Source: Desulfomarina profundi (GTDB lineage: Bacteria > Desulfobacterota > Desulfobulbia > Desulfobulbales > Desulfocapsaceae). From it: a stretch of 64,000 nt of DNA. The DNA lies in the NCBI RefSeq assembly GCF_019703855.1, contig NZ_AP024086.1:2872501-2936500 (forward strand), written 5' to 3'. Below the pieces are notes generated by a model. The model saw only the letters and a program-made list of their open reading frames with translations. It searched no databases and was not told where the DNA came from. Numbering within the stretch: the stretch's first letter is position 1; each line of letters begins with the position of its first letter. This document shows positions 1 to 64,000 of this stretch, in pieces. A program made the translations under genes and the position numbers.

Positions 1-8
1 AAGGCTAT

Positions 9-425
9 ATGCCATTGGCCAATATTGCCTGTAAAAGCTTTGCCAGAAACAAAAAATCCATCACCAGGCTGGAAGGGAAAACGATCCAACTCTGGGGATA
101 CCTCGACTCGGCAAATATTTTCCCTCCCAATTCCGGGATGGTACGTTTCCATGAGTCATCCTTCCATGTCAAACCACTGGCAAACGACGGCCCCGGCGAA
201 TCCATTCCCGTTTTACTGGAGGGTGACAAAAAACAGTATGCCGGTCTCTTCAAACAACTCAACACTCTTGCAAAACAGCAAGAGAGGGAAACGATTGTTC
301 TACTGAGCGGAACAGTTCAGGCAACTGAAGTGCAGACGAATTTCAACACACTCGCCGGAGTTGTCATCCACGTCAACTCAACAGAAAACATTCAGTTCAG
401 ACAAAAGAACAACATTTCGCTGTAA
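9..425 (+). CDS. Hypothetical protein, possibly 5'-partial
   Basis: I do not recognise this 138-residue protein. It is soluble-looking, with no signal peptide or membrane segment. The middle and C-terminal parts alternate short hydrophobic strands (around VLLSGTV and LAGVVIHV), which could be a small beta-barrel such as an OB fold, but no family motif is visible. The two codons before the ATG are open up to the window edge, so the real start may lie outside. It ends 65 bases before the convergent glcF gene. No function is proposed. Confidence 0.5.
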   Translation: MPLANIACKSFARNKKSITRLEGKTIQLWGYLDSANIFPPNSGMVRFHESSFHVKPLANDGPGESIPVLLEGDKKQYAGLFKQLNTLAKQQERETIVLLSGTVQATEVQTNFNTLAGVVIHVNSTENIQFRQKNNISL

Positions 426-489
426 TACATATCCTTGAATTCACAAGCATCCAGTCGCGACCGTACGAATATGCAGTGCCCCTGATCAC

Positions 490-1746
490 TTACCATCCAC
501 TTACTTCATTGATTAAATCCAGCAGATGAACGGCCCTGACACCGACAGCAGAGTGATTTATCACATCCTGTAACTGCATGATGCACCCCGGACAACCAGT
601 CGCCAGCAATTCTGCGCCGCTTTGCATCAGGCCGGGAATTTTCCTCGACCCTATCTTTTTGCTGGTTTCGTAGTGATAAACAGAAAATGTTCCCCCAAGA
701 CCGCAGCATTCCGAGGCTCCTTCCATCTCCACAAACTCCACATTGGGCAGTGCCCGGAGGATCTCCCTGGGCTCCCGGATTATCCCCTGTTTTTTCATAT
801 GACAGGGATCATGGTAGGTGACCCGCTTTCTGTTCGGCCATTTTTCCATACCTGCAAGTTTTTCGATCAGCCCTTCTTTTTTCAGAAAAACTGTAAAATC
901 GATCACTTTTCCGGTAAACTCCGTAAAATTTCCCTCCATGGTGCTGTAATATTCTTTAATACCACCATTACAGGACGCACAGCAGGTGATTATATGAGCA
1001 AGATCCTGCCCGGCAAAACAGTCTCTGTTCTTATCGGCCAGTCTTTCCACGAGCCTGCCATTTCCCGCGGAAAGGGCGGGAATACCACAACACTGCTGGC
1101 CGCGTGGCAGGAAAACGGAATACCCCATTTTTCGCAATATCCTGATCATGGCCGCTCCGATCTGTGGATAAAGAAATCCAATGGAACAGCCTGCAAAAAA
1201 ACCGATCAGGGGTTTTTCTCCATTTCCCTGGATAAATTCCGGAAAAAGATCATAGAGGTTTTTGGCCGGAATTTCAGGCAGAGTTCTGTTTTTCATGATG
1301 GGAGCGGGAAACCGCAGGCGCAGTCCGCTCGACTCCGGAACCTTTTTCAATGCCAGACTGGAAAGGGCCGCTGTCGATTTCACTGCCGCCTTCAGCAACG
1401 GCCTGTTCCCGATAAAGGCGGATACGGAGCGTCCCACCAGGGAAAGCCCCTTTTCGTCGGTAATTTCCCGGCGAATCGCCCCGACAATCTCGTCGGTGGG
1501 CACCTGGTTGGGGCACTTTGTGACACAACTGCCGCACATGAGACACATGGAGATATCCTGCTGCAGCCGTTTTTCCAGATTATCCCTGCCATCAAGCAGG
1601 GCGGCGGCCAGCGCGATCTTGCCCCGGGCGACGCTGCCCTCCCTTTTTTCGGCAAGATAAGCGGGACAGTGCGCCTGGCAGGCACCGCAATGAACACATT
1701 TGCGAATCTGTTCTTCAAAATCTTTCAGTGATTTATTCCTGCTCAT
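490..1746 (-). CDS. glcF: GlcF-type iron-sulfur subunit of a D-lactate/glycolate dehydrogenase
   Basis: The 418-residue protein carries electrons from the FAD subunit GlcD to the quinone pool or another acceptor during oxidation of D-lactate, glycolate or a related 2-hydroxyacid. Two ferredoxin-type 4Fe-4S motifs sit at the N terminus (C17, C20, C23, C27 and C68, C71, C74, C78). Two cysteine-rich CCG domains follow, seen as QQCCGIP near residue 220 and SECCGLGG near residue 345. Length and order match the GlcF/LldE-like family. It lies 23 bases downstream of glcD on the same strand, so the two form an operon. In sulfate reducers this pair usually serves D-lactate oxidation, but the substrate cannot be read from sequence. 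Confidence 0.9.
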   Translation of the reverse strand: MSRNKSLKDFEEQIRKCVHCGACQAHCPAYLAEKREGSVARGKIALAAALLDGRDNLEKRLQQDISMCLMCGSCVTKCPNQVPTDEIVGAIRREITDEKGLSLVGRSVSAFIGNRPLLKAAVKSTAALSSLALKKVPESSGLRLRFPAPIMKNRTLPEIPAKNLYDLFPEFIQGNGEKPLIGFFAGCSIGFLYPQIGAAMIRILRKMGYSVFLPRGQQCCGIPALSAGNGRLVERLADKNRDCFAGQDLAHIITCCASCNGGIKEYYSTMEGNFTEFTGKVIDFTVFLKKEGLIEKLAGMEKWPNRKRVTYHDPCHMKKQGIIREPREILRALPNVEFVEMEGASECCGLGGTFSVYHYETSKKIGSRKIPGLMQSGAELLATGCPGCIMQLQDVINHSAVGVRAVHLLDLINEVSGW

Positions 1747-1769
1747 TTCATCTCTTCCACTGTAACAGG

Positions 1770-3173
1770 TTACAGGGCACCTTCCGCTGCAATCGGTTTC
1801 TGAAAAATCTTGCCCGGATTGAGAATATTATTCGGATCAAAACTCTCCTTAATTTTTTCCATATACCTCATGGTAATTTCACTGACCTCCATTCCCATGT
1901 AATCCATCTTGGATATACCGATACCATGCTCACCACTGATGGAACCTTCGAGTTCCACCGCTGTACGAAAGATATCCTCCATAACATTGTGAACCTTCTC
2001 CTCCATTCCCTCTTCTCTCAGATCGACCATGACATTGACATGGATATTTCCATCCCCGGCATGGCCAAAATTAACAATGGGCACCCCATATTCCCTGGAC
2101 AGGTTTTCCAAAGCCCTGATCATATCGGGCACTCTGGAGCGGGGAACAACGATATCTTCATTAAACTTATCGGGATTGATTTTCCGCATGCTGGAGCTGA
2201 CACTGCGCCTGACCTGCCAGATCTCTTCAGACTCTTCTGCATTCTCTGCGATTCTGGTATCGAGAACTGAAAGCGGCTGCAGCACTTCCATAATGCGTAC
2301 CGCCTGCTTTTCGATTATTTCCCGATCACCATCCACCTCTATCAAAAGTATGGCCCGGCACTCCTCCGGCAGGGGAACAGGGGAAATATCCCGTATACAG
2401 TCGATGGTCGAGGCATCGAGAAACTCCAGAGTAGTCGGAATGATTTTTGCCCGGATAATTTCAGAAACACCGCGGGCAGCCCCATCAATGGTGGAAAACT
2501 GCACCAACATGGTCTTTTTGGCTTCCGGTTTGGGAAGGAGCTTGACGACAATCCGGGTGACGATCCCAAGTGTTCCCTCGGAACCCACAAAAAGCTTTGT
2601 CAGGTCGTAACCCACCACATTTTTAAGAGTCTTCCCACCGGTTCTGATAATTTCTCCGGTGGGTGTCACCACCTCAAGCCCCATGATATAGTCCTTGGTA
2701 ACGCCGTATTTTACACACCGCGGCCCCCCGGCACACTCCGCCACATTGCCCCCCATGGTACAGAATTCCTTGGAGGCCGGGTCCGGCGGGTAAAAAAGTC
2801 CCTGTTTTTCCACCTGCCGCTGCAACTCCGCGGTAACCACTCCAGGTTCCACCACGGCAACCAGATTTTCAGTATCTATGGCAAGAATACGATCCATCCG
2901 GGTAAGCACCAGAACAATCCCCCCCTGAACCGGCAGGGTTCCCCCTGTAAAACCGGACCCGGCCCCCCTGGGCAGGACAGGAATCAGATACCTGTTGGCA
3001 ACTTTCATCACTTCACTTACCTCTGCAGCAGAACCGGCATAAACAACGACATCCGGTAGGTAACTCCTGCCGGTGGCATCATAGGAATGGGTAATCCTGT
3101 CGCTCTTCTGGTCAAACACGTTTTCTTTGCCGACAATTTCCGTTAATCGTTTCAATACGGTTTTATCTATCAT
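1770..3173 (-). CDS. glcD: GlcD-type FAD-linked D-2-hydroxyacid dehydrogenase
   Basis: This 467-residue protein is the FAD-binding catalytic subunit that oxidises a D-2-hydroxyacid (D-lactate or glycolate) to the 2-oxoacid. The FAD_binding_4 (PCMH) domain covers about residues 40-220, with the signature RGAGSGFTGG near residue 70 and GGNVAECAGG near residue 142. The C-terminal FAD-oxidase domain contains NFGHAGDGNIHVN (about 365-377) and GEHGIG (about 420), both typical of GlcD/Dld. It is the first gene of the two-gene operon with glcF. The upstream region holds two dispersed repeats rather than a recognisable regulator gene. Confidence 0.92.
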   Translation of the reverse strand: MIDKTVLKRLTEIVGKENVFDQKSDRITHSYDATGRSYLPDVVVYAGSAAEVSEVMKVANRYLIPVLPRGAGSGFTGGTLPVQGGIVLVLTRMDRILAIDTENLVAVVEPGVVTAELQRQVEKQGLFYPPDPASKEFCTMGGNVAECAGGPRCVKYGVTKDYIMGLEVVTPTGEIIRTGGKTLKNVVGYDLTKLFVGSEGTLGIVTRIVVKLLPKPEAKKTMLVQFSTIDGAARGVSEIIRAKIIPTTLEFLDASTIDCIRDISPVPLPEECRAILLIEVDGDREIIEKQAVRIMEVLQPLSVLDTRIAENAEESEEIWQVRRSVSSSMRKINPDKFNEDIVVPRSRVPDMIRALENLSREYGVPIVNFGHAGDGNIHVNVMVDLREEGMEEKVHNVMEDIFRTAVELEGSISGEHGIGISKMDYMGMEVSEITMRYMEKIKESFDPNNILNPGKIFQKPIAAEGAL

Positions 3174-3208
3174 TTTATCTCTTCCTGTTTTCCTGTTCCG
3201 AAAAATTC

Positions 3209-3258
3209 AACCTCAATCCCGCAGTGCAAGGGAATAAAGAAAAAGTGCGGATTCGGTT
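3209..3258. repeat. Repeat family R, copy R3 (internally deleted)
   Basis: This 50-bp stretch keeps both ends of the R family and little else. Its left end (AACCTCAATCCCGCA) and right end (reverse complement AACCGAATCCGCA) match the outer inverted repeats of the copies at 56102-56240 and 60605-60727. The inner GGAATAAAGAAAAA block is also shared with them. The interior found in the larger copies is missing, as expected of an internal deletion. It sits 36 bases upstream of the glcD start. Confidence 0.6.
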
Positions 3259-3282
3259 CAAACATTTATAAGAGTAATCATT

Positions 3283-3505
3283 AACCCGCATTTCTCATCA
3301 ATTCAGGCGGCTTCAGCTTCAAAATTTTCAACAGTAAATAATAGTGACCTATATTTACTGTTGAAATATTGCAGAAGATGGCGTCGCCTGGGCTGACCTT
3401 GGGTGAACATTGTGTGAATTTTGTTCGATTACTGATAGTTGGCTAATTATTTGTATTCTACAACTATTCTCAAAATTGACACAATGTTCATGAGAAATGT
3501 GGGTT
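3283..3505 (+). repeat. Repeat family A (MITE-like), copy A, complete 223 bp
   Basis: This is a full copy of a dispersed element. The ends are 16-bp inverted repeats, AACCCGCATTTCTCAT on the left and its complement with one mismatch on the right, flanked by TTA and TAA. Inside are two palindromes: CAACAGTAAATA against TATTTACTGTTG around 3330-3365, and GAACATTGTGTGAATTTTG against its complement around 3405-3490. No protein is encoded. Other complete copies are at 39055 and 45201, and truncated ones are listed separately. This element and R3 fill most of the gap between glcD and the ATPase gene. The remaining bases 3506-3593 show nothing recognisable. Confidence 0.85.
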
Positions 3506-3593
3506 AAAAATATTCTTCCATGGAAATTCTTATACAAAGAACAAAACGAGAAAGCCACCTTTGAACGAACACCGACCAACACGGATGAAAAAA

Positions 3594-3621
3594 GGGGAAG
3601 AACCGATTTGCGCTCTTCCCC
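3594..3621 (-). terminator. Rho-independent terminator of the HerA-like ATPase gene
   Basis: GGGGAAGA and TCTTCCCC form an 8-bp stem with a 12-base loop. On the minus strand the stem is followed by a run of seven T residues. It lies 50 bases after the stop codon of the ATPase gene. Confidence 0.8.
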
Positions 3622-3673
3622 CCACATCAACACCTGAATGTGACTCATAATTTCTCGAAATAAATGACTGCTG

Positions 3674-6157
3674 TCAGGCCACCATCTCCCAAAGCAGCAC
3701 CATATGCACATCAAAAATATCACTCCGCCGCGGTTTAATTGAAAAAGTCTCAATCTCACAGTTGTCGATGGAATATTGCTCCGCAAGCTCGGTCACACGT
3801 TCTTCAATCTCCACACTGAGATCATCAAGCTCCTGCTGCAGGGCAAGAACATTCTCCTCGGCCCTCTTCACATCACTGCGCTCCTTTGCAACCCTCCCAA
3901 CACTGCGCATTCCCGTCGCCGCTTTACCGATGGTGGATGCGGACAACGCCTTTCTACCGAAAAAGGCGCCAACCACTGCCACCCCGAAAGAGATAAGGGA
4001 ATCGGTTGTTTTGGTCTTCACATCAACTTTTTCTTTCTCCAGGCGGTGCAGAGCAGTCTGCAGCTTCTTTTCGATCCGTTCCTGCTTCAGCTCATATTTT
4101 TCCCGCAACTTTTCCACTGCGTCTTCCTTCTGTTCCCGCAGGGAATCACTGAAACGAACCCTGAAATCCCCAAGACTCTCGTCAGGTGTCGATTCAAAAC
4201 TGGTTCCCTTAATACGAAACAATTCCTGACGTCTGTTCTGGTAAAGAAAATCTGAAAATTCCTTTTTCAGATTTGTCATACTCCTCAACCCGGCAATTGA
4301 GGCAGGTAAAGGATAAAATCCGCCATTTTCAGGAGGAGCAGAAACACACTCCTCCGTACCATAACCCGGCTCCTCACCGTTTTCCCAGTCAGCCCGTTTA
4401 AAATCCTCATCCAGGTAGAGGCGCAGGGAAACCTCCTGTACTACATCAATGTTACGACGATTGTTAAAATACCTGACCGACGCCCGGCCCCAGAGATACG
4501 GTTCGAAATTTATTTCATCGCTGACCATGTTCTGCAGGTAATAAAGCTGCTCAATGTTTCCCCCCAGAAGCGGAGGCGGACCCGCAGCCCCGTTACGGCT
4601 GACTGCGGCGACACTTTCCATATTACTCTCACCACCGGCCGCCGACAGACGATCCTTTCTCCCCTTCATCAGTTTCGTGATATCATTTTTGGAGATGGGG
4701 CCTTTCAGATAGGACATAACCCAACGGGTTTCAAAGAGGGTTGGTTCATCCATATGGGCGGAATTCAAAAGAAACTGCCGTGATTTCATATCGGAGAGCA
4801 GGTTTCTGACCAGCCTGGCATCAAGATGTCCATCGCCGGCACCAACAATCCCTTCCACCACCCTGTCCTGATCCTGGCTGGTCTGCAACCGTCCGATAAA
4901 CCAGGAACCGATATTGGACAGCCCCTTGTAATCCAGATCAACCGGATTCTGGGTGGCCAGGACAATACCAACCCCGTAGGCCCTTGCCTGCTTGAGCAGG
5001 AGCAGCATCGGTTTTTTTGAAGGCGGGTTGGCGGTGGGCGGAAAATAACCGAATATTTCATCCATATACAGTAATGCCTTCAGGGAAGCGCTTCCCTGCT
5101 GCCGCCGCATCCAGCCTGTAAACTGGTTGAGCAGCATGGTAACAAAGAACATCCTTTCCGTTTCACTGAGGTGGGCAATGGAAAAGATTGCCGTCTGGGG
5201 CCGTCCTTCTTCAGAATAGAGGATTCGCTGAATATCCAGGGGAACACCTTCTGTCCAGGCTGCAAAGGTGGGACTCGCCAGGATATTATTGAGGCTCATG
5301 GCAAGACTCATCCGCTGGGATTGATTATAAAATGCATCAAGCCCGAAGACCCCGACCTTGTCAAAGGGAGGATTGACAATAGCACCAATCAGGTTTTCCA
5401 GAGAAAGATCTTCACCTTTGCGCCAGAAATGCAGGAGAAGCGAGCTGAGCAGAATATGCTCACGGCTCTGGAGCGGATCTCCTTTGATATCGATAAGGGA
5501 GAGCAGGGTTGTAGTAGTGGAATTAACCAGACTGTTCAGAGTGTCTGTATCAGCAAGCAACGCCTCTGACGGTGCCTTGAAACTGCTGAGGACAGATACA
5601 GGTACCCCTGCGGTGGAACCCGGGGTATAAATGGTCATATCGGTCCTGGTCCGAAGCTGACGAATCCGTTCCGGCCCCTGACCCCAGGAGGCAAGTCCCT
5701 TTTTCCAGGACGCAGCCACTTTTTCGCCATATTCGGGAACGGACATCTCCTTCCCTGCCGCCTCCGCCGGGTCAATCCAGGGAATAAAATCCTCCGGCTG
5801 CAGTTCAGGAAAAGTCAGCAGCAGATTACCCATATCTCCTTTCGGATCAATGATAATGGACGGGATATTGTCCATTATTGCCTCTTCAATGAGAGCAACC
5901 CCCAATCCTGTCTTACCGCTGCCAGTCATGCCTATGATAGCGGCATGGGTGGTCAGGTATTTGTTTTTATAAAGAAAGGGTAATTCAAGCGCCTGCCCGC
6001 TTCTCAGATCCATTTCCCTGCCGAGATAGAGCAGGCCCAGTTTTTCGTAAGGGTATTGGTTCTCCACTACACATCCTCCCGATATTAAAAGCTGATTATC
6101 ACTCCATGCGACTTCCCGCGACTCCAGGCAATTCATGACTTTTCCTGAGTGCTTCAC
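3674..6157 (-). CDS. HerA/DUF87-type ATPase with C-terminal coiled coil
   Basis: This is an 827-residue P-loop ATPase of the HerA/FtsK/VirB4-like group that pump or translocate nucleic acids. Walker A is GMTGSGKTG (residues 76-84), followed by SIIIDPKGDMGNLL. A Walker B-like ALLYMDEIFGYFPP lies near residue 375, and an LATQNPVDLDYKG sensor-like segment follows. The last 200 residues are highly charged and helical (predicted coiled coil), with a short glycine/alanine-rich hydrophobic patch (FGVAVVGAFFG). No partner nuclease such as NurA is next to it, so it appears to be a stand-alone gene with its own terminator. The true role, whether DNA processing, conjugation-like or defence, cannot be decided from sequence. 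Confidence 0.75.
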   Translation of the reverse strand: MKHSGKVMNCLESREVAWSDNQLLISGGCVVENQYPYEKLGLLYLGREMDLRSGQALELPFLYKNKYLTTHAAIIGMTGSGKTGLGVALIEEAIMDNIPSIIIDPKGDMGNLLLTFPELQPEDFIPWIDPAEAAGKEMSVPEYGEKVAASWKKGLASWGQGPERIRQLRTRTDMTIYTPGSTAGVPVSVLSSFKAPSEALLADTDTLNSLVNSTTTTLLSLIDIKGDPLQSREHILLSSLLLHFWRKGEDLSLENLIGAIVNPPFDKVGVFGLDAFYNQSQRMSLAMSLNNILASPTFAAWTEGVPLDIQRILYSEEGRPQTAIFSIAHLSETERMFFVTMLLNQFTGWMRRQQGSASLKALLYMDEIFGYFPPTANPPSKKPMLLLLKQARAYGVGIVLATQNPVDLDYKGLSNIGSWFIGRLQTSQDQDRVVEGIVGAGDGHLDARLVRNLLSDMKSRQFLLNSAHMDEPTLFETRWVMSYLKGPISKNDITKLMKGRKDRLSAAGGESNMESVAAVSRNGAAGPPPLLGGNIEQLYYLQNMVSDEINFEPYLWGRASVRYFNNRRNIDVVQEVSLRLYLDEDFKRADWENGEEPGYGTEECVSAPPENGGFYPLPASIAGLRSMTNLKKEFSDFLYQNRRQELFRIKGTSFESTPDESLGDFRVRFSDSLREQKEDAVEKLREKYELKQERIEKKLQTALHRLEKEKVDVKTKTTDSLISFGVAVVGAFFGRKALSASTIGKAATGMRSVGRVAKERSDVKRAEENVLALQQELDDLSVEIEERVTELAEQYSIDNCEIETFSIKPRRSDIFDVHMVLLWEMVA

Positions 6158-6369
6158 ATTGAATCAGTCCAAACAATGAATTGAACCAACTGCTTAAGTA
6201 AGTACACAAGAGTACGGAGAACTTCCAGTTTTTTTTATTTTTAACACTCCGGGTCTAAGAGCTTGTCAAAACCACTCCCGAACCTTACATTCTCCATATA
6301 TACCACACAGTAGTAATTCGGCTTCGTATGAACTGCCGAATCAACTCAATCAACCAGGAGGGCAGGCAT

Positions 6370-8571
6370 ATGTTATTGGACAGGATCATGATTTCGGCAC
6401 TTCTTTTGTCTGCACTCTGCCTGGTTGGGGAAAACGCTCAGGCAAAAAAACAGTTTCCTGCCACACTGCCGCCTGCCATGAATATACCCCAGGCAGTCCC
6501 CCAGAATATTCCGATACCGCAGCTGAAAAAACCGGAAACAGGGCCACCACCATCTGTTCCGGTTCAAAAAACCAAACCGTCAAAAATCCCGACTGCAACG
6601 ACACAGTCCATGACCGAAGTAAAACAACCCCCCATCCCCATCAACAGCAAAAAAGTACTCCCCCGAAAACGACAGTTACTTCCTCCTGTCGGGAAAAAAT
6701 CCGTCCTGTCATCTATCGGGAAAAATGATTATTCCATCAAAAAACTTGAAATGATCACCGCCGGCCCCGGAAAGGGGCGGATCGCCATTACAATCAAGGC
6801 GACTACAATCACGGGCAAAAAACCATCCCCCCAACCCTATCCGCTGCGACTGAAGAAGGGAAACAGAACGGTCTGGCAAGGTACGGGAAAAATAAAAAGA
6901 ATGTCTTTTGGCTGGGGAGACAAAATAGTTACATCCTATGTTCCTCCCGCCGGAACCACGCGACTCAAGGCGGAGGTAAACGTCTTTAATATGCGCAACC
7001 GGGTTCCTGAACTTACAGGGCGCACCGCCAACAACACCATATCCAGAAACATTGTACGAAAAGTACCTCAGGGGAAAACTGTAAAACCTGTAAAATCAAC
7101 CATTGTCCTGGCAGATTCCTCCCTGAAAAACAATCCTTCCATAAAAAATATACGTCTGCCATCAGCTGTGAAGAAAAAGATAACGGACAGAAAAAAGTTT
7201 CCCGAAAAAATTGTGCCGATCGGTGGTGGAGCCTCCCTGCCGGCAGCAAACCTCAATCACGGAGACCTGTCTAACCTGGCAGGACGTGAACGAAATCTCC
7301 CCCGCATTGATCCCGAGGCAATTGGAGATATAGTCAATGATTCCTGGGGAAGTTACTGGGGAGAACTGGAAATTATTGATATGAGAGAGTTACGTGGCGG
7401 TCCGAACAGTCACAAAATTGCTATCACTATCAGCGCAAAAAAGGTTTTCAAAGATTATCCCCGTAATATGCCCTATAAAGTTCTTCTTAAAAATGGCACA
7501 GAAGTATTGTGGGAGGGAACCGGCCATGTAAAAAACATACTTTTTGGCTGGGGCGATTATATTGTCACCGATTATATCGCTGGGGAAGCGATTATGCTCG
7601 AAGCAGTCATCAACCCGAGGAACAGTGACGGCTCATTTGATTACCAGGAATACGACACCAGACGCGGAAACACTCTCTCCAAGCCATTCCATTGGCAGCG
7701 GTTCAGGGGATATAGCGCACCGGGAACTGCAACAGAACGGGTAGTACTGACACCACGGGAACCGGAAACCGAAAGGTACGGACTCCGGCTGATCAACATC
7801 AGGCGGGAACAGGAAGGGCCCGACTGGAGCCGGATAAAAGTAACTTACGATTTACCTAAAACGTTTCGTCAGAGTGGAGGGCGATGCACGTTCAGCGCGT
7901 ATGGAGCCGAAGGAAGGTCCCGCCACGAAACCTATCGAAATAGCCGGGTACAATGTATTCCAGCTCCAGTACAGACAACCCGCCGTGTCCCCGTCGGTCG
8001 TTTGCAGCAATACGAATTCACCTGCAGGGTCAGTCCAGGTGTTTTCGGAGTGGAACCCTTCATCGCAGGCGAAAATGTTGAACTGCTCTGCGAATCGCCA
8101 CGGGGCGGACAGATAGTCAAAATCGGTCTTGGTCAAAAACAGTGGACCCCCAGGGCATCAGTCTGGGATCAGTGGGGACCAACCGTGGACGATATAGAAG
8201 ATCTTTTCATTCCATTCGCCTACATCGAGGGGAGAAACAAACCTCGCGTCCTGCGCCTGAATGTCAGTAACGCCAGACCTCGTGCCGTAACACGAGTTCC
8301 GGTTCGGGTCGAACTGGTGCGGGCAGGAGCGGTTGTTGAGACTTTAAACTTTGAACTTCCCGCAGCAGGGCTGCCGTACAATCCGAGAGCCGGAGATAAA
8401 CTGCTGAACATTGAGGATGGATCAGGTTGGGAATGGGCGGAAGTGGAGGATGGCAGGCTGGATGCAAGCTGGATCAATATCACTGTTGACCCCGATTCTC
8501 AAATCAGAGACAGCAGCAGGCGTAACAATCATTTCCGTGTTGATGTCAGCGGATTCTATCCGAAGCGTTAG
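6370..8571 (+). CDS. Secreted protein with duplicated FGWGD module
   Basis: I do not recognise this family. The start at 6370 is chosen because AGGAGGG lies seven bases upstream and the protein then begins with a clean signal peptide ending near QAKK; an upstream ATG at 6328 lacks a ribosome site. After a proline/lysine-rich linker come two copies of a roughly 95-residue module. Each contains an IAITI strand, a TVWQGTG or VLWEGTG turn and an FGWGDxIVT motif (about residues 125-210 and 330-420). The C-terminal 120 residues look like an Ig/CARDB-type beta domain (VLRLNVSNARP onwards). It is likely periplasmic or extracellular. Partner and ligand are unknown. Confidence 0.6.
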   Translation: MLLDRIMISALLLSALCLVGENAQAKKQFPATLPPAMNIPQAVPQNIPIPQLKKPETGPPPSVPVQKTKPSKIPTATTQSMTEVKQPPIPINSKKVLPRKRQLLPPVGKKSVLSSIGKNDYSIKKLEMITAGPGKGRIAITIKATTITGKKPSPQPYPLRLKKGNRTVWQGTGKIKRMSFGWGDKIVTSYVPPAGTTRLKAEVNVFNMRNRVPELTGRTANNTISRNIVRKVPQGKTVKPVKSTIVLADSSLKNNPSIKNIRLPSAVKKKITDRKKFPEKIVPIGGGASLPAANLNHGDLSNLAGRERNLPRIDPEAIGDIVNDSWGSYWGELEIIDMRELRGGPNSHKIAITISAKKVFKDYPRNMPYKVLLKNGTEVLWEGTGHVKNILFGWGDYIVTDYIAGEAIMLEAVINPRNSDGSFDYQEYDTRRGNTLSKPFHWQRFRGYSAPGTATERVVLTPREPETERYGLRLINIRREQEGPDWSRIKVTYDLPKTFRQSGGRCTFSAYGAEGRSRHETYRNSRVQCIPAPVQTTRRVPVGRLQQYEFTCRVSPGVFGVEPFIAGENVELLCESPRGGQIVKIGLGQKQWTPRASVWDQWGPTVDDIEDLFIPFAYIEGRNKPRVLRLNVSNARPRAVTRVPVRVELVRAGAVVETLNFELPAAGLPYNPRAGDKLLNIEDGSGWEWAEVEDGRLDASWINITVDPDSQIRDSSRRNNHFRVDVSGFYPKR

Positions 8572-8588
8572 ATTCTTTACCCCGCTGG

Positions 8589-8846
8589 CTAGTGCGCAGG
8601 TCCCTCAAAAACATAATTACAGGTATCACACTTGTATTTGTTTCCGGTTCCCAGCAACGACGAACTCTGCCGGCCACACCGCGTACACTTTATATCCCGT
8701 TTACGGATTTCCTCTGCCAACCTGCGGGCATCATCCCCACTCAAACCGGCTCCCTTCATATCGCCCATCGTCCTGCGAACCGCAATCGCAATAAACCCGA
8801 CAACCAGCAATATAACTGTAATAAGCAACAGATTAAACCAGTCAAA
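8589..8846 (-). CDS. Small membrane-anchored zinc-ribbon protein
   Basis: This small protein (about 85 residues) begins with one membrane helix (LLLITVILLVVGFIAIAV). A cytosolic part ends in a zinc ribbon with two CxxC pairs (CTRCGR and CDTCNY). The start at 8846 follows GGAGG nine bases upstream; a longer start at 8876 has no ribosome site. Function is unknown. It is convergent with the secreted-protein gene, and an unknown membrane-protein gene lies just upstream on the same strand. Confidence 0.55.
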   Translation of the reverse strand, partial: FDWFNLLLITVILLVVGFIAIAVRRTMGDMKGAGLSGDDARRLAEEIRKRDIKCTRCGRQSSSLLGTGNKYKCDTCNYVFEGPAH

Positions 8847-8907
8847 CATTTTAGTTCTACCTCCACCCAGCGTCATACTACTTGCACGGACACAAAATTG
8901 ATGAAAA

Positions 8908-9420
8908 TTACAATTTGTGCTGAGCTGTACTTATAGATTTTTTTCTCGCTGAAAGCCATACCATGACAACAGTACATACCGGTGTCAGAAAAAATGAATA
9001 AAAAACGGCCATGGAATACGATGCCATACCATACTGCAAACTGTCCGGATTGTGCCCCGACTCCACGAATATCCACCATCCCCAACCTATCACGACACCA
9101 AGAACTATCGCAATAATCACAGCATAAATAATGAGACGGAGAAAAACCCAAACCCAGGATATCACCTCAGGCACAATAAGAAAGGATCGAAAACGAGAAA
9201 ACAAAAAAACAATTACAACTGCAAAAACAACAAAAAAGGCGAATTCCAAAGCATTTTCAGCGATATTATGCAGCCACCCATCTTCTTTTCCCGGTATCAG
9301 GTCATAAAAATTCCCCATTTCGGAACCAAAAATCATAACAACTGCCCAAAATAAGGACGGAACGAAGAGAATCTGTAATATTCTTTTTTTCAAAATCCCA
9401 ATCAACTCTTTCATAATCAT
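8908..9420 (-). CDS. Hypothetical integral membrane protein, four helices
   Basis: I do not recognise this 170-residue protein. It has four predicted membrane helices (around residues 17-30, 58-77, 88-112 and 138-160) and short charged ends. A second ATG two codons in (9414) is an equally possible start; neither has a strong ribosome site. It lies in a run of small minus-strand genes of unknown role. Confidence 0.45.
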   Translation of the reverse strand: MIMKELIGILKKRILQILFVPSLFWAVVMIFGSEMGNFYDLIPGKEDGWLHNIAENALEFAFFVVFAVVIVFLFSRFRSFLIVPEVISWVWVFLRLIIYAVIIAIVLGVVIGWGWWIFVESGHNPDSLQYGMASYSMAVFYSFFLTPVCTVVMVWLSARKKSISTAQHKL

Positions 9421-9516
9421 CGACCAGTATATCTACGCCTCCGGTTCTATTATGACCGAAATCCCACACACTTCCCTCCTCTGCACAAATGGAGAAGAAT
9501 CAATAAATCGGATTTC

Positions 9517-10056
9517 TTATTCTCCAGCGGATTCATCCAGAACCCTCTTATTAAGAAACCTGGCAAGAACAGCTGAAATTTTCCGTGCCTCCTCCAACGA
9601 CCAGTGTTTTCCAAAACGCAATTCTTCTTCGGTTCCATCCATGTTTCGAGCCTCAATCGTCACAGGATAGGTAATAACCGGCTTCCCCATGTCATGTTCC
9701 CTGGGATTGGTCGCCAGTCTACCAATACGCACCGGCCCTGAAGCAGCCAGTGAACCACGACTTTTAAAAGAAATCACGAAAAAAACATCGCCACCACAAG
9801 ACCACGTACCATGCAGTCTATCGAGAATTAAAATATGACGCTGAGTTGCAACCGCGCCACCAAACACTGTTGACAATACTCCGATGATAAAAGTCAGATC
9901 CATGATTCTGCCACTGCTGCTCCATGCAAGCAAAATGCCTCCCAGCAGAAGAATGGCCCCGATAATTCTCGCAACACCTCCTCCCTCAACAACTTTTATC
10001 TCTTCAGGATCGGGTTGAGTAATCCGGATTCCCGGTCCCTTAATTTGAAATTTCAC
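9517..10056 (-). CDS. Hypothetical membrane protein with two N-terminal helices
   Basis: This is a 179-residue protein of no recognised family. A short polar N terminus is followed by two membrane helices (IIGAILLLGGILLAW and LTFIIGVLSTVFGGAV). The C-terminal domain of about 110 residues is predicted to be mostly beta strand and faces one side of the membrane. Its start is 23 bases downstream of the cytochrome gene region on the opposite side of a short gap. Confidence 0.45.
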   Translation of the reverse strand: MKFQIKGPGIRITQPDPEEIKVVEGGGVARIIGAILLLGGILLAWSSSGRIMDLTFIIGVLSTVFGGAVATQRHILILDRLHGTWSCGGDVFFVISFKSRGSLAASGPVRIGRLATNPREHDMGKPVITYPVTIEARNMDGTEEELRFGKHWSLEEARKISAVLARFLNKRVLDESAGE

Positions 10057-10078
10057 CTGTTTCTCCGAAAAAATCCAT

Positions 10079-10582
10079 TTATGGCAGTTCCGGGAAACCT
10101 GCCGGATCAGTAAAAACCCAATCCCGACCTTTTACCGGAATATGACACGATATGCAGATCCGTGCCCCTTTATTGAAGGGCTTTTGATCAAGACCGACCC
10201 AACGAGCCCAGCCCCATCCATAAGTATTTGAATATTTTCTTGAATCCTTAAACATAAATTCTGCATGAACAAAACCGTCAGGAACTATCGCCGCATTCCA
10301 GTTTTTCAGGTTAGTCTCCTTCCAGACAACTTTTCCCAATATCGCTCCATCAGGCCAGGGATTTGTGTTTCCCGAGCGAGCTGCTTTTACTGCCACATCA
10401 TTTCCAAGAATCAGTCGAAGTGTATTGTTATCGATTCTATGGGAAACAGCGAGAGTCGACCAATTTTGCCAACCACTGGGATAGTGTATCTCGTGGGAGT
10501 CTTCGGGTACATTATCAGAAGCAGCCACCATGGATGAAACTCCCAAAGAAACACCGATGAGAATTAATTTCACGATACTCAT
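10079..10582 (-). CDS. Cytochrome P460-family periplasmic protein
   Basis: This protein of 167 residues has an N-terminal signal peptide ending near MVAAS and a single c-type haem motif, CISCH, close to the C terminus. The pattern GNDVAVKAARSGN, WPDGAILGKVVWK and FVHAEFMFKDSRKY is typical of the cytochrome P460 / cytochrome c' beta family. Known members bind or oxidise hydroxylamine or nitric oxide; that role is only possible here. The start at 10582 follows AAAGGAG, so the longer frame beginning at 10651 is not used. Confidence 0.75.
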   Translation of the reverse strand: MSIVKLILIGVSLGVSSMVAASDNVPEDSHEIHYPSGWQNWSTLAVSHRIDNNTLRLILGNDVAVKAARSGNTNPWPDGAILGKVVWKETNLKNWNAAIVPDGFVHAEFMFKDSRKYSNTYGWGWARWVGLDQKPFNKGARICISCHIPVKGRDWVFTDPAGFPELP

Positions 10583-10763
10583 TGCATCTCCTTTTATTGG
10601 TTTTAAAAGCTGATGAGCCTGTAATACGGTAATGTCCACACACCGGGTCAAATGACTGCTTGATAACCGAGAAAAAAACTCCCTGAATCTGATCGCACTC
10701 AGCGCAACACCGCCCTGTATAGAACTACAATATTCCCTGCATCCCCGAGCGGGTTAAGGCTAT

Positions 10764-11054
10764 TTAATCCACACTACCACGAAATATGTAAACACCAAAG
10801 TTATAAGACACTACACCTGCAGCAGCTGCAACAGTACCACCGACCATTTGAGCAATCGGCCACATTGATGCCCCACCACCCTGATAGGGCAGAAAATACT
10901 CCTGATACAAGATAGCTGCCAAGACTCCTGACCATGGAAGCAATCCAGCCAGTATCATTCCGATTTTACCTTTAACAAAATAAGACAGGACTATCCCGGT
11001 AATACCTGATGGTATAACAACCATTGCCCACACTTGATAAGCTTCCATTTCCAT
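10764..11054 (-). CDS. Small hypothetical membrane protein
   Basis: This is a 96-residue protein with three hydrophobic segments (AMVVIPSGITGIVLSYF, GMILAGLLPWSGVLAAILY and a C-terminal GGTVAAAAGVVSYNF). No family is recognised. It is isolated between the cytochrome gene and the DUF1801 gene. The only support is the uninterrupted frame and its membrane-protein composition. Confidence 0.4.
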   Translation of the reverse strand: MEMEAYQVWAMVVIPSGITGIVLSYFVKGKIGMILAGLLPWSGVLAAILYQEYFLPYQGGGASMWPIAQMVGGTVAAAAGVVSYNFGVYIFRGSVD

Positions 11055-11151
11055 AATTAATTTTTCGTTTTAATAACGGAACTGACAAGAAAATTCTCTC
11101 TGAAGGCGACTGTAGAAGATAAAAGCAACATACCGAACATTTATGTTTCTG

Positions 11152-11571
11152 TCATACACCCAACATCGTGAGATGTTTCCTGTTGTGGTATGTGAGCGCC
11201 AGATAAATACAATGTTTTAGTTCCTCAACGGGTATCTCTTCATTTTTGTCAAATACGATAGCCCTGTTACCCTCAAACTTGAATACACTCCGATAAATTT
11301 CCCTGAAGGTGTCCACCAGTTTTGTTTTGCAGTGAAAATATATGGCGTATTGTTCAGGAGTTGCTTTCTTTGACCCTATTCTGATTGTACTGCCACTCTT
11401 TGTGAGATAGCTCGGTTCTCCCCATTTAAGCGTTTCTTCCAATTGTTCTATCCCCTCAGATTCTGAAGCTGTTTCCAGAATCAGTCGACGGAGATACATC
11501 AATTTTTCCCGCACAATTGGTGGATAGCTGCGGAATGTCTCTGAAACTTGTGAGCTTGCTATTTTTTCCAT
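11152..11571 (-). CDS. DUF1801 (YdhG-like) protein
   Basis: This 139-residue protein matches the DUF1801/YdhG pattern: an N-terminal helical part (VREKLMYLRRLILETA), then the conserved LKWGEPSYLT and a core YAIYFHCKTKLVDTFREIY. The biochemical role of the family is unknown. It is the last ordinary gene before the AT-rich acquired island, and nothing around it suggests a pathway. Confidence 0.65.
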   Translation of the reverse strand: MEKIASSQVSETFRSYPPIVREKLMYLRRLILETASESEGIEQLEETLKWGEPSYLTKSGSTIRIGSKKATPEQYAIYFHCKTKLVDTFREIYRSVFKFEGNRAIVFDKNEEIPVEELKHCIYLALTYHNRKHLTMLGV

Positions 11572-11655
11572 ATCAACCCATACCGACTTTTACTCATATC
11601 CTGATATGTTATGCACTTATGTTTTTTAATCAGTCGATTGTTGCCAGTTTGACAC

Positions 11656-12009
11656 CTAATTAGAAAATGCTACGGCTGAAGTGGCCAAAATTGCTGACAA
11701 TCCCAAGGCAGCAAAAATGACATGAATAAATGCACCCGTCCAAATGCCAAACATTGCAGAGAAGCCTGATTGTACGCCTCTCTTAGCCGTCTGCCCCAGA
11801 ATAAATGCCATATCTGGGCCTGGAGAGATATTTAACAAAACAGCAGCAGTTAAAAATGTAGCCCAATGGGCAAAAGCATCTTCGTTATTTCCTGTGACCT
11901 TTAAATTTTCAGTGACTTTGTCAACCATCGGTTCAATTCTGAAAATCAGCTTTTGTGCCACTCCAGAAAACAGAAGCATTGCCAGGCATTTTACAGCGGA
12001 TGTTCCCAT
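11656..12009 (-). pseudogene. Truncated LysE-type amino-acid exporter
   Basis: The last 75 residues of this frame match the N-terminal part of LysE/RhtB exporters: HWATFLTAAVLLNISPGPD, then the first transmembrane hairpin up to SAVAFS. The rest of the expected protein of about 205 residues is missing; the frame stops two codons later. The first 30 residues do not resemble the family and are probably unrelated sequence. It lies next to the IS element, so insertion-linked truncation is likely. Confidence 0.6.
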
Positions 12010-12053
12010 ATTAGAATGAGCTTATCAGTCAGGGTAACATATTGAAATCAATA

Positions 12054-13703
12054 TTATTTTCTCCTGCTCTGCAATTTTCGTCTAGTGACTACATTTACCA
12101 TTTGTTTTGGTAGCGTGGTTGGTGGAACAATGCCCAACGCACTATAAAGTTGATGAATGTTCCGGCGTGGCGCTGGAATAGAAAGAAAAGAAATCTCACC
12201 GTTAATAACATTTTCTATAGCACAATGGGTCGATAATTGCTTGAGACCTTCTTCAACAGTAATATCAAAATCGCGCCAGGCTTTCTTTAGTTTTAAGTAG
12301 AGCCTATAGGCAAGCATCACGACAAAAGCATGACCTCTGGTTCTGCTTTCTTTGCGGACATATATAGGCCTCATTTCCAGGTAGCCGGTTTTCATTGTCC
12401 TGAAAGCTGTCTCTACTTGCGTCAGATCTTTATACCTATCATGAACAATCTCTTTTGGTGCAACACCGGCAGCAAGGTCGGTTTTCAGCACATAACACCC
12501 ATCCAATTCTGCTATTTCAGCAAGATAATCCTCATACTCCTCAACGGTTATATGGCGATCTTTTGCAGTGGTGTGGAGAAAATCAATCACTTTCAAACGA
12601 CTCTCAAGTTCCCACACCTTCTTTATAGCAACATGCTGGTTTGCTCTTGGATGATCCGCAAGATATTGATTTTGTTTCCGGGAAAATTGTATTACTTTCT
12701 CAATTCTCTCCCGGCGGGATCTGGCCAACTCTTCTGCACGGATAGGGTTGCGACGCAAAATGTAGCGTACGCCTTTGTCTTCAACTTCACATATCTCTTT
12801 ATCAAATAGACCGAGTTGGATCACCTTTTTCTTCAACATAGCCTTAATCTGAGCCTTGGTGATAGCAGTTATATAATTGAATCCGGCCTCCCCCAGTTCT
12901 TGAATCTGGCTCGATTTGATCATCCCTCGATCACCAACCATGGTTACTTGCTGGCAACCAAATTCCTCAGCAACTTTTTTAATTTGACAACCAATGGTGT
13001 GAAAGTCTAAGGTGTTACCTTTGAATACCCGTATGGAAACGGGGATACCATCCTCATCACAAAGCAGACCGATAACTATCTGCTTCTTTCCTCTTTTTTT
13101 GTCACGATTGTAACCCCAATCACCCAATTCGTTACATTGACCCTCAAGATAACTTGAAGTGACATCATAAAGGAATAAGGAAGGTATCTGTTCTCCATAG
13201 GTTTGCTTGAAGAGTTTTTTCTCAATCTCAGCTTGGTTGTCGCAAAGCCAATCCAGACAATGATAAAGATCGTCTTCATCAAAATCAACGAGCCCAAGCA
13301 ATTCACTGATACCATGTTCTCTTGCCAGACGTACCGCCGACAACCTGGAGCCCTGATCTATCAGGCGAGCCATAACCATCCATAAGCTCAGCATAGCCTC
13401 ATTTGATTTTCCCAGAACTTTTGTCAATCCTATATTCTCTGCCAAACGATTGAGAACCCAGACAGCCCCGACACTTCTACCTTGCCGGTTTTCAACGTGG
13501 CTACCAAGCAGCATTTCCAGTTTATCTGGATCGTTTTTGTGCCTCATAGCCAGCTGTAGCGCTTTGATTTCATTTGGCTTACAATGAGTGAGATTAGCGA
13601 TAGTGCGGTTTTTCACCCTTGTGCCTTCCCTGTATGATTCACGCAGGAGAACACTTTTGTAGACCTTGTTTTTGCCCTTTGACTTAGTGGTAGTGATATA
13701 CAT
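12054..13703 (-). mobile_element. IS1634-type insertion sequence with intact transposase
   Basis: The single gene encodes a DDE transposase of the IS4 superfamily, IS1634-like. The pattern SLFLYDVTSSYLEG, GKKQIVIGLLCDEDG, VTMVGDRGMI, then the C-terminal Y(K)DLTQVETAFRTMK and HAFVVMLAYRLYL carries the catalytic residues. The start at 13703 (MYITTTKSK) is preferred; an in-frame ATG at 13775 would add 24 atypical residues. It is full length (549 residues) with no internal stop, so it may be active. I could not find convincing terminal inverted repeats. A 12-bp direct repeat (TAGTGACTACAT) occurs at 12083-12094 and 13757-13768. Confidence 0.85.
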
Positions 13704-13810
13704 GACTACTAATATATCATTATTATTTGTATATAGCAACATTGATATCAAATAATTAGTGACTACATAAATCATGCCAAATTGTTGCTATTTATTGTGA
13801 TATCAAGGTA

Positions 13811-13996
13811 TTACCTAGTTTTTAGCCGGGAACATCCGTTACAGCCGTCAATGGCAAACATCTCTTTGCCAATCAGTTTCTGTTCATCGCAAACCAGAAG
13901 TACTTCAAGAAACAGTGAGACTATATCCTTGTCCATGCTGGAAATAAAATCTGCAATTGTGGTGAAATGGGGACGGCTGTCGGCAGACAGTGCCAT
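13811..13996 (-). pseudogene. IS1182-type transposase fragment
   Basis: A 50-residue segment (ALSADSRPHFTTIADFIS, then LIGKEMFAIDG) matches the N-terminal third of IS1182-family transposases. The similarity ends at AIDG near 13852, and nothing of the family is found before the ALSADSRP motif. It is a remnant with both ends lost, lying directly beside the IS1634-type element. The neighbouring bases 14000-14140 show no coding or repeat signal that I can name. Confidence 0.6.
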
Positions 13997-14147
13997 TGCA
14001 GCTCCATTTATCGAAGGTAAGGGGTATTTCGATCAATCCGCAACGGCAGGATACCATTTTCACACGTATTATTCAGTAGTTAATTGGATTAAATGACTTT
14101 TTCTACAGCTTGAACGACCAAGCACCGGAGTGCCAAATTTGCGGGGC

Positions 14148-14240
14148 TGCCAACCGTCAATTTGCAATGGACTTGATGCGGAGCATGGTATTACAACTTC
14201 CGCCGAGCTATTTGGCGGCCCCTGAAGCGCCTTGTTTGCC
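14148..14240 (-). other. Possible degraded attC-like site after the toxin gene
   Basis: On the minus strand a hairpin-prone, GC-rich segment follows the toxin stop codon (ACAAGGCGCTTCAGG and GCCGCC pairing with GGCGG and TTGT). About 90 bases after the stop is GTTGGCA, similar to the GTTGGCC that ends the better attC candidate at 14824. Full arm pairing is lacking, so this may be a remnant or chance. Confidence 0.25.
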
Positions 14241-14245
14241 GAATT

Positions 14246-14521
14246 TCATTTTAATTGTTTTTTTAAGTCACGATAGTAGTTCTCATGCGGACCTATCATG
14301 ATGAGTTCAAGAGAGTCTTTGGTGAATCTGTATGAAAGAAGGTACAAAGATGTTTTTACCTTGAACTTGTGGATGAATATTCCTTTCAAATCTCCTTTTT
14401 TTTCAACCCCTATTTGGGGTTTGGCTATGATTTTTTTTACTTCTTCATCCAGTGTTGTTTTTTCAGATTTTGTAAGTTTTTTTACTTTCTTTGCAAATGA
14501 TTTCGATTGAAAGACTCTCAT
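14246..14521 (-). CDS. RelE/ParE-family toxin
   Basis: This 91-residue basic protein has the RelE/ParE layout. An N-terminal helix rich in lysine (SFAKKVKKLTKSEK) is followed by a strand region IFIHKFKVKTSLYLLSYRF. The C-terminal IMIGPHENYYRDLKK is typical of this toxin superfamily, whose members are ribosome-dependent mRNA interferases or gyrase poisons. It begins six bases after the stop of the antitoxin gene, the usual antitoxin-first order. The pair is very AT-rich compared with the flanking chromosome and sits between possible attC sites, a common setting for stabilising toxin-antitoxin cassettes. Confidence 0.75.
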   Translation of the reverse strand: MRVFQSKSFAKKVKKLTKSEKTTLDEEVKKIIAKPQIGVEKKGDLKGIFIHKFKVKTSLYLLSYRFTKDSLELIMIGPHENYYRDLKKQLK

Positions 14522-14527
14522 ATGAGC

Positions 14528-14746
14528 TTACCCGAATGTGTATTCTGACTTTTCTCTACTATCCAATTCCTGAACTCCGATCAGAATTTCTTTAATAAGT
14601 TCGTAAGTTAGATCCGGGTTTTCCTCAGCACATTTACCAATTCTTGCCCAATGTTCAATTTGACCGGTAATAGAACGGTGGTCGACCTTGCTGTATTTTC
14701 TTGCGTCAGAAAGAAGCTTTTCTGAAACTCGAACTGCGGTTGCCAT
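14528..14746 (-). CDS. ParD-like antitoxin
   Basis: This is a 72-residue protein of the ParD-like antitoxin family. It starts with a short strand (TAVRVSEKLLSDARKYS) followed by helices containing RSITGQIEHWARIGK, the pattern of ribbon-helix-helix-type antitoxins. AGGAGG lies a few bases before its ATG. It is the first gene of the toxin-antitoxin pair and probably represses its own promoter, which would lie in the AT-rich stretch 14747-14823; this is inferred from the family. Confidence 0.7.
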   Translation of the reverse strand: MATAVRVSEKLLSDARKYSKVDHRSITGQIEHWARIGKCAEENPDLTYELIKEILIGVQELDSREKSEYTFG

Positions 14747-14823
14747 AATTATACCTCCTATGCTGTGTGGATTAATGTTTATATTTTAATTCACACCATA
14801 GCATTTTGCAACTATCTGTTTTT

Positions 14824-14880
14824 GGCCAACGTTTAGTTGAGCGGCGAACTTCAGCGAGTCCGTCTCGAACGACTAGTTAA
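14824..14880 (-). other. attC-like recombination site
   Basis: Read on the minus strand, the site starts at the stop codon of the 14877-15278 gene with GTTAAC and ends with GTTGGCC, near the attC boundary consensus RYYYAAC / GTTRRRY. Inside, GTTCGAGACGG can pair with CCGCTCAAC over nine base pairs if one C and one A are left unpaired, which resembles the extrahelical bases of attC. A stop codon inside the first box is typical of gene cassettes. The two boxes fit the consensus only partly, so this needs a covariance-model test. Confidence 0.45.
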
Positions 14881-15278
14881 CAAATTTTTTCTTTAAATAT
14901 ACTTGGATAACCTTTATTTATAAACGTGATGATACCTTTAGAAGGCATAACCTTATCGAAAAGATATTGATCCGCAGCTGAGACTGCTAAGCTCAATGGG
15001 GTACCAACACCAGGTATTAACCCAATTCCTGCCCCAACCAGAAATCTTATGGTTTTCCCAATTGGAGAATTTGTGGCAGTTGAAAATTTTGCTTTTAAGG
15101 ATTTGAATATTTTTTCTAATTCTTTATCACCAAGTTTATTGCTGTTTCTGAGAAATTCTCGGAAAAGAATAAACTCTTCTGAATGTTTAATATCCAGTAA
15201 TTTCTCAATATTAACTTCATACTTTTTCCCTACCTCTGAGAAATTGGGTAACCCAACAACACTAACTATTTTACTCAT
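14877..15278 (-). CDS. Hypothetical protein with glycine-rich hydrophobic C-terminal segment
   Basis: I do not recognise this 133-residue protein. The N-terminal 85 residues are charged and helical. A hydrophobic glycine-rich segment follows (RFLVGAGIGLIPGVG, then PLSLAVSAADQYLFDK) that could insert into a membrane. It starts 30 bases after the end of the frameshifted gene on the same strand, and the two are probably one transcription unit. Its stop codon coincides with the attC-like site. Base composition is strongly AT-rich. Confidence 0.55.
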   Translation of the reverse strand: MSKIVSVVGLPNFSEVGKKYEVNIEKLLDIKHSEEFILFREFLRNSNKLGDKELEKIFKSLKAKFSTATNSPIGKTIRFLVGAGIGLIPGVGTPLSLAVSAADQYLFDKVMPSKGIITFINKGYPSIFKEKIC

Positions 15279-15308
15279 TCTTTTTTGAATATCGTTCTTA
15301 TCTAAATT

Positions 15309-16108
15309 TTAAGATAAAAACTGATATTTTTTGTCAAAGAGAGATTGATCTTCTTCATCTAGAATTGTTACTGCATCGTATGCCTTCATTTCAATTAATC
15401 TTTGATTAAAGCTTCCCAACGCTAACAATGCACTTTGAACAATTTTATGTTCTTCTTCGATATTGTAATTTAGAATATCTTGAAGATTAGTTTCAACTTT
15501 GAAATCTTTCTCACTAAGTTGGATAGTTTTGATACGTATTTGTTCCGGTGACACATTTTTCTGTTTCTCTTTTAATTTCTTTGAAATTAGGAAGGGTATA
15601 GAATCTATATTGTTCTTGAGATCACTTATAATTGCTCCCATTAATGAAAACCTAATCTCATCAGGCGATTCCATTATATTATTAACGACTTGACGTTTTA
15701 TGCTTTGAAACTGCCGTTTTTCAATAAATTGATCTTTTGGTTTAATATTTACCAAAATTTCACTCATTTTCTCTTTGTCGAAGCACAAATTAATAGCATG
15801 AAATGCATATGAACCTAAAGGAAGTGGCCCCTTCTTTCTTTAGCTGATTCTATAATTGCATTCTGGCCTGAAGATGCTAACTTTAAAGAATCAATAATTA
15901 TTTTGAGTTTGCCACGCTGGAGTAATTCTAAGGTTTGCTCTATACCGAGACCTTTTACTAAGGAAGAAATTTCATTTAAACGGACACTTTTTAAAAACAC
16001 TTCGTCAAATAGCAATATCCTCGTGAGAAATTCACCAATATCAAATGGTGAAGTTTTATCTATTTTTCGATCTGGTAAGCAGTAGCCTACAATATTATTG
16101 CTTATCAT
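15309..16108 (-). CDS. Hypothetical protein, reading frame broken by a single-base shift
   Basis: Two overlapping frames (15815-16108 and 15309 to about 15858) make one protein of about 265 residues. Adding one base to the four-C run at 15828-15831 joins AKERRG directly to PLPLGSYAFHAINL in one continuous frame. The predicted protein is soluble and helical, starting with a polar N terminus (VGYCLPDRKIDKTSPFDIGEF). No family is recognised. The break is of the same kind as five others in the window and may be a sequence error. It is probably cotranscribed with the gene at 14877. Confidence 0.5.
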
Positions 16109-16134
16109 TTTTGATTATTAACGGGTAGCTGAGG

Positions 16135-16245
16135 GGACAGGCTTTTAAACCCAAAAAGCTCCGATAAAAAACAAATTTTCCTTAACCAAGCACTCCCCAA
16201 AGACCACGCAGTAAGCCTGGTCCCTTCGAGCGTATTGTTCGGTTT
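16135..16245 (-). other. Imperfect inverted repeat downstream of the HEPN gene, weak attC candidate
   Basis: On the minus strand, ACCGAAC (six of seven positions of RYYYAAC) lies just after the stop codon of the HEPN gene. GTTAAGG (six of seven of GTTRRRY) lies about 60 bases further on. Between them GGGACCA can pair with TGGTCTT. Pairing of the outer arms is poor. The interval holds no open frame. Confidence 0.25.
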
Positions 16246-16249
16246 ATCT

Positions 16250-16945
16250 TTATTCTTGAGGTTTTTGGATCCAATCAAAAAATTCTAACGGATTACCAAT
16301 AAATTTCTTTTCTATATATGTCCATTCAATATCATATTTTGCATTCAGTACGTTTTCTATTCCGCAAATGGTATCGGATAGCAGTTCGATACTTTTATAA
16401 GTTACAGACCTGTCTAACTGCACAGTGTTTTGAATTATTTTTGGAACAATTAGATCATTTTTCGTGTTTTTATATAGCTTAAGCAATTTTTCATCAGCTC
16501 TGCCGTTTTTATGGACTATTATATTTCTTGTCTGAATAATTGTTTCTACCTCCTGTGTTAAGGGCATTTGCAAGTTTATGGCATAATCCCGGAGCTGTTT
16601 TAATCTATAACCTAAAGTAGAAAACAAATATTCTTCGATGTTTTGTTTAGGATTTGAAGTGGCTAAAAACGATTTAAGGCGTTTGCCTGAGATGCCATAA
16701 ACTAATTTAGAATCATTCAAATCAAGTTTACCCAAAATGTCTTTGACGAATTTATACAAACTGTCTTGAAAAATATCCACAGATCTGCAGTATACAGACT
16801 TAAATAACGCTTGAGAGATAATTAAATTCCACTCATCATTAGTTGAAATATTAGAGACAACAAAATCATGATCAAGAATCACTTTCAATTCATTGAGATT
16901 AGATTTTGCTAAAGTCCCATTAATATTAATTGCCAATCTTGTCAT
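16250..16945 (-). CDS. HEPN-motif protein of unknown family
   Basis: This is a 231-residue helical protein. Near residue 140 it contains TRNIIVHKNG, which fits the RNxxxH (R-x4-H) active-site motif of HEPN-type RNases used in toxin-antitoxin and antiviral systems, preceded by a helix as in that fold. No neighbouring MNT nucleotidyltransferase or other standard partner is visible. It is AT-rich and starts the possible cassette series. The HEPN assignment rests on one motif and on the helix-rich composition, so a chance match is possible. Confidence 0.5.
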   Translation of the reverse strand: MTRLAININGTLAKSNLNELKVILDHDFVVSNISTNDEWNLIISQALFKSVYCRSVDIFQDSLYKFVKDILGKLDLNDSKLVYGISGKRLKSFLATSNPKQNIEEYLFSTLGYRLKQLRDYAINLQMPLTQEVETIIQTRNIIVHKNGRADEKLLKLYKNTKNDLIVPKIIQNTVQLDRSVTYKSIELLSDTICGIENVLNAKYDIEWTYIEKKFIGNPLEFFDWIQKPQE

Positions 16946-16965
16946 ATTTTTTTGAACCGAACGCC

Positions 16966-17047
16966 CTCATCAGAGGCTTTCAGAAGGGGCGCAATTTTTG
17001 CGTTCTTTGCAAAAAATCGTGAACCTTCTGAAAGTCCTTCTGGATGA
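16966..17047. repeat. Long imperfect inverted repeat next to the group II intron end
   Basis: CTCATCAGAGG plus CTTTCAGAAGG at 16966-16987 pairs with 17024-17047. The inner 11 bp are perfect and the outer arm pairs with a few unpaired bases. The group II intron 5' end begins five bases further on. Class C group II introns are known to insert beside terminator or attC hairpins, which fits this position. Confidence 0.6.
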
Positions 17048-17051
17048 GTTT

Positions 17052-17340
17052 GTGTACGCCCGACATGGGCGTGAACTAATGGGGTTAAAGTCCCCTGTAA
17101 GTGTTCCAGTGTTAAGTGTTGAACTTAACACAAATTACTAGCCAATGGCAAGGGCGATTCCGTGAGGGATGGTCTGAAGGAAGCCGGATGGCAAAGATAT
17201 GGGCCGACGAACAAAAACATCATATAAGGCCGAGTCTCCGGGTAAGTCAGCACAACATGATTACGCCCCTGGAACAGGAGATACGGTAAATGATGCGGTC
17301 GCATATTGGAAGTTCACGTTCTTATTCGGGGAGACTTATT
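17052..17340 (+). ncRNA. Group II intron 5' fragment (domain I region), no reverse transcriptase
   Basis: The sequence starts with GTGTACGCCCGACATGGGCG, close to the usual group II 5' end GTGCGCCC. It continues with blocks typical of domain I: GGGGTTAAAGTCCCCTGTAAG, GTCTGAAGGAAGCCGGATGG, CGACGAACAAAAACATCATA and GGTAAATGATGCGG. It ends with CGGGGAGACTTATT, where the intron-encoded reverse transcriptase would normally follow. No such gene and no domain V (GAGC...GTTC hairpin) is found downstream, so this is a truncated copy. Bases 17341-17518 show nothing recognisable. Confidence 0.65.
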
Positions 17341-17518
17341 ATGTTGGGTTTTTTCTATGACGTGGTTAATGCTACTGAGATTTCATTTGAAAGGCATCTT
17401 ATTTGATGAATAAAAACCTGTAATAGCAATGTAACGCGAAGCTCATCGGTGTCGGAAAGAGGCGCGTTTTTTTGCGTCAGCAAAAACGGTATGAGTCCGT
17501 GTTTTGTGGAAAGGAAAG

Positions 17519-17556
17519 AGGGAGAAGGAATGGTTTTCCAACCATTCCTTCTCCCT
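17519..17556. terminator. Long perfect hairpin, terminator after the UspA gene
   Basis: A perfect 17-bp stem (AGGGAGAAGGAATGGTT and its complement) with a TTCC loop lies 20 bases beyond the stop of the UspA gene. A run of T residues follows on the plus strand and a T/C-rich stretch on the minus strand, so it may stop transcription in both directions. It marks the border between the island and the chromosomal genes. Confidence 0.75.
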
Positions 17557-17576
17557 AAATCACTCTTTTTTTACAA

Positions 17577-18065
17577 TCACGCGTTGGGAACAATCAGCAC
17601 CGGCACCCGCGACATCCTGCTTACCCTGCGGGCGGTGGACCCCATGATCCTGATCCCTCTGACCTTTCGGGTTGATTTGCCCATGACGATCATCTGGCAA
17701 TCCGCCTCTTCCACCAGGCGGAGGATCTCCTCACTGGGTTTTCCCTGGACAACATACACTTCCTTAACCAGGCGGGATTCCTTCTCTTGGTCACACTCTT
17801 CTTCATAAAATTTTTTCAGCCTCTTTTTCATATCAGCCAGAATACCGCCCATAGTCTCCTTCTGGGCTTCTTCCGTCACCTCTTTTGACAGGTATGTGGA
17901 AATCACTGCCTGGGCGGTTTCACTGATCGGCTCAACCACATGAACCATTATCACATTTGCATTGTACAATTGCGCCAGGGCCAGGGCATGTCTGAAAACC
18001 GGACGGGTCTGTCCACCAAGATCTGTGGCATAAAGTATTGTGGAGATTTCTGGATTCTCTTTCAT
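17577..18065 (-). CDS. Universal stress protein (UspA family)
   Basis: This 162-residue single-domain Usp has the typical first strand TILYATDLGG, the strand-helix LALAQLYNANVIMVHVVEP, and a C-terminal segment MIVMGKSTRKVRGIRIMGST leading to VPVLIVPN. Such proteins bind ATP or act in stress signalling; no partner is indicated. The charged insertion around residues 70-105 (MKKRLKKFYEEECDQEKESR) is longer than in the shortest members. It is divergent from the nqr operon, with 268 bases between the starts. Confidence 0.85.
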   Translation of the reverse strand: MKENPEISTILYATDLGGQTRPVFRHALALAQLYNANVIMVHVVEPISETAQAVISTYLSKEVTEEAQKETMGGILADMKKRLKKFYEEECDQEKESRLVKEVYVVQGKPSEEILRLVEEADCQMIVMGKSTRKVRGIRIMGSTARRVSRMSRVPVLIVPNA

Positions 18066-18333
18066 TATTTTCCTCTCAATAAAATAGCTTTAAAAACCTC
18101 GTCGGGAACAGCTCCCCGTCGAGATACATATACTCTGAAAAATCTTCTTAATCGTGGATCAAAAGTATAATCACTATCCGAAGGATAAAAAGTAAGATTT
18201 GGATTTTCCCCGTTTTTTCAAATGAGCGATTGATCTGGAGAGAATTTGTCCATATAATAGATTGAAATTGCAAGTCCAATTCTCTGGAATCAGTGCCAAT
18301 CTTCAGGAGACCCTGCAACACTTCGGAGCGTCT

Positions 18334-19682
18334 ATGAAAACTATCCACACTACCAGGGGGCTTGACATTCCCATTTCCGGCCTGCCCCGACAAAAGATCC
18401 GTTCAGGCCAGCCGATCAGCAAGGTTGCCGTTCTCGGTGATGATTATATCGGTATGAAACCGACCATGGTGATAAAAGAGGGGGATTTAGTCAAAACCGG
18501 CCAGCTTCTTTTTATCGATAAAAAAAACCCCGGCGTAAAATTTGTCGCCCCCGCCTGTGGCCGTGTTTCCGCCATCAACCGCGGTGCTAAAAGAAGGTTT
18601 GAATCCCTGGTTATTGAGCTTTCGGGAAATGAGAGCATTCAATTCCTGCCGGAAAACAGTAAGCCCGAGGATATGGATGAAGACTCGATCCGGGCCCTGC
18701 TGATCAAGTCCGGGCTGTGGAGCAGCTTTCGTACCCGCCCTTACGGAAAAATCCCGGCAGTGGACGCCGTGCCCGCCTCTCTCTTTATCACTGCCATAGA
18801 CACCTCACCCCTGGCAGCCGATCCTAAAGTCATCATCACCGCCCATGAAGAGGAATACAGGCTGGGGCTGCGCCTGCTGAGCTGTTTTTTTCATTCCGTC
18901 CCGATCCATTACTGTATGGCTGACAGGAAACCGGCTGACTGCGAAAAAAACGATATATTTTCCTGCTGGGTTTTCAAAGGCCCGCATCCTGCAGGATTGC
19001 CTTCCACCCATATCCATTTTATTGATCCGGTTCATGAAAACAAAATGGTCTGGCATATCGATTACCAGGACATCATCGCCATCGGCCATCTCCTCCTTAC
19101 CGGGCATCTGCGGGAAGAGAAGGTCATCTCCCTTGCGGGTCCGGCAGCACTCAACCCGGCACTTGTCGTGACACGACCGGGGGCCTTTCTGACCGATCTC
19201 TGTCGCAGTGAACTGATCCTGGAGGATGTGCGGGTGGTTTCCGGCTCAGTTTTAAGTGGTCATGAATCCAGCGGTAATTTCGCCTTTCTCGGTCGATACC
19301 ATAACCAGGTTTCGGTCATCTCTGATTACAGTGGCCGCTCCTTTCTCAACTGGGCGATGCCGGGCAGTGAACGGTTCTCCATCAGACCCATGTTTGTTTC
19401 GGCCCTGAAGAAAAACCTGACCCTCCCTTTTCTACAGCATTATGGGGCGGCAGACGGGCAATATATCCCCTTGGAACCTATGATCAGGTCATGCCCCTTG
19501 ATATTATTGCCACTTCGCTCCTGAAAACACTTTTTTCCGAGGATACTGAAAAAGCACGGGATCTTGGCTGCCTGGAACTGGTTGAGGAGGACCTGGCCCT
19601 GTGCAGTTTTGTCTGCCCCGGGAAAAACGAGTTCGCCCAGCCCCTTCGCCGGATGCTGACAGCCATTGAACAGGGGTATTGA
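18334..19682 (+). CDS. nqrA: Na+-NQR subunit A, reading frame broken once
   Basis: This is the peripheral subunit of the sodium-pumping NADH:quinone reductase. The start at 18334 is chosen from RGLDIPISG, the conserved NqrA N terminus, with GGAG upstream; an in-frame ATG at 18262 would add 24 atypical residues. The frame is lost near 19474. The next frame continues [16 protein letters not shown] and [14 protein letters not shown], the conserved C terminus. Adding one G at 19473-19474 restores the whole protein at about 449 residues. This may be a sequencing error, because all other nqr genes are conserved. First gene of the nqrABCDEF-nqrM operon. Confidence 0.88.
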
Positions 19683-19728
19683 TCGACAGGCGCAACCTGA
19701 ACAATCCGATAACAGGAACAGGAGAAAA

Positions 19729-20937
19729 ATGAAATTCCTCAGCGCATATTTTGAAAAATTAGGCCGCCACTTTGAGCCGGGAAGGCCACTGGAAAAATAC
19801 TACCCGCTCTACGAGGCCTTTGATTCCTTTCTCTTCGGCAGCAGTAAAACAACCAGTCTTTCTCCCCATGTACGCGATTCCATGGACCTGAAAAGAATCA
19901 TGTCCATTGTTATTGTCGCCCTGCTTCCCTGCGTGTTCATGGCCCTGTGGAACACGGGTTACCAGGCCAATCTGGCAATCAGCACCATTGGACTGGGTGG
20001 TCCCGGCGGCTGGCGCGGAAGCATCATGGCCCTGGTCGGTTGCAATCCTTCCGATATAGTTTCCAACCTTGTTCTGGGCGCACTTTATTTTCTTCCTGTC
20101 TATCTCGTAACCCTGCTGGTCGGCTCCATCTGGGAAGGACTGTTCAATCTTATCCGGGGCCATGAGTTCTCCGAAGCTTTTCTCGTTACATCCATGCTCT
20201 TTGCCCTCACCCTGCCCCCTTCCATTCCTCTCTGGCAGGTGGCGGCAGGTATCAGTTTCGGGGTTATTTTTGCCAAAGAGGTCTTCGGTGGTGTTGGGCG
20301 AAATTTTATAAACCCAGCCCTTGCGGCACGGGCTTTTATTTTCTTTGCCTATCCTGCCCAGATGACGGGAGATTCCATATGGACAGGGGTCGACGGTGTC
20401 ACTGCGGCCACAGCACTCAACCGTTTTGCTGGTATGACACCCGGCGGCTCCATCGACCAGGTTTCCTTTAACTGGCTGCAGTCGTTCCTGGGCGCGGTTC
20501 CCGGTTCCATGGGAGAGACTTCCACTCTCGCCTGTCTTTTCGGCGCCTTTGTCCTGCTGGTTACCGGAATTGCCTCCTGGCGAATCATGTTCTCCATGCT
20601 CCTCGGAGGATTGCTCTGTGCCACCTTTTTCTGGCTGCGTGGGAGCGGTGTCAATCCCATGTACGCCATTCCGCCCCATTACCACCTTGTTATCGGTGGC
20701 TTCGCCTTCGGCCTTGTCTTCATGGCGACCGACCCGGTTTCGGCAGCCCACACCAGGACAGGCCAGTATCTGTTCGGTTTTACCGTGGGGCTGCTGGCCA
20801 TCCTTATCCGGGTGGCGAACCCGGCCTACCCGGAAGGAGTGATGCTGGCCATCCTTCTGGGTAACGTGGTGGCACCGCTCTTTGATTTCTTTGTGATCCA
20901 GGCCAATATCAAGCGGAGGAGGTTACGCCATGGCTAA
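19729..20937 (+). CDS. nqrB: Na+-NQR subunit B
   Basis: This 402-residue integral membrane subunit carries covalent FMN and takes part in sodium translocation. The start at 19729 follows AGGAG. At least eight membrane helices are visible. VTAATAL at residues 224-230 corresponds to the S(T)xAT flavinylation motif, with Thr228 as the FMN attachment site expected from characterised NqrB. It overlaps the next gene by eight bases, which supports translational coupling. The flavin transferase ApbE needed for FMN attachment is not in the window. Confidence 0.93.
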   Translation: MKFLSAYFEKLGRHFEPGRPLEKYYPLYEAFDSFLFGSSKTTSLSPHVRDSMDLKRIMSIVIVALLPCVFMALWNTGYQANLAISTIGLGGPGGWRGSIMALVGCNPSDIVSNLVLGALYFLPVYLVTLLVGSIWEGLFNLIRGHEFSEAFLVTSMLFALTLPPSIPLWQVAAGISFGVIFAKEVFGGVGRNFINPALAARAFIFFAYPAQMTGDSIWTGVDGVTAATALNRFAGMTPGGSIDQVSFNWLQSFLGAVPGSMGETSTLACLFGAFVLLVTGIASWRIMFSMLLGGLLCATFFWLRGSGVNPMYAIPPHYHLVIGGFAFGLVFMATDPVSAAHTRTGQYLFGFTVGLLAILIRVANPAYPEGVMLAILLGNVVAPLFDFFVIQANIKRRRLRHG

Positions 20938-21793
20938 CCAGCAAGACCGGAGCAACGACCCGGCCACAACAGACAGTACGGACGACAGCCCCATTGTCCG
21001 GGCAGAAAATACACCGGCTCAAGAATCTTCCGCCAAACCTTTCTATTCCGTCCTGGTACTTGCCTTCGTCTGTTCGGCCCTGGTGGCGGGAGCGGCGGTT
21101 GGCCTCCGGCCGAAACAGGAGGCCAACCGCCTCCTTGATCGTAAAAAAAACATTCTCATTGCCGCTGGACTCTACCGGGAAACAGAACCGATTGACAAGC
21201 TCTTTGCTCCCATCGAAGCCAGGCTGATTGATCTTGCCACGGGTAAGTTTGTGGAATCCAATGACCTGAACCCGAAAACTTATAACCAGGTGAAAAGCGC
21301 TCTGACCAGAGACGGTGGAAGAATGCTCGGCAGGGAGGAAGATATCGCCCGCCTGGGACATCTTGAGAAATACGGGGTCGTCTACCTGGTGAAGCAGGGT
21401 AACAGAGTGGAACAATATGTCCTTCCCGTGCGGGGCAAAGGACTCTGGTCAACCATGTACGCTTACGTGGCCCTGGATGCCGACCTGAGCACCATCCGGG
21501 GTGTCTCCTTTTATGAACATGGCGAGACACCCGGACTCGGAGGAGAGATAGAAAACAGGAAATGGCAGAGCGGCTGGCGCGGCAAAAAAATCTATGATTC
21601 CAGTGGCAAACAAGGTCTGAAGATAGTCAAGGGCAAAGCGGCCACCAGCGGTGATGAAACAATCTACCAGATCGACGGACTTTCCGGCGCCACGCTCACC
21701 GCCAAAGGCGTCAACAACCTTATGGAATTCTGGTTTGGTGATCATGGCTACAAGCCATTTTTTGAAACTATTAAAAAACAGCTGAAAGGATAG
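20930..21793 (+). CDS. nqrC: Na+-NQR subunit C
   Basis: This is a 287-residue subunit with a single N-terminal membrane helix ([20 protein letters not shown], residues 39-58) and a periplasmic FMN_bind domain. The motif [10 protein letters not shown] at 251-260 contains Thr255, the expected covalent FMN site. The cytoplasmic tail of about 38 residues before the helix is unusually long and acidic. It is placed between nqrB and nqrD, as in other nqr operons. Confidence 0.93.
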
Positions 21794-21798
21794 GCACC

Positions 21799-22422
21799 AT
21801 GGCTGAAACAAAATCGGAACTGCTTCTCCGCTCCATTTTCAAAAGAAACCCCATCGGCCTGCTGGTCCTGGGAATCTGCAGTGCTCTTGCCGTTACCGGA
21901 CAGATGAGTACAGCTTTTGTCATGTCGGTCTGTGTCACCCTGGTGGTCGCCTTTTCCAGCCTGACCATCTCCATTGTCCGTTTCCAGATTCCAGACAGTG
22001 TCAGAATCGGCATCCAGATAACCGTCATTGCCACCCTGGTCATCCTGGTGGATCAGTTCCTCAAGGCCTTTTTTTTCGATCTGTCAAAACAACTCTCCAT
22101 CTATGTCGGTCTGATCATCACCAACTGCATCGTTATGGGACGGGCAGAAGGTTTTGCCATGAGCAATCCACCAGTCGCCTCCTTTATCGATGGTATCGGC
22201 AACGGGTTGGGTTACGGCTTCGTTCTCATGTCCGTGGCCTTTATCCGGGAACTTTTCGGGGCTGGCACCCTGTTCGGCATCCAGGTCCTTCCCCTTGCGG
22301 GAGACGGCGGCTGGTACGTGCGCAACGGACTGCTGGTCCTGCCGGCCAGTGCTTTTTTTCTCATAGCCCTGCTTATCTGGGTTCTCAGAACCGTTGACCC
22401 CGAACAACAGGAGAAAGAGTAA
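21799..22422 (+). CDS. nqrD: Na+-NQR subunit D
   Basis: A 207-residue membrane subunit with six predicted helices. [17 protein letters not shown] is the conserved NqrD/RnfE signature, which helps coordinate the intramembrane iron centre with NqrE. Its stop overlaps the next start. Among the two homologous families (Nqr and Rnf), the companion NqrA, C and F genes show this is Nqr. Confidence 0.93.
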
Positions 22423-23033
22423 TGACTCACTACCTTGATATCATCACCAGGTCGATTTTTCTGGAAAATCTGCCCCTCAGTTTCTTCCTGGGAATGTGCA
22501 CCTTTCTGGCCATCTCCAAAAAGGTAAAAATGGCCATCGGACTGGGAGCGGCCGTGCTGTTCATAATGGTCATCACCGTGCCTATAAATAATCTTATTCT
22601 CAACCATCTGCTTAAACCGGGAGGGCTGGCCTGGGCCGGACAGCCTGATCTGGACCTTACATTCCTGGGTCTTTTGACCTATATTGCTGTTATTGCCGCA
22701 GTGGTGCAGATTCTGGAAATGATCCTCGACCGGTTTATTCCAACCCTTTACAATACCCTGGGTATCTTTCTGCCCCTGCTGACTGTCAACTGCGCCATCT
22801 TCGGCGGCAGCCTCTTTATGGTGGAGCGGGACTATACTTTTGGCGAAAGCGTTGCCTACGGTTTCGGTGCCGGAGGCGGTTTTTTTCTGGCTGTGGTCCT
22901 GCTCGGTGCCATCCGCGAACGACTCGAATATGCCGACCCGCCGGCAGGCCTGCGGGGACTGGGACTGACCTTTATCACCACCGGCCTCATAGCCATGGCA
23001 TTTATGGGATTGGCGGGAATGGAACTGCAATAA
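22422..23033 (+). CDS. nqrE: Na+-NQR subunit E
   Basis: This 203-residue membrane subunit is homologous to NqrD/Rnf[16 protein letters not shown] near the N terminus and [12 protein letters not shown] near residue 125 carry the conserved cysteines that bind the 2Fe-2S centre shared with NqrD in known structures. Its first base overlaps the stop codon of nqrD. Confidence 0.93.
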
Positions 23034-23050
23034 AAGCGGGAGAATGGATA

Positions 23051-24270
23051 ATGAATGAAATAATTTTCGGCATACTCTGTTTCTCAGGCCTGCAGCTCAT
23101 CCTGGTCACCCTGATTGTGGCGGCCAAAAAAACCCTGCTTCCGGGAGGAGAGGTGGCCATAACAGTCAATGAAGACAAACAGTTCAGCACTTCACCGGGC
23201 GGAAAGCTCCTCACCACCCTTGCCGGACACGGTGTAATCCTCTCTTCCGCCTGCGGTGGCGGTGGCAGTTGCGGCCAGTGCAGGTGTATCGTCAGGGAAG
23301 GCGGAGGCTCAATCCTGCCCACGGAGCGGGGTCAGATCAATAACCGTGATGCCAGAAACGGGGTGCGGCTCTCCTGTCAGGTTCCTGTGAAAAGGGATAT
23401 GCTCATTGAGGTGCCACCGGAAATGCTCGACGCCAGAAAATGGCTCTGCACTGTACAGTCCAATCGTAATGTGGCAACGTTCATAAAAGAACTGGTATTA
23501 AAACTGCCCGAAGACGAGGAAGTCAACTTCCGTGCCGGCGGCTATATTCAGATAGAGGTACCGCCCCACACCCTGGAATACAGGAATTTTGATATTGATG
23601 AACGTTTTCTCTCCGACTGGACAAAATTCAAGATGTTCCAGTATCGTTCCCATGTCTACACTCCCGTTACCAGGGCCTATTCCATGGCCAACTGGCCCGG
23701 TGAAAAAGGCATCATCAAGCTCAATGTCCGTATTGCCAGTCCGCCTCCGGGCAGTGACGCCTCTCTGCCCCCGGACAGGTTTCCTCCTATATCTTCAACC
23801 TGCAACCGGGAGACGAGGTGACCATTGCCGGGCCATTCGGAGAATTTTTCATGGACGACAGCGATTCGGAGGTGATGCTCATCGGCGGCGGGGCTGGAAT
23901 GGCGCCTCTGCGCAGCCATGTCTTTGATCTTTTCAGGGGCAGGAAGACGAAGCGGAAGGTCTCCTACTGGTACGGAGGCCGCTCCCTGCGAGAAGTTTTT
24001 TACGATGATGAGTTCAGGGCGCTGGCAGAAGAGTTTGATAATTTTTCCTTTCACCTGGCTCTCTCCGATCCACAGCCGGAAGACAACTGGAGTGGCTACA
24101 CCGGTTTTATCCACCAAGTTGTTCTGGACAACTACCTCAAAGATCATCCGGCTCCTGAGGATATTAATTACTACCTGTGCGGCCCGCCCATGATGACCAG
24201 GGCCGTCTTCGAAATGCTGGAAGAACTTGGAGTTGAAAAGGAAAATATCCATTTTGACGATTTCGGATAA
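23051..24270 (+). CDS. nqrF: Na+-NQR subunit F (NADH oxidising), reading frame broken once
   Basis: The NADH-oxidising subunit has an N-terminal helix, a 2Fe-2S ferredoxin domain ([13 protein letters not shown] then LSCQV), an FAD-binding RAYSMANWP and an NAD-binding [12 protein letters not shown]. The frame breaks at the C run 23768-23772. One added C gives [19 protein letters not shown] joined to [10 protein letters not shown], which is the canonical sequence, and restores about 407 residues. Unrepaired, the protein would lose its whole NADH domain and the complex would be dead. As in nqrA, a sequencing error is the simplest explanation. Confidence 0.88.
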
Positions 24271-24275
24271 TCCAC

Positions 24276-24485
24276 ATGATCTCTCACTTCCTCATACTGC
24301 TGGCCATTGCTTTTTCCCTTGTTCTGACAACTGCTCTCATCATCAGTTTCTGCAAACGAAGGCAGAACCGGACCCGTCACGGTCTGACTGGTATGTGCCA
24401 TCAGAGCGGTGGTACCATGTGCGAAAGTTGTGATTCACAATTACGGAACAAACCTCTCCCCAAAAACAGCCCTCCTTCCTTATAA
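24276..24485 (+). CDS. nqrM: Na+-NQR maturation protein NqrM
   Basis: This is a 69-residue protein with one N-terminal membrane helix followed by four cysteines, one at the helix end (ISFC) and a later group (GMCHQSGGTMCESC). This is the pattern of NqrM (formerly DUF539), thought to deliver the iron needed for the NqrD/NqrE metal centre. It lies five bases after nqrF, its usual place, and closes the operon. Confidence 0.85.
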   Translation: MISHFLILLAIAFSLVLTTALIISFCKRRQNRTRHGLTGMCHQSGGTMCESCDSQLRNKPLPKNSPPSL

Positions 24486-24625
24486 TTTCCTTCTGAAAAC
24501 ATCATATTTACTTTTTCATAAATATTTTTAAGAAAAATTGACTTTTTCATAAAAATAATGTCTAATTATTCATGTTAAATTAAATAAACCCATATCAGAG
24601 TATTATTTACAATAATATCGGATAA

Positions 24626-25069
24626 ATGATCATAGACGAAACAAACATGGGAATTCTTCGGCATCTCAAGGATGGCAGGAAGTCCTATAAGCTGATTGCC
24701 ACTGAACTGTCCATTACTGAAAATACGGTAAGATCCAGGGTAAAAAAACTGATTGAGGAAGGCATCCTCGATATTTCCGGAAACGTCAGTATAGACTCCC
24801 TCACCGGCCACAACCTGCTCTATCTCGGGGTAAAACTGAAAACGATGGAACTGCAGGAAAAAGCCGCCGAATTCAGTCGGTTGAAAGGTGTTGTTTCCGT
24901 TGGAATTGTCACCGGGAGATATGATCTTATCCTCCAGGTTCTCCTGGGACCTGAAAATACACTGCTTAAATTTATCACGCGCCAGGTGGCGAAAATCGAA
25001 GATGTACAGACTATTGAGAGTTTTATTGTTTTCGAGGGATATAACTTGAGAGTTCCCTATATTCTTTAA
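24626..25069 (+). CDS. Lrp/AsnC-family transcription regulator
   Basis: This 147-residue regulator has an N-terminal winged helix-turn-helix (ILRHLKDGRKSYKLIATE, then TVRSRVKKLIEEG). A C-terminal ligand-binding RAM domain follows (VSVGIVTGRYDLILQVLLG). Such proteins usually sense amino acids. It lies 156 bases upstream of alanine dehydrogenase on the same strand, so control of ald by alanine or a related amino acid is likely. That link is inferred from position. Confidence 0.88.
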   Translation: MIIDETNMGILRHLKDGRKSYKLIATELSITENTVRSRVKKLIEEGILDISGNVSIDSLTGHNLLYLGVKLKTMELQEKAAEFSRLKGVVSVGIVTGRYDLILQVLLGPENTLLKFITRQVAKIEDVQTIESFIVFEGYNLRVPYIL

Positions 25070-25225
25070 ATTTTCCCGCATACCCTGCCACGGGGACTTC
25101 TCCTCCCTCCGGACAGGGTAGTGCGGGGAAATTGTACAGGAAAACAGGAGAGACACAAGAAACGGAAACTGCGGCAAAAACACCCATAAAGCTTGTTACT
25201 GTTAAATCAAAAAGGAGACGAAACA

Positions 25226-26341
25226 ATGATTGTCGGCATTCTCAAAGAGATCAAAATTGCGGAAAACAGAGTCTGTATGACCCCTGCCGGGGTTGAAACC
25301 ATGGTTCACAACAACCACAAGGTCCTGGTTGAAAAAAATGCGGGCAAAGGCAGTGGATTCACCAACAAGGCTTATGAAAAAGCCGGGGCTGTCATCGTCA
25401 GCAGTGCAAAAGAAATATTCAAGAAAGCCGACATGGTCATGCATGTCAAGGAGCCTCAGCCATCTGAATATGATTTGATCCGCAAGGACCAGATTGTCTT
25501 CACCTATCTCCATCTCGCTGCCGAAGAGAAACTGACCAAGGCGCTGATTAAGGCCAAATCCGTCAATATCGCCTATGAAACAATTCAGAAAGCGGACAGG
25601 AGCCTGCCCCTCCTCACTCCCATGAGCGAAGTGGCCGGACGTATGGCTGCCCAGGAAGGTGCTAACTATCTGCAGATGACAAAAGGTGGCCGTGGTATTC
25701 TCCTTGGCGGTGTACCGGGTGTTGAGCCGGGGGTTGTAGTTGTAATCGGCGGCGGTGTAGTCGGCATCAACGCCGCTCAGATGGCCTGTGGACTTGGCGG
25801 CAAAGTCTACCTGATGGACACTAATCTTGACCGCCTGCGCTACCTGCGCGAAGTGATGCCCAGCAACTGCTTTCCAGTCATGAGCAGTAAGCCGAAACTC
25901 CGGGAACTGCTGAAAAAAGCGGACCTGGTCATCGGTGCGGTTCTTATTCCCGGTGCCAAGGCTCCCAAACTGGTCACCCGTGATATGCTGAAAGGCATGA
26001 AAAAAGGTGCGGTAATGGTGGATGTCGCCATCGACCAGGGCGGCTGTTTTGAGACCTCCAAAGCCACAACTCATGACGATCCGGTCTTCACCGTCGATGG
26101 AGTTGTCCATTACTGCGTTGCAAATATGCCCGGCGCTGTTGCCAAGACCTCCACTCTGGCCCTGACCAACGCCACACTGCCTTATGCCCTGGAAATTGCC
26201 AACAAAGGATGGAAAAAGGCCTGCAGGGAAAACAGGGAAATTAAACTTGGAGTGAATATCGTCGACGGGAAGGTCACCTACTCCGCCGTAGCTGACGCCT
26301 TCGGCCTGAAATTCACTTCCATTGACAAGGTATTGAAATAG
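25226..26341 (+). CDS. ald: Alanine dehydrogenase
   Basis: This 371-residue NAD-dependent L-alanine dehydrogenase interconverts alanine and pyruvate plus ammonia. Evidence is the N-terminal IVGILKEIKIAENRVCMTPA, the substrate loop FTYLHLAAEEKLT with the conserved histidine, and the nucleotide fold VVVIGGGVVGINAAQMACG. The start at 25226 follows AAAGGAG. It stands between an Lrp regulator and the sigma-54 activator of an aminotransferase operon, which suggests it recycles alanine made by that aminotransferase. Confidence 0.95.
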   Translation: MIVGILKEIKIAENRVCMTPAGVETMVHNNHKVLVEKNAGKGSGFTNKAYEKAGAVIVSSAKEIFKKADMVMHVKEPQPSEYDLIRKDQIVFTYLHLAAEEKLTKALIKAKSVNIAYETIQKADRSLPLLTPMSEVAGRMAAQEGANYLQMTKGGRGILLGGVPGVEPGVVVVIGGGVVGINAAQMACGLGGKVYLMDTNLDRLRYLREVMPSNCFPVMSSKPKLRELLKKADLVIGAVLIPGAKAPKLVTRDMLKGMKKGAVMVDVAIDQGGCFETSKATTHDDPVFTVDGVVHYCVANMPGAVAKTSTLALTNATLPYALEIANKGWKKACRENREIKLGVNIVDGKVTYSAVADAFGLKFTSIDKVLK

Positions 26342-26407
26342 TACCCGGGTTCAGCCTGTTGAAACAGATGATGCAGGCTGAAAATACACCCCTCTCCCCA
26401 TTACGTT

Positions 26408-26445
26408 ACCCGAATACATCATGTGAATTCATGATGTATTCGGGT
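26408..26445 (+). terminator. Terminator hairpin after ald
   Basis: A perfect 16-bp stem (ACCCGAATACATCATG and its complement) with a six-base loop lies 66 bases after the ald stop. AAAAAAGTACCCTTTTT follows. A weaker hairpin (TTCAGCCTG/CAGGCTGAA) lies between them. It separates ald from the regulator gene. Confidence 0.75.
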
Positions 26446-26588
26446 AAAAAAGTACCCTTTTTAAGTCTGCAGGTGTATACTGGTTGTTTGTTGCAGACCC
26501 TTTTCCTCTACCACACTCACTGCTGATACTTTTGATCTTTTGAGCACTGAAACAACAAATCGACCATCAGTTCCGGAGAGAGCCTCTG

Positions 26589-28450
26589 ATGTCTCGCCAT
26601 TCGAGCAATTCTGAAATACAGAACAACCTGAACCTGCCCGATCAGTTTCTCCAGAACGGTTCCAATGAACTGGGACATTTCATATTTTACAATCTGCCAA
26701 TCGGTATATTCCGGAGTATTCCCGACGAAAATGGTCACTTTATCCTCGCCAATCCGCCACTTGTTAAGATGTACGGGTACTCCAGAGTTGAAAACTTTCT
26801 CAAAATACCGGTCAATAAAACTTACTGGGATCCGAATGATCGGAAACTGCTTATTGCGGAATTGCTCTCACACAATGAAGTCAACCGTAAAGTAATTAAA
26901 TTCAAAAAAAAGAACGGTGACTTTTTCTGGGGGCAGTGACAGCAAGAGTCAGCAGGGACAGGAAGGGAAAAGCCATTTTTTTTGATGGTGCAATAGAAGA
27001 TATTACCCTGGCAAAGGAAAATGAACTGAGACTGACTGAAGAACGGATCTTTTCTGATTCCATTCTCGAGGCTCTGCCCGGTCTGTTCTGGCTCAATGAT
27101 GAAAATGGACGCTGTATCCGCTGGAATAAAAATGTTGAACTGGTCTATGGGTATAGTGCCGAAGAAATCCAGAACCTTCACGCAATTAATGACGTTACCG
27201 CTTCTGAAAGTATTGCAGCCCTGCAAAAAGCAACAGCCAATGCCCTGAAAGGAAAATCTGGGTATTGTGAGTATGAGATAAAAACAAAATACGGCAGGAA
27301 GATATCTTTTGCCGGCGATGCACGCCTGGTGACGATAAATAACAAAAAATACCTGGCCTGTGTTGAGCTCGATATATCAAAACGTAAAGCTGTTGAAAAA
27401 CAGTTACGTGACGCACTCCGGGAAATACAGCAGCTCAAGGACAAAACAGAGGCTGAAAATGTTTACTTGCTGGATGAAATAAACAGTGAAACAAATGAAG
27501 ATATAATGATTGGCAGGAGTTCACAGTTTATCAGCATGCTACACACTGCCAAAAAAGTGGCCCCGACCAACGCAACGGTACTCATCCAGGGAGAAACCGG
27601 AACCGGAAAAGGTCTGCTGGCAAAATATATCCACCGTAAAAGTCCGAGAAGCAGACGGGCCCTGATAAAGCTTAACTGCGCAAATCTCCCTCCCACGCTG
27701 ATCGAAAGCATTCTTTTCGGCCATGAAAAAGGAGCCTTTACAGATGCTGCGGCAATACGTATAGGCCGGTTCGAACTTGCCCATGAATCTACTATTTTTC
27801 TCGATGAAATTGCCGAACTGCCATTGACTCTGCAGGCAAAACTGCTCCGCGTGATCGAAGAAGGTGAGTTCGAACGACTTGGCGGCACAGAAACAAGAAT
27901 TGTCGATGTCAGGATCATCGCCGCAACCAACAGGAACCTTGAAGAAGAGGTTAAAGCTGGTAATTTCCGTCAGGATCTGCTGTTTCGCCTGAATGTATAT
28001 CCGATTTCTCCCCCACCCCTGCGAACACGGAAAGATGATATCCCGCTGCTGGTACAGTTTTTTATCAACAAGTTTAATAAATCTCTGGGTAAATCCATTT
28101 CAATGATCCCCAATGAAGTCATGGAAAACTTCATGAACTATTCCTGGCCCGGGAATATCAGAGAACTGCAGAACGTCATTGAACGCGATATGATTAACAG
28201 CAGTGGAAAGACATTGCAAAAAAGCACCCTTACGACTTCTTCTCCCGGCAATCCTGAGGAAGGTGCGATGGCGACTAAAACTCTACAGGAAATTGAATCC
28301 GCACATATTATTCGCGTTTTAAAACAGACTGACTGGGTAATAGAAGGGAAAAACGGGGCGGCGAGAATCCTTGATCTGAATCCCAGTACTCTTCGAGGTC
28401 GCATGCGAAAGCTGGGAATCCGCCGACCCGCTCCTGTTCCTCAGTTCTAA
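26589..28450 (+). CDS. PAS-domain sigma-54-dependent activator, reading frame broken once
   Basis: This enhancer-binding protein has two PAS sensor domains (about residues 30-140 and 155-285), then an AAA+ domain with Walker A GETGTGKG, Walker B TIFLDEIAELP and the arginine-finger region. A C-terminal Fis-type helix-turn-helix follows (GAARILDLNPSTLRGRMRKLG). The sigma-54 contact loop reads GAFTDA instead of the usual GAFTGA. The frame is broken in the G run 26929-26933; adding one G joins GDFFWG to AVTARVSRDRKG within the first PAS domain. It probably activates the divergent-free, downstream aminotransferase-TRAP-AOR operon, whose sigma-54 promoter begins 342 bases after its stop. Confidence 0.85.
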
Positions 28451-28498
28451 CCCGTATTTCTCATGAACTTTTTTTGACAGATCTAAGCCAGACACGAC

Positions 28499-28514
28499 CC
28501 GTCATATTTGACGG
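28499..28514. promoter_or_regulatory. Upstream activator palindrome 1
   Basis: CCGTCATATTTGACGG is a near-perfect 16-bp palindrome. The same half sites recur at 28683 and 28701. It is a likely binding site for the Fis-type domain of the adjacent sigma-54 activator, about 285 bases before the promoter. Confidence 0.55.
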
Positions 28515-28539
28515 ATAAGCGACATTCCCCCGGCAACGA

Positions 28540-28564
28540 CTGCATTTCAGGGTTTGAAATGCAG
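28540..28564 (+). terminator. Hairpin after the activator gene
   Basis: CTGCATTTCA pairs perfectly with TGAAATGCAG across a five-base loop, followed only by TTTACT. It may end the activator transcript, but the T tract is poor. A second perfect 11-bp palindrome (GAATTATTGAT) lies at 28639-28664. Confidence 0.4.
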
Positions 28565-28682
28565 TTTACTCGCCATTATTTCAAAAAATTGGATTAATTT
28601 TCCTTCTTTTTTCACCAGTAGATTATTCATAACACACTGAATTATTGATCATTATCAATAATTCCTTCCAGGAGCCAAACAG

Positions 28683-28716
28683 CCGTCATATTTAACAGTG
28701 CCGCCATATATGACGG
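28683..28716. promoter_or_regulatory. Paired activator palindromes 2 and 3
   Basis: Two 16-bp sites, CCGTCATATTTAACAG (28683-28698) and CCGCCATATATGACGG (28701-28716), resemble palindrome 1 and lie 18 bp apart centre to centre. Their distance of about 90 bp from the -24/-12 promoter is normal for enhancer-binding proteins. Binding by the neighbouring activator is inferred. Confidence 0.6.
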
Positions 28717-28791
28717 TCGATAACAAAAAGTCTCCCAGGTATCTTTTGTCATCTATCTGCATTCACGACATTTTCACCATAAAAACCTCCA

Positions 28792-28807
28792 TGGCACGGA
28801 CATTGCT
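28792..28807 (+). promoter_or_regulatory. Sigma-54 (-24/-12) promoter of the aminotransferase operon
   Basis: TGGCACGGACATTGCT matches the consensus TGGCACG-N4-TTGCW at every fixed position, with correct spacing. It lies 70 bases before the preferred start codon at 28878. It shows that the frame upstream from 28698 is not translated, since it would overlap the promoter. Confidence 0.85.
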
Positions 28808-28877
28808 ACCCGGTCTATGGAAAAAATTTCCGGAAAATCAAGAGCAACAAACCAACACCAAAGAAAAGGAGTGCATA

Positions 28878-30269
28878 ATGATTCATGAAGAACACCTCGC
28901 GGAACTATCATATGAAGAGGCTCCAAAAATTATAACAGACCAGATCCCCGGCCCGAAAACCCAGGAAGACCTGGAAAGATCAATTCAGTTCGAATCCATG
29001 GCAAGAGGCGGGGGCAGGTTTCCTCTCGTTTTTGCCGAAGGCCGGGGAGCAACAGTAAAAGATCCCGACGGAAATATCTATATTGACATTACAGCGGGGG
29101 TTGCCGTCAATTCAGTAGGCAGGTGCAACCCGAGAGTAGTAACCGCAATGAAGGCACAAATGGATACGCTTATGCATGCAAGCGATATCTCCAATGTAAA
29201 AAGATCCCAGCTCGGTGAAGTTATCGCTGGGATAATGCCGGGCAGTCTGAAAAATAACTGCATAACCTATTTTACCCAGGGAGGCAGTGGTGCTGTAGAA
29301 ACAGCAATAAAATTCGTGCGAAAGATCACCGGCCGCAGCCAGATCGTCGCATTCCACGGCGCCTACCACGGTGTCTGGTGCGGCTCGAACTCCCTTACGA
29401 CTGGAGACCAGTACCGGAAAGGATATGGTCCATTTATTCCGGGAGTGATTCACTTGCCTTACCCATACTGCTATAGATGCTGCTTTGGATTAAAATACCC
29501 CGACTGCAACCTTCAGTGCGCTCAATATGTGGACTATGTCCTCAACACTCCATACACAGGAGCTGATGATGTGGGAGCCCTTATTATCGAAGCCCAGCAG
29601 GGCGAAGGCGGATACCTGCCACCTCCTCCAGGCTATCTGTCCATCGTTAAAAAAGCATGTGAAAAACATGGTGCGCTGTATATTTCAGATGAAGTCCAGG
29701 CGGGTGCCGGTCGAACCGGAAAAATGTGGTGTATTGAGCACAGTGATGTCGAACCGGACATGATTACCTGGGGCAAAGGCATGGGTGGTGATGTTCCCAT
29801 GGCCGGGCTCTCCATCAGAAAAGATCTGGCGGAACATATCGAAGATCATTCGCAACCCAACACTTTTGCAGGCAATGCGGTGAATGCTGTAGCCTGCATG
29901 ACAAACATAGAAATCCTGACTGAAAACGACCATGCCCTGATCAAACGTGCAGGAACCGTTGGAGAGGAAATTTTAACATATCTGCAAAAAGAGGCTGAAT
30001 CAATAGACATTATAGGTGATGTCCGTGGCCGGGGATTCATGATCGGCATTGAAATGGTCAAAGACAAGGAAAGTCGGGAGCCCCTGGAAAATGACAAGGT
30101 GGTTTCCATGATTATGGCCATGCTTGGCAAGGGTCTGGTCATGGTCCCCTGTGGACGGTTCGGCAATGTGTTCCGGTTTATGCCGTCCCTGATCATCACA
30201 AGAAATCACGCCCGGATTTCGGCTGACATCTTGCTGGAAACAGCACGTGAAATCCAAAACAACAGTTAG
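28878..30269 (+). CDS. Class III (omega-amino acid) PLP-dependent aminotransferase
   Basis: This 463-residue aminotransferase is of the GabT/taurine:pyruvate group. AAAGGAG precedes the start at 28878. The pyridoxal phosphate lysine is K300 in TWGKGMGGD, with YISDEVQAG carrying the cofactor aspartate. A cysteine-rich insertion (C198, C201, C202, C210, C214) marks a subgroup. It should remove the amino group from a terminal amine such as GABA, beta-alanine or taurine and give alanine or glutamate. It is the first gene of a sigma-54 operon with TRAP transport and AOR genes. A repeat begins at its stop codon. Confidence 0.88.
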   Translation: MIHEEHLAELSYEEAPKIITDQIPGPKTQEDLERSIQFESMARGGGRFPLVFAEGRGATVKDPDGNIYIDITAGVAVNSVGRCNPRVVTAMKAQMDTLMHASDISNVKRSQLGEVIAGIMPGSLKNNCITYFTQGGSGAVETAIKFVRKITGRSQIVAFHGAYHGVWCGSNSLTTGDQYRKGYGPFIPGVIHLPYPYCYRCCFGLKYPDCNLQCAQYVDYVLNTPYTGADDVGALIIEAQQGEGGYLPPPPGYLSIVKKACEKHGALYISDEVQAGAGRTGKMWCIEHSDVEPDMITWGKGMGGDVPMAGLSIRKDLAEHIEDHSQPNTFAGNAVNAVACMTNIEILTENDHALIKRAGTVGEEILTYLQKEAESIDIIGDVRGRGFMIGIEMVKDKESREPLENDKVVSMIMAMLGKGLVMVPCGRFGNVFRFMPSLIITRNHARISADILLETAREIQNNS

Positions 30270-30332
30270 CTCGCATTTCTCATGAACATTGTGTCAAATT
30301 TAATCTGATTATTAAAATTGACACAATGAACC
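30268..30332 (-). repeat. Repeat family A, copy F (one end only)
   Basis: The terminal repeat starts inside the TAG stop codon of the aminotransferase gene (AGCTCGCATTTCTCAT). It continues into the palindrome ATTGTGTCAAATTT / AAAATTGACACAAT. The other half of the element is missing. Confidence 0.65.
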
Positions 30333-30442
30333 AGGTTAGGCGCAGATTCCGAAAATCTTTGAACCGGAGACCCATAAAAAGAACTGAAAATTGAAATTCA
30401 ATCATCCCATTATAACAACACCTTCATAAAGGAGTAATACAG

Positions 30443-31504
30443 ATGAAAAAGCATGTACCCTTTTGCTGCACTCGCCTGTTCTGCCTTACAGTTGCCATTA
30501 TTTTCACAATCCTTCCCATCCACAGGGCAACAGCAGCAAAAACATATCGAATGAAAATACAGTCTGCCTATCCCCGGGGTGACCTGTCCATGGAGCTCCT
30601 CAAAGTTTTTGCTGACTCGGCGAAAAAAAACAGCGACGGACAAATAAAATTAAGAGTTTTTGCAGAACCGGAACTGGTCCCCGGCGACCAGTTGTTCGGT
30701 GCTACAAAACAGGGTGTTGTCGACATGCTCCAGGCAATGGGTGGATTCTGGTCAGGTATTATCCCGCTTGGAAATGTTGAATTCAATCTTCCCCTTGCTT
30801 ATCGAATGAAGAAAAATATGACCTTCAAGGAAAAAGCCGAAGCGGTCCGCAGTTTTATAATGCAGCCCGAGGTTATAGGTCTGCTGCGAAAGGAATATGC
30901 AAAGCACGGCTTCTATTATCTTGATATCCACACCTATGGACCTGTACCCTTCGTTCTTTCCACAAAGCCGATCAAGGATTGCAGCGACCTTAAAGGAATG
31001 AAAATAAAAGCGGACGGCATCAACCGGACATTTCATAGCAGTGTTGGTATGCAGGCTGTGGACATGTCTCCAACTGAGACCTATATGGCCCTGAAACTTG
31101 GAGTGGTAGATGCGGCAGAATGGGATGTAAGTGCCGTTACCGGGCTTAAATGGCATGAAGTTGCCCCGTACTGGGTAAAAGGTATGGAGAGTGACCACAC
31201 TCTCGGCCACATTCTCGTCAGCCTGAAAAAGTGGAATAAATTGCCGGACAACATCAAAAAGGCTCTGCATGCTGCCGCTGAAGATTACTGGCATGCCACC
31301 GTCGATGCATATCAAAAAGAACTTGAGACTGTTAATCAATTGGTAAAAGAAGGTAAAATTACAGAAAATATTCTCAGTGAATCCTGTCAGCAACAGTATG
31401 CTGACGGTGCCCGCAAAATCTGGACCGATGTTGCTGCGGAAGACCCTGCAAACGCAGAAATGATTGGCTACATCAAGGCCTGGCTCAAAAAAATGAACAA
31501 CTAG
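30443..31504 (+). CDS. dctP: TRAP transporter substrate-binding protein DctP
   Basis: This 353-residue periplasmic binding protein has a signal peptide ending near HRATAA. The DctP fold is shown by the N-terminal RMKIQSAYPRGDLSMELLK, the arginine-containing LKGMKIKADGINRTFH, and MSPTETYMALKLGVVDAAEW. It captures the substrate of the operon for the DctQM membrane pair. Known DctP proteins bind carboxylates, amino acids or sulfonates; the ligand here is unknown. Its stop codon coincides with the start of repeat copy E. Confidence 0.9.
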   Translation: MKKHVPFCCTRLFCLTVAIIFTILPIHRATAAKTYRMKIQSAYPRGDLSMELLKVFADSAKKNSDGQIKLRVFAEPELVPGDQLFGATKQGVVDMLQAMGGFWSGIIPLGNVEFNLPLAYRMKKNMTFKEKAEAVRSFIMQPEVIGLLRKEYAKHGFYYLDIHTYGPVPFVLSTKPIKDCSDLKGMKIKADGINRTFHSSVGMQAVDMSPTETYMALKLGVVDAAEWDVSAVTGLKWHEVAPYWVKGMESDHTLGHILVSLKKWNKLPDNIKKALHAAAEDYWHATVDAYQKELETVNQLVKEGKITENILSESCQQQYADGARKIWTDVAAEDPANAEMIGYIKAWLKKMNN

Positions 31505-31620
31505 CCCGCATTTCTCATCAGTTCAGGCTGCAATAGGTTTAGAGTTTTTTGCAGCAAATAATAGTATCCTGTGTTTACTGCAGGCATACGCTGCCTGGAC
31601 TGACCGTTGGCGAACATACG
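31503..31620 (+). repeat. Repeat family A, copy E (half element)
   Basis: The end AGCCCGCATTTCTCAT overlaps the TAG stop codon of dctP. It is followed by TTCAGGC and a degenerate first palindrome (TGCAGCAAATA / TGTTTACTGCA), then similarity stops near GAACAT at 31617. The second half is missing. Confidence 0.65.
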
Positions 31621-31670
31621 GGCTGAAAGAAGACACGCACAACATGTAATCCACTACTCTACAAGGTTAA

Positions 31671-31780
31671 CACCCCTCAAGGGGGTATAAGTGCCTTGGA
31701 AATGAACCTAACCATTTAATTTCAAAACACCTTCCCTGGTTTCTTGTTTTTATGACAGAAATTCAGGAGTAAGGCGCTAA
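31671..31780 (+). repeat. Repeat family T, copy T1
   Basis: This segment of about 110 bp matches the inverted copy at 60793-60909. Shared blocks are CAAGGGGGTATAAGTGCCTT, CTAACCATTTAATTT, TTTTTATGACAGAAATTC and AGGAGTAAGGCGCTAA. It forms hairpins through AGTGCCTT-type ends. It lies immediately before dctQ and after copy E. Confidence 0.65.
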
Positions 31781-31789
31781 AGTACAAAG

Positions 31790-32290
31790 GTGCAGACTTT
31801 GAAAAAATTGACGGCAAGTATCAAAAGATGCATTGAATCGATCGGCAGCGTCACAAGTTTTCTTATTCTCGTAATTATCGCAATCACTACCTATGAAGTT
31901 GTTGCCCGTTACGCCTTCAACTCGCCAACCAGCTGGGCCTGGCCGATCAACAAACAGCTCTTTGCTGTTTTTGTTATGGTTGCCGGGAGTTACACACTCA
32001 TCCATAAGAGTCATATCAGAATAGAAATGCTCTATGAACGATTCCCAGGATATATGAAAAAAACAGTCAACCTGTTGACGCTTCTTGCAGCGCTCTGCTT
32101 TCTCGGGAGCCTGCTGTGGAAAAGCAGTTCCATGGGTTTTGATGCCTGGCAGAACAAGGAAAAAATGGTAGGTGTTTTCAAACTCCCCCTCTATCCATTG
32201 AAAATGCTGATCCCAATAGGCACAGCAATTTTTCTTGGAGCCTGTTTTGCAATTTATATTGGAGACAGGGATAAGGGAGGGGAAAAATGA
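31790..32290 (+). CDS. dctQ: TRAP transporter small membrane subunit DctQ
   Basis: This 166-residue protein has four membrane helices and the DctQ motif VVARYAFNSPTSWAW in the second. It forms the integral membrane pair with DctM. The frame is read from a GTG at 31790; a TTG at 31799 (giving MKKLTASIKRC) has the better-placed AAAGG and is the likelier start. Its stop overlaps the dctM start by four bases. Confidence 0.85.
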   Translation: MQTLKKLTASIKRCIESIGSVTSFLILVIIAITTYEVVARYAFNSPTSWAWPINKQLFAVFVMVAGSYTLIHKSHIRIEMLYERFPGYMKKTVNLLTLLAALCFLGSLLWKSSSMGFDAWQNKEKMVGVFKLPLYPLKMLIPIGTAIFLGACFAIYIGDRDKGGEK

Positions 32291-33588
32291 GCATTGGCCT
32301 GATTACTATCCTACTGTTTGGAGGCCTGCTCACGCTCCTGCTCCTCGGAATTCCGGTAACTTTTTCCCTTGGAAGTATCACAGTTGTTCTGACATACCTG
32401 GTCGAAGGCCCTGATTCCCTCTATACTGTTGCAACTACAACATATCAGCAAATTACAAGCCCCACTTTGATGACCATTCCCCTCTTTTTAATAATGGGAA
32501 ATTTCCTTGTAAAATCAGGGATATCAGAACTAATGTACAACGGGTTAAGCTACTGGCTGTCCGGACTGCGGGGAGGGCTTGCCATTGTTTCAATCGGTGT
32601 CTGTGTCAGTCTGGCAATGTGCGGCGGCTTTGGCCCCGGTATTCTTACAATGGGGCTTGTTGCCGTGCCTGCAATGCTGAAGCACGGTTACTCAAAAAAC
32701 ATTGCACTTGGTTCAGTCATGGCCGGAGGCGTGCTGGGGGAAATCATCCCGCCTGCGATCATTATGATTATCTTCGCCTTTATTGCCCGTATTTCCATCG
32801 GAAAGCTTTTTTTTGGCGGTTTCATTCCCGGGCTGCTGCTGGCCTGTCTCTATATCATCTTTATTGTTATTACCGGTATAATCAATCCCCTGGCTTTGCC
32901 AAAAACTACGGTTGATGTCTCCTGGTCAATGCGCTTCAGGGTGCTGAAGGAAATCACCTTACCGGCCCTGCTTGTTTTACTGGTACTCGGCTCAATTTTC
33001 AAAGGAATTGCCACTCCAACAGAGGCTGCGGCCGTGGGAGCTCTGGGTTCTATCATTATCTGTGCAATTTACGGGAAACTGAGCAAGGAAGTAATAAAGG
33101 AATCCTGCCTGGAAACACTGAAAATCACGGGTATGGCACTGTGGATTCTCATCCCGGCTACACTTCTCGGAGTCTTCTATGTCTCGGTAGGTGCTCAGGA
33201 TATGATAATGGAACTCATAGATTCCCTTTCCGTAAACCGCTATGTGATTCTCTTCTGTATGCAGATCATACTTCTCATATTCGGTATGTTCATGGACGAC
33301 TATGCCGTCGTTACCATCTGTGCACCGATCATGCTTCCCATAGCCACACTCCTCGGATTTGATCCGATCTGGTTTTCAATACTTTTTATTCTTAACATGC
33401 AGATGGCCTACATGACCCCGCCATTCGGCTGGGCATTGATCATGATGAAAGCGGTAGCTCCTCCCGATGTCACAACCAGGGATATATGGAAATCAATACC
33501 ACCGTTTGTTCTGATTCAATTTTTCGTCCTGCTCCTGGTCATGATTTTCCCGGCCCTGGCTACATGGCTGCCGAACCGGATGTTTTAA
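32287..33588 (+). CDS. dctM: TRAP transporter large membrane subunit DctM
   Basis: This is a 433-residue protein with about 12 membrane helices. It carries the DctM signatures IPLFLIMGNFLVKSG and GGVLGEIIPPAIIMIIFAF, and the substrate/sodium region MQMAYMTPPFGWAL. It uses a sodium gradient to move the substrate delivered by DctP. The nearby Na+-NQR could supply that gradient. Coupled to dctQ by overlap. Confidence 0.92.
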   Translation: MSIGLITILLFGGLLTLLLLGIPVTFSLGSITVVLTYLVEGPDSLYTVATTTYQQITSPTLMTIPLFLIMGNFLVKSGISELMYNGLSYWLSGLRGGLAIVSIGVCVSLAMCGGFGPGILTMGLVAVPAMLKHGYSKNIALGSVMAGGVLGEIIPPAIIMIIFAFIARISIGKLFFGGFIPGLLLACLYIIFIVITGIINPLALPKTTVDVSWSMRFRVLKEITLPALLVLLVLGSIFKGIATPTEAAAVGALGSIIICAIYGKLSKEVIKESCLETLKITGMALWILIPATLLGVFYVSVGAQDMIMELIDSLSVNRYVILFCMQIILLIFGMFMDDYAVVTICAPIMLPIATLLGFDPIWFSILFILNMQMAYMTPPFGWALIMMKAVAPPDVTTRDIWKSIPPFVLIQFFVLLLVMIFPALATWLPNRMF

Positions 33589-33616
33589 TACAATTCACTT
33601 TTAAGAGGTTAAAACC

Positions 33617-35329
33617 ATGAAAAAAATATTGCGCATCAACCTTACAGACCAGACCTTTCAGTTCGAAGATATTCGGAACCAATATATCCATCTGGGCGGC
33701 CGGGGACTCAGTTCAAAAATCATCAATGACGAAGTAAAACCTGACTGTGACCCCCTCGGCAGTGATAATAAAATTGTTCTGGCACCGGGTATCCTGTCAG
33801 GGACGAAAGTGCTCTGTAGCGGCAGGTTGTCGGTGGGTACAAAAAGCCCACTGACCAACACTATCAAGGAAGCAAACGCAGGTGGAGCCGTAGCAGCCCA
33901 ACTGGCCGGTCTCGGACTCCATTGTGTAATTCTCGAAGGATGCGGTAAAAACCATACGCTGGTGAAAATAACACCCGAAGGTGTTATTTTTGTGCAGGCG
34001 GACAAGCTTGCACGAAAGGGGAATTACCAATGCGTGGAAATACTCCGTAAGGAACACGGCGATGAAATCGGCATCATCAGCATAGGACCAGCCGGAGAAA
34101 TGCAACTGAAAGCTTCGGCAATTGCTGTATCTGCCAGGGATCATCATCTCAGGTTTGCCGCCCGCGGCGGTGTCGGTGCCGTAATGGGCTCCAAAAATCT
34201 CAAGGCAGTAGTCATTGATACAGGTGGGAAAAAAGAAGCAACACCAAAGGATGCACCCCGATTCGACAGGGCAGCCACAGCCCTTGCCAAAGGTGTTGCC
34301 GCCCATCCGTTGATTGGAGGGTTGAAAAACCTGGGCACTCCTGTGCTTGTCAATATGATAAATGCTCTTGGTGCTTTGCCAACCAAAAATTTTTCCAGTG
34401 GTCAATTCAAGTTCGCCGAACAGCTATCGGGAGAACAACTAGCAGAACTCATCTCAAAACGCCCGGATGCACAGGCATCACATGCCTGCATGAAAGGGTG
34501 CATAATCCATTGTTCAAATATATTGACAGACGATAACGGAAATCTCATCTGCAGCTCCATTGAATACGAAACTCTTGCCCTCCTGGGCAGCAACTGCATG
34601 ATCGGTGACATCGAAACTGTCGCCCGTTTAAACAGGCTCTGCAACGACCTGGGTCTTGATACAATGGAAGCAGGTGGGGCACTGGCAATAGCAATGGAGG
34701 CCGGCAAACTTCCCTGGGGTGACGGTGAAAAAGCCCTTTTACTTCTGAACTCTATCTATGACGGCCATGAAAATGGCCTCATGATAGGCAATGGTGCTCA
34801 CTTTACCGGGAAAACACTGGGTGTAACACGAATTCCCAGTGTGAAAAAACAGTGCATTTCCGGTTATGATCCAAGAGTGTTGAAGGGTACGGGTGTCACT
34901 TACGCGACCTCAACCATGGGAGCGGATCATACCTGCGGCAATGCACTTCCAAGTCCAGCCAATCCGGAATACAATCCTTCATCCCCCACGGGACAGGCCC
35001 CAGTATCTCAATTTCTTCAAGCCTACTTCGCGGCAATAGATTCCCTTGGTCTTTGTCTCTTTGCTTCGTTGCCGGTTCTCGATATTCCTGAACTCAAACA
35101 ACATATCATAGAATGTGCTTCAGCAATGCTGGGAGAACCGTTAAGTGATGAGTACATTGAACAACTGGGTGAAAGCGTGATTAAAACTGAAAAAAGTTTC
35201 AACAAAGCTGTCGGATTTGACAGACAGGACGACAGATTGCCCGATTTTTTCAGTCATGAACCTCTCCCCGAAAACAATGCAGTTTTTGATGTGTCTGATG
35301 AGGAGCTGGACAGTGTCCACTCTGGTTAA
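33617..35329 (+). CDS. aor: Tungsten-type aldehyde:ferredoxin oxidoreductase
   Basis: This 570-residue AOR-family enzyme oxidises an aldehyde to its acid and reduces ferredoxin. ARGGVGAVMGSKNLKA (residues 182-197) is the pterin-binding signature. C291, C295, C299 and C480 are placed as 4Fe-4S ligands. It is the last gene of the sigma-54 operon, 28 bases after dctM, and so probably acts on the aldehyde made by the aminotransferase. No accessory ferredoxin or cofactor gene is adjacent. Length is slightly below the usual 600 residues. Confidence 0.88.
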   Translation: MKKILRINLTDQTFQFEDIRNQYIHLGGRGLSSKIINDEVKPDCDPLGSDNKIVLAPGILSGTKVLCSGRLSVGTKSPLTNTIKEANAGGAVAAQLAGLGLHCVILEGCGKNHTLVKITPEGVIFVQADKLARKGNYQCVEILRKEHGDEIGIISIGPAGEMQLKASAIAVSARDHHLRFAARGGVGAVMGSKNLKAVVIDTGGKKEATPKDAPRFDRAATALAKGVAAHPLIGGLKNLGTPVLVNMINALGALPTKNFSSGQFKFAEQLSGEQLAELISKRPDAQASHACMKGCIIHCSNILTDDNGNLICSSIEYETLALLGSNCMIGDIETVARLNRLCNDLGLDTMEAGGALAIAMEAGKLPWGDGEKALLLLNSIYDGHENGLMIGNGAHFTGKTLGVTRIPSVKKQCISGYDPRVLKGTGVTYATSTMGADHTCGNALPSPANPEYNPSSPTGQAPVSQFLQAYFAAIDSLGLCLFASLPVLDIPELKQHIIECASAMLGEPLSDEYIEQLGESVIKTEKSFNKAVGFDRQDDRLPDFFSHEPLPENNAVFDVSDEELDSVHSG

Positions 35330-35344
35330 TTTTTGCTGAAAGAA

Positions 35345-35383
35345 CGGCCACCTTTAAAAACATCACATTTAAAAAGGTGGCCG
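35345..35383. terminator. Bidirectional terminator between aor and prfB
   Basis: CGGCCACCTTT pairs perfectly with AAAGGTGGCCG (11 bp). A-rich and T-rich runs inside the loop edges extend the stem. The flanking genes are convergent, so it can serve both. Confidence 0.75.
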
Positions 35384-35425
35384 ACAACCTGAACTGAACT
35401 TTGGTATACAGCAGTAATTTTCTTT

Positions 35426-36536
35426 TCACCGGCCCCAGAGCAGGAACGCCTTGATAAATGAATCCAGGTTACCGTCGAGGACGCTGTCCACGTTACCGGA
35501 TTCATGATCAGTCCTGTGGTCTTTAACAAGCCTGTATGGCTGCAGCACATAAGAACGAATCTGGCTCCCCCAGGAGATCCCCTTTTTGTCCCCGTGCAGT
35601 CCTTCGTGCTGTTCTGCCTGCTTTTCCTTTTCCAGTTCGTAAAGCTGGGCCACCAGCATCTTCATGGCCATATCCTTATTGCGATGCTGGGATCGCTCGT
35701 TCTGACACTGGACGACAACTCCCGTGGGCAGATGGGTTATACGGATGGCAGAATCAGTCTTATTGACATGCTGCCCCCCGGCGCCGCTGGCCCGGTAGGT
35801 ATCGATACGCAGGTCTTTTTCCTCAATTTTGATATCAACAGAGTCATCCAGTTCCGGCATGACCATGACAGAGGCAAAGGAGGTATGGCGCCTGCCACTG
35901 GTATCAAAGGGTGATATACGCACCAGCCGATGAATCCCCAGCTCCGAACGGAGATATCCATAGGCGTAGCGTCCCTTCACCATAAAAGTAACGCTCTTGG
36001 TCCCCGCCTCGTCTCCTGGCAGGTGATCAAGTATAACAGCCTTGAAGCCTCGGGTTTCCGCCCATCTGAGGTACATGCGCAGGAGCATGTCCACCCAATC
36101 CTGGGCTTCAGTACCGCCGGCACCCGCATGAATAGCGACAATAGCATTGGCCGTGTCATGTTCACCACTGAACATACACTCCATTTCAGCCACATCAAGC
36201 TGCTCAGCCATGGATTCAATTTTCAGGGCAACCTCTTCCTCGATCTCGTGATCCTTTTCCTCAACGGCCATCTCCAGGAGGAGTTCCGTTTCCTCGAGAT
36301 CATGCCACTTTGCCTCCCAGTCTTTTATTGTGTCCTGAAGCTGTCCATGCTGTTTCTGGATCTTCTGCGCCGTTTCCGCATCATTCCAGAAATCGGGAGC
36401 AAGGGTCTGACGTTCAAGCCGCTCCAGTTTTTCCTTCTTTCCGGCTAAGTCAAAGATGCTCCTTCAGGGCAAGGAGTCGAGCCTTCAAATCGTTTAACTT
36501 CTGTTTCGATACTGCACCGCCAGTTTCCATAGACAT
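35426..36536 (-). CDS. prfB: Peptide chain release factor 2, with programmed +1 frameshift
   Basis: RF2 releases peptides at UGA and UAA codons. The open frame 35426-36271 holds the GGQ loop (RASGAGGQHVNKTDSA) and the C-terminal domain. The true gene starts at 36536 (MSMETGG) after AGGAAG, reads 28 codons to CTT TGA C, shifts +1 and continues DLAGKKEKLERL. The total is about 369 residues, the normal length. This is the autoregulated frameshift known for prfB, not a mutation. First of a minus-strand group followed downstream by the unrelated aor gene on the other strand. Confidence 0.92.
36450..36464 (-). promoter_or_regulatory. RF2 programmed frameshift site
   Basis: On the minus strand AAGGAG (36459-36464) acts as the internal Shine-Dalgarno-like stimulator three bases before CTT TGA C (36455-36449). 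The in-frame TGA is at 36450-36452. This is the standard prfB autoregulation signal: low RF2 favours the shift. Confidence 0.9.
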
Positions 36537-36557
36537 AATAACTTCCTGTATTTTCTT

Positions 36558-38137
36558 TTATTTCATTTTTCCAGACTCTCTTTCCACCGGCCAACCAGCA
36601 TTTCTCATGCTGACCAGAACCAGCAGACAACCTGTCAGCAGGCAAAAAGGCCCGAAAAGATATCCGTACCGTGCCCAGAATGTCTTTACCTCCCAGAGTG
36701 GCACATCTTCAGCATGTCCATATGGTCGAAAGAGTTCGGATTCACCGACAATTTCGCCAAGGGGGGTGATAAAGGCCGAAATTCCCGTATTGGCGGCCCG
36801 AACCACTGCACGCCGACTCTCCACCGCCCGCAGTACCGCCATGGCCAGGCTCTGGTGCGGGGCACTTGATTTACCATACCAGGCATCATTGGTCAAATTA
36901 ACCAGCATGTTTGCCCCGGAGCTGACCCACTTTCTTGTGAGTTCCGGGAAAACAGACTCAAAACAGATAAGAATCCCAATCCTGCATTGTTTCCAGACCA
37001 GCGGGTGTTCAATTTTTCCGGCCGAAAAATCGCCAGCGGCCTCCACGAGGGGGGCCAGGAAAGGCAGGAATTTTTTCAACGGAACATACTCCCCGAACGG
37101 CACCAGATGGCTTTTATAGTACTTGCCGCTTATCTTCCCCTTGTCATCCAAAAGGAGAGCACTGTTGAAATAATTAATTCTTTTTTCGCCATAATCAACA
37201 ATTTCATACCATGGTGCTCCCGTCAGCAGGGCCGCGCCACTTTCCATCGTCATCGCCTTCATGGCTCCCATATATTTACCGGAAACCGGGTAAAACGGCA
37301 ATGCCGTTTCAGGCCAGACCAGCAACTCCGGTTGTGAACTCCGCAGAAGAGAACGGGACAACCCCACGTACCTGTCAAGAGTCATCCCTCTCGATCCGGC
37401 AGACCATTTCGCACTCTGATCGATATTTCCCTGAACAATACCTATCCGGATTGAAGATACTTTTTCAACAGAAATCTTCTCCAGTTCAGCCCTGCGAACG
37501 GTCGAATACCCGCTTACAGTTATGAGAACAAGGAGGCCGGAAACAATAATATACATTCTGTCGGCATACCGACATCGCCCGGAAAGGAAAAGAGCAACCA
37601 GGCAATTGAAAAAAAGTACCAGCCAGGTGAGACCATGGTGCCCGAAAATATCCGCACTCTGAATAAATAAAGGCGCCGACCAGAGTCCATAACCCAGATC
37701 CATCCAGGGAATACCCGTAAAAGCCACTCCCTTCAACCAGTCAAGTCCCACCCAGAGAGTGGGCAGAAACCACAGTGCGGTCAGCGGGGAAAAGGCCGTC
37801 ACCAGCACTCTTGCAAAAACAGCAAAAAGGACGAAATACAGGGCCATATAGGAGGCAAACAAAACCAGCGCCACCACCGCGATTGACCAGTGCAGCCCGC
37901 CATACCTGCCGAGAACAATGACAATCCAGTAGAGAAGGATGAAAAAATGAAGAAACCCGCAGGCAAACCCGTATCGACGAACCTGTTTCATCGAAACTGT
38001 CCGGCCGACAACAGGGAGCAGGAAAGGTACCAGGGCAAAAAAGAGCAGCGGCCACAGCTCTCCCCCCCAGGGAGTGAAAGCCAGAGAAGAACCGGCGTCG
38101 TCAGGCTAAGCAGCAATGGGGAGAACCTTGAGGGCAC
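36558..38137 (-). CDS. lnt: Apolipoprotein N-acyltransferase, N terminus frameshifted
   Basis: Lnt adds the third acyl chain to lipoproteins in the inner membrane. The nitrilase domain has the catalytic triad context VWPETALPF (Glu), YYKSHLVPFGEYVP (Lys) and ICFESVFPEL (Cys). Five to six membrane helices come first. From the ATG at 37991 the first helix is missing. Upstream, in the shifted frame, lies MPSRFSPLLLSLTTPVLLW from a GTG at 38137. Adding one base at the CC 38081-38082 joins it to AFTPWGGELWPLL. The last residues (MRNAGWPVERESG) are encoded over a sequence resembling the family A terminal repeat. Confidence 0.88.
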
Positions 38138-38141
38138 TGAA

Positions 38142-39020
38142 CTATTCCTCTTCCTGCAGACGGGTGATCAGCACCGACTGCAGGTGCCGTTCAGTGGCGC
38201 TTTCCACCTCAAAGGAAAAACCGGAAATCCTGACACTGTCACCCGGCCTGGCCAGTCTGCCGAGAGAATAAATTATCATACCGCCAATGGATTCAAAAGG
38301 TCCTTCCTGAAATTCAACACCAAAATACTCTTCTATCTTTTCAACATCCATCCGCGCGTGAACCCTGATGGTATTTGGACCAACCTCTTCGATTTTATCC
38401 TGTTTCACATCATATTCATCATCAATTTCACCGACAATTTCTTCCAGGATATCTTCCAGTGTAATCAGCCCGCGGATAGTACCGAACTCATCAGTAACCA
38501 TGGCCATATGTTCTTTGCGCTTCTGAAATTCAGGCAACAGATCCACAATCAATTTGGATTCGGAAACAAAAGATACCGGCCGCAGGTATTTTTCCAACTG
38601 TTCTTTCTCCTCGTTCGAACGGGTACAGAAGGCCAGCAGGTCCTTTGCATGTATGACACCTATAATCTGATCAGGATTGTCTCTGTAGATCGGAATTCTG
38701 GTCAATCCGTTATCAATAATTGTATCGATAAGCTCGGAAACCGGTGCGGCTTCATTAAAAGAAACAACTTCCGCAGCCGGTGTCATCACCTCCGCGGCAC
38801 AAGTTTCCCTGAAATCAAAAATCGAGCTGATCATTTTTTCTTCAAGAGAAGTAATTAAACCGTGTTCCTCTCCCTCTTCCAGAAGCTCCTGGATCTCGTG
38901 TTCAAGATCCTCTTTTGTGCCGGGGCGTCCAAAGTTGAAAAAAGTCAGGATTTTTTTTAAAATCCCTCCTGATTCTGTAGATTCCTGCTCGTCTGATGTT
39001 AAATTATTCTTCATTGTCAT
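38142..39020 (-). CDS. CorC/HlyC-type CBS-domain protein
   Basis: This protein (about 292 residues) has two CBS domains (VMTPAAEVVSFNEAAP and IPIYRDNPDQIIGVIHAKDL to GLITLEDILEEIVGEI). A C-terminal CorC_HlyC domain follows (GPNTIRVHARMDVEKIEEYF). It lacks the DUF21 membrane part of larger relatives, like E. coli YbeX/CorC, which is likewise next to lnt. A role in magnesium/cobalt efflux or ribosome/envelope maintenance is proposed for the family. The start at 39020 is chosen over GTG 39047. Confidence 0.88.
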   Translation of the reverse strand: MTMKNNLTSDEQESTESGGILKKILTFFNFGRPGTKEDLEHEIQELLEEGEEHGLITSLEEKMISSIFDFRETCAAEVMTPAAEVVSFNEAAPVSELIDTIIDNGLTRIPIYRDNPDQIIGVIHAKDLLAFCTRSNEEKEQLEKYLRPVSFVSESKLIVDLLPEFQKRKEHMAMVTDEFGTIRGLITLEDILEEIVGEIDDEYDVKQDKIEEVGPNTIRVHARMDVEKIEEYFGVEFQEGPFESIGGMIIYSLGRLARPGDSVRISGFSFEVESATERHLQSVLITRLQEEE

Positions 39021-39054
39021 GACTTTAGAGTGACTTGAAAGTGTCACCTGAAAT

Positions 39055-39276
39055 AGCCCGCATTTCTCATGAACATTGTGTCAATTTTGAGAGTAGCTGT
39101 AGAATACAAATAATTAGCCAACTATCAGTAATCAAACAAATTTACACAATGTTCACCCAAGGTCAGTCCAAGCGACGCCATCTTCTACAGTATTTCAACA
39201 GTAAATATAGGTCACTATTATTTACTGCTGAAAACTTTGAAGCTGACGCCGCCTGAACTGATGAGAAATACGGGAT
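39055..39276 (-). repeat. Repeat family A, copy B, complete 222 bp
   Basis: This full element is in the opposite orientation to copy A. The ends are AGCCCGCATTTCTCAT and, complemented, ATCCCGTATTTCTCAT, flanked by TA on both sides. Both internal palindromes are present. It lies just upstream of the corC-type gene. The following 274 bases up to the carboxylase gene contain nothing that I recognise beyond an AT-rich promoter-like stretch. Confidence 0.85.
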
Positions 39277-39550
39277 AGGTCCCAAATGACGAAATATTCT
39301 CTCTTTCGCCGTTCTCTTTCCCATATACAAATATTTTCTGTTACGGGGAAGCAAAATAACGGAAGTGAAAAGTATACCACAAACCTGAATACAATAAAAA
39401 AGAACCTTTTTTACTTTTCTAATTGACACTCTGTTACTATAGTAGCCACGATTTTATAGAGTTTGCAGTCTCTCTCAACTGGAAAAAATGACTGCAACTG
39501 GTTTTCAGCATTGGGGACAGATACTAGAATAATTTTCTTGAGGGAAGAGT

Positions 39551-40954
39551 TTGGAAGGAAAAATTCTTATAGCAAATCGTGGTGAAATCGCCATCAGAAT
39601 CATGAACGCATGTCGCGATCTCGGTCTTGATTACGTTGTTGTCTATACCGATGCCGACAGGGATTCGGAACATGTTCAGCGCAATATAACCAGTGGTCAC
39701 GGCCAGAATGCCTGGCGTATAACAAGTTATACAGACCCGAACGACATCTTCGCCGTAGCAGATTTTACAGGATGTACCGCCATCCATCCTGGCTACGGTT
39801 TTTTTTCGGAGGATTTTCGTTTCGCCAGAAGAGCCACTGAACGGGACCGGCCACTGACTTTTATCGGACCCAACTGGCAGGTCATCCGTGATCTCGGGGA
39901 CAAGATCAATACCAAAAGGGTAGCCAACAAGCTTGGAATCCCGACGATTCCCGGAACGGATGCGCCCATCTACAATGAGATGGAAGCGGAGGAAATTGCC
40001 GCAGGTCTTCTGGAAGAACAGAAACAGGCAGGAACTGAAAACCCTTCAATTCTCATCAAGGCGGCAGCCGGCGGTGGTGGCATGGGTATAGAAGAGGTCA
40101 CGGAAATTGAACAGTTCAGGCGGGTATACCGGCAGCTCCAGAATTACGCCAAACGGCAGTTTGGAGATGGAGGTGTTCTCATTGAACAATGCCTGCAGGA
40201 CTATAACCACCTGGAAGTCCAGCTTGTCTGCTCCCGGCATGGAGAACGCATCCATTTCAGTTCCCGGAACTGTACCATTCAGTCCACCGGCAGGCAGAAA
40301 CGGGTCGAAGCTGCACCCGGATTTCACAGTTCCTGTTTTGATTACGAATTTGACGAAAAAAAACTCCTGGACCAGATCGTCAAATACTCTCTGAAGCTGG
40401 CGGCCCATGTCAATTATGATAACGTCGGCACCTGGGAGTGGATAGTATCCCGCTCCGGCCAACCCTACCTGCTCGAAGTCAATACCCGTATCCAGGTAGA
40501 AAATGATATTTCAGCCCGTATCAGTTACCTTAATGACGAGCATCCCAACCTGATCCGTGAACAGATCCGGCTTGGTCTTGGAGAAAAAATCGGCTACAAA
40601 CAGAAGGCGGTCAAGTTCAGGGGGGCAGCCATTGAGCTTCGTATCGTGGCAGAGGACACCCGCAGGGGGTTTGCCCCGTGGATAGGAACCATCACCGAAT
40701 TTTCCTTTCCCGATTACGACTGGTCCGTGGTCTATTCCCACGTTCCCTTTGACAGGCCATACCCTATTCCCAGCGACTTTGACCCGAATCTTGCCCTGGC
40801 CCTGGTCTGGGGAGAGGATATGGATGACGCCAAGGCCAAAGCGGTACAATTTATTAACGAAACGGTTATCCGGGGAAAAGACTCTGCCGGCAACCGAATT
40901 ATTACAAACCTGGAATATCTGAAAAACAATCTTGATCGTTTGCTTGCCTTTTAG
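39551..40954 (+). CDS. accC: Biotin carboxylase subunit of an acyl-CoA carboxylase
   Basis: This 467-residue biotin carboxylase (ATP-grasp) has the N-terminal KILIANRGEIAIRIMNACRD, the glycine-rich ATP loop KAAAGGGGMGI, and EVNTRIQVENDI at the active site. It carboxylates the biotin of a carrier protein. The start is a TTG at 39551 after AGGGAAGAG. It lies 157 bases before the fused carboxyltransferase gene and is likely cotranscribed. No biotin carrier protein gene lies in the window. Confidence 0.88.
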   Translation: MEGKILIANRGEIAIRIMNACRDLGLDYVVVYTDADRDSEHVQRNITSGHGQNAWRITSYTDPNDIFAVADFTGCTAIHPGYGFFSEDFRFARRATERDRPLTFIGPNWQVIRDLGDKINTKRVANKLGIPTIPGTDAPIYNEMEAEEIAAGLLEEQKQAGTENPSILIKAAAGGGGMGIEEVTEIEQFRRVYRQLQNYAKRQFGDGGVLIEQCLQDYNHLEVQLVCSRHGERIHFSSRNCTIQSTGRQKRVEAAPGFHSSCFDYEFDEKKLLDQIVKYSLKLAAHVNYDNVGTWEWIVSRSGQPYLLEVNTRIQVENDISARISYLNDEHPNLIREQIRLGLGEKIGYKQKAVKFRGAAIELRIVAEDTRRGFAPWIGTITEFSFPDYDWSVVYSHVPFDRPYPIPSDFDPNLALALVWGEDMDDAKAKAVQFINETVIRGKDSAGNRIITNLEYLKNNLDRLLAF

Positions 40955-41111
40955 CCAGTGCTCTAATGGCTCAACCACAAAAAACAAAGGAAAATCCAAC
41001 TGCGGCAAAAACACCTTCCGTGGTAAAATTTTCAGATAAACAACCTGATTTCGATAATAACGTCTTAACCAGACCGGTTATGACGATACACATATAACCG
41101 AAGTTCTCAAT

Positions 41112-43379
41112 ATGAATGAATTACTCAAGCAGCTCCTGAAAATAGAAGAACGCATCAACTATCTGCTCCAGATAAAGGACTATACAAACTGGGGAAATCT
41201 TGACGGTTTCAAAAAGAACTGTGACCAGCTGAAACTCACGGTTTACGACCATTCAGAAGAAGAGTTTTCCGCGGCAATCCGCAAACTCAATGATTCAATC
41301 ACCTTTCTGGAGGAACGGGCCGAAGAGCACCTCACCCCAATGGAACGGGTCAGAATTGTTCGCAGCATCCAGCGTTTTACCCTGAAGGATATCCTGGAAA
41401 ATGTATACGAAGATTATACGGAACTGGGTGGCGAAGAAGATGCCAATATTGATCCGGCCATGGTCTGTGCCAAGGCTACCATTGCCAGGAGAATCAAGAA
41501 CAAGCCGTACACCGCCTCAGTTATGGTCATCGGCCAGGAAAGCGGCCACGGCGAGGAATACCGCAACGGTGGTTCCTGTCGCCCTGAGGGTAATGAAAAG
41601 GCGCTGCGATACATGAAAGTTGCCGAAACTGAAGGCATTCCCATCCATTTCTATATCTTTACACCCGGCTCCTACCCGGTTGAGGAATATCCGGGAGCAG
41701 CACAGCAGATTGCCAGAAACATCTATGCCATGACCAAACTGCGCGTACCCATGATTTCCATGATCTCCGAAGGTGGGTCCGGCGGAGCAGAGGCCATTGG
41801 TCTTGCCGATTTCCGGATGATGGCTTCCCACGGGTATTATTCGGTTATCTCTCCGGAGGGTGCAGCAGCAATTGAAGGTAAAATCAGAGAAGGTTCCAAA
41901 GTGCCACGGGAGCTCATCGAACTCTGCGCCGACAGGCTTCGCCTCACCGCCAAAGATAATCTGGAAAACAAAACCATTGACAGAATAATCTACGAACCGC
42001 CCCTTGGCGCCAGAAGAGATGATTTTGCCTTTTTCTCCAAACTCCGTTCGGAAATGCTGCGGGCCACGGACAAGGTGGTTCTTTCCACAAAAAGTTTCAG
42101 TGCCCTCAGAACCTATGAAATCCGCCGTAAAAAACATCACAAGAACACAGAAGAACTGCAGCTGGAAGTTCCATGGGATCTGAACAGGGAAGAAGTCAAG
42201 CGTCTGCTGGCCATGCGCTCTAAAAAATATCATAACATGGGCAGAAACGGCTTCTCCGGTAACATAGAAGCAACGGACGGTCTGTATAATCTTGCCAGGG
42301 TAAAAACGGAAAAAATCTATTATTCCCTGCGTTATGATGTTATGAAAAATCATAAAAAACAGGTAAAAAAGGTATTGACTGACGTGTCCGGTGAAGGCTC
42401 CATCATATTGAAAAGAATTACCGAACCCATCAGCGCGATTTTCGATTTTCTCCAGAAAAAAAAGGATGACAGACCCCAGAAACTGATAACCTGGTCGGGC
42501 CGTCAGTCAACAACTGATCGTCGTGTTGATCCCCTGGAACTGACCGATACCTATACCAGTCCCCTGGCCAATGAGGATCGTACAGTCACCTGCCCAAATG
42601 CGGAGAAATTTGGTTGCAAAGATTTGTGGATACCAGACCTTTACGGAGAATTTGCCGGGGTGTGCGAAACATGCGGCCATCATTTCCCCCTGGAGCATGA
42701 ATGGTATCTGGAGAATATTTTTGACCCCCGTTCCATCCGCCATTTCAACCAGGAAATATCTTCAGGAAATCCCCTGAGCTATACCGGGTTTTCCGAACGG
42801 CTCCAGGCATCAAAGACAAAAACCGGACGCCGCTCCGGAAACATGACGTTTCATGCCAAGATCAATGGAATCCAGATCATCGTCTCCATGCTCTATTCAG
42901 ATTTCAGAAATGGCACTGTTGGCTCGGCTGAAGGGGAAAAATTTGCCCAGGCATGTGCCCTTGCCAAACGAAAAAAACGTCCTTTTCTTGCTTACATACA
43001 CACAACAGGCGGCATCCGTATCCAGGAGGGAACCCTGGGAGTTGTCCAGATGCCCAAGTGTACCATGGCCGTACGGGAATATATTGACGCGGGTGGTCTC
43101 TACCTGGTGGTCTATGACAATAACTCCTATGCCGGTCCAGTCGCTTCATTTCTCGGTTGCTCCCCCTATCAGTTCGCCATCCGCTCCAGCAGGGTCGGGT
43201 TTGCGGGTCCGAGGGTCATCAGGGAAACCACGGGTACGGAAATACCACCGGACTATCACTCCGCCAGAAATGCCCTGAAACGAGGACATATCCAGGGGAT
43301 CTGGGATCGCAGGGAGTTCAGGAGAAACCTGTACAAGGCATTGCAGACCATGGGAAGCCCGAGTCTGTATTACAGGTAA
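41112..43379 (+). CDS. Fused acetyl-CoA carboxylase carboxyltransferase, AccA-AccD order
   Basis: This single 755-residue protein combines both carboxyltransferase subunits. Residues 1-330 match the alpha subunit (SVMVIGQESGHGEEYRNGG, MISMISEGGSGGAEAIGLAD, YYSVISPEGAAAI). After a linker, residues from about 480 match the beta subunit, with a zinc ribbon (CPNAEKFGC, then CETCGHHFPL) and FLAYIHTTGGIRIQEG. In most bacteria these are separate genes. The protein would transfer the carboxyl group from biotin to acetyl- or propionyl-CoA. The middle region (340-480) is lysine-rich and not recognised. Confidence 0.85.
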   Translation: MNELLKQLLKIEERINYLLQIKDYTNWGNLDGFKKNCDQLKLTVYDHSEEEFSAAIRKLNDSITFLEERAEEHLTPMERVRIVRSIQRFTLKDILENVYEDYTELGGEEDANIDPAMVCAKATIARRIKNKPYTASVMVIGQESGHGEEYRNGGSCRPEGNEKALRYMKVAETEGIPIHFYIFTPGSYPVEEYPGAAQQIARNIYAMTKLRVPMISMISEGGSGGAEAIGLADFRMMASHGYYSVISPEGAAAIEGKIREGSKVPRELIELCADRLRLTAKDNLENKTIDRIIYEPPLGARRDDFAFFSKLRSEMLRATDKVVLSTKSFSALRTYEIRRKKHHKNTEELQLEVPWDLNREEVKRLLAMRSKKYHNMGRNGFSGNIEATDGLYNLARVKTEKIYYSLRYDVMKNHKKQVKKVLTDVSGEGSIILKRITEPISAIFDFLQKKKDDRPQKLITWSGRQSTTDRRVDPLELTDTYTSPLANEDRTVTCPNAEKFGCKDLWIPDLYGEFAGVCETCGHHFPLEHEWYLENIFDPRSIRHFNQEISSGNPLSYTGFSERLQASKTKTGRRSGNMTFHAKINGIQIIVSMLYSDFRNGTVGSAEGEKFAQACALAKRKKRPFLAYIHTTGGIRIQEGTLGVVQMPKCTMAVREYIDAGGLYLVVYDNNSYAGPVASFLGCSPYQFAIRSSRVGFAGPRVIRETTGTEIPPDYHSARNALKRGHIQGIWDRREFRRNLYKALQTMGSPSLYYR

Positions 43380-43586
43380 TTGTCCACTGAGGAATGCTTT
43401 ACCTCTATCGAATTGTTATCTTTAAAGCATTTACAAATTTTCCTGACAACGTTATGATATGGTATGGGTCACCCTGAAAGAACAGGTGTTACATTGAAGA
43501 TCAGGTAAACATCGACTCCGAGAAATAGAGACAACAAAAAAACGCAGCATACGCTTGATATATGAGCATTTTTTTTGAGGTATTAC

Positions 43587-45125
43587 ATGACATCTGCTCA
43601 ATCTGATGAAAGAATCCGCAGGGAGATCGAGGCCCAGATCAACCTGCCATCACCTCCGGCGATAGCTGTTCAGATCCTCAATACGGTTCAGAGTAAGGAG
43701 TCTTCCCTGAGTGATTTGGAAAGAATCATTTCGGCTGATCCGTCCCTTACCGGGAAAATGCTGCAGATTGCCAATTCCGCCTTTTATGCCCTGCCCAACA
43801 GGGTGAGCAGCATTACCCACGCCATGTCCATCCTTGGCACCAATGTCATAAAAAACATTGCTCTCTCCTTTGTCATTACCAGTGATCTGCGAAATCCTGC
43901 AATAAAAACATTTGATTTCGACTTTTTCTGGCGCAGATCCGTAACAACTGCCGTTTCTGCAGAAGTGGTAAAAAACCTGACAGGAAAAAAAGATGACGAT
44001 ATCTTTGTCACGGCACTTCTGCAGGACCTGGGTGTCCTGGTCCTTTTCCTCAATAAAGGTGAAGAATATACTCCCCTGCTGACCAAATGCAGGACCAGCA
44101 ACAATGACTGTTCATGCCTGATAAAACTTGAGCAGGAAAAATTCCAGTTCGACCACCAGCAGGTCAGCTGCATGCTCACCCGCAGCTGGAAACTGCCGCT
44201 CTCCATTTCCGAACCCACCTGCCACCACCATTTCCCGGAAAACGCCCCGGAAGAATACAGGCAGTCAGCAGAGATTCTTTCTCTGGCCAACCTGATTTCA
44301 ACAATTTACAATGGCGAGGAGACAACGGAAAATCTGGCGTTCCTGCAGGACAGACTCAAAGAGCAATTCGATATGGACAAGAAGCAGACTGCAAAGCTCC
44401 TTGATGATGTCGCAGAAAAAACCATTGCTATCCTGGAGATTTTTGAACTGGATCCCGGAGAAATGAAACCCTATTCTCAAATGCTGCAGGAGGCAAACAA
44501 CGAACTGGGACGGCTCAATCTTTCCTATGAACAGCTGGTCATGGCGTTGAAGGAATCAAAAGAAAAATCCGAGCGCTTTGCAAGAGAGCTGCAGGAAGCC
44601 AATGCCAAACTGGAGAATCTTGCCTTCCGGGACGGGCTGACGAATGTCTATAACCACAGATATTTTCAGGAAATATTTGAAAAGGAAATAGCCAGGGCAG
44701 AACGCTACAATGGAGATCTCTGTCTCATTATGTTTGACATTGATTTTTTCAAGAAAATTAATGACACCTACGGGCATCCCACTGGAGACCAGATCCTCAT
44801 TTTCCTTGCTGAACGTATTCAGAATGCCATCCGGCCGAGTGATATTCTGGCCAGATATGGCGGTGAAGAATTCACTGTAATTCTACCGGAAACACAGAAC
44901 GCCGGAATGAAAGTCTTCGCCGAGCGCCTCAGGCGCTGCGCCATGGAACCCTTTGAAGTTGAAGGTCATTCCATCAAGATTACTATCAGTATTGGTGGCG
45001 TTTATTATGATTTGAACTCCAGAGGAATCAACAAACAGCATCTTATCGACACTGCAGATCGCGCCCTCTACCTGTCAAAGCAGAACGGCAGAAACCGGGT
45101 CACTATCCTCCCTCTCTCCCCCTGA
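43587..45125 (+). CDS. HDOD-GGDEF signalling protein
   Basis: This is a 512-residue cytosolic protein. An N-terminal HDOD domain covers about residues 15-215 (LPSPPAIAVQILN, SADPSLTGKMLQIANSAFY). A coiled-coil linker (about 290-345) follows, then a GGDEF diguanylate cyclase domain with the active motif RYGGEEF and the upstream RPSD inhibitory site. It should make cyclic di-GMP in response to an unknown input. The start at 43587 follows GAGG; an in-frame TTG at 43575 is less likely. No linked effector gene. Confidence 0.88.
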   Translation: MTSAQSDERIRREIEAQINLPSPPAIAVQILNTVQSKESSLSDLERIISADPSLTGKMLQIANSAFYALPNRVSSITHAMSILGTNVIKNIALSFVITSDLRNPAIKTFDFDFFWRRSVTTAVSAEVVKNLTGKKDDDIFVTALLQDLGVLVLFLNKGEEYTPLLTKCRTSNNDCSCLIKLEQEKFQFDHQQVSCMLTRSWKLPLSISEPTCHHHFPENAPEEYRQSAEILSLANLISTIYNGEETTENLAFLQDRLKEQFDMDKKQTAKLLDDVAEKTIAILEIFELDPGEMKPYSQMLQEANNELGRLNLSYEQLVMALKESKEKSERFARELQEANAKLENLAFRDGLTNVYNHRYFQEIFEKEIARAERYNGDLCLIMFDIDFFKKINDTYGHPTGDQILIFLAERIQNAIRPSDILARYGGEEFTVILPETQNAGMKVFAERLRRCAMEPFEVEGHSIKITISIGGVYYDLNSRGINKQHLIDTADRALYLSKQNGRNRVTILPLSP

Positions 45126-45200
45126 ATTTTCCCAACCATCACAAAAAATCCTGTTTTTGACATCTTCCTGAAAACACGGTATAAAAACATGGCTGGACTT

Positions 45201-45423
45201 AACCCGGATTTCTCATGAACATTGTGTCAATTTAGAGAATAACCGTAGAATAAAAACAGTGAGCTCATTCTCAGTAATTGAATAAAATTTACACAATGTT
45301 CACCCAAGGTCAGCCCAGGCGACGCCATCTTCTGCAGTATTTCGGCAGTAAATATAGATCACTATAATTTACTGCCGAGAACTTTGAAGCTGACGCCGTC
45401 TGAACTGATGAGAAATGCGGGTT
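45201..45423 (-). repeat. Repeat family A, copy C, complete 223 bp
   Basis: This full element is in the same orientation as copy B. The ends are AACCCGGATTTCTCAT and the complement of ATGAGAAATGCGGGTT. Both palindromes are present. It ends 33 bases before the start of the transporter operon, so any promoter of that operon must lie inside or just after the element. Confidence 0.85.
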
Positions 45424-45455
45424 GTATACAATCAGGTAATACAAAGAGGTTTATA

Positions 45456-46682
45456 ATGACATTATTTTTCAAGTCGCTCCTGTTTTCATTACTCATTCTT
45501 CTGACAACCAGCCCGCTTCTTCCTGCTGCAGGACACGGAAACTCATGGGAAAAAACGGTCAATGAGGCCAGGGGAAAAACGGTCAACTGGTATATGTGGG
45601 GAGGTTCACCTTCCGTTAATAAACTGGTTAACGGGTTCTTTGCCGATCAATTGAAGAAAAAATACGATATAACCCTCCGCCAGGTACCGGTCAAGGATAT
45701 TGCTGAGGTCGTCAGTAAACTCCTTGTGGAAAAACAGGCCGGTAAAAAAAGCGGTGGTAATGTCGATCTGATGTGGATCAACGGTGAAAATTTCCGTACC
45801 TGCAAATCAAACGCCCTTCTCTACGGTCCCTTTGCCGACTCTCTTCCCAATATACAATTCGTCAACCGCTCGGCCCCCACCATCGCCAGCGATTTCGGCA
45901 CTCCCGTGGATGGCATGGAATCCCCCTGGGGCAGTGCCCAGATGGTGATGATTTATGATACCGAAAGGACACCGAATCCCCCTCGAACCATTCCGGCACT
46001 CATTGAATGGATTCATTCCCACCCCGGGCGCTTTGCCTACCCGGCCCCACCCGATTTCACCGGCTCCGTTTTTATCCGCCATTTTTTCTATGCCGCAACC
46101 CCGACCGGCCCAAACAAGTGGCAGGGCAGTTACACTGAAAATGAGCTGCAACAGGCGGAAGAAGCGACATACAGACAACTGATTGAACTCAAACCATATC
46201 TCTGGCGAAAAGGAACGACCTATCCTGAATCTCCGGTACGTATGGACAGTCTCTTCAGTGACGGGCAAGTTGATTTTTCCTTCTCCTACCACCAGGCTGC
46301 CGCATCTCGGAATATTCTTGACGGTATTTTTGCCAAAACGGTTCGCACCTACGTTTTTGACCAAGGAACCATTGCCAACACCCATTTTGTCGCCATTCCG
46401 TTTAACGCCGCAAGCAAGGCTGCAGCCAAGGTTGTTGCCAATTATCTCCTCTCTCCGGAGGCCCAGTTGAAAAAGGCGGATCCGGACGTATGGGGAGATT
46501 TCCCCATAATTTCTTCGAACCTGCTCCCGGTAAACTGGCAGGAAAAATTCAAGAACAGACCCAGGGGTGAAGCCACTTTGACGGATGCGGAGCTCCAGGC
46601 GCACCAACTCCCGGAACCACCAAGCAACATCCTGGTACGACTGGAAAAAGGCTGGGTAAAGCACGTACTGAAAGGCAGATAA
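45456..46682 (+). CDS. YnjB-like ABC transporter substrate-binding protein
   Basis: This 408-residue periplasmic protein begins with a signal peptide ending near LLPAAG. It resembles E. coli YnjB: VNWYMWGGSPSVNKLVNGFF, then NVDLMWINGENFRTCKSN, ESPWGSAQMVMIYD and SPEAQLKKADPDVWGDFP. The start at 45456 follows AGAGGT; the longer frame from 45384 lies inside repeat copy C and is not used. The substrate is unknown. First gene of a tight seven- or eight-gene operon. Confidence 0.85.
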   Translation: MTLFFKSLLFSLLILLTTSPLLPAAGHGNSWEKTVNEARGKTVNWYMWGGSPSVNKLVNGFFADQLKKKYDITLRQVPVKDIAEVVSKLLVEKQAGKKSGGNVDLMWINGENFRTCKSNALLYGPFADSLPNIQFVNRSAPTIASDFGTPVDGMESPWGSAQMVMIYDTERTPNPPRTIPALIEWIHSHPGRFAYPAPPDFTGSVFIRHFFYAATPTGPNKWQGSYTENELQQAEEATYRQLIELKPYLWRKGTTYPESPVRMDSLFSDGQVDFSFSYHQAAASRNILDGIFAKTVRTYVFDQGTIANTHFVAIPFNAASKAAAKVVANYLLSPEAQLKKADPDVWGDFPIISSNLLPVNWQEKFKNRPRGEATLTDAELQAHQLPEPPSNILVRLEKGWVKHVLKGR

Positions 46683-47566
46683 TGTTTAACCACCGGAATT
46701 TTCTTTTATCAGCTCCGGTAAGGCTTCTGGCACCCGCTCTTGTTCTGATTGTCCTTCTTTTTGTTGGAGGACTGATCCTGGGGTTTCTTCAGGCCCTTGG
46801 CTACACACCGGACGAAGGGCTGGGAAGCCTTACCTTTGCCCATTTTATTGCTGTATTCACTGATCCGGATTTTATCCAAAGCCTGTCCCTGTCATTTACC
46901 ATCTCCCTGATTTCAACACTTCTGGCCGCAGTAATCAGTGTTTTTCTTGCCCCAACCCTGGTATACGGAGCAGAAAAAAGCCGCCTGCTCCATTTCATAC
47001 TGCAGGTTCCCCTTACTGTCCCGCACCTTGTGGTGGCGGTTTCTTTTCTGTTTCTTCTCTCTCCGTCCGGGGTCATATCCAGGCTCTGTTCCTTTTTCGG
47101 CTTTCTCGACTCTCCATCATCCTTTCCTCTGTTGATCAACGATGACTATAATATTGGTATCCTCCTGGTTTATATCTGGAAGGAGATACCATTCATAACA
47201 TTCATGCTGCTGGCCGTCCTGACCAACACCGGACCGGAACTCAATGAGGTTGGTGCTACCCTGTACGGGTCACCATTTCAACGCTTTTGTCATATCACCC
47301 TGCCAATACTCTGGCCAAGTCTCGGAGGAGCATCTCTCATTGTTTTTGCCTTCACATTCGGAGCGTTTGAGGTACCCTACCTGCTGGGAAAAACCTATCC
47401 CGTATCCCTGCCGGTATGGGGGTATAAGCTGTACAGCGACATTGACCTGCTGGCAAGACCGGAAGGAATAGCCATCGGCCTGATCATTACAATGCTGGTG
47501 GCCCTTCTTATCTGGTTTTCTCAGCTCCTTATTCAATTCGGCTATAGAAGAGGAATTCTGTCTTGA
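46682..47566 (+). CDS. ABC transporter permease (YnjC-like, first half)
   Basis: This 294-residue inner-membrane permease has six helices and the EAA-type loop LNEVGATLYGSPFQRFCHIT facing the ATPase. In E. coli YnjC one protein has both permease halves; here they are two genes. It overlaps the upstream stop by one base and the next gene by four. Confidence 0.88.
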   Translation: MFNHRNFLLSAPVRLLAPALVLIVLLFVGGLILGFLQALGYTPDEGLGSLTFAHFIAVFTDPDFIQSLSLSFTISLISTLLAAVISVFLAPTLVYGAEKSRLLHFILQVPLTVPHLVVAVSFLFLLSPSGVISRLCSFFGFLDSPSSFPLLINDDYNIGILLVYIWKEIPFITFMLLAVLTNTGPELNEVGATLYGSPFQRFCHITLPILWPSLGGASLIVFAFTFGAFEVPYLLGKTYPVSLPVWGYKLYSDIDLLARPEGIAIGLIITMLVALLIWFSQLLIQFGYRRGILS

Positions 47567-48348
47567 AAAAAACCGGTCTGCTGCTCTCCATTCTGATTCC
47601 GGTGGGATTTCCCTTTCTTCCCCTGGTTCTCTGGTCATTTGCAGAAAAGTGGTTTTATCCATCACTGGTTCCCCGGCAATTTGGCATGAGGGCCTGGGAT
47701 TATGTTTTCAACACGGCAGGCAGCCAGATCCTCGGCAGTCTTTCAACAAGTTTTTTCCTGGCGGTTGTCACAGCAGTAATCTCACTCATCCTCGGAGTCC
47801 CGGCGGGAAGGGCTCTCGGACTCCACGATTTCCCGGGCAAAAAACTGGTGATGCTTTTTCTCCTCCTGCCGATTATCGTTCCTCCCCTGTCGGTAGCCAT
47901 GGGGCTGCATCTCTGGTTTATCAAAATGAACCTCGCTGAATCTTTCCTTGGGGTTGTTCTCATCCATCTCACGTTCTGCCTGCCCTATACCATTTATGTT
48001 CTGCGGGGAATTTTTTCGGATTACAATCCCGATTTTGAAGCCCAGGCACAGTCCCTTGGTGCCTCCCCCCGGGCTATCCTCTTCCGGATTACCCTGCCGA
48101 TGATATTGCCTGGTATTATCGTTGCCGCTCTTTTTTCCTTTCTGCTTTCCTGGTCCCAGTACCTCAGCACTCTCATCATAGGTGGCGGCAAAATGCTGAC
48201 CCTGCCAATACTCCTCTTTTCCCTCATGGCCAGTGGAGACAGACCGGTTGCAGCGGCAGTCAGCCTTGTATTTATTTTTCCGGCTCTGCTTGCCCTGACC
48301 GGCAGTGCCCACTATCTCGGCCGGACAGGTTTGAAAGGAATCCGCTGA
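47563..48348 (+). CDS. ABC transporter permease (YnjC-like, second half)
   Basis: This 261-residue permease has six helices and the EAA loop FEAQAQSLGASPRAILFRIT. It pairs with the upstream permease to form the channel. Its last base is shared with the start codon of the ATPase gene. Confidence 0.88.
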   Translation: MKKTGLLLSILIPVGFPFLPLVLWSFAEKWFYPSLVPRQFGMRAWDYVFNTAGSQILGSLSTSFFLAVVTAVISLILGVPAGRALGLHDFPGKKLVMLFLLLPIIVPPLSVAMGLHLWFIKMNLAESFLGVVLIHLTFCLPYTIYVLRGIFSDYNPDFEAQAQSLGASPRAILFRITLPMILPGIIVAALFSFLLSWSQYLSTLIIGGGKMLTLPILLFSLMASGDRPVAAAVSLVFIFPALLALTGSAHYLGRTGLKGIR

Positions 48349-49376
48349 TGGAACGACTCGGACTGAGAAAACTGACAATACAGTATGGATCAACCACTGT
48401 TATCAGGGATCTTCACCTTTCCATTCAAGACGGGGAACTGGTCTCTCTTCTCGGTCCCAGCGGGGCCGGTAAAACAACCATCCTGAAAACCATAGCCGGG
48501 CTGCTTCCTCCTTCTGATGGAAAAATTTATATTGACGGCAAATGTGTAAACCACCTCCCGGCCGAGAAACGTGACGCTGTCCTTATCTTCCAGAAACCGC
48601 TCCTCTTTCCCTTCCTCAACGTGAACCAAAACATCGGTTTTGGTCTGAAAATGAGACATGTCGACCGAAAAACAGCTGTGAGAAAGATCGAAAGGATCCT
48701 GGAAATCACTGGACTGAACGGCCTCGGAACCCGAAAAATTCATCAGTTGTCCGGAGGCCAGCAGCAGCGGGTCGCCCTTGCCAGGGGACTGATCCTTGAA
48801 CCGGCAATTCTCCTCCTGGACGAGCCCCTCAGCAATCTTGACCCGGGACTTCGTGGACAGATGCGTGATCTTATCTGTTCCCTGCAGACACAAACAAAAA
48901 CCACCATGCTCTTTGTTACCCATGACCAGTCGGAAGCCCTGTCAATCAGCGACAGGGTCTGTCTGCTCCTTGACGGCAAACTGAGACAGAGCGGAACACC
49001 CCAGGAACTTTTCTATCATCCCGCAGACCAGGATGTTGCCCGCTTTTTTGGCTGTGATAATATCCTGCCCTGCCAAACCTTCCTGCCTGAACAAAGCCCG
49101 AACGGGAGAAAGGAACTCTTTGCCATTCGTCCAGAGGATATTGAAATCAGGACAAACAACCGGAATCAGGACTGTATCGACAAATCATGGTTCAACGGGA
49201 CAGTGGAAAAAATTATTTTTGAAGGACAACTGACCAAGCTTACCGTCAGCACATCACCCGGATACGACCTGACCGTTCTCTGCAGACGACCGTCCTTTCA
49301 TCCCGGCCAAAGTGTTTATCTGAGATTCCCGAAGGAACGGATTCATTATTTTCAGGAACCGCCAGAAGAGAGCTGA
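48348..49376 (+). CDS. ABC transporter ATP-binding protein (YnjD-like)
   Basis: This 342-residue ATPase has Walker A GPSGAGKTT, signature LSGGQQQRVALARGL and Walker B ILLLDEPLSNLD. A C-terminal TOBE-type domain (about 270-340) is longer than in E. coli YnjD. It drives the YnjB-like uptake system. Last transporter gene before four downstream genes of a different kind in the same run. Confidence 0.9.
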   Translation: MERLGLRKLTIQYGSTTVIRDLHLSIQDGELVSLLGPSGAGKTTILKTIAGLLPPSDGKIYIDGKCVNHLPAEKRDAVLIFQKPLLFPFLNVNQNIGFGLKMRHVDRKTAVRKIERILEITGLNGLGTRKIHQLSGGQQQRVALARGLILEPAILLLDEPLSNLDPGLRGQMRDLICSLQTQTKTTMLFVTHDQSEALSISDRVCLLLDGKLRQSGTPQELFYHPADQDVARFFGCDNILPCQTFLPEQSPNGRKELFAIRPEDIEIRTNNRNQDCIDKSWFNGTVEKIIFEGQLTKLTVSTSPGYDLTVLCRRPSFHPGQSVYLRFPKERIHYFQEPPEES

Positions 49377-49384
49377 TAACGAAA

Positions 49385-50422
49385 ATGACAAATAAAACAA
49401 TTGATCCCATCACCCGTTACCAGCATCATGTGGTCCACTATCTCCGCACTGCTCCCTGGCATAATGATCTCCCTGTCAGAGATGACCACTTCACCGTCCT
49501 GCCCCTGGCAAGTGGTGAATACAACCTGAACTATCTCCTCAGGGGAACAACAACAAACCTTGTCTTCCGGGTCAATATGGGAACACAGATCAACCGGGAT
49601 GACCAGATACTTTACGAGTTTAATACTCTGAAGCTGCTGAAGAATTCCAGGGTGACACCCGTTCCCTTTTTTGCCGACGACACCAGAGAGTTCATCGATC
49701 GGGGCATCCTGATTATGGAATATTTGCCGGGACGTCACCTTGATTACCGCAAAGACTTGAAAAATGCCGCACGCGTCTTCGCCACCATCCACCAGATTAT
49801 CCCGCCCGACAAAAATCATCTGATACGGGAGACCCGCTCTCTAAGCCTTATTTTGGTGGAATGTCAGCAACTTGTTGAAAAGTATATTTCCTCAGAACTG
49901 GCCAACCCGAATATCTGCAGATTACTGGAAAAAATAATTGCACAGGCGGAAAAAAAGAAAGGGGAGGAACAGTATTATATTGAAAATCCCTGGCTGACCA
50001 TTGTCAATACCGAGGTCAACTCCGGGAATTTCATAGTCAACAGAACGGCGGGAACCACTCACCTCATAGACTGGGAAATGGCACGACAGGGTGATCCATC
50101 CAGTGATCTCTGTCATTTTATCTCACCTCTGACAACCCTCTGGAAGACCGATTACCGCTTTACACCCGGAGATTCCACTCTATTTTTCAATGAGTATAAA
50201 AAATATATCACATCAGAAAAGCTGAGGGAAAGTCTTTACGAAAGGGTACGAATCAAAGCACCTTTTGTCCTTCTCAGGGGAATTTCCTGGTCCGCCATGG
50301 CCTGGGTCGGTTACCAGGGACAATACAGTGGTATTCGTAACAAAGATACCTGGCAGACTCTGCAGCGCTACCTCGATGAAGACTTTATCCGCTCACTCTT
50401 TTCCTCCTTCCTGGACTCCTGA
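49385..50422 (+). CDS. Choline-kinase/APH-like phosphotransferase with altered catalytic loop
   Basis: This 345-residue protein of the aminoglycoside/choline phosphotransferase fold has an N-terminal nucleotide lobe (LVFRVNMG, ILIMEYLPGRHLD). The loop that normally reads HGDxxxxN is VNTEVNSGN, so His and the catalytic Asp are replaced by Asn and Glu. The metal-binding motif remains as LIDWEMA. It starts nine bases after the ATPase gene. It may phosphorylate the imported compound or may be a catalytically weak relative; sequence alone does not decide. Confidence 0.7.
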   Translation: MTNKTIDPITRYQHHVVHYLRTAPWHNDLPVRDDHFTVLPLASGEYNLNYLLRGTTTNLVFRVNMGTQINRDDQILYEFNTLKLLKNSRVTPVPFFADDTREFIDRGILIMEYLPGRHLDYRKDLKNAARVFATIHQIIPPDKNHLIRETRSLSLILVECQQLVEKYISSELANPNICRLLEKIIAQAEKKKGEEQYYIENPWLTIVNTEVNSGNFIVNRTAGTTHLIDWEMARQGDPSSDLCHFISPLTTLWKTDYRFTPGDSTLFFNEYKKYITSEKLRESLYERVRIKAPFVLLRGISWSAMAWVGYQGQYSGIRNKDTWQTLQRYLDEDFIRSLFSSFLDS

Positions 50423-50432
50423 TATCCCTGCC

Positions 50433-51067
50433 ATGACAGCCAGCAACCACCTTATCCTCTTTACCCGTTTTCCACGACCGACTACCACCAAGACACGGCT
50501 GGCCCCCTCCTTGGTGATCGGGGTGCGGCGGAACTGCAACGCACAATGACAGAACAGATGGTGGAAAAAATGATTCAGCTCAGAAAAGAATTCCCTGTAA
50601 CCCTTTCAATCTGTTATGACGATGCACAGCTGGATGAGATGACAAGATGGCTGGGCAGTGATTTTTTATTCCACTCCCAGGTACCCGGAGATCTCGGCCT
50701 GAAAATGGCCGGAGCCTTCATGGCACTCTCCGGAACGGGCTGTGAACGCGCATTGCTTGTGGGCAGTGATATTCCTGAAATCGATAAAGATATCTTACAA
50801 AAAGGCTTTAACAGCCTGGAGGAGCATGACATGGTTTTCGGACCAAGTGCAGATGGAGGTTATTACCTGCTCGGCCTCCGGACAGCTTCCCTGAAACACC
50901 TTGAGAACCTGCTGTTTTCTGATATCCCGTGGTCAACGGAAAATGTCCTGAAACTCTCCCTTGAAAGAATCCGACGACATGGGTATACCGTGTTTCTGCT
51001 TCCCGTTCTCCAGGATATCGATCGCCCTGAAGACTTAATCCTTGCCAGGAGAAAAGGACTGCTGTAA
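50433..51067 (+). CDS. TIGR04282-type transferase (DUF2064), reading frame broken once
   Basis: This is a GT-A-fold glycosyl/nucleotidyl transferase of the family often named rSAM/selenodomain-associated transferase 1. The N terminus LILFTRFPRPTTTKTRLAP is in one frame. The rest (ALLVGSDIPEIDKDIL, MVFGPSADGGYYLLGL) is in another. Adding one G at 50513-50514 joins LAPSLGDRGAAELQRTMTEQ, giving a normal protein of about 211 residues. It overlaps the partner transferase by one base. Substrate unknown. Confidence 0.8.
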
Positions 51068-51798
51068 TGGAGATTATTTCAATTATCATCCCCACCCTCA
51101 ACGAGGAAAAACATCTGCCGACAACCCTGACAGGGCTAGCGGATAGAAAAGACATTCAGCTTATTGTGGTCGATGGTGGCAGTGAGGACAGGACTCGGGA
51201 AACAGCAGCAGACCTCGGCGCACGGGTCATCCTCTCTTCACGGGGAAGAGGACACCAGTTAAACCGCGGAACAGAAGCGTCAAGAGGTGAGCTGCTTCTC
51301 TTTCTCCATGGGGATACAATTCTTCCGCAAAATTTTTCCGATGCTGTCCGAAAAACCATGAAAAACGGATATGCAGCCGGAGCGTTTTCCCTGCATATCG
51401 ACAGTTCCGCAAAACGGCTGACCATGGTTGCGGCCTGCGCCAATCTCCGCTCCCGCCTTTGCAGGATGCCATATGGGGACCAGGGAATTTTCACCTCCAG
51501 AGAGAACTTTGACAGAATCGGCGGCTTTCGGGAAGGTCCCATTATGGAGGACTTTATTTTCATGCGCTCAATCCGAAAACTGGGTAAAATACACATCTTA
51601 AAAGAAGCCGTGTCAACTTCATCCCGTCGCTGGGATAACATGGGGATTATCCGTACAACATGTATCAATCAGATAATTGTAGCGGGCTATTGGTGCGGAG
51701 TACCACTGCCGACCCTTGCAGAAATCTATCAGCGCATGCAGGGAGTAGCTGCAAAAAACCAGGGAGTCAACCATGATTCTTCGACCAGACCACATTAA
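51067..51798 (+). CDS. TIGR04283-type glycosyltransferase family 2 protein
   Basis: This 243-residue GT2 protein has the N-terminal SIIIPTLNEEKHLPTTL, the nucleotide-sugar motif LIVVDGGSEDRT and FLHGDTILP. It belongs to the family called rSAM/selenodomain-associated transferase 2, usually found beside TIGR04282 as here. Its last 26 bases overlap the VOC gene in another frame. Confidence 0.82.
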   Translation: MEIISIIIPTLNEEKHLPTTLTGLADRKDIQLIVVDGGSEDRTRETAADLGARVILSSRGRGHQLNRGTEASRGELLLFLHGDTILPQNFSDAVRKTMKNGYAAGAFSLHIDSSAKRLTMVAACANLRSRLCRMPYGDQGIFTSRENFDRIGGFREGPIMEDFIFMRSIRKLGKIHILKEAVSTSSRRWDNMGIIRTTCINQIIVAGYWCGVPLPTLAEIYQRMQGVAAKNQGVNHDSSTRPH

Positions 51799-52207
51799 TC
51801 TCGTTGTCTCCAATCTTCAGGAGGCAGAACAGTTTTTCCTGCAGCTGGGATTTGTGGAAATTGACAGGGCCCATCTCACGGGAGAGTGGATCAGCTCTAT
51901 TGTCGGTCTGGAAAATGTCGAAGCAGACTATATCGCCCTTGAGTTTCCAGGCTCCTTGACACGACTGGAACTCATCCATTACGACTCCCCTGAATCGAAC
52001 ACCGACCCCGGTATCGGTCAGGCCAACAGTACCGGCTTTCGTCATCTCGCTTTCGCTGTTGATAATATAGAAGAAGAGGTCGAGAAACTGAAAAAAACCG
52101 GGATCCGCTTTTTGAGCAATGTTCATGTTTACCAGAAGTCTGGAAAAAAACTGGTCTATTTTTATGGACCAGATAATATTCTTCTGGAGCTCGCCGAATA
52201 TCCTTAA
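51773..52207 (+). CDS. VOC-superfamily (glyoxalase-like) protein
   Basis: This 144-residue single VOC domain starts RPDHINLVVSNLQEAEQFF and ends KLVYFYGPDNILLELAE. Metal-ligand positions (His near residue 7, Glu near 69 in LELIHY, His near 97 in FRHLAFAVD, Glu near 141) look complete, so it may be an active lyase, epimerase or isomerase. Last gene of the transporter operon. Its TAA stop is shared, as TTAA, with the convergent GT4 gene and with a terminal repeat remnant of family A. Confidence 0.75.
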   Translation: MILRPDHINLVVSNLQEAEQFFLQLGFVEIDRAHLTGEWISSIVGLENVEADYIALEFPGSLTRLELIHYDSPESNTDPGIGQANSTGFRHLAFAVDNIEEEVEKLKKTGIRFLSNVHVYQKSGKKLVYFYGPDNILLELAEYP

Positions 52208-53385
52208 CCCGAAATTCTCATGACCGCCTGATAAACAGCCATTGTTTTTTCAGCTGCATCCAACCAACGAAAATCCTGCACACGTTTTCTACCCGCCGCA
52301 ATCAGTTTGCACCGAAGCTCTTCATTTTGATCAAGCTCAACCAGACCATGGGCAATAGCTTCAACATTTTCAGGATTCACAAGAAGAGAGCACCCTCCGG
52401 AGATCTCTGCTGGAGCACCCCTGTTAGAAGTCAGCACCGGTGTCCCGCAGGCCATGGCTTCAAGTTGCGGCATACCGAAACCCTCAACCAGTGAAGGAAA
52501 AAGAAAAATCCGGGCCCGGTTATAGAGGGCCAGCAGTTGTTCATCGGTGACGGAATCAAGAAGGATAATTCTTTCTCCTGCTCTTTCCCGTGCAAGCAAT
52601 CGCCGCATTTTCCAGTCAAAACGGCGAAAACGATTCACTACTACAAGCTGGATATCATCCCTTTTGCCAAATGCCCCAAGAAACCCCTGTATCGCCCGTG
52701 CCTGATTTTTATAAGGTGATCCCTGACCAACACAGAGTATAATTTCTCTTGTTGTTTTTTCCCCACTCATTCCGATTTGCGACCAGAGAGGTGCCAGCAG
52801 AGCCTCCACCCTTTCCTGTTCAATTTCCCTGAAAAAAGACTCCATACCATGGTGAATAACACTTATTCGATCCACGATTTCCGGTTTATACCTGACAATC
52901 TCCCTTCTGGAAGCCTCAGAAATTGTAATGATATGATCCGCCCGACACAGGGCTGTCCTGATACCTTTTTGATAGAGTGCCCCAACCAGCACTCTTTCAG
53001 GCCAGAACCCGGCACAGAGATGCGGCTGTGTCAACCACATGATATCATGAAGGGTCACTACCGAAGGACAGGGAAGTTTGCCCGGCATCATGTTAAACGG
53101 ACTGTGAAAAAGATCCTGACCACAGAAATCAATCTTTTCGGCCAGCCGATAGAGAGTGGAAAAAGAATTGGCGGGAAATTGACAGGAAACCTCGCGGATC
53201 TTCATATCTGATTCGGGAAAGATCGGCCGCCCGTTGCCTGCGGGAACGACCAGGAGGAACTTCAGATCCTCATCAAGGTTTCGCATCCGCCGCAACAGTT
53301 GGTAAGAATATCGCCCGATCCCACCGGCGGGAAGAACATCCGTATCACTGGTGCGGATATACCGCGCGTCAAAGACGATTCTCAT
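52204..53385 (-). CDS. Glycosyltransferase family 4 protein
   Basis: This is a 393-residue GT-B-fold retaining transferase. The N-terminal ARYIRTSDTDVLPAGGIGRYS acts as the glycine-rich acceptor loop. The donor site is in VEGFGMPQLEAMACGTPV, with the two Glu residues of the EX7E motif. It probably works in surface polysaccharide or lipopolysaccharide synthesis. It overlaps the upstream transferase gene by four bases. Its last codons (VMRISG) are read through the terminal repeat remnant at 52206-52221. Confidence 0.85.
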   Translation of the reverse strand: MRIVFDARYIRTSDTDVLPAGGIGRYSYQLLRRMRNLDEDLKFLLVVPAGNGRPIFPESDMKIREVSCQFPANSFSTLYRLAEKIDFCGQDLFHSPFNMMPGKLPCPSVVTLHDIMWLTQPHLCAGFWPERVLVGALYQKGIRTALCRADHIITISEASRREIVRYKPEIVDRISVIHHGMESFFREIEQERVEALLAPLWSQIGMSGEKTTREIILCVGQGSPYKNQARAIQGFLGAFGKRDDIQLVVVNRFRRFDWKMRRLLARERAGERIILLDSVTDEQLLALYNRARIFLFPSLVEGFGMPQLEAMACGTPVLTSNRGAPAEISGGCSLLVNPENVEAIAHGLVELDQNEELRCKLIAAGRKRVQDFRWLDAAEKTMAVYQAVMRISG

Positions 53386-54518
53386 CGACTTTCCCCGGCT
53401 TTTTCGGACTCAAGTAACTGGCGAAAAATACGACAGAGTTGATCCCCATGGGCCTGCCATGAATACGTTGTCTCGGTGATCCTTCTCCCCTCCCGCCCCA
53501 GACGAACACGCAGATCCCTGTCGACAGCAAGTCGGCTCACCGCCTCTGCCAGCACGGTCGCATCACCGGGTTTTACCAGAAGAACATGTTTTCCATCCTC
53601 AAAAAGGTGTCGCATATTCTCACTGTCAAGTGTTATCGTCGGTTTTCCGGCGGCAAGGGATTCAAAGACCTTCAACGGGTCAAAAAACATGCCATGCCTG
53701 CGAAGTTCCTTATGTTTTACCGGATTATAAGGGGCTACACAGGTATCAACTGCGCCCAGATAGTCCGGCACGGAATCGTAAGCCACCCTGCCTGGAAAAA
53801 GAAACCGGTGTCCGAGGGATTTTTCCATAACCAGTTTTTCAATCGGGGCTCTCATCTGCCCATCCCCCACCAGCAGAAATCTGAAATTATCTACAGGTGG
53901 ATTACGGTCAAGCAGAACAGCAGCCTCCACCAGGGTTTCTAGACCATGCCATGGATAGAACGCCCCCATGTAACCAATCAGAAATTCTTTCCGGCCGATT
54001 CCATGTCTTTCCCGAACATGTGATCCATTATTCCCGGGATGGAAGATCTCGGTATTGGCCCCCCAACAGACCTTTTCCACCTTGTCCCGGTACTTTTCCG
54101 GCACCAGGTGCGGGGCAGTGGTAATAAGCCTGTCCGCCCACCTGTAGGTGACCGGTGCTGCACTCTTATCCAGGACCATGGCCACCACAGGGGCTCCCAG
54201 TTTTTTCCCAAGAATCGTTCCAAGCCCGAAAGCACTGAAACGTTCGTAAATCACATCCGGCTGAAATGCTCTAGCATACTTCCAGGCAACAGGAAAATGA
54301 ACAAGGGGCAGAAGAAAACGTAACGGCCCCGGCAACAGCCTCCCGCCGACCCCTGCAACCCCCTCACCTGTCGATCCTCGCCGGGCCAGGAGAAGGACTT
54401 CATTCTCCCTGCAAAGCGCCCTGACAACTTCAGTGACATGGGTCGATCCGCCATGGGTACCGGGTATCGGTATATTGGGTGCAACAAACAGGATTCGCAA
54501 TCGTCTTCTCCTTTTCAA
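53382..54518 (-). CDS. Glycosyltransferase family 4 protein
   Basis: This 378-residue GT4 transferase has the N-terminal LFVAPNIPIPGTHGGSTHV and a C-terminal donor-binding segment FDPLKVFESLAAGKPTITL (EX7E-type). It is translationally coupled to the second GT4 gene. The pair probably adds sugars to the same polymer. No other polysaccharide genes are nearby, except the omptin gene upstream. Confidence 0.85.
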   Translation of the reverse strand: MKRRRRLRILFVAPNIPIPGTHGGSTHVTEVVRALCRENEVLLLARRGSTGEGVAGVGGRLLPGPLRFLLPLVHFPVAWKYARAFQPDVIYERFSAFGLGTILGKKLGAPVVAMVLDKSAAPVTYRWADRLITTAPHLVPEKYRDKVEKVCWGANTEIFHPGNNGSHVRERHGIGRKEFLIGYMGAFYPWHGLETLVEAAVLLDRNPPVDNFRFLLVGDGQMRAPIEKLVMEKSLGHRFLFPGRVAYDSVPDYLGAVDTCVAPYNPVKHKELRRHGMFFDPLKVFESLAAGKPTITLDSENMRHLFEDGKHVLLVKPGDATVLAEAVSRLAVDRDLRVRLGREGRRITETTYSWQAHGDQLCRIFRQLLESEKAGESR

Positions 54519-54670
54519 TATTTCACGCGGGTGAATATAGACAAGTTATCCTGATTAAAAACACGAAAATTCTTTCCGACATAGTGAACTGCTGGAGAGT
54601 CTTGAACAGTAAAAATAACGTAAACAATAAATTGCTAACGGGCTGTTTCGCTGTATGCAGGCAAAAAAAT

Positions 54671-54701
54671 GGGGGAGATTCATCACTGCTGAATCTCCCC
54701 C
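54671..54701 (-). terminator. Rho-independent terminator of the omptin gene
   Basis: GGGGGAGATTCA pairs with TGAATCTCCCCC over 12 bp with a seven-base loop. On the minus strand the stem is followed by ATTTTTTT. It lies 38 bases after the omptin stop. Confidence 0.88.
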
Positions 54702-54739
54702 CTCTTTACCGGATATCTTTTTCCCGATGCAGTTGCAAC

Positions 54740-55747
54740 TCAGAAGGTATATACGGCACTCAAAGACAACATACCTGAGGAATGATCAATTCCGGCAGCA
54801 TCACCGTCTACTTTTGTCACTGCTCCGGTTGTAAGATTAGTTATGGTAGTCTCCCCCTTCATTTCGTCATATCGCTGGAAATGATAGGACACCAGCAGAG
54901 AAAGCTGATCTGTGAAATTATAAGCACCTGACAGGTCAACTGCAAACATGTTGCCGGAATCAAAATCCTCTTCAAAAACAAGATTTCTCAAATGGTGTTG
55001 ATCCTTATCCTCGGCAGTGACAAAGGTACTGCCGATAATTCTGCCACTGAATGTGATAGGCGTTTCACTGAGATTGGATTTAAAACCGATGCCAACATAG
55101 GGAGTATAGAACTTCTGTTCATAGGTTATGACATTCTGTCCGCCAGGAAAACTTCCGGAAACTCCCCAGTAAACATAATCTCCACCAAAAGATTCCCATT
55201 CCCAGTTATCATATTTGAAACCGGCAATACCAAAAAACTTTGAGCCCATGACCTCATAAAAGGTCATTTCGGCATTGATATCAAACATTAAACCAGTGGT
55301 AAGATCCGTATCCGGATGATTTGACCAGTGGGTATATTCAGGACTGTCGAGGAACCAGTCATAATCATTCATTTCCCCGTCACCGTCATTGACCCGGAAC
55401 CAGATATCAGCATTGAAATTCAACCACGACAGAGGAGAGAGAGAACCACCGATGCCAAGCATATAGACATTGTCAATCTCCCAGTTCAGCTCACTTATTT
55501 TACGTCCTGTACCGGGATCATAGACCAGTTCATTGGAGTCGCCATGTATCCATCCCAGGGACATTCTGCCACTGACGACGACAATATTCTGATTAATCTG
55601 GATAGTTGTAGTTTTTTCAACTTTTTTGTCCATTCCCGCCGGCTGCACTGCTACACCGGCCGCCTGTACATTTCCCGCCACCGGCAGCAAGGCCCCGCAG
55701 AAGAACAGGAGCGCAGGGAAAACACCTTTTTTTCCTTTGAATATCAT
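54740..55747 (-). CDS. Omptin-family outer-membrane protease
   Basis: This 335-residue beta-barrel has a signal peptide ending near VQAAG; the start at 55747 follows GAGG. It resembles OmpT/Pla: NDYDWF (D128, D130) matches the catalytic Asp pair of OmpT, and AEDKDQHH (D249, H251) the catalytic Asp-His pair. THWSNHPDTDL, GSFPGGQNVITYEQKFYTPY and the C-terminal LSAVYTF match conserved barrel strands. Omptins cut proteins at basic residues and need lipopolysaccharide for activity. The linker of about 25 residues before the barrel is longer than usual. Single-gene transcript with own terminator. Confidence 0.82.
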   Translation of the reverse strand: MIFKGKKGVFPALLFFCGALLPVAGNVQAAGVAVQPAGMDKKVEKTTTIQINQNIVVVSGRMSLGWIHGDSNELVYDPGTGRKISELNWEIDNVYMLGIGGSLSPLSWLNFNADIWFRVNDGDGEMNDYDWFLDSPEYTHWSNHPDTDLTTGLMFDINAEMTFYEVMGSKFFGIAGFKYDNWEWESFGGDYVYWGVSGSFPGGQNVITYEQKFYTPYVGIGFKSNLSETPITFSGRIIGSTFVTAEDKDQHHLRNLVFEEDFDSGNMFAVDLSGAYNFTDQLSLLVSYHFQRYDEMKGETTITNLTTGAVTKVDGDAAGIDHSSGMLSLSAVYTF

Positions 55748-55900
55748 CTTAGCCTCTACTGGTAATAAATAATAACTCACAACCACCGTATAAAATGGAG
55801 GTTATCGTAAAATCATGACAAATTGATGTATATATTATGCATATAATATGAGGCGGAAAAATTCAAAGGAAATTTCCATTACTTACTCATAATTTCCCCG

Positions 55901-56060
55901 AACCCGCATTTCTCATGAACATTGTGTCAATTTTGAGAATAACTGTAGAATACAAATAATTAGTCAACCATCAGTAATCGAACAAAATTTACACAATGTT
56001 CCCCCAAGGTCAGTCCAGGCGACGCCATCTTCTGCAATATATCGACAATAAATATAGTAA
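55901..56060 (-). repeat. Repeat family A, copy D (truncated)
   Basis: It starts with AACCCGCATTTCTCAT and contains the GAACATTGTGTCAATTTTG palindrome and the central block CCAAGGTCAGTCCAGGCGAC. Similarity is lost about 60 bp before the other end. It lies 41 bases before repeat R1. Confidence 0.75.
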
Positions 56061-56101
56061 CATACTTCAAGCCCTTGATAACGAAGCAGATTCGATAAAA
56101 T

Positions 56102-56240
56102 TGCCAATCCCGTAGGGCGAGGGAATAAAGAAAAAACAATCTCACTCGGATAGTGAGTAGTACAACCCTTACTGCGATATGATAATTATCTGTTTATACA
56201 GTAAAAATGTTTTTTTATTCCGGAAGTGCAGGATTTAGGT
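56102..56240. repeat. Repeat family R, copy R1
   Basis: This is an element of about 139 bp. The left end is AATCCCGTAGGGCGAGGGAA, followed by TAAAGAAAAAA. The right end is its imperfect complement (TTTTTTATTCC to AGTGCAGGATTTAGGT). It shares the inner blocks ATCTCACTCGG and TTTATACAGT with R2 but is 22 bp longer in the middle. Confidence 0.65.
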
Positions 56241-56259
56241 TCCATCTAAAACAGAGAAA

Positions 56260-57330
56260 TCACCCCTGTATAATCCTTCCATCAGCTTCCCCGGAAAACA
56301 GATAAAGGTCATCAGGTGAAAACTCCGCCCAGCAGGTATCAGCCACCTCAGCTGAATTTTCAGCCAGGGTCACTACAATGGACTCCTCACCAATACGGCT
56401 GTACAGTAATTCTCCGGAACCAAGTTTTTCTACGAGTTCGATCTCCAGTTTAATGCGTCCTTCTTTTTTTTCAGTGAACAATTTGATTTTTTCCGGCCTG
56501 ATTCCGATCAATACTTCGCTTTCCGTCGGCAATTCCTGCCCCGGCAGAATCAGACGAGTGCCATCCAGAAGTTCAAGTTCGTTTTTCCCAACAATCCTGG
56601 CCCGAATGAAATTCATGGGTGGAGAGCCAATAAAACCTGCCACAAATTTAGAAGCGGGATTATGGTAAATCTCATCCGGTGTACCGATCTGCTCAATATT
56701 GCCATCATTCATGACCACAATCCTGTCGGCCAGGGTCATGGCTTCCACCTGATCATGGGTTACATAAATCATGGTTGTTCCCAATCGTTTATGCAGCTTT
56801 TTCAGTTCCACCCGCATCTGATGACGCAGCTTGGCATCCAGATTGGAAAGGGGTTCATCAAAGAGAAATACAGCCGGTTTACGGACAAGCGCCCTCCCCA
56901 TGGCCACTCGCTGTCGCTGACCGCCGGAAAGTTGGCGTGGTTTGCGTTTCAAAAAATCAGACAGCTGCAGAAGCCTGGCTGCTTCATCCACCCGTTTTTT
57001 AATTTCATCCTTCCCAAGCTTCTGGAGTTTGAGACCATAAGCCATATTGTTAAACACGGTCATATGGGGGTAAAGGGCATAATTCTGAAAAACCATGGCA
57101 ATCTCGCGATCCTTTGGCTCCACCTCATTCACAACCCTGTCTCCAATCATGACTGTTCCTTCACTCACCTCTTCGAGTCCCGCGATCATCCTCAACACTG
57201 TTGATTTTCCACAGCCGGACGGCCCTACAATGACAATAAACTGACCATCTTCAAAGACACCGTTTACCCGGTGAATGACTTCCGTCTTATCAAAAACCTT
57301 GACAACATTTTCAAGTATTACTCCAGCCAC
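56260..57330 (-). CDS. ugpC: Glycerol-3-phosphate ABC transporter ATP-binding protein
   Basis: This 356-residue MalK/UgpC-type ATPase has Walker A GPSGCGKST, signature LSGGQRQRVAMGRAL, Walker B VFLFDEPLSNLD and a C-terminal regulatory TOBE domain. It is the last gene of ugpBAEC, one base after ugpE. UgpC and MalK proteins are similar; the neighbours decide in favour of Ugp. Confidence 0.9.
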   Translation of the reverse strand: MAGVILENVVKVFDKTEVIHRVNGVFEDGQFIVIVGPSGCGKSTVLRMIAGLEEVSEGTVMIGDRVVNEVEPKDREIAMVFQNYALYPHMTVFNNMAYGLKLQKLGKDEIKKRVDEAARLLQLSDFLKRKPRQLSGGQRQRVAMGRALVRKPAVFLFDEPLSNLDAKLRHQMRVELKKLHKRLGTTMIYVTHDQVEAMTLADRIVVMNDGNIEQIGTPDEIYHNPASKFVAGFIGSPPMNFIRARIVGKNELELLDGTRLILPGQELPTESEVLIGIRPEKIKLFTEKKEGRIKLEIELVEKLGSGELLYSRIGEESIVVTLAENSAEVADTCWAEFSPDDLYLFSGEADGRIIQG

Positions 57331-57331
57331 A

Positions 57332-58180
57332 CTACTTCTCCGTTTCTGTCAAACCTTTAATAAAGAGTTTCTGCATCCCCACCACAACCACAATCGGCGG
57401 CAGCATTGCCAGCAGAGTCGTCATCATGATCAGATGCCATTCCGGTGCTTCTTCCGCAGCTTCAAGCATCTGTTTGATTCCCATGACAATGGTATACATA
57501 TCCTTGTCGGTGGTTATCAGCAGAGGCCAGAGATACTGGTTCCAACCGTAGATAAAAAGAATCACAAAGAGTGCTGCAATATTGGTCCGGGAAATAGGGA
57601 GCAGGATATCCCAGAAAAAACGCATGGGACCAGCTCCGTCGATCCGAGCAGCCTCAAGCAGTTCGTCCGGCACAGTAAGAAAAGCCTGGCGAAACATAAA
57701 GGTTGCCGTTGCTGAGGCAATCAACGGTATGGTCAAGCCCCAATATGAGTTGAGCATGTGCAGATTGGCTACGACTTCAAATGTGGGCAGAATTCGCACT
57801 TCCACCGGCAACATGAGAGTGATGAAAATCAACCAGAAAAATGTCATCCTCAGGGGAAATTTAAAATAGACAATGGCAAAGGCTGACAGGAGAGAAATAG
57901 CTATCTTCCCGCAGGCGATCATCATCGCCATCACCAGCGAGTTAATCAGCATCAACCCCACTGACTGCTCCCTGGCGTTGCCGACTCCCCTGACCAGGGC
58001 ATCACGAAGATTGTCAAAAAAATGGGTTCCCGGCAGAAGAGGCAGAGGAACCTGAGTCATGCGAACGGCATCATGACTGGCTGCCACAAAAGTAATCCAG
58101 ATGGGAAAAGCTACCAGCAGGACGCCTATGATCAGAACCAGGTGACTTACAACCGTCGTTACGGGACGCTGTTCAATCAT
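57332..58180 (-). CDS. ugpE: Glycerol-3-phosphate ABC transporter permease UgpE
   Basis: This 282-residue inner-membrane permease has six helices and the EAA loop ELLEAARIDGAGPMRFFWDILLP (read in two parts, with EAARIDGAG as the core). The length and the FFDNLRDALVRG region match UgpE. It lies two bases downstream of ugpA. Confidence 0.9.
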   Translation of the reverse strand: MIEQRPVTTVVSHLVLIIGVLLVAFPIWITFVAASHDAVRMTQVPLPLLPGTHFFDNLRDALVRGVGNAREQSVGLMLINSLVMAMMIACGKIAISLLSAFAIVYFKFPLRMTFFWLIFITLMLPVEVRILPTFEVVANLHMLNSYWGLTIPLIASATATFMFRQAFLTVPDELLEAARIDGAGPMRFFWDILLPISRTNIAALFVILFIYGWNQYLWPLLITTDKDMYTIVMGIKQMLEAAEEAPEWHLIMMTTLLAMLPPIVVVVGMQKLFIKGLTETEK

Positions 58181-58182
58181 GA

Positions 58183-59064
58183 TCAGTACTCCACCTTGCG
58201 TTCAATATAACGGAATTGAATGACGGTCAGACCAATCACGATAACCATAAGAATAACAGACTGGGCTGCAGAACCGCCAAGATCCAGACCTATAAAACCG
58301 TCGTTGTAAACTTTGTAAACAAGAATCTCCGTTGCCTTTCCCGGCCCGCCCTTGGTCACCGCATGAACGATACCGAAAGTATCAAAAAAGGCATAAATTA
58401 GATTCATGACCAGGAGAAAAAAGGTTGTCGGGGAAATAAGGGGGAAAATAATGGTCCAGAAACGCCGGGCCGGACCGGCCCCGTCTATGGCCGCCGCCTC
58501 GATCAAAGAGCGGGGAATAGCCTGCATGCCGGCAAAGAAAAACAGAAAATTATAGCTGATCTGTTTCCAGGCAGCGGCAACCACGATCAGGGCCATGGCA
58601 TGGCTGCCATACAGACGATGGTTCCATTCGAAATTGAAAAAATCAAGCATATAGGCAACAACCCCGATGGTGGGGTCAAACATGAACATCCAGAGAGCGC
58701 CGGCCACAGCCGGAGCTACGGCATACGGCCAGATGAGAAGTGTCCTGTAAACTGATGCAGCTTTAATCACTCTGTCGGCCATGGCCGCCAATACCAGTGA
58801 GATAGATAACGATGAAAAGGCGACCATAAAAGAAAAATACAGTGTACGCCTGAAGGCCTGCATGTAATAATCATCACTGAAGAGCTCTTTGAAATTATCA
58901 AACCAGACAAAGTTGGTACTGAGGCCAAAGGCATCCTGAACCAGAAGACTCTGATAGACGGCCTGGCTTGCAGGCCAGATAAAGAAGACAAGGGTAACAA
59001 TCAACTGGGGTGCCACCAGAATATATGGCAGCGGAGACGGTTTAAAATGGACTCTTTTTATCAT
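58183..59064 (-). CDS. ugpA: Glycerol-3-phosphate ABC transporter permease UgpA
   Basis: This 293-residue permease has six helices and the EAA loop [37 protein letters not shown] is the typical UgpA periplasmic/helix segment. A hairpin lies between ugpB and this gene and may lower its expression relative to the binding protein. Confidence 0.9.
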
Positions 59065-59140
59065 TTTTTAATTACGTACGAAACTCAGCCAGATAGCACA
59101 ACCTCATTTTCAATCACGCTGAATTAAATGAATAAATGAA

Positions 59141-59178
59141 AATTACAGCAGCTGCAATATGCACCAGCTGCTGTAATT
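59141..59178 (-). terminator. Attenuating hairpin between ugpB and ugpA
   Basis: A perfect 14-bp stem (AATTACAGCAGCTG and its complement) with a ten-base loop is followed on the minus strand by TTTTCATTT. It lies between ugpB and the downstream permease genes, so it should act as a partial terminator or 3' stabiliser. Confidence 0.65.
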
Positions 59179-59250
59179 TACCGTCTACCTGAATCCAGCA
59201 CTTCGATGCTTCGTATCTGCGGCTAGATTGTCAATTGCAGAATTCAGGGT

Positions 59251-60570
59251 CTATTTGTTTGCCTTCTCAAATTTCCTCAACAGCTTATTGCCACGTTTGA
59301 CCGCCTCATCCATGGCCTGGTCTGCTGTTTTGGTTCCATTCCAGATGGTCTCCATCTCTTCATTGATAATATCACGTACCTGAACAAAATTACCGAAACG
59401 AATACCACGGGAATTGGGCGTCGGCTGATTGAGACTCAACTGTTTTATGGCCGTATCAGTACCCGGATTTTTCTCATAAAAACCCTGTTTCCTGCTTAAT
59501 TCGTAAGCGGCTTTCGTAATGGGAACATACCCGGTTTCCTGATGCCACCAGGCCTGTACATCCGGGGAAGAAAGATAACTGAGAAACTGAGCGACACCCT
59601 TGTAAGAAGCCTGCTTATGACCACGGAGGACCCAGAGAGTCGCACCACCGATTATTGAATTCTGAGGTTTATCAATAATGTCAGGATAATAGGGTAGCAT
59701 GGCCTGACCAAATTCAAATTTTGCCTGTTTCTTGATACCACCGTAGTAGGCGGAGGAGTTGAGCCACATGGCACATTCACCGTTGGTGAACATGGGCAGA
59801 CTGTCACCCCTGCGTCCACCATACTGAAAGATGGAGCTTTTCTGCCACCCGGCCACATCATTCATTACTCTTTTCACGTGCTTATTATTAAAGGTAAATT
59901 CAGTATCAAGGCCGGCAAAACCGTTCTCCCTGGTTCCCACGGGAATATTGTGCCAGGCGCTGAAGTTCTCGAGCATGACCCACGACTGCCAACCAAAGGA
60001 AAAACCACACTTATAGCCTGCATCGAGTACTTTTTGGGATGCCGCCTCCATTTCCGGCCAGGTTTTGGGAACATCCTTTACTCCGGCTTTTGTAAGGGCT
60101 TCCTTGTTGTACCAGAGAACCGGCGTGGAACTGTTAAACGGCATGGAAAGCAGTTTTCCCTCTGATGTCTGGTAATAACTGATAACTGCCGGCAGGTAAT
60201 CTGACTTATCAAAGGGAACACCGGCATCTTTCATCACATCTTCCACCGGATATACTGCCCCTTTTGCAGCCATCATTGTCGCTGTACCTACCTCAAAAAC
60301 CTGAACGATATGAGGTTGCTGTCTGGCCCTGAATGCCGCAATTGCAGCCGTCATTGTTTCCGTGTAATTCCCTTTGTAGACGGGCACAATCCTGTAGTCG
60401 GACTGGGTTGCATTAAAATCATCGGCAATTTTATTAACCCGCTCACCGTTTACTCCACCCATGGCATGCCACCACTGGATTTCAGTCGCGGCAAAACCGG
60501 CTGTAACCTGAACGACCGTAAACGTTGCAGTTACTGCCATAGCTCCCAAAAGTACTTTCAGATTTTTCAT
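59251..60570 (-). CDS. ugpB: Glycerol-3-phosphate-binding protein UgpB
   Basis: This 439-residue periplasmic binding protein has a signal peptide ending near TAGFAA. The start at 60570 follows AGGAG. UgpB features include IQWWHAMGGVNGERVNKIAD, PFNSSTPVLWYNKEALTKAG and the C-terminal EMETIWNGTKTADQAMDEA. It binds glycerol-3-phosphate or glycerophosphodiesters. No Pho box was found by eye upstream, where two repeats lie. Confidence 0.9.
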   Translation of the reverse strand: MKNLKVLLGAMAVTATFTVVQVTAGFAATEIQWWHAMGGVNGERVNKIADDFNATQSDYRIVPVYKGNYTETMTAAIAAFRARQQPHIVQVFEVGTATMMAAKGAVYPVEDVMKDAGVPFDKSDYLPAVISYYQTSEGKLLSMPFNSSTPVLWYNKEALTKAGVKDVPKTWPEMEAASQKVLDAGYKCGFSFGWQSWVMLENFSAWHNIPVGTRENGFAGLDTEFTFNNKHVKRVMNDVAGWQKSSIFQYGGRRGDSLPMFTNGECAMWLNSSAYYGGIKKQAKFEFGQAMLPYYPDIIDKPQNSIIGGATLWVLRGHKQASYKGVAQFLSYLSSPDVQAWWHQETGYVPITKAAYELSRKQGFYEKNPGTDTAIKQLSLNQPTPNSRGIRFGNFVQVRDIINEEMETIWNGTKTADQAMDEAVKRGNKLLRKFEKANK

Positions 60571-60604
60571 GGCACATTCTCCTGAACAGTTATGATTAAT
60601 TGAA

Positions 60605-60727
60605 ACCTGAATCCTGCAGGGCAAAGGAATAAAGAAGAAAATGATCTCACTCGGAGAGTGAACATAATAATTATCCGTTTATACAGTGTAAATTTTTTTC
60701 TTTATTCTCGAAGTACAGGGTTCAGGT
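60605..60727. repeat. Repeat family R, copy R2
   Basis: This 123-bp element has outer inverted ends ACCTGAATCCTGCA and TACAGGGTTCAGGT. Inner matching blocks are GGAATAAAGAAGAAA and TTTTTTTCTTTATTC. The centre ATCTCACTCGGAGAGTGA is a small hairpin shared with R1. It is just upstream of ugpB and followed by repeat T2. Confidence 0.7.
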
Positions 60728-60792
60728 GAAACATTGCTGTTACTGCACAGCTTGTACTATTTGCATTTTATAGAAAAATATGCAAAGTTTTA

Positions 60793-60909
60793 TTAGTGCC
60801 TTACTCCTGAATTTCTATCATAAAAAACAAAAAAACCAGAAAAGGTGCCTTAAAATCAAATGGTTAGATTTATTTTCAAGGCACTTATACCCCCTTGTGG
60901 GGTGCTAGT
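60793..60909 (-). repeat. Repeat family T, copy T2
   Basis: This is an inverted copy of T1 (31671-31780). GTGCCTTAAAATCAAAT pairs with ATTTATTTTCAAGGCAC around CATGGTTAG-like loop bases to form a hairpin. CCCCCTTGTGGGG forms another. It fills the gap between ugpB and the XRE-cupin gene together with R2. Confidence 0.65.
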
Positions 60910-60994
60910 CCGTATAGTAAAGGTTTCTTTCACAGGTCGAGATTACTCAATAAACTCATTGCAAAACAGTTCATTTAGGGTACTTTGAAAAATC

Positions 60995-61582
60995 ATGTCG
61001 CACACAATACAGAACGAGCTGGCTTCTCTGGACCTGGGAAACCAGATACGGAAACTCCGGAAGAAACGGGGCCTGACGCTCCAGGAGCTCTCCGAATTAA
61101 CCGGACTGTCAAAACCGAATCTCTCCCAGATTGAAAACAATATAGTTACCCCTCCCGTGGCCACTCTTCTGAAAATTTCTTCAGCACTTGGCGTCCAGAT
61201 CGGCCATTTTTTCCAGACAACAAGCCTGGAATCAAACATCGTGGTGGTCCGCCGGGAGGATCGCTACGGTATAGCCAGGGGTCCCCATATCTCCCATATC
61301 GGCTACCAATATGAACCGCTGGCATACCCGAAAGTGGAAAAAAGCATGGAACCGTTTATCGTCAGAATGGAGGAGCGGGACCCTGACGATATGACATTCA
61401 ATAATCACAGGGGAGAAGAATTTCTCTTTGTCCTGGATGGAAAACTCGAATTTATCTGCGGTGAAACCACCGTCACCCTCAAACAGGGGGACAGCCTCTA
61501 CTTTGACTCAGGAATTCCTCACGGCTACAGAGGAATAGATGGCCCGGCAACAAGCCTGGTTGTAATCTATAAACCATCCTGA
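60995..61582 (+). CDS. XRE-cupin transcription regulator
   Basis: This 195-residue regulator has an N-terminal XRE helix-turn-helix (LTLQELSELTGLSKPNLSQI, residues 30-49). A C-terminal cupin covers about 110-195 (HRGEEFLFVLDGKLEFICG, GDSLYFDSGIPHGYRG). Such proteins sense small molecules in the cupin. It is divergent from ugpB and may control it, but it could equally regulate the rhodanese side. Confidence 0.85.
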   Translation: MSHTIQNELASLDLGNQIRKLRKKRGLTLQELSELTGLSKPNLSQIENNIVTPPVATLLKISSALGVQIGHFFQTTSLESNIVVVRREDRYGIARGPHISHIGYQYEPLAYPKVEKSMEPFIVRMEERDPDDMTFNNHRGEEFLFVLDGKLEFICGETTVTLKQGDSLYFDSGIPHGYRGIDGPATSLVVIYKPS

Positions 61583-61622
61583 TCATGTCTTTCCGTGAGC
61601 TTACCGACTCTCGAGATCCTCA

Positions 61623-61991
61623 TCATGCCGACTGCCGGATTTCATAACCGTCTCGTCGCCACCAGTCGAGTCCTCCCTGTAGTTCCCTGACCCGGAAGCC
61701 CAGTTTTGCTAGAGCCAATGCCCCTTTTGTTGAAGCATTGCAGCCTATACCGTCACAATAAACGACGTAAAGAACTGATCTGTCCAGTTCCCTGACGCTT
61801 TCTTCAGAGATCATCCTGTGGGGAAAATTTATCGCTGAAGGAATATGTCCCCTGGCATATGCCTGCTCTGAACGTACATCAATCACAACTATTTTTTCAT
61901 CCTGACCTGTAAGTGACAAGGCTTCATGCAGATCCCAGGAATCAATCTCGTATTTTAATTTATTGGCATAATACGCAACCTGTTCATCCAT
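61623..61991 (-). CDS. Rhodanese-domain protein
   Basis: This 122-residue single-domain sulfurtransferase has the CH2A-like IVVIDVRSEQAYARGHIPSAINFPHR (read as IDVRSEQAY and HIPSAINFPH). The active-site loop is YCDGIGCNASTKGA with the catalytic Cys in GCNAST. It may move sulfane sulfur. Convergent with the XRE-cupin gene. Confidence 0.85.
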   Translation of the reverse strand: MDEQVAYYANKLKYEIDSWDLHEALSLTGQDEKIVVIDVRSEQAYARGHIPSAINFPHRMISEESVRELDRSVLYVVYCDGIGCNASTKGALALAKLGFRVRELQGGLDWWRRDGYEIRQSA

Positions 61992-62224
61992 AAATCATCT
62001 CCTGTTACTTGAAATACACTCCTGTAAGCTTAAAATTCCTCCCACAGCCAGATACATAATAAATATTTTTAATTTTTATATACAATTTTTTTTATATTAG
62101 AGTTACAATACTATAACAGTTTTCTGCACCGCCATCTTCCCCAATCGCCATCCTCCACCCCGCCTGCTGCAACGGGGAAGAGCGCAGGCAACTATCCTTC
62201 CACCCTTTACACAGGAGAATTGCC

Positions 62225-62437
62225 ATGTCTGAAAGTGTCTATAAAATTATCGAAATGGTCGGATCAAGTTCTGAATCCTGGGAAGATGCCACCCAGAATG
62301 CGGTAAAGTCGGCAGGTATGAGCCTGCGGGACCTCCGCATTGCCGAAGTTGTCACCCTGGACATGAAGATTGAAAATAACCAGGCAGCGGTGTACAGGGC
62401 GCGCGTCAAACTCTCATTTAAAATCCTGTCAGATTAG
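62225..62437 (+). CDS. Dodecin (flavin-binding small protein)
   Basis: This 70-residue protein matches dodecin: SVYKIIEMVGSSSESWEDAT, then SLRDLRIAEVVTLDMKIEN and YRARVKLSFKIL. Dodecins form dodecamers that store or buffer riboflavin/FMN. Trp near residue 19 and neighbouring positions fit the flavin stacking site. AGGAG precedes the start. Single gene; the following AT-rich stretch to 62654 has only a weak hairpin (CGCATA/TATGCG). Confidence 0.88.
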   Translation: MSESVYKIIEMVGSSSESWEDATQNAVKSAGMSLRDLRIAEVVTLDMKIENNQAAVYRARVKLSFKILSD

Positions 62438-62654
62438 ACAGTGGTTATCCAGAAATGAGCATTTTCATTTAAGTTCGAGAAGAAAAGATAAAAAAGCGCA
62501 TAATATTAGCTATATGCGAGCATTTTATTTTTCCTGGTGACTCAGAAATCGGACCGGCAAGCGAGTTCGCGAGACTCCAGGAAGGCCATTTATGGACAGA
62601 CAAACCCGCATGTTCCCATGAACAGTGACTCCATGGGAACTTGCCAGGCCCACT

Positions 62655-63362
62655 CTACTCATTCCTGACAGGATTCCGCAACAGGCCAATTCCCTCGATC
62701 TCAACTTCCACCACATCCCCATCCTGAAGCGGCCCGACCCCGCTGGGTGTACCGGTGACAATTATATCTCCCGGTTCCATGGTGAAATTCCTGGAAACAA
62801 AGGCCATGATCTGTTCCACGGAAAAAATCATCCGGCTCGTATTTGATTGCTGAACAACTCTGCCGTTCAACCTGGTTTCAATCTGCAGATCCTGCACATC
62901 ACCTATCAGCCCGGGCGGTACAACAACAGGACCAATGGGTCCGAAAGTATCAAGGGATTTACCGCGGAACCAACCAGACTTATCCGAACGCTGCAGATTT
63001 CGCTGACTGACATCATTAAAACAGGTAAACCCGAAGATATGATCAAACGCTTCTGCCTCCTTCAGGTTTTTTATCCGATCCTTGACAATAATCGCCAATT
63101 CTCCCTCATAATCGGTTCTGAGATCCTGGAAATCATACTCATGGAGGAAAGAGGGCAGAATAATCGGTTCTTCGGGCGCGATAAGCACATTGGGCATCTT
63201 GGGAAAGAGAACAGGCTCCGTGGGAATTTCATCCGTAAAATTCTGAACATTCACCGACTCGCTTTCCCTGATATGTTCCAGGTAGTTCAGGCCGAGACAA
63301 ATTATTTTTGATGGTTTGACTGCAATCTCACCACCACCTTTTACCGGCAGAAATAAAGACAT
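62655..63362 (-). CDS. Fumarylacetoacetate-hydrolase-family protein
   Basis: This 235-residue FAH-fold enzyme has KIICLGLNYLEH and metal ligands in DYEGELAIIV with the later conserved Asp. RGKSLDTFGPIGP and IVTGTPSGVGPLQDGD are also typical. Relatives are acylpyruvate hydrolases or oxaloacetate tautomerases; the reaction cannot be assigned. Divergent from dapE. Confidence 0.85.
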   Translation of the reverse strand: MSLFLPVKGGGEIAVKPSKIICLGLNYLEHIRESESVNVQNFTDEIPTEPVLFPKMPNVLIAPEEPIILPSFLHEYDFQDLRTDYEGELAIIVKDRIKNLKEAEAFDHIFGFTCFNDVSQRNLQRSDKSGWFRGKSLDTFGPIGPVVVPPGLIGDVQDLQIETRLNGRVVQQSNTSRMIFSVEQIMAFVSRNFTMEPGDIIVTGTPSGVGPLQDGDVVEVEIEGIGLLRNPVRNE

Positions 63363-63474
63363 GGACGTTTACCTCAAGAGTGAGTAATTTTTAAGAAACA
63401 ATCTCCGACTGTATAATATACAATCGGACAAAAAACAGCACCAGAAGCTTTTCCTCATTTCATAAAACTCATCC

Positions 63475-64000
63475 ATGGCAACAACGACCGAACTCCTCTC
63501 AATAGATCTCATAAAGCGCCCCTCCATTACACCCGATGACTGCAACTGCCAGACAATCCTGGCTGAACGACTCAAAAAACTCGGTTTTCAGATTGAGAAG
63601 CTGCGTTTCGGCAATGTTGACAACCTATGGGCCACCCACGGTGAAACAGGCCCGCTGTTCGTTTTTGCGGGTCATACCGACGTCGTCCCGCCGGGTCCGG
63701 AAGACAAATGGAGTTTCCCGCCATTTACACCAACAATACACAACGGATTTCTTTATGGCCGGGGAGCGGCAGATATGAAGGGCAGCATTGCCGCAATGGT
63801 GACCGGATGTGAACAATTTATACACCATTATCCCCACCACAGGGGAACAATAGGATTTCTGATCACCAGTGACGAAGAGGGCGTCGCCACAAATGGTACG
63901 GCCAGGGTCGTTCAATATCTGCAACAAAAAGGAATTACAATTGATTTCTGTATCGTGGGAGAACCATCAAGCAGGAAAAAGCTGTGTGACACAATCAAAA
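63475..64000 (+). CDS. dapE: Succinyl-diaminopimelate desuccinylase, 3'-partial
   Basis: The start at 63475 (MATTTELLSIDLIKRPSITP) opens a frame that runs to the window end (175 codons). VFAGHTDVVPPG supplies the first metal-binding His, YGRGAADMKGS the bridging Asp, and TSDEEG the catalytic Glu, as in DapE of lysine and diaminopimelate synthesis. The C-terminal half lies outside. Confidence 0.9.
   Translation, partial: MATTTELLSIDLIKRPSITPDDCNCQTILAERLKKLGFQIEKLRFGNVDNLWATHGETGPLFVFAGHTDVVPPGPEDKWSFPPFTPTIHNGFLYGRGAADMKGSIAAMVTGCEQFIHHYPHHRGTIGFLITSDEEGVATNGTARVVQYLQQKGITIDFCIVGEPSSRKKLCDTIK

Follow-up and report, generated by a model that had tools for sequence, protein, structure and literature searches.

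The window, as we call the whole analysed stretch of 64,000 nucleotides of Desulfomarina profundi DNA, holds near its middle an activator gene of the sigma-54 type, an intergenic region with a promoter and three related palindromes, and a five-gene operon for uptake and conversion of an amino compound. The host genome, a single contig of 4,307,339 bases, contains one rpoN-type gene (PF04552 match at G000:C1:3865069-3865542, E 2.9e-63). The features on which the argument turns are the following.

26589-28450, + strand: activator gene, PAS-PAS-AAA+-HTH, from ORFs and Pfam (PAS part 26589-26939, PAS-AAA+-HTH part 26936-28450)
28499-28514, strand not applicable: distal 16-bp palindrome CCGTCATATTTGACGG, starting 293 bp before the -24
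28683-28698, strand not applicable: first palindrome of a tandem pair, CCGTCATATTTAACAG, starting 109 bp before the -24, kept at the orthologous locus L028
28701-28716, strand not applicable: second palindrome of the pair, CCGCCATATATGACGG, at an 18-bp step from the first, kept in L028
28792-28807, + strand: sigma-54 -24/-12 element TGGCACGGACATTGCT (TGGCACG-GACA-TTGCT), 86 bp before the ATG, consensus score 12/12
28878-30269, + strand: class III aminotransferase, first operon gene, from Pfam, start backed by relatives
30443-31504, + strand: TRAP transporter binding protein DctP, from ORF and profile matches
31790-32290, + strand: TRAP small permease of DctQ type, named by gene order and size, adjoining DctM in relatives too
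32287-33588, + strand: TRAP large permease DctM, TIGR00786 above cut-off
33617-35329, + strand: aldehyde ferredoxin oxidoreductase, final operon gene, followed by a convergent gene, from ORF and Pfam

The activator combines a Sigma54_activat AAA+ domain (PF00158, E 1e-66) with a Fis-type C-terminal HTH (HTH_8, PF02954, E 1.4e-6), and its loop reads GAFTDA, GAFTGA being the consensus reading of the sigma-54 activator loop. Its next-best HTH relatives in its own genome are only 42% and 40% identical. A change of reading frame at 26936-26939 interrupts the first PAS domain, while an uninterrupted run of 504 codons encodes the AAA+ and HTH part. The nqrF gene of the same window is likewise split, at 23818-23821, into two overlapping frames that cover profile positions 1-238 and 256-404 of 405, and because both genes are broken within about 3 kb we suspect small assembly errors, though these may be true breaks. 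Genes for an Lrp/AsnC-type regulator (24626) and an alanine dehydrogenase lie upstream of the activator. By eye, the alanine dehydrogenase gene is followed at 26407-26446 by a terminator-like element, a perfect inverted repeat with 17-bp arms and then an A-run, GTACCC and a T-run.

Downstream, the aminotransferase start at 28878, on which the preliminary description had insisted, agrees with 15 full-length relatives (L028-L042, 72-78% identity) that align from query residue 1 or 2, and AAGGAG stands just upstream. The competing start at 28698, described there as ATG-like and as overlapping the third palindrome, is a GTG codon; the overlap itself is real, as the final base of the second palindrome is the first of this frame, which continues across the third. 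The gene content suggests that an amino compound is imported and transaminated with pyruvate, that the resulting aldehyde is then oxidised and that alanine is recycled. The aminotransferase scores under the cut-off of each of the 25 NCBIfam models listed, its best solved relative being annotated as 4-aminobutyrate aminotransferase and the following one as alanine/serine racemase, and the TRAP binding protein is distant from solved binding proteins. Taurine is a possible substrate.

All the named regulatory elements fall between the activator stop (28450) and the aminotransferase ATG (28878). The promoter given earlier as TGGCACG-N4-TTGCT at 28792 is indeed present in that form, and TGGCACGGACATTGCT carries the GG and GC dinucleotides of the -24/-12 element at standard spacing. 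The three palindromes announced at 28499, 28683 and 28701 were likewise found, directly 3′ of the PAS/AAA+/Fis-HTH activator gene and all within 218 bp, as imperfect repeats of 16 bp in which 7/8, 5/8 and 7/8 arm positions, respectively, are paired. A search of both strands of the 64-kb window at up to 3 mismatches returned 7 matches, 6 of them at the three sites, whereas shuffled windows gave a mean of 1.27 and reached 7 in one of 100 shuffles. Across the 4.3-Mb genome, the sites at 28499 and 28701 are the only ones within 0-1 mismatch of the palindrome consensus. With as many as 3 mismatches allowed, the motif is rarer (57+46) than its reversed control (78+77), and weak matches elsewhere in the genome are therefore meaningless. 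A wider regulon was not found in this genome, 4 of the 21 other palindrome-match loci examined lying within 600 bp of a sigma-54-like site and each of these sites scoring only 10.

The same intergenic region contains two further perfect hairpins, as the preliminary description had noted, with 11-bp arms at 28539-28565 and 28639-28664 (fold z-scores -4.1 and -3.6), and nothing among our analyses links them to the regulatory mechanism. The former lies about 90 bp past the activator stop, lacks a T-run and is perhaps a weak mRNA end structure. The inverted repeat at 28639-28664 holds TTGAT-N4-ATCAA (28645-28658), the Fnr-type consensus; at 0-1 mismatch, TTATTGAT-N4-ATCAATAA occurs in the genome only at this hairpin.

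Repeated dyad sites upstream of a -24 element, conserved together with the activator, are found at one orthologous locus, L028 of genome G572, whose aminotransferase is 76% identical to that of the window. Its palindromes CCGTCATATTTGAAAG and CCGTTGTATTTGACGG are set at a 19-bp step; the first of them starts 108 bp upstream of the -24/-12 element TGGCATGAATGTTGCT, and a third, weak one is found another 83 bp upstream. When the two intergenic regions are aligned, the best segment is the pair itself (window 28682-28716, 80.6% over 36 columns, E 2.4e-4), with the first palindrome once more in second place (13 bp, E 0.01), while the distance from the -24 to the ATG is 399 bp in L028 versus 86 bp in the window. 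The G572 activator, 72% identical and encoded in one frame of 621 aa, has its gene some 9 kb upstream in the same contig and orientation. An exact 87-nt copy of the activator 3′ end is present on the aminotransferase side at L028:4173-4259, with its counterpart in L200 near 8170-8256 (- strand). These repeats flank a gene block (CoA-transferase-like, transporter-like and another enhancer-binding protein, EBP) between activator and target operon, and we infer that the block was inserted there while the sites and promoter were retained.

Whether such an arrangement extends beyond one orthologue can be judged from the 600 bp 3′ of activator relatives in the phylum, a sample of 130 regions after removal of near-identical and short ones. 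Counting the window motif beside relatives (4/77 at up to 2 mismatches, 11/77 at up to 3) proved unconvincing as evidence, since permuted patterns, with means of 0.1 and 0.75, gave as many as 8 and 16, and a test of pair geometry was used instead. Seventy of the 130 regions have no sigma-54-like site scoring at least 10/12, and 54 have one together with at least 100 usable upstream bases. In these 54, the best two 16-mers were sought at steps of 12-33 bp, with a score for how palindromic and how alike they are. A step of 18 bp comes out best in 37 regions, and in 28 of the 35 pairs scoring at least 22; in these 28 high-scoring regions, the first site begins 128-134 bp before the -24. Shuffled regions reach a score of 22 in 0/540 cases and give step 18 in 4.3%, and coding DNA before the activator stop yields a score of at least 22 in 1/54 and step 18 in 0/54. 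The DNA 3′ of the assigned -12 gives a score of at least 22 in 6/54 and step 18 in 8/54, hits that we tentatively attribute to wrongly assigned promoters, some of these assignments probably being in error. With regions grouped at 50% identity or more around the pair, step 18 is still the best in 21/37 groups. The window pair, at step 18 and with a score of 24, starts about 22 bp (two helical turns) nearer its promoter than the pairs of the 28 high-scoring relatives, as does that of L028. Exact 5-bp dyads beside the relatives are of several site types, not one.

The palindromes do not accompany the operon as such. Thirty-nine loci encode relatives of the aminotransferase, and in 21 of these as much as 700 bp of upstream DNA (210 bp in L032) was searched for half-sites; the expectation that the 16-bp palindrome stands upstream of homologous operons held for L028 and for no other of the 21, and a general association is rejected. 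Sigma-54-like sites scoring at least 10 occur within 3.5 kb at 10 of the 21 loci, the promoter lying further upstream in operons led by a gene other than the aminotransferase, and of the nine loci with such a site other than L028, the six tested for pairs have none that reaches score 22, the best being 19 (L037, L039 and L046 left out). In the congener G002 (L166/L159, contig C153), the aminotransferase is 83% identical over its first 190 residues, where the contig ends, and the -24/-12 element TGGTATGTGTTTTGCT stands 86 bp from the ATG, the distance seen in the window; its upstream region has neither a palindrome match within 3 mismatches nor a pair scoring above 19. The genes upstream of this orthologue differ from those of the window, and the G002 operon probably answers to a different activator. 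The promoter type is thus kept more widely than this activator, as G002 and six other operons have a sigma-54 or sigma-54-like site without the pair. Across the congener genomes, palindrome hits occur at 2 mismatches only and are fewer than those of the reversed control in 5/7 genomes, exceeding it in the window's own genome, G000 (19 vs 17), and in G002 (7 vs 3).

The type of half-site appears to follow the activator's HTH type. Site type agrees with HTH type in 36 of the 36 step-18 pairs with a readable HTH motif (from 37 step-18 regions), a match that is exploratory because the choice among three reference half-sites was forced and confined to step-18 regions, and the classes were drawn post hoc and follow relatedness. 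TGGTCA is best in 7/7 cases with x-R-S-T helices (6 after removal of duplicates) and CCTCAA in 16/16 with H before the final K (8), while N-P/A-S-T-L-R-A-R-M-R-K helices go with CCGTCA in 9 cases (5) and K before the final K goes with CCTCAA in 4 (4 after the same removal). The window helix, N-P-S-T-L-R-G-R-M-R-K with CCGTCA sites, fits this pattern. The near-identical L103 and L104 favour their best site type only by 23 to 21. Outside the step-18 set there are also misfits: L239, L122 and L082 have x-R-S-T but no TGGTCA pair, the pairs of L100 and L107, at steps 16 and 32, belong to other site types, and L241 and L068 share STLRGRMR with the window helix but have no high-scoring pair (21 and 20). 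As an exploratory rule, x-R-S-T would specify TGGTCA, P/A-S-T with R before the final K would specify CCGTCA, and P/S-S-T with H or K at that position would specify CCTCAA.

A relative of the activator with a PAS-PAS-HTH architecture, 340-347 aa long and devoid of the AAA+ domain, is encoded in four of the 257 genomes of the order searched (G001, G002, G003 and G006), all four belonging to the genus of the window:

L162:6326-7369, + strand: AAA+-less PAS-PAS-HTH gene
L163:6196-7224, - strand: AAA+-less PAS-PAS-HTH gene
L164:88-1110, - strand: AAA+-less PAS-PAS-HTH gene
L165:5155-6177, + strand: AAA+-less PAS-PAS-HTH gene

Pairwise identity is 80-88% among three of the proteins and 67-69% between these and the fourth. 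The gene appears to be maintained by purifying selection, given a dN/dS of 0.13-0.24 (with dS above 1 for the fourth), and the protein is apparently a sigma-54 activator stripped of its motor. Its neighbours look, by eye, like pyrF and potassium-transport or cation-efflux genes. The genome of the window has the AAA+ form only, and in the genus one genome carries the motor-bearing activator against four with the motor-less form.

The preliminary description had read the region as a sigma-54 control region with a bound activator, and the comparative evidence, namely the L028 locus and the tandem sites of the activator's relatives, supports this. Weighing against it are the presence of the palindromes at just one of the 21 homologous loci, the G002 promoter that lacks them, the shorter distance of the window pair from its promoter, the high-scoring pairs 3′ of the assigned -12 and the broken activator frame. 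Very probably, the region serves the aminotransferase-TRAP-aldehyde:ferredoxin oxidoreductase operon and is driven by the adjoining activator through the tandem and distal sites. The elements in the window, their conservation in L028, the recurrent geometry and the agreement of site with HTH type are observed here; the mechanism is modelled on the NtrC family, which by analogy supplies the binding of the activator, the DNA loop, assembly of the ring, the signal and the start of transcription. The one-component activator, made next door, would bind as dimers side by side at 28683 and 28701 and at the distal 28499 site. A signal received via the PAS domains would lead it to form an AAA+ ring, which could reach RNA polymerase-sigma-54 at 28792-28807 once the 75 bp or so of DNA in between form a loop. 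ATP hydrolysis would then open the promoter, with transcription predicted to start near 28817.

The strongest competitor, itself unlikely, accepts this architecture and holds that the activator of this strain is inactive through its broken frame, the operon being silent or driven by another activator. The frame change in the first PAS domain speaks for it, while the similar split of nqrF, which suggests small assembly errors, the open AAA+ and HTH part and the good preservation of sites and promoter all speak against. It is still less probable that the palindromes belong to another regulator, for instance of the Lrp/AsnC type encoded at 24626 or of the Crp/Fnr type, and that the sigma-54 promoter answers a different activator. 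The proximity of the Lrp/AsnC-type gene, the Fnr-type consensus in the 28639-28664 hairpin and the G002 promoter without palindromes would fit such an arrangement; however, 3′ of related activators, palindromes of the same type recur at a constant position upstream of the -24, and site type follows the HTH type of these activators. That the palindromes are repeated by chance in intergenic DNA with a sigma-54 promoter is barely credible: matches at 2-3 mismatches are frequent genome-wide and do not outnumber those of the reversed control, but three sites lie close together, matches at 0-1 mismatch occur nowhere else, the sites are conserved in L028 and their geometry recurs beside activator relatives.

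The sigma-54 control region proposed here is, in its layout, a further case of a known switch in which an EBP gene sits beside its target promoter. In Desulfovibrio vulgaris, the EBP gene DVU0569 is followed by the sigma-54 promoter of its target ald (PMC4641369). The likeness is one of topology, a one-component EBP gene and then the target's promoter, and the targets differ, alanine dehydrogenase there and the aminotransferase-TRAP-AOR operon here. The same study reports that the largest fraction of promoters lies no more than 100 nucleotides from the nearest EBP site, and that motif similarity is not always in step with similarity of the DNA-binding domains (PMC4641369). The EBP regulons described in Clostridiales have, as in the window, several UAS sites, which mostly stand 100-250 bp from the promoter, and an EBP gene near its target (PMC6615313). 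One such EBP, AorR, controls an aldehyde oxidoreductase gene, of which the window operon includes one, whereas a fixed 18-bp step between 16-bp palindromes is not described in the passages covered (PMC6615313). FhlA-, NifA- and NorR-type activators, which give the best full-protein NCBIfam scores, share with the window activator the AAA+ domain, the Fis-type HTH and sigma-54 promoters; the window activator differs in its PAS input and scores far under the equivalog cut-offs (356/830, 354/529 and 326/476). FhlA and NifA sites consist of half-sites, TGT and ACA, separated by 10-12 bp, in contrast to CCGTCA-N4-TGACGG in the window (PMC6615313). Literature searches on a tandem 18-bp rule, an HTH code, FhlA sites and AAA+-less EBPs brought up no such rule, code or EBPs in the text covered, mainly that of openly accessible papers without their figures and supplements.

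A broader reading, which we advance tentatively and at somewhat less than even chances, makes the window one case of a phylum-wide rule. FhlA-like activators of Desulfobacterota-type bacteria would use two 16-bp dyads set exactly 18 bp apart, about 131 bp before the -24, with a half-site readable from a few HTH positions, and the motor-less form in four congeners may read the same site at ordinary promoters. Were this rule true, the sites and targets of many orphan activators would be predictable from protein sequence. The recurrent 18-bp pair and the HTH-linked site type offer a testable link from orphan sigma-54 activators to their promoters and specificity residues, and the window joins activator, sites, promoter and target operon in a little-studied lineage.
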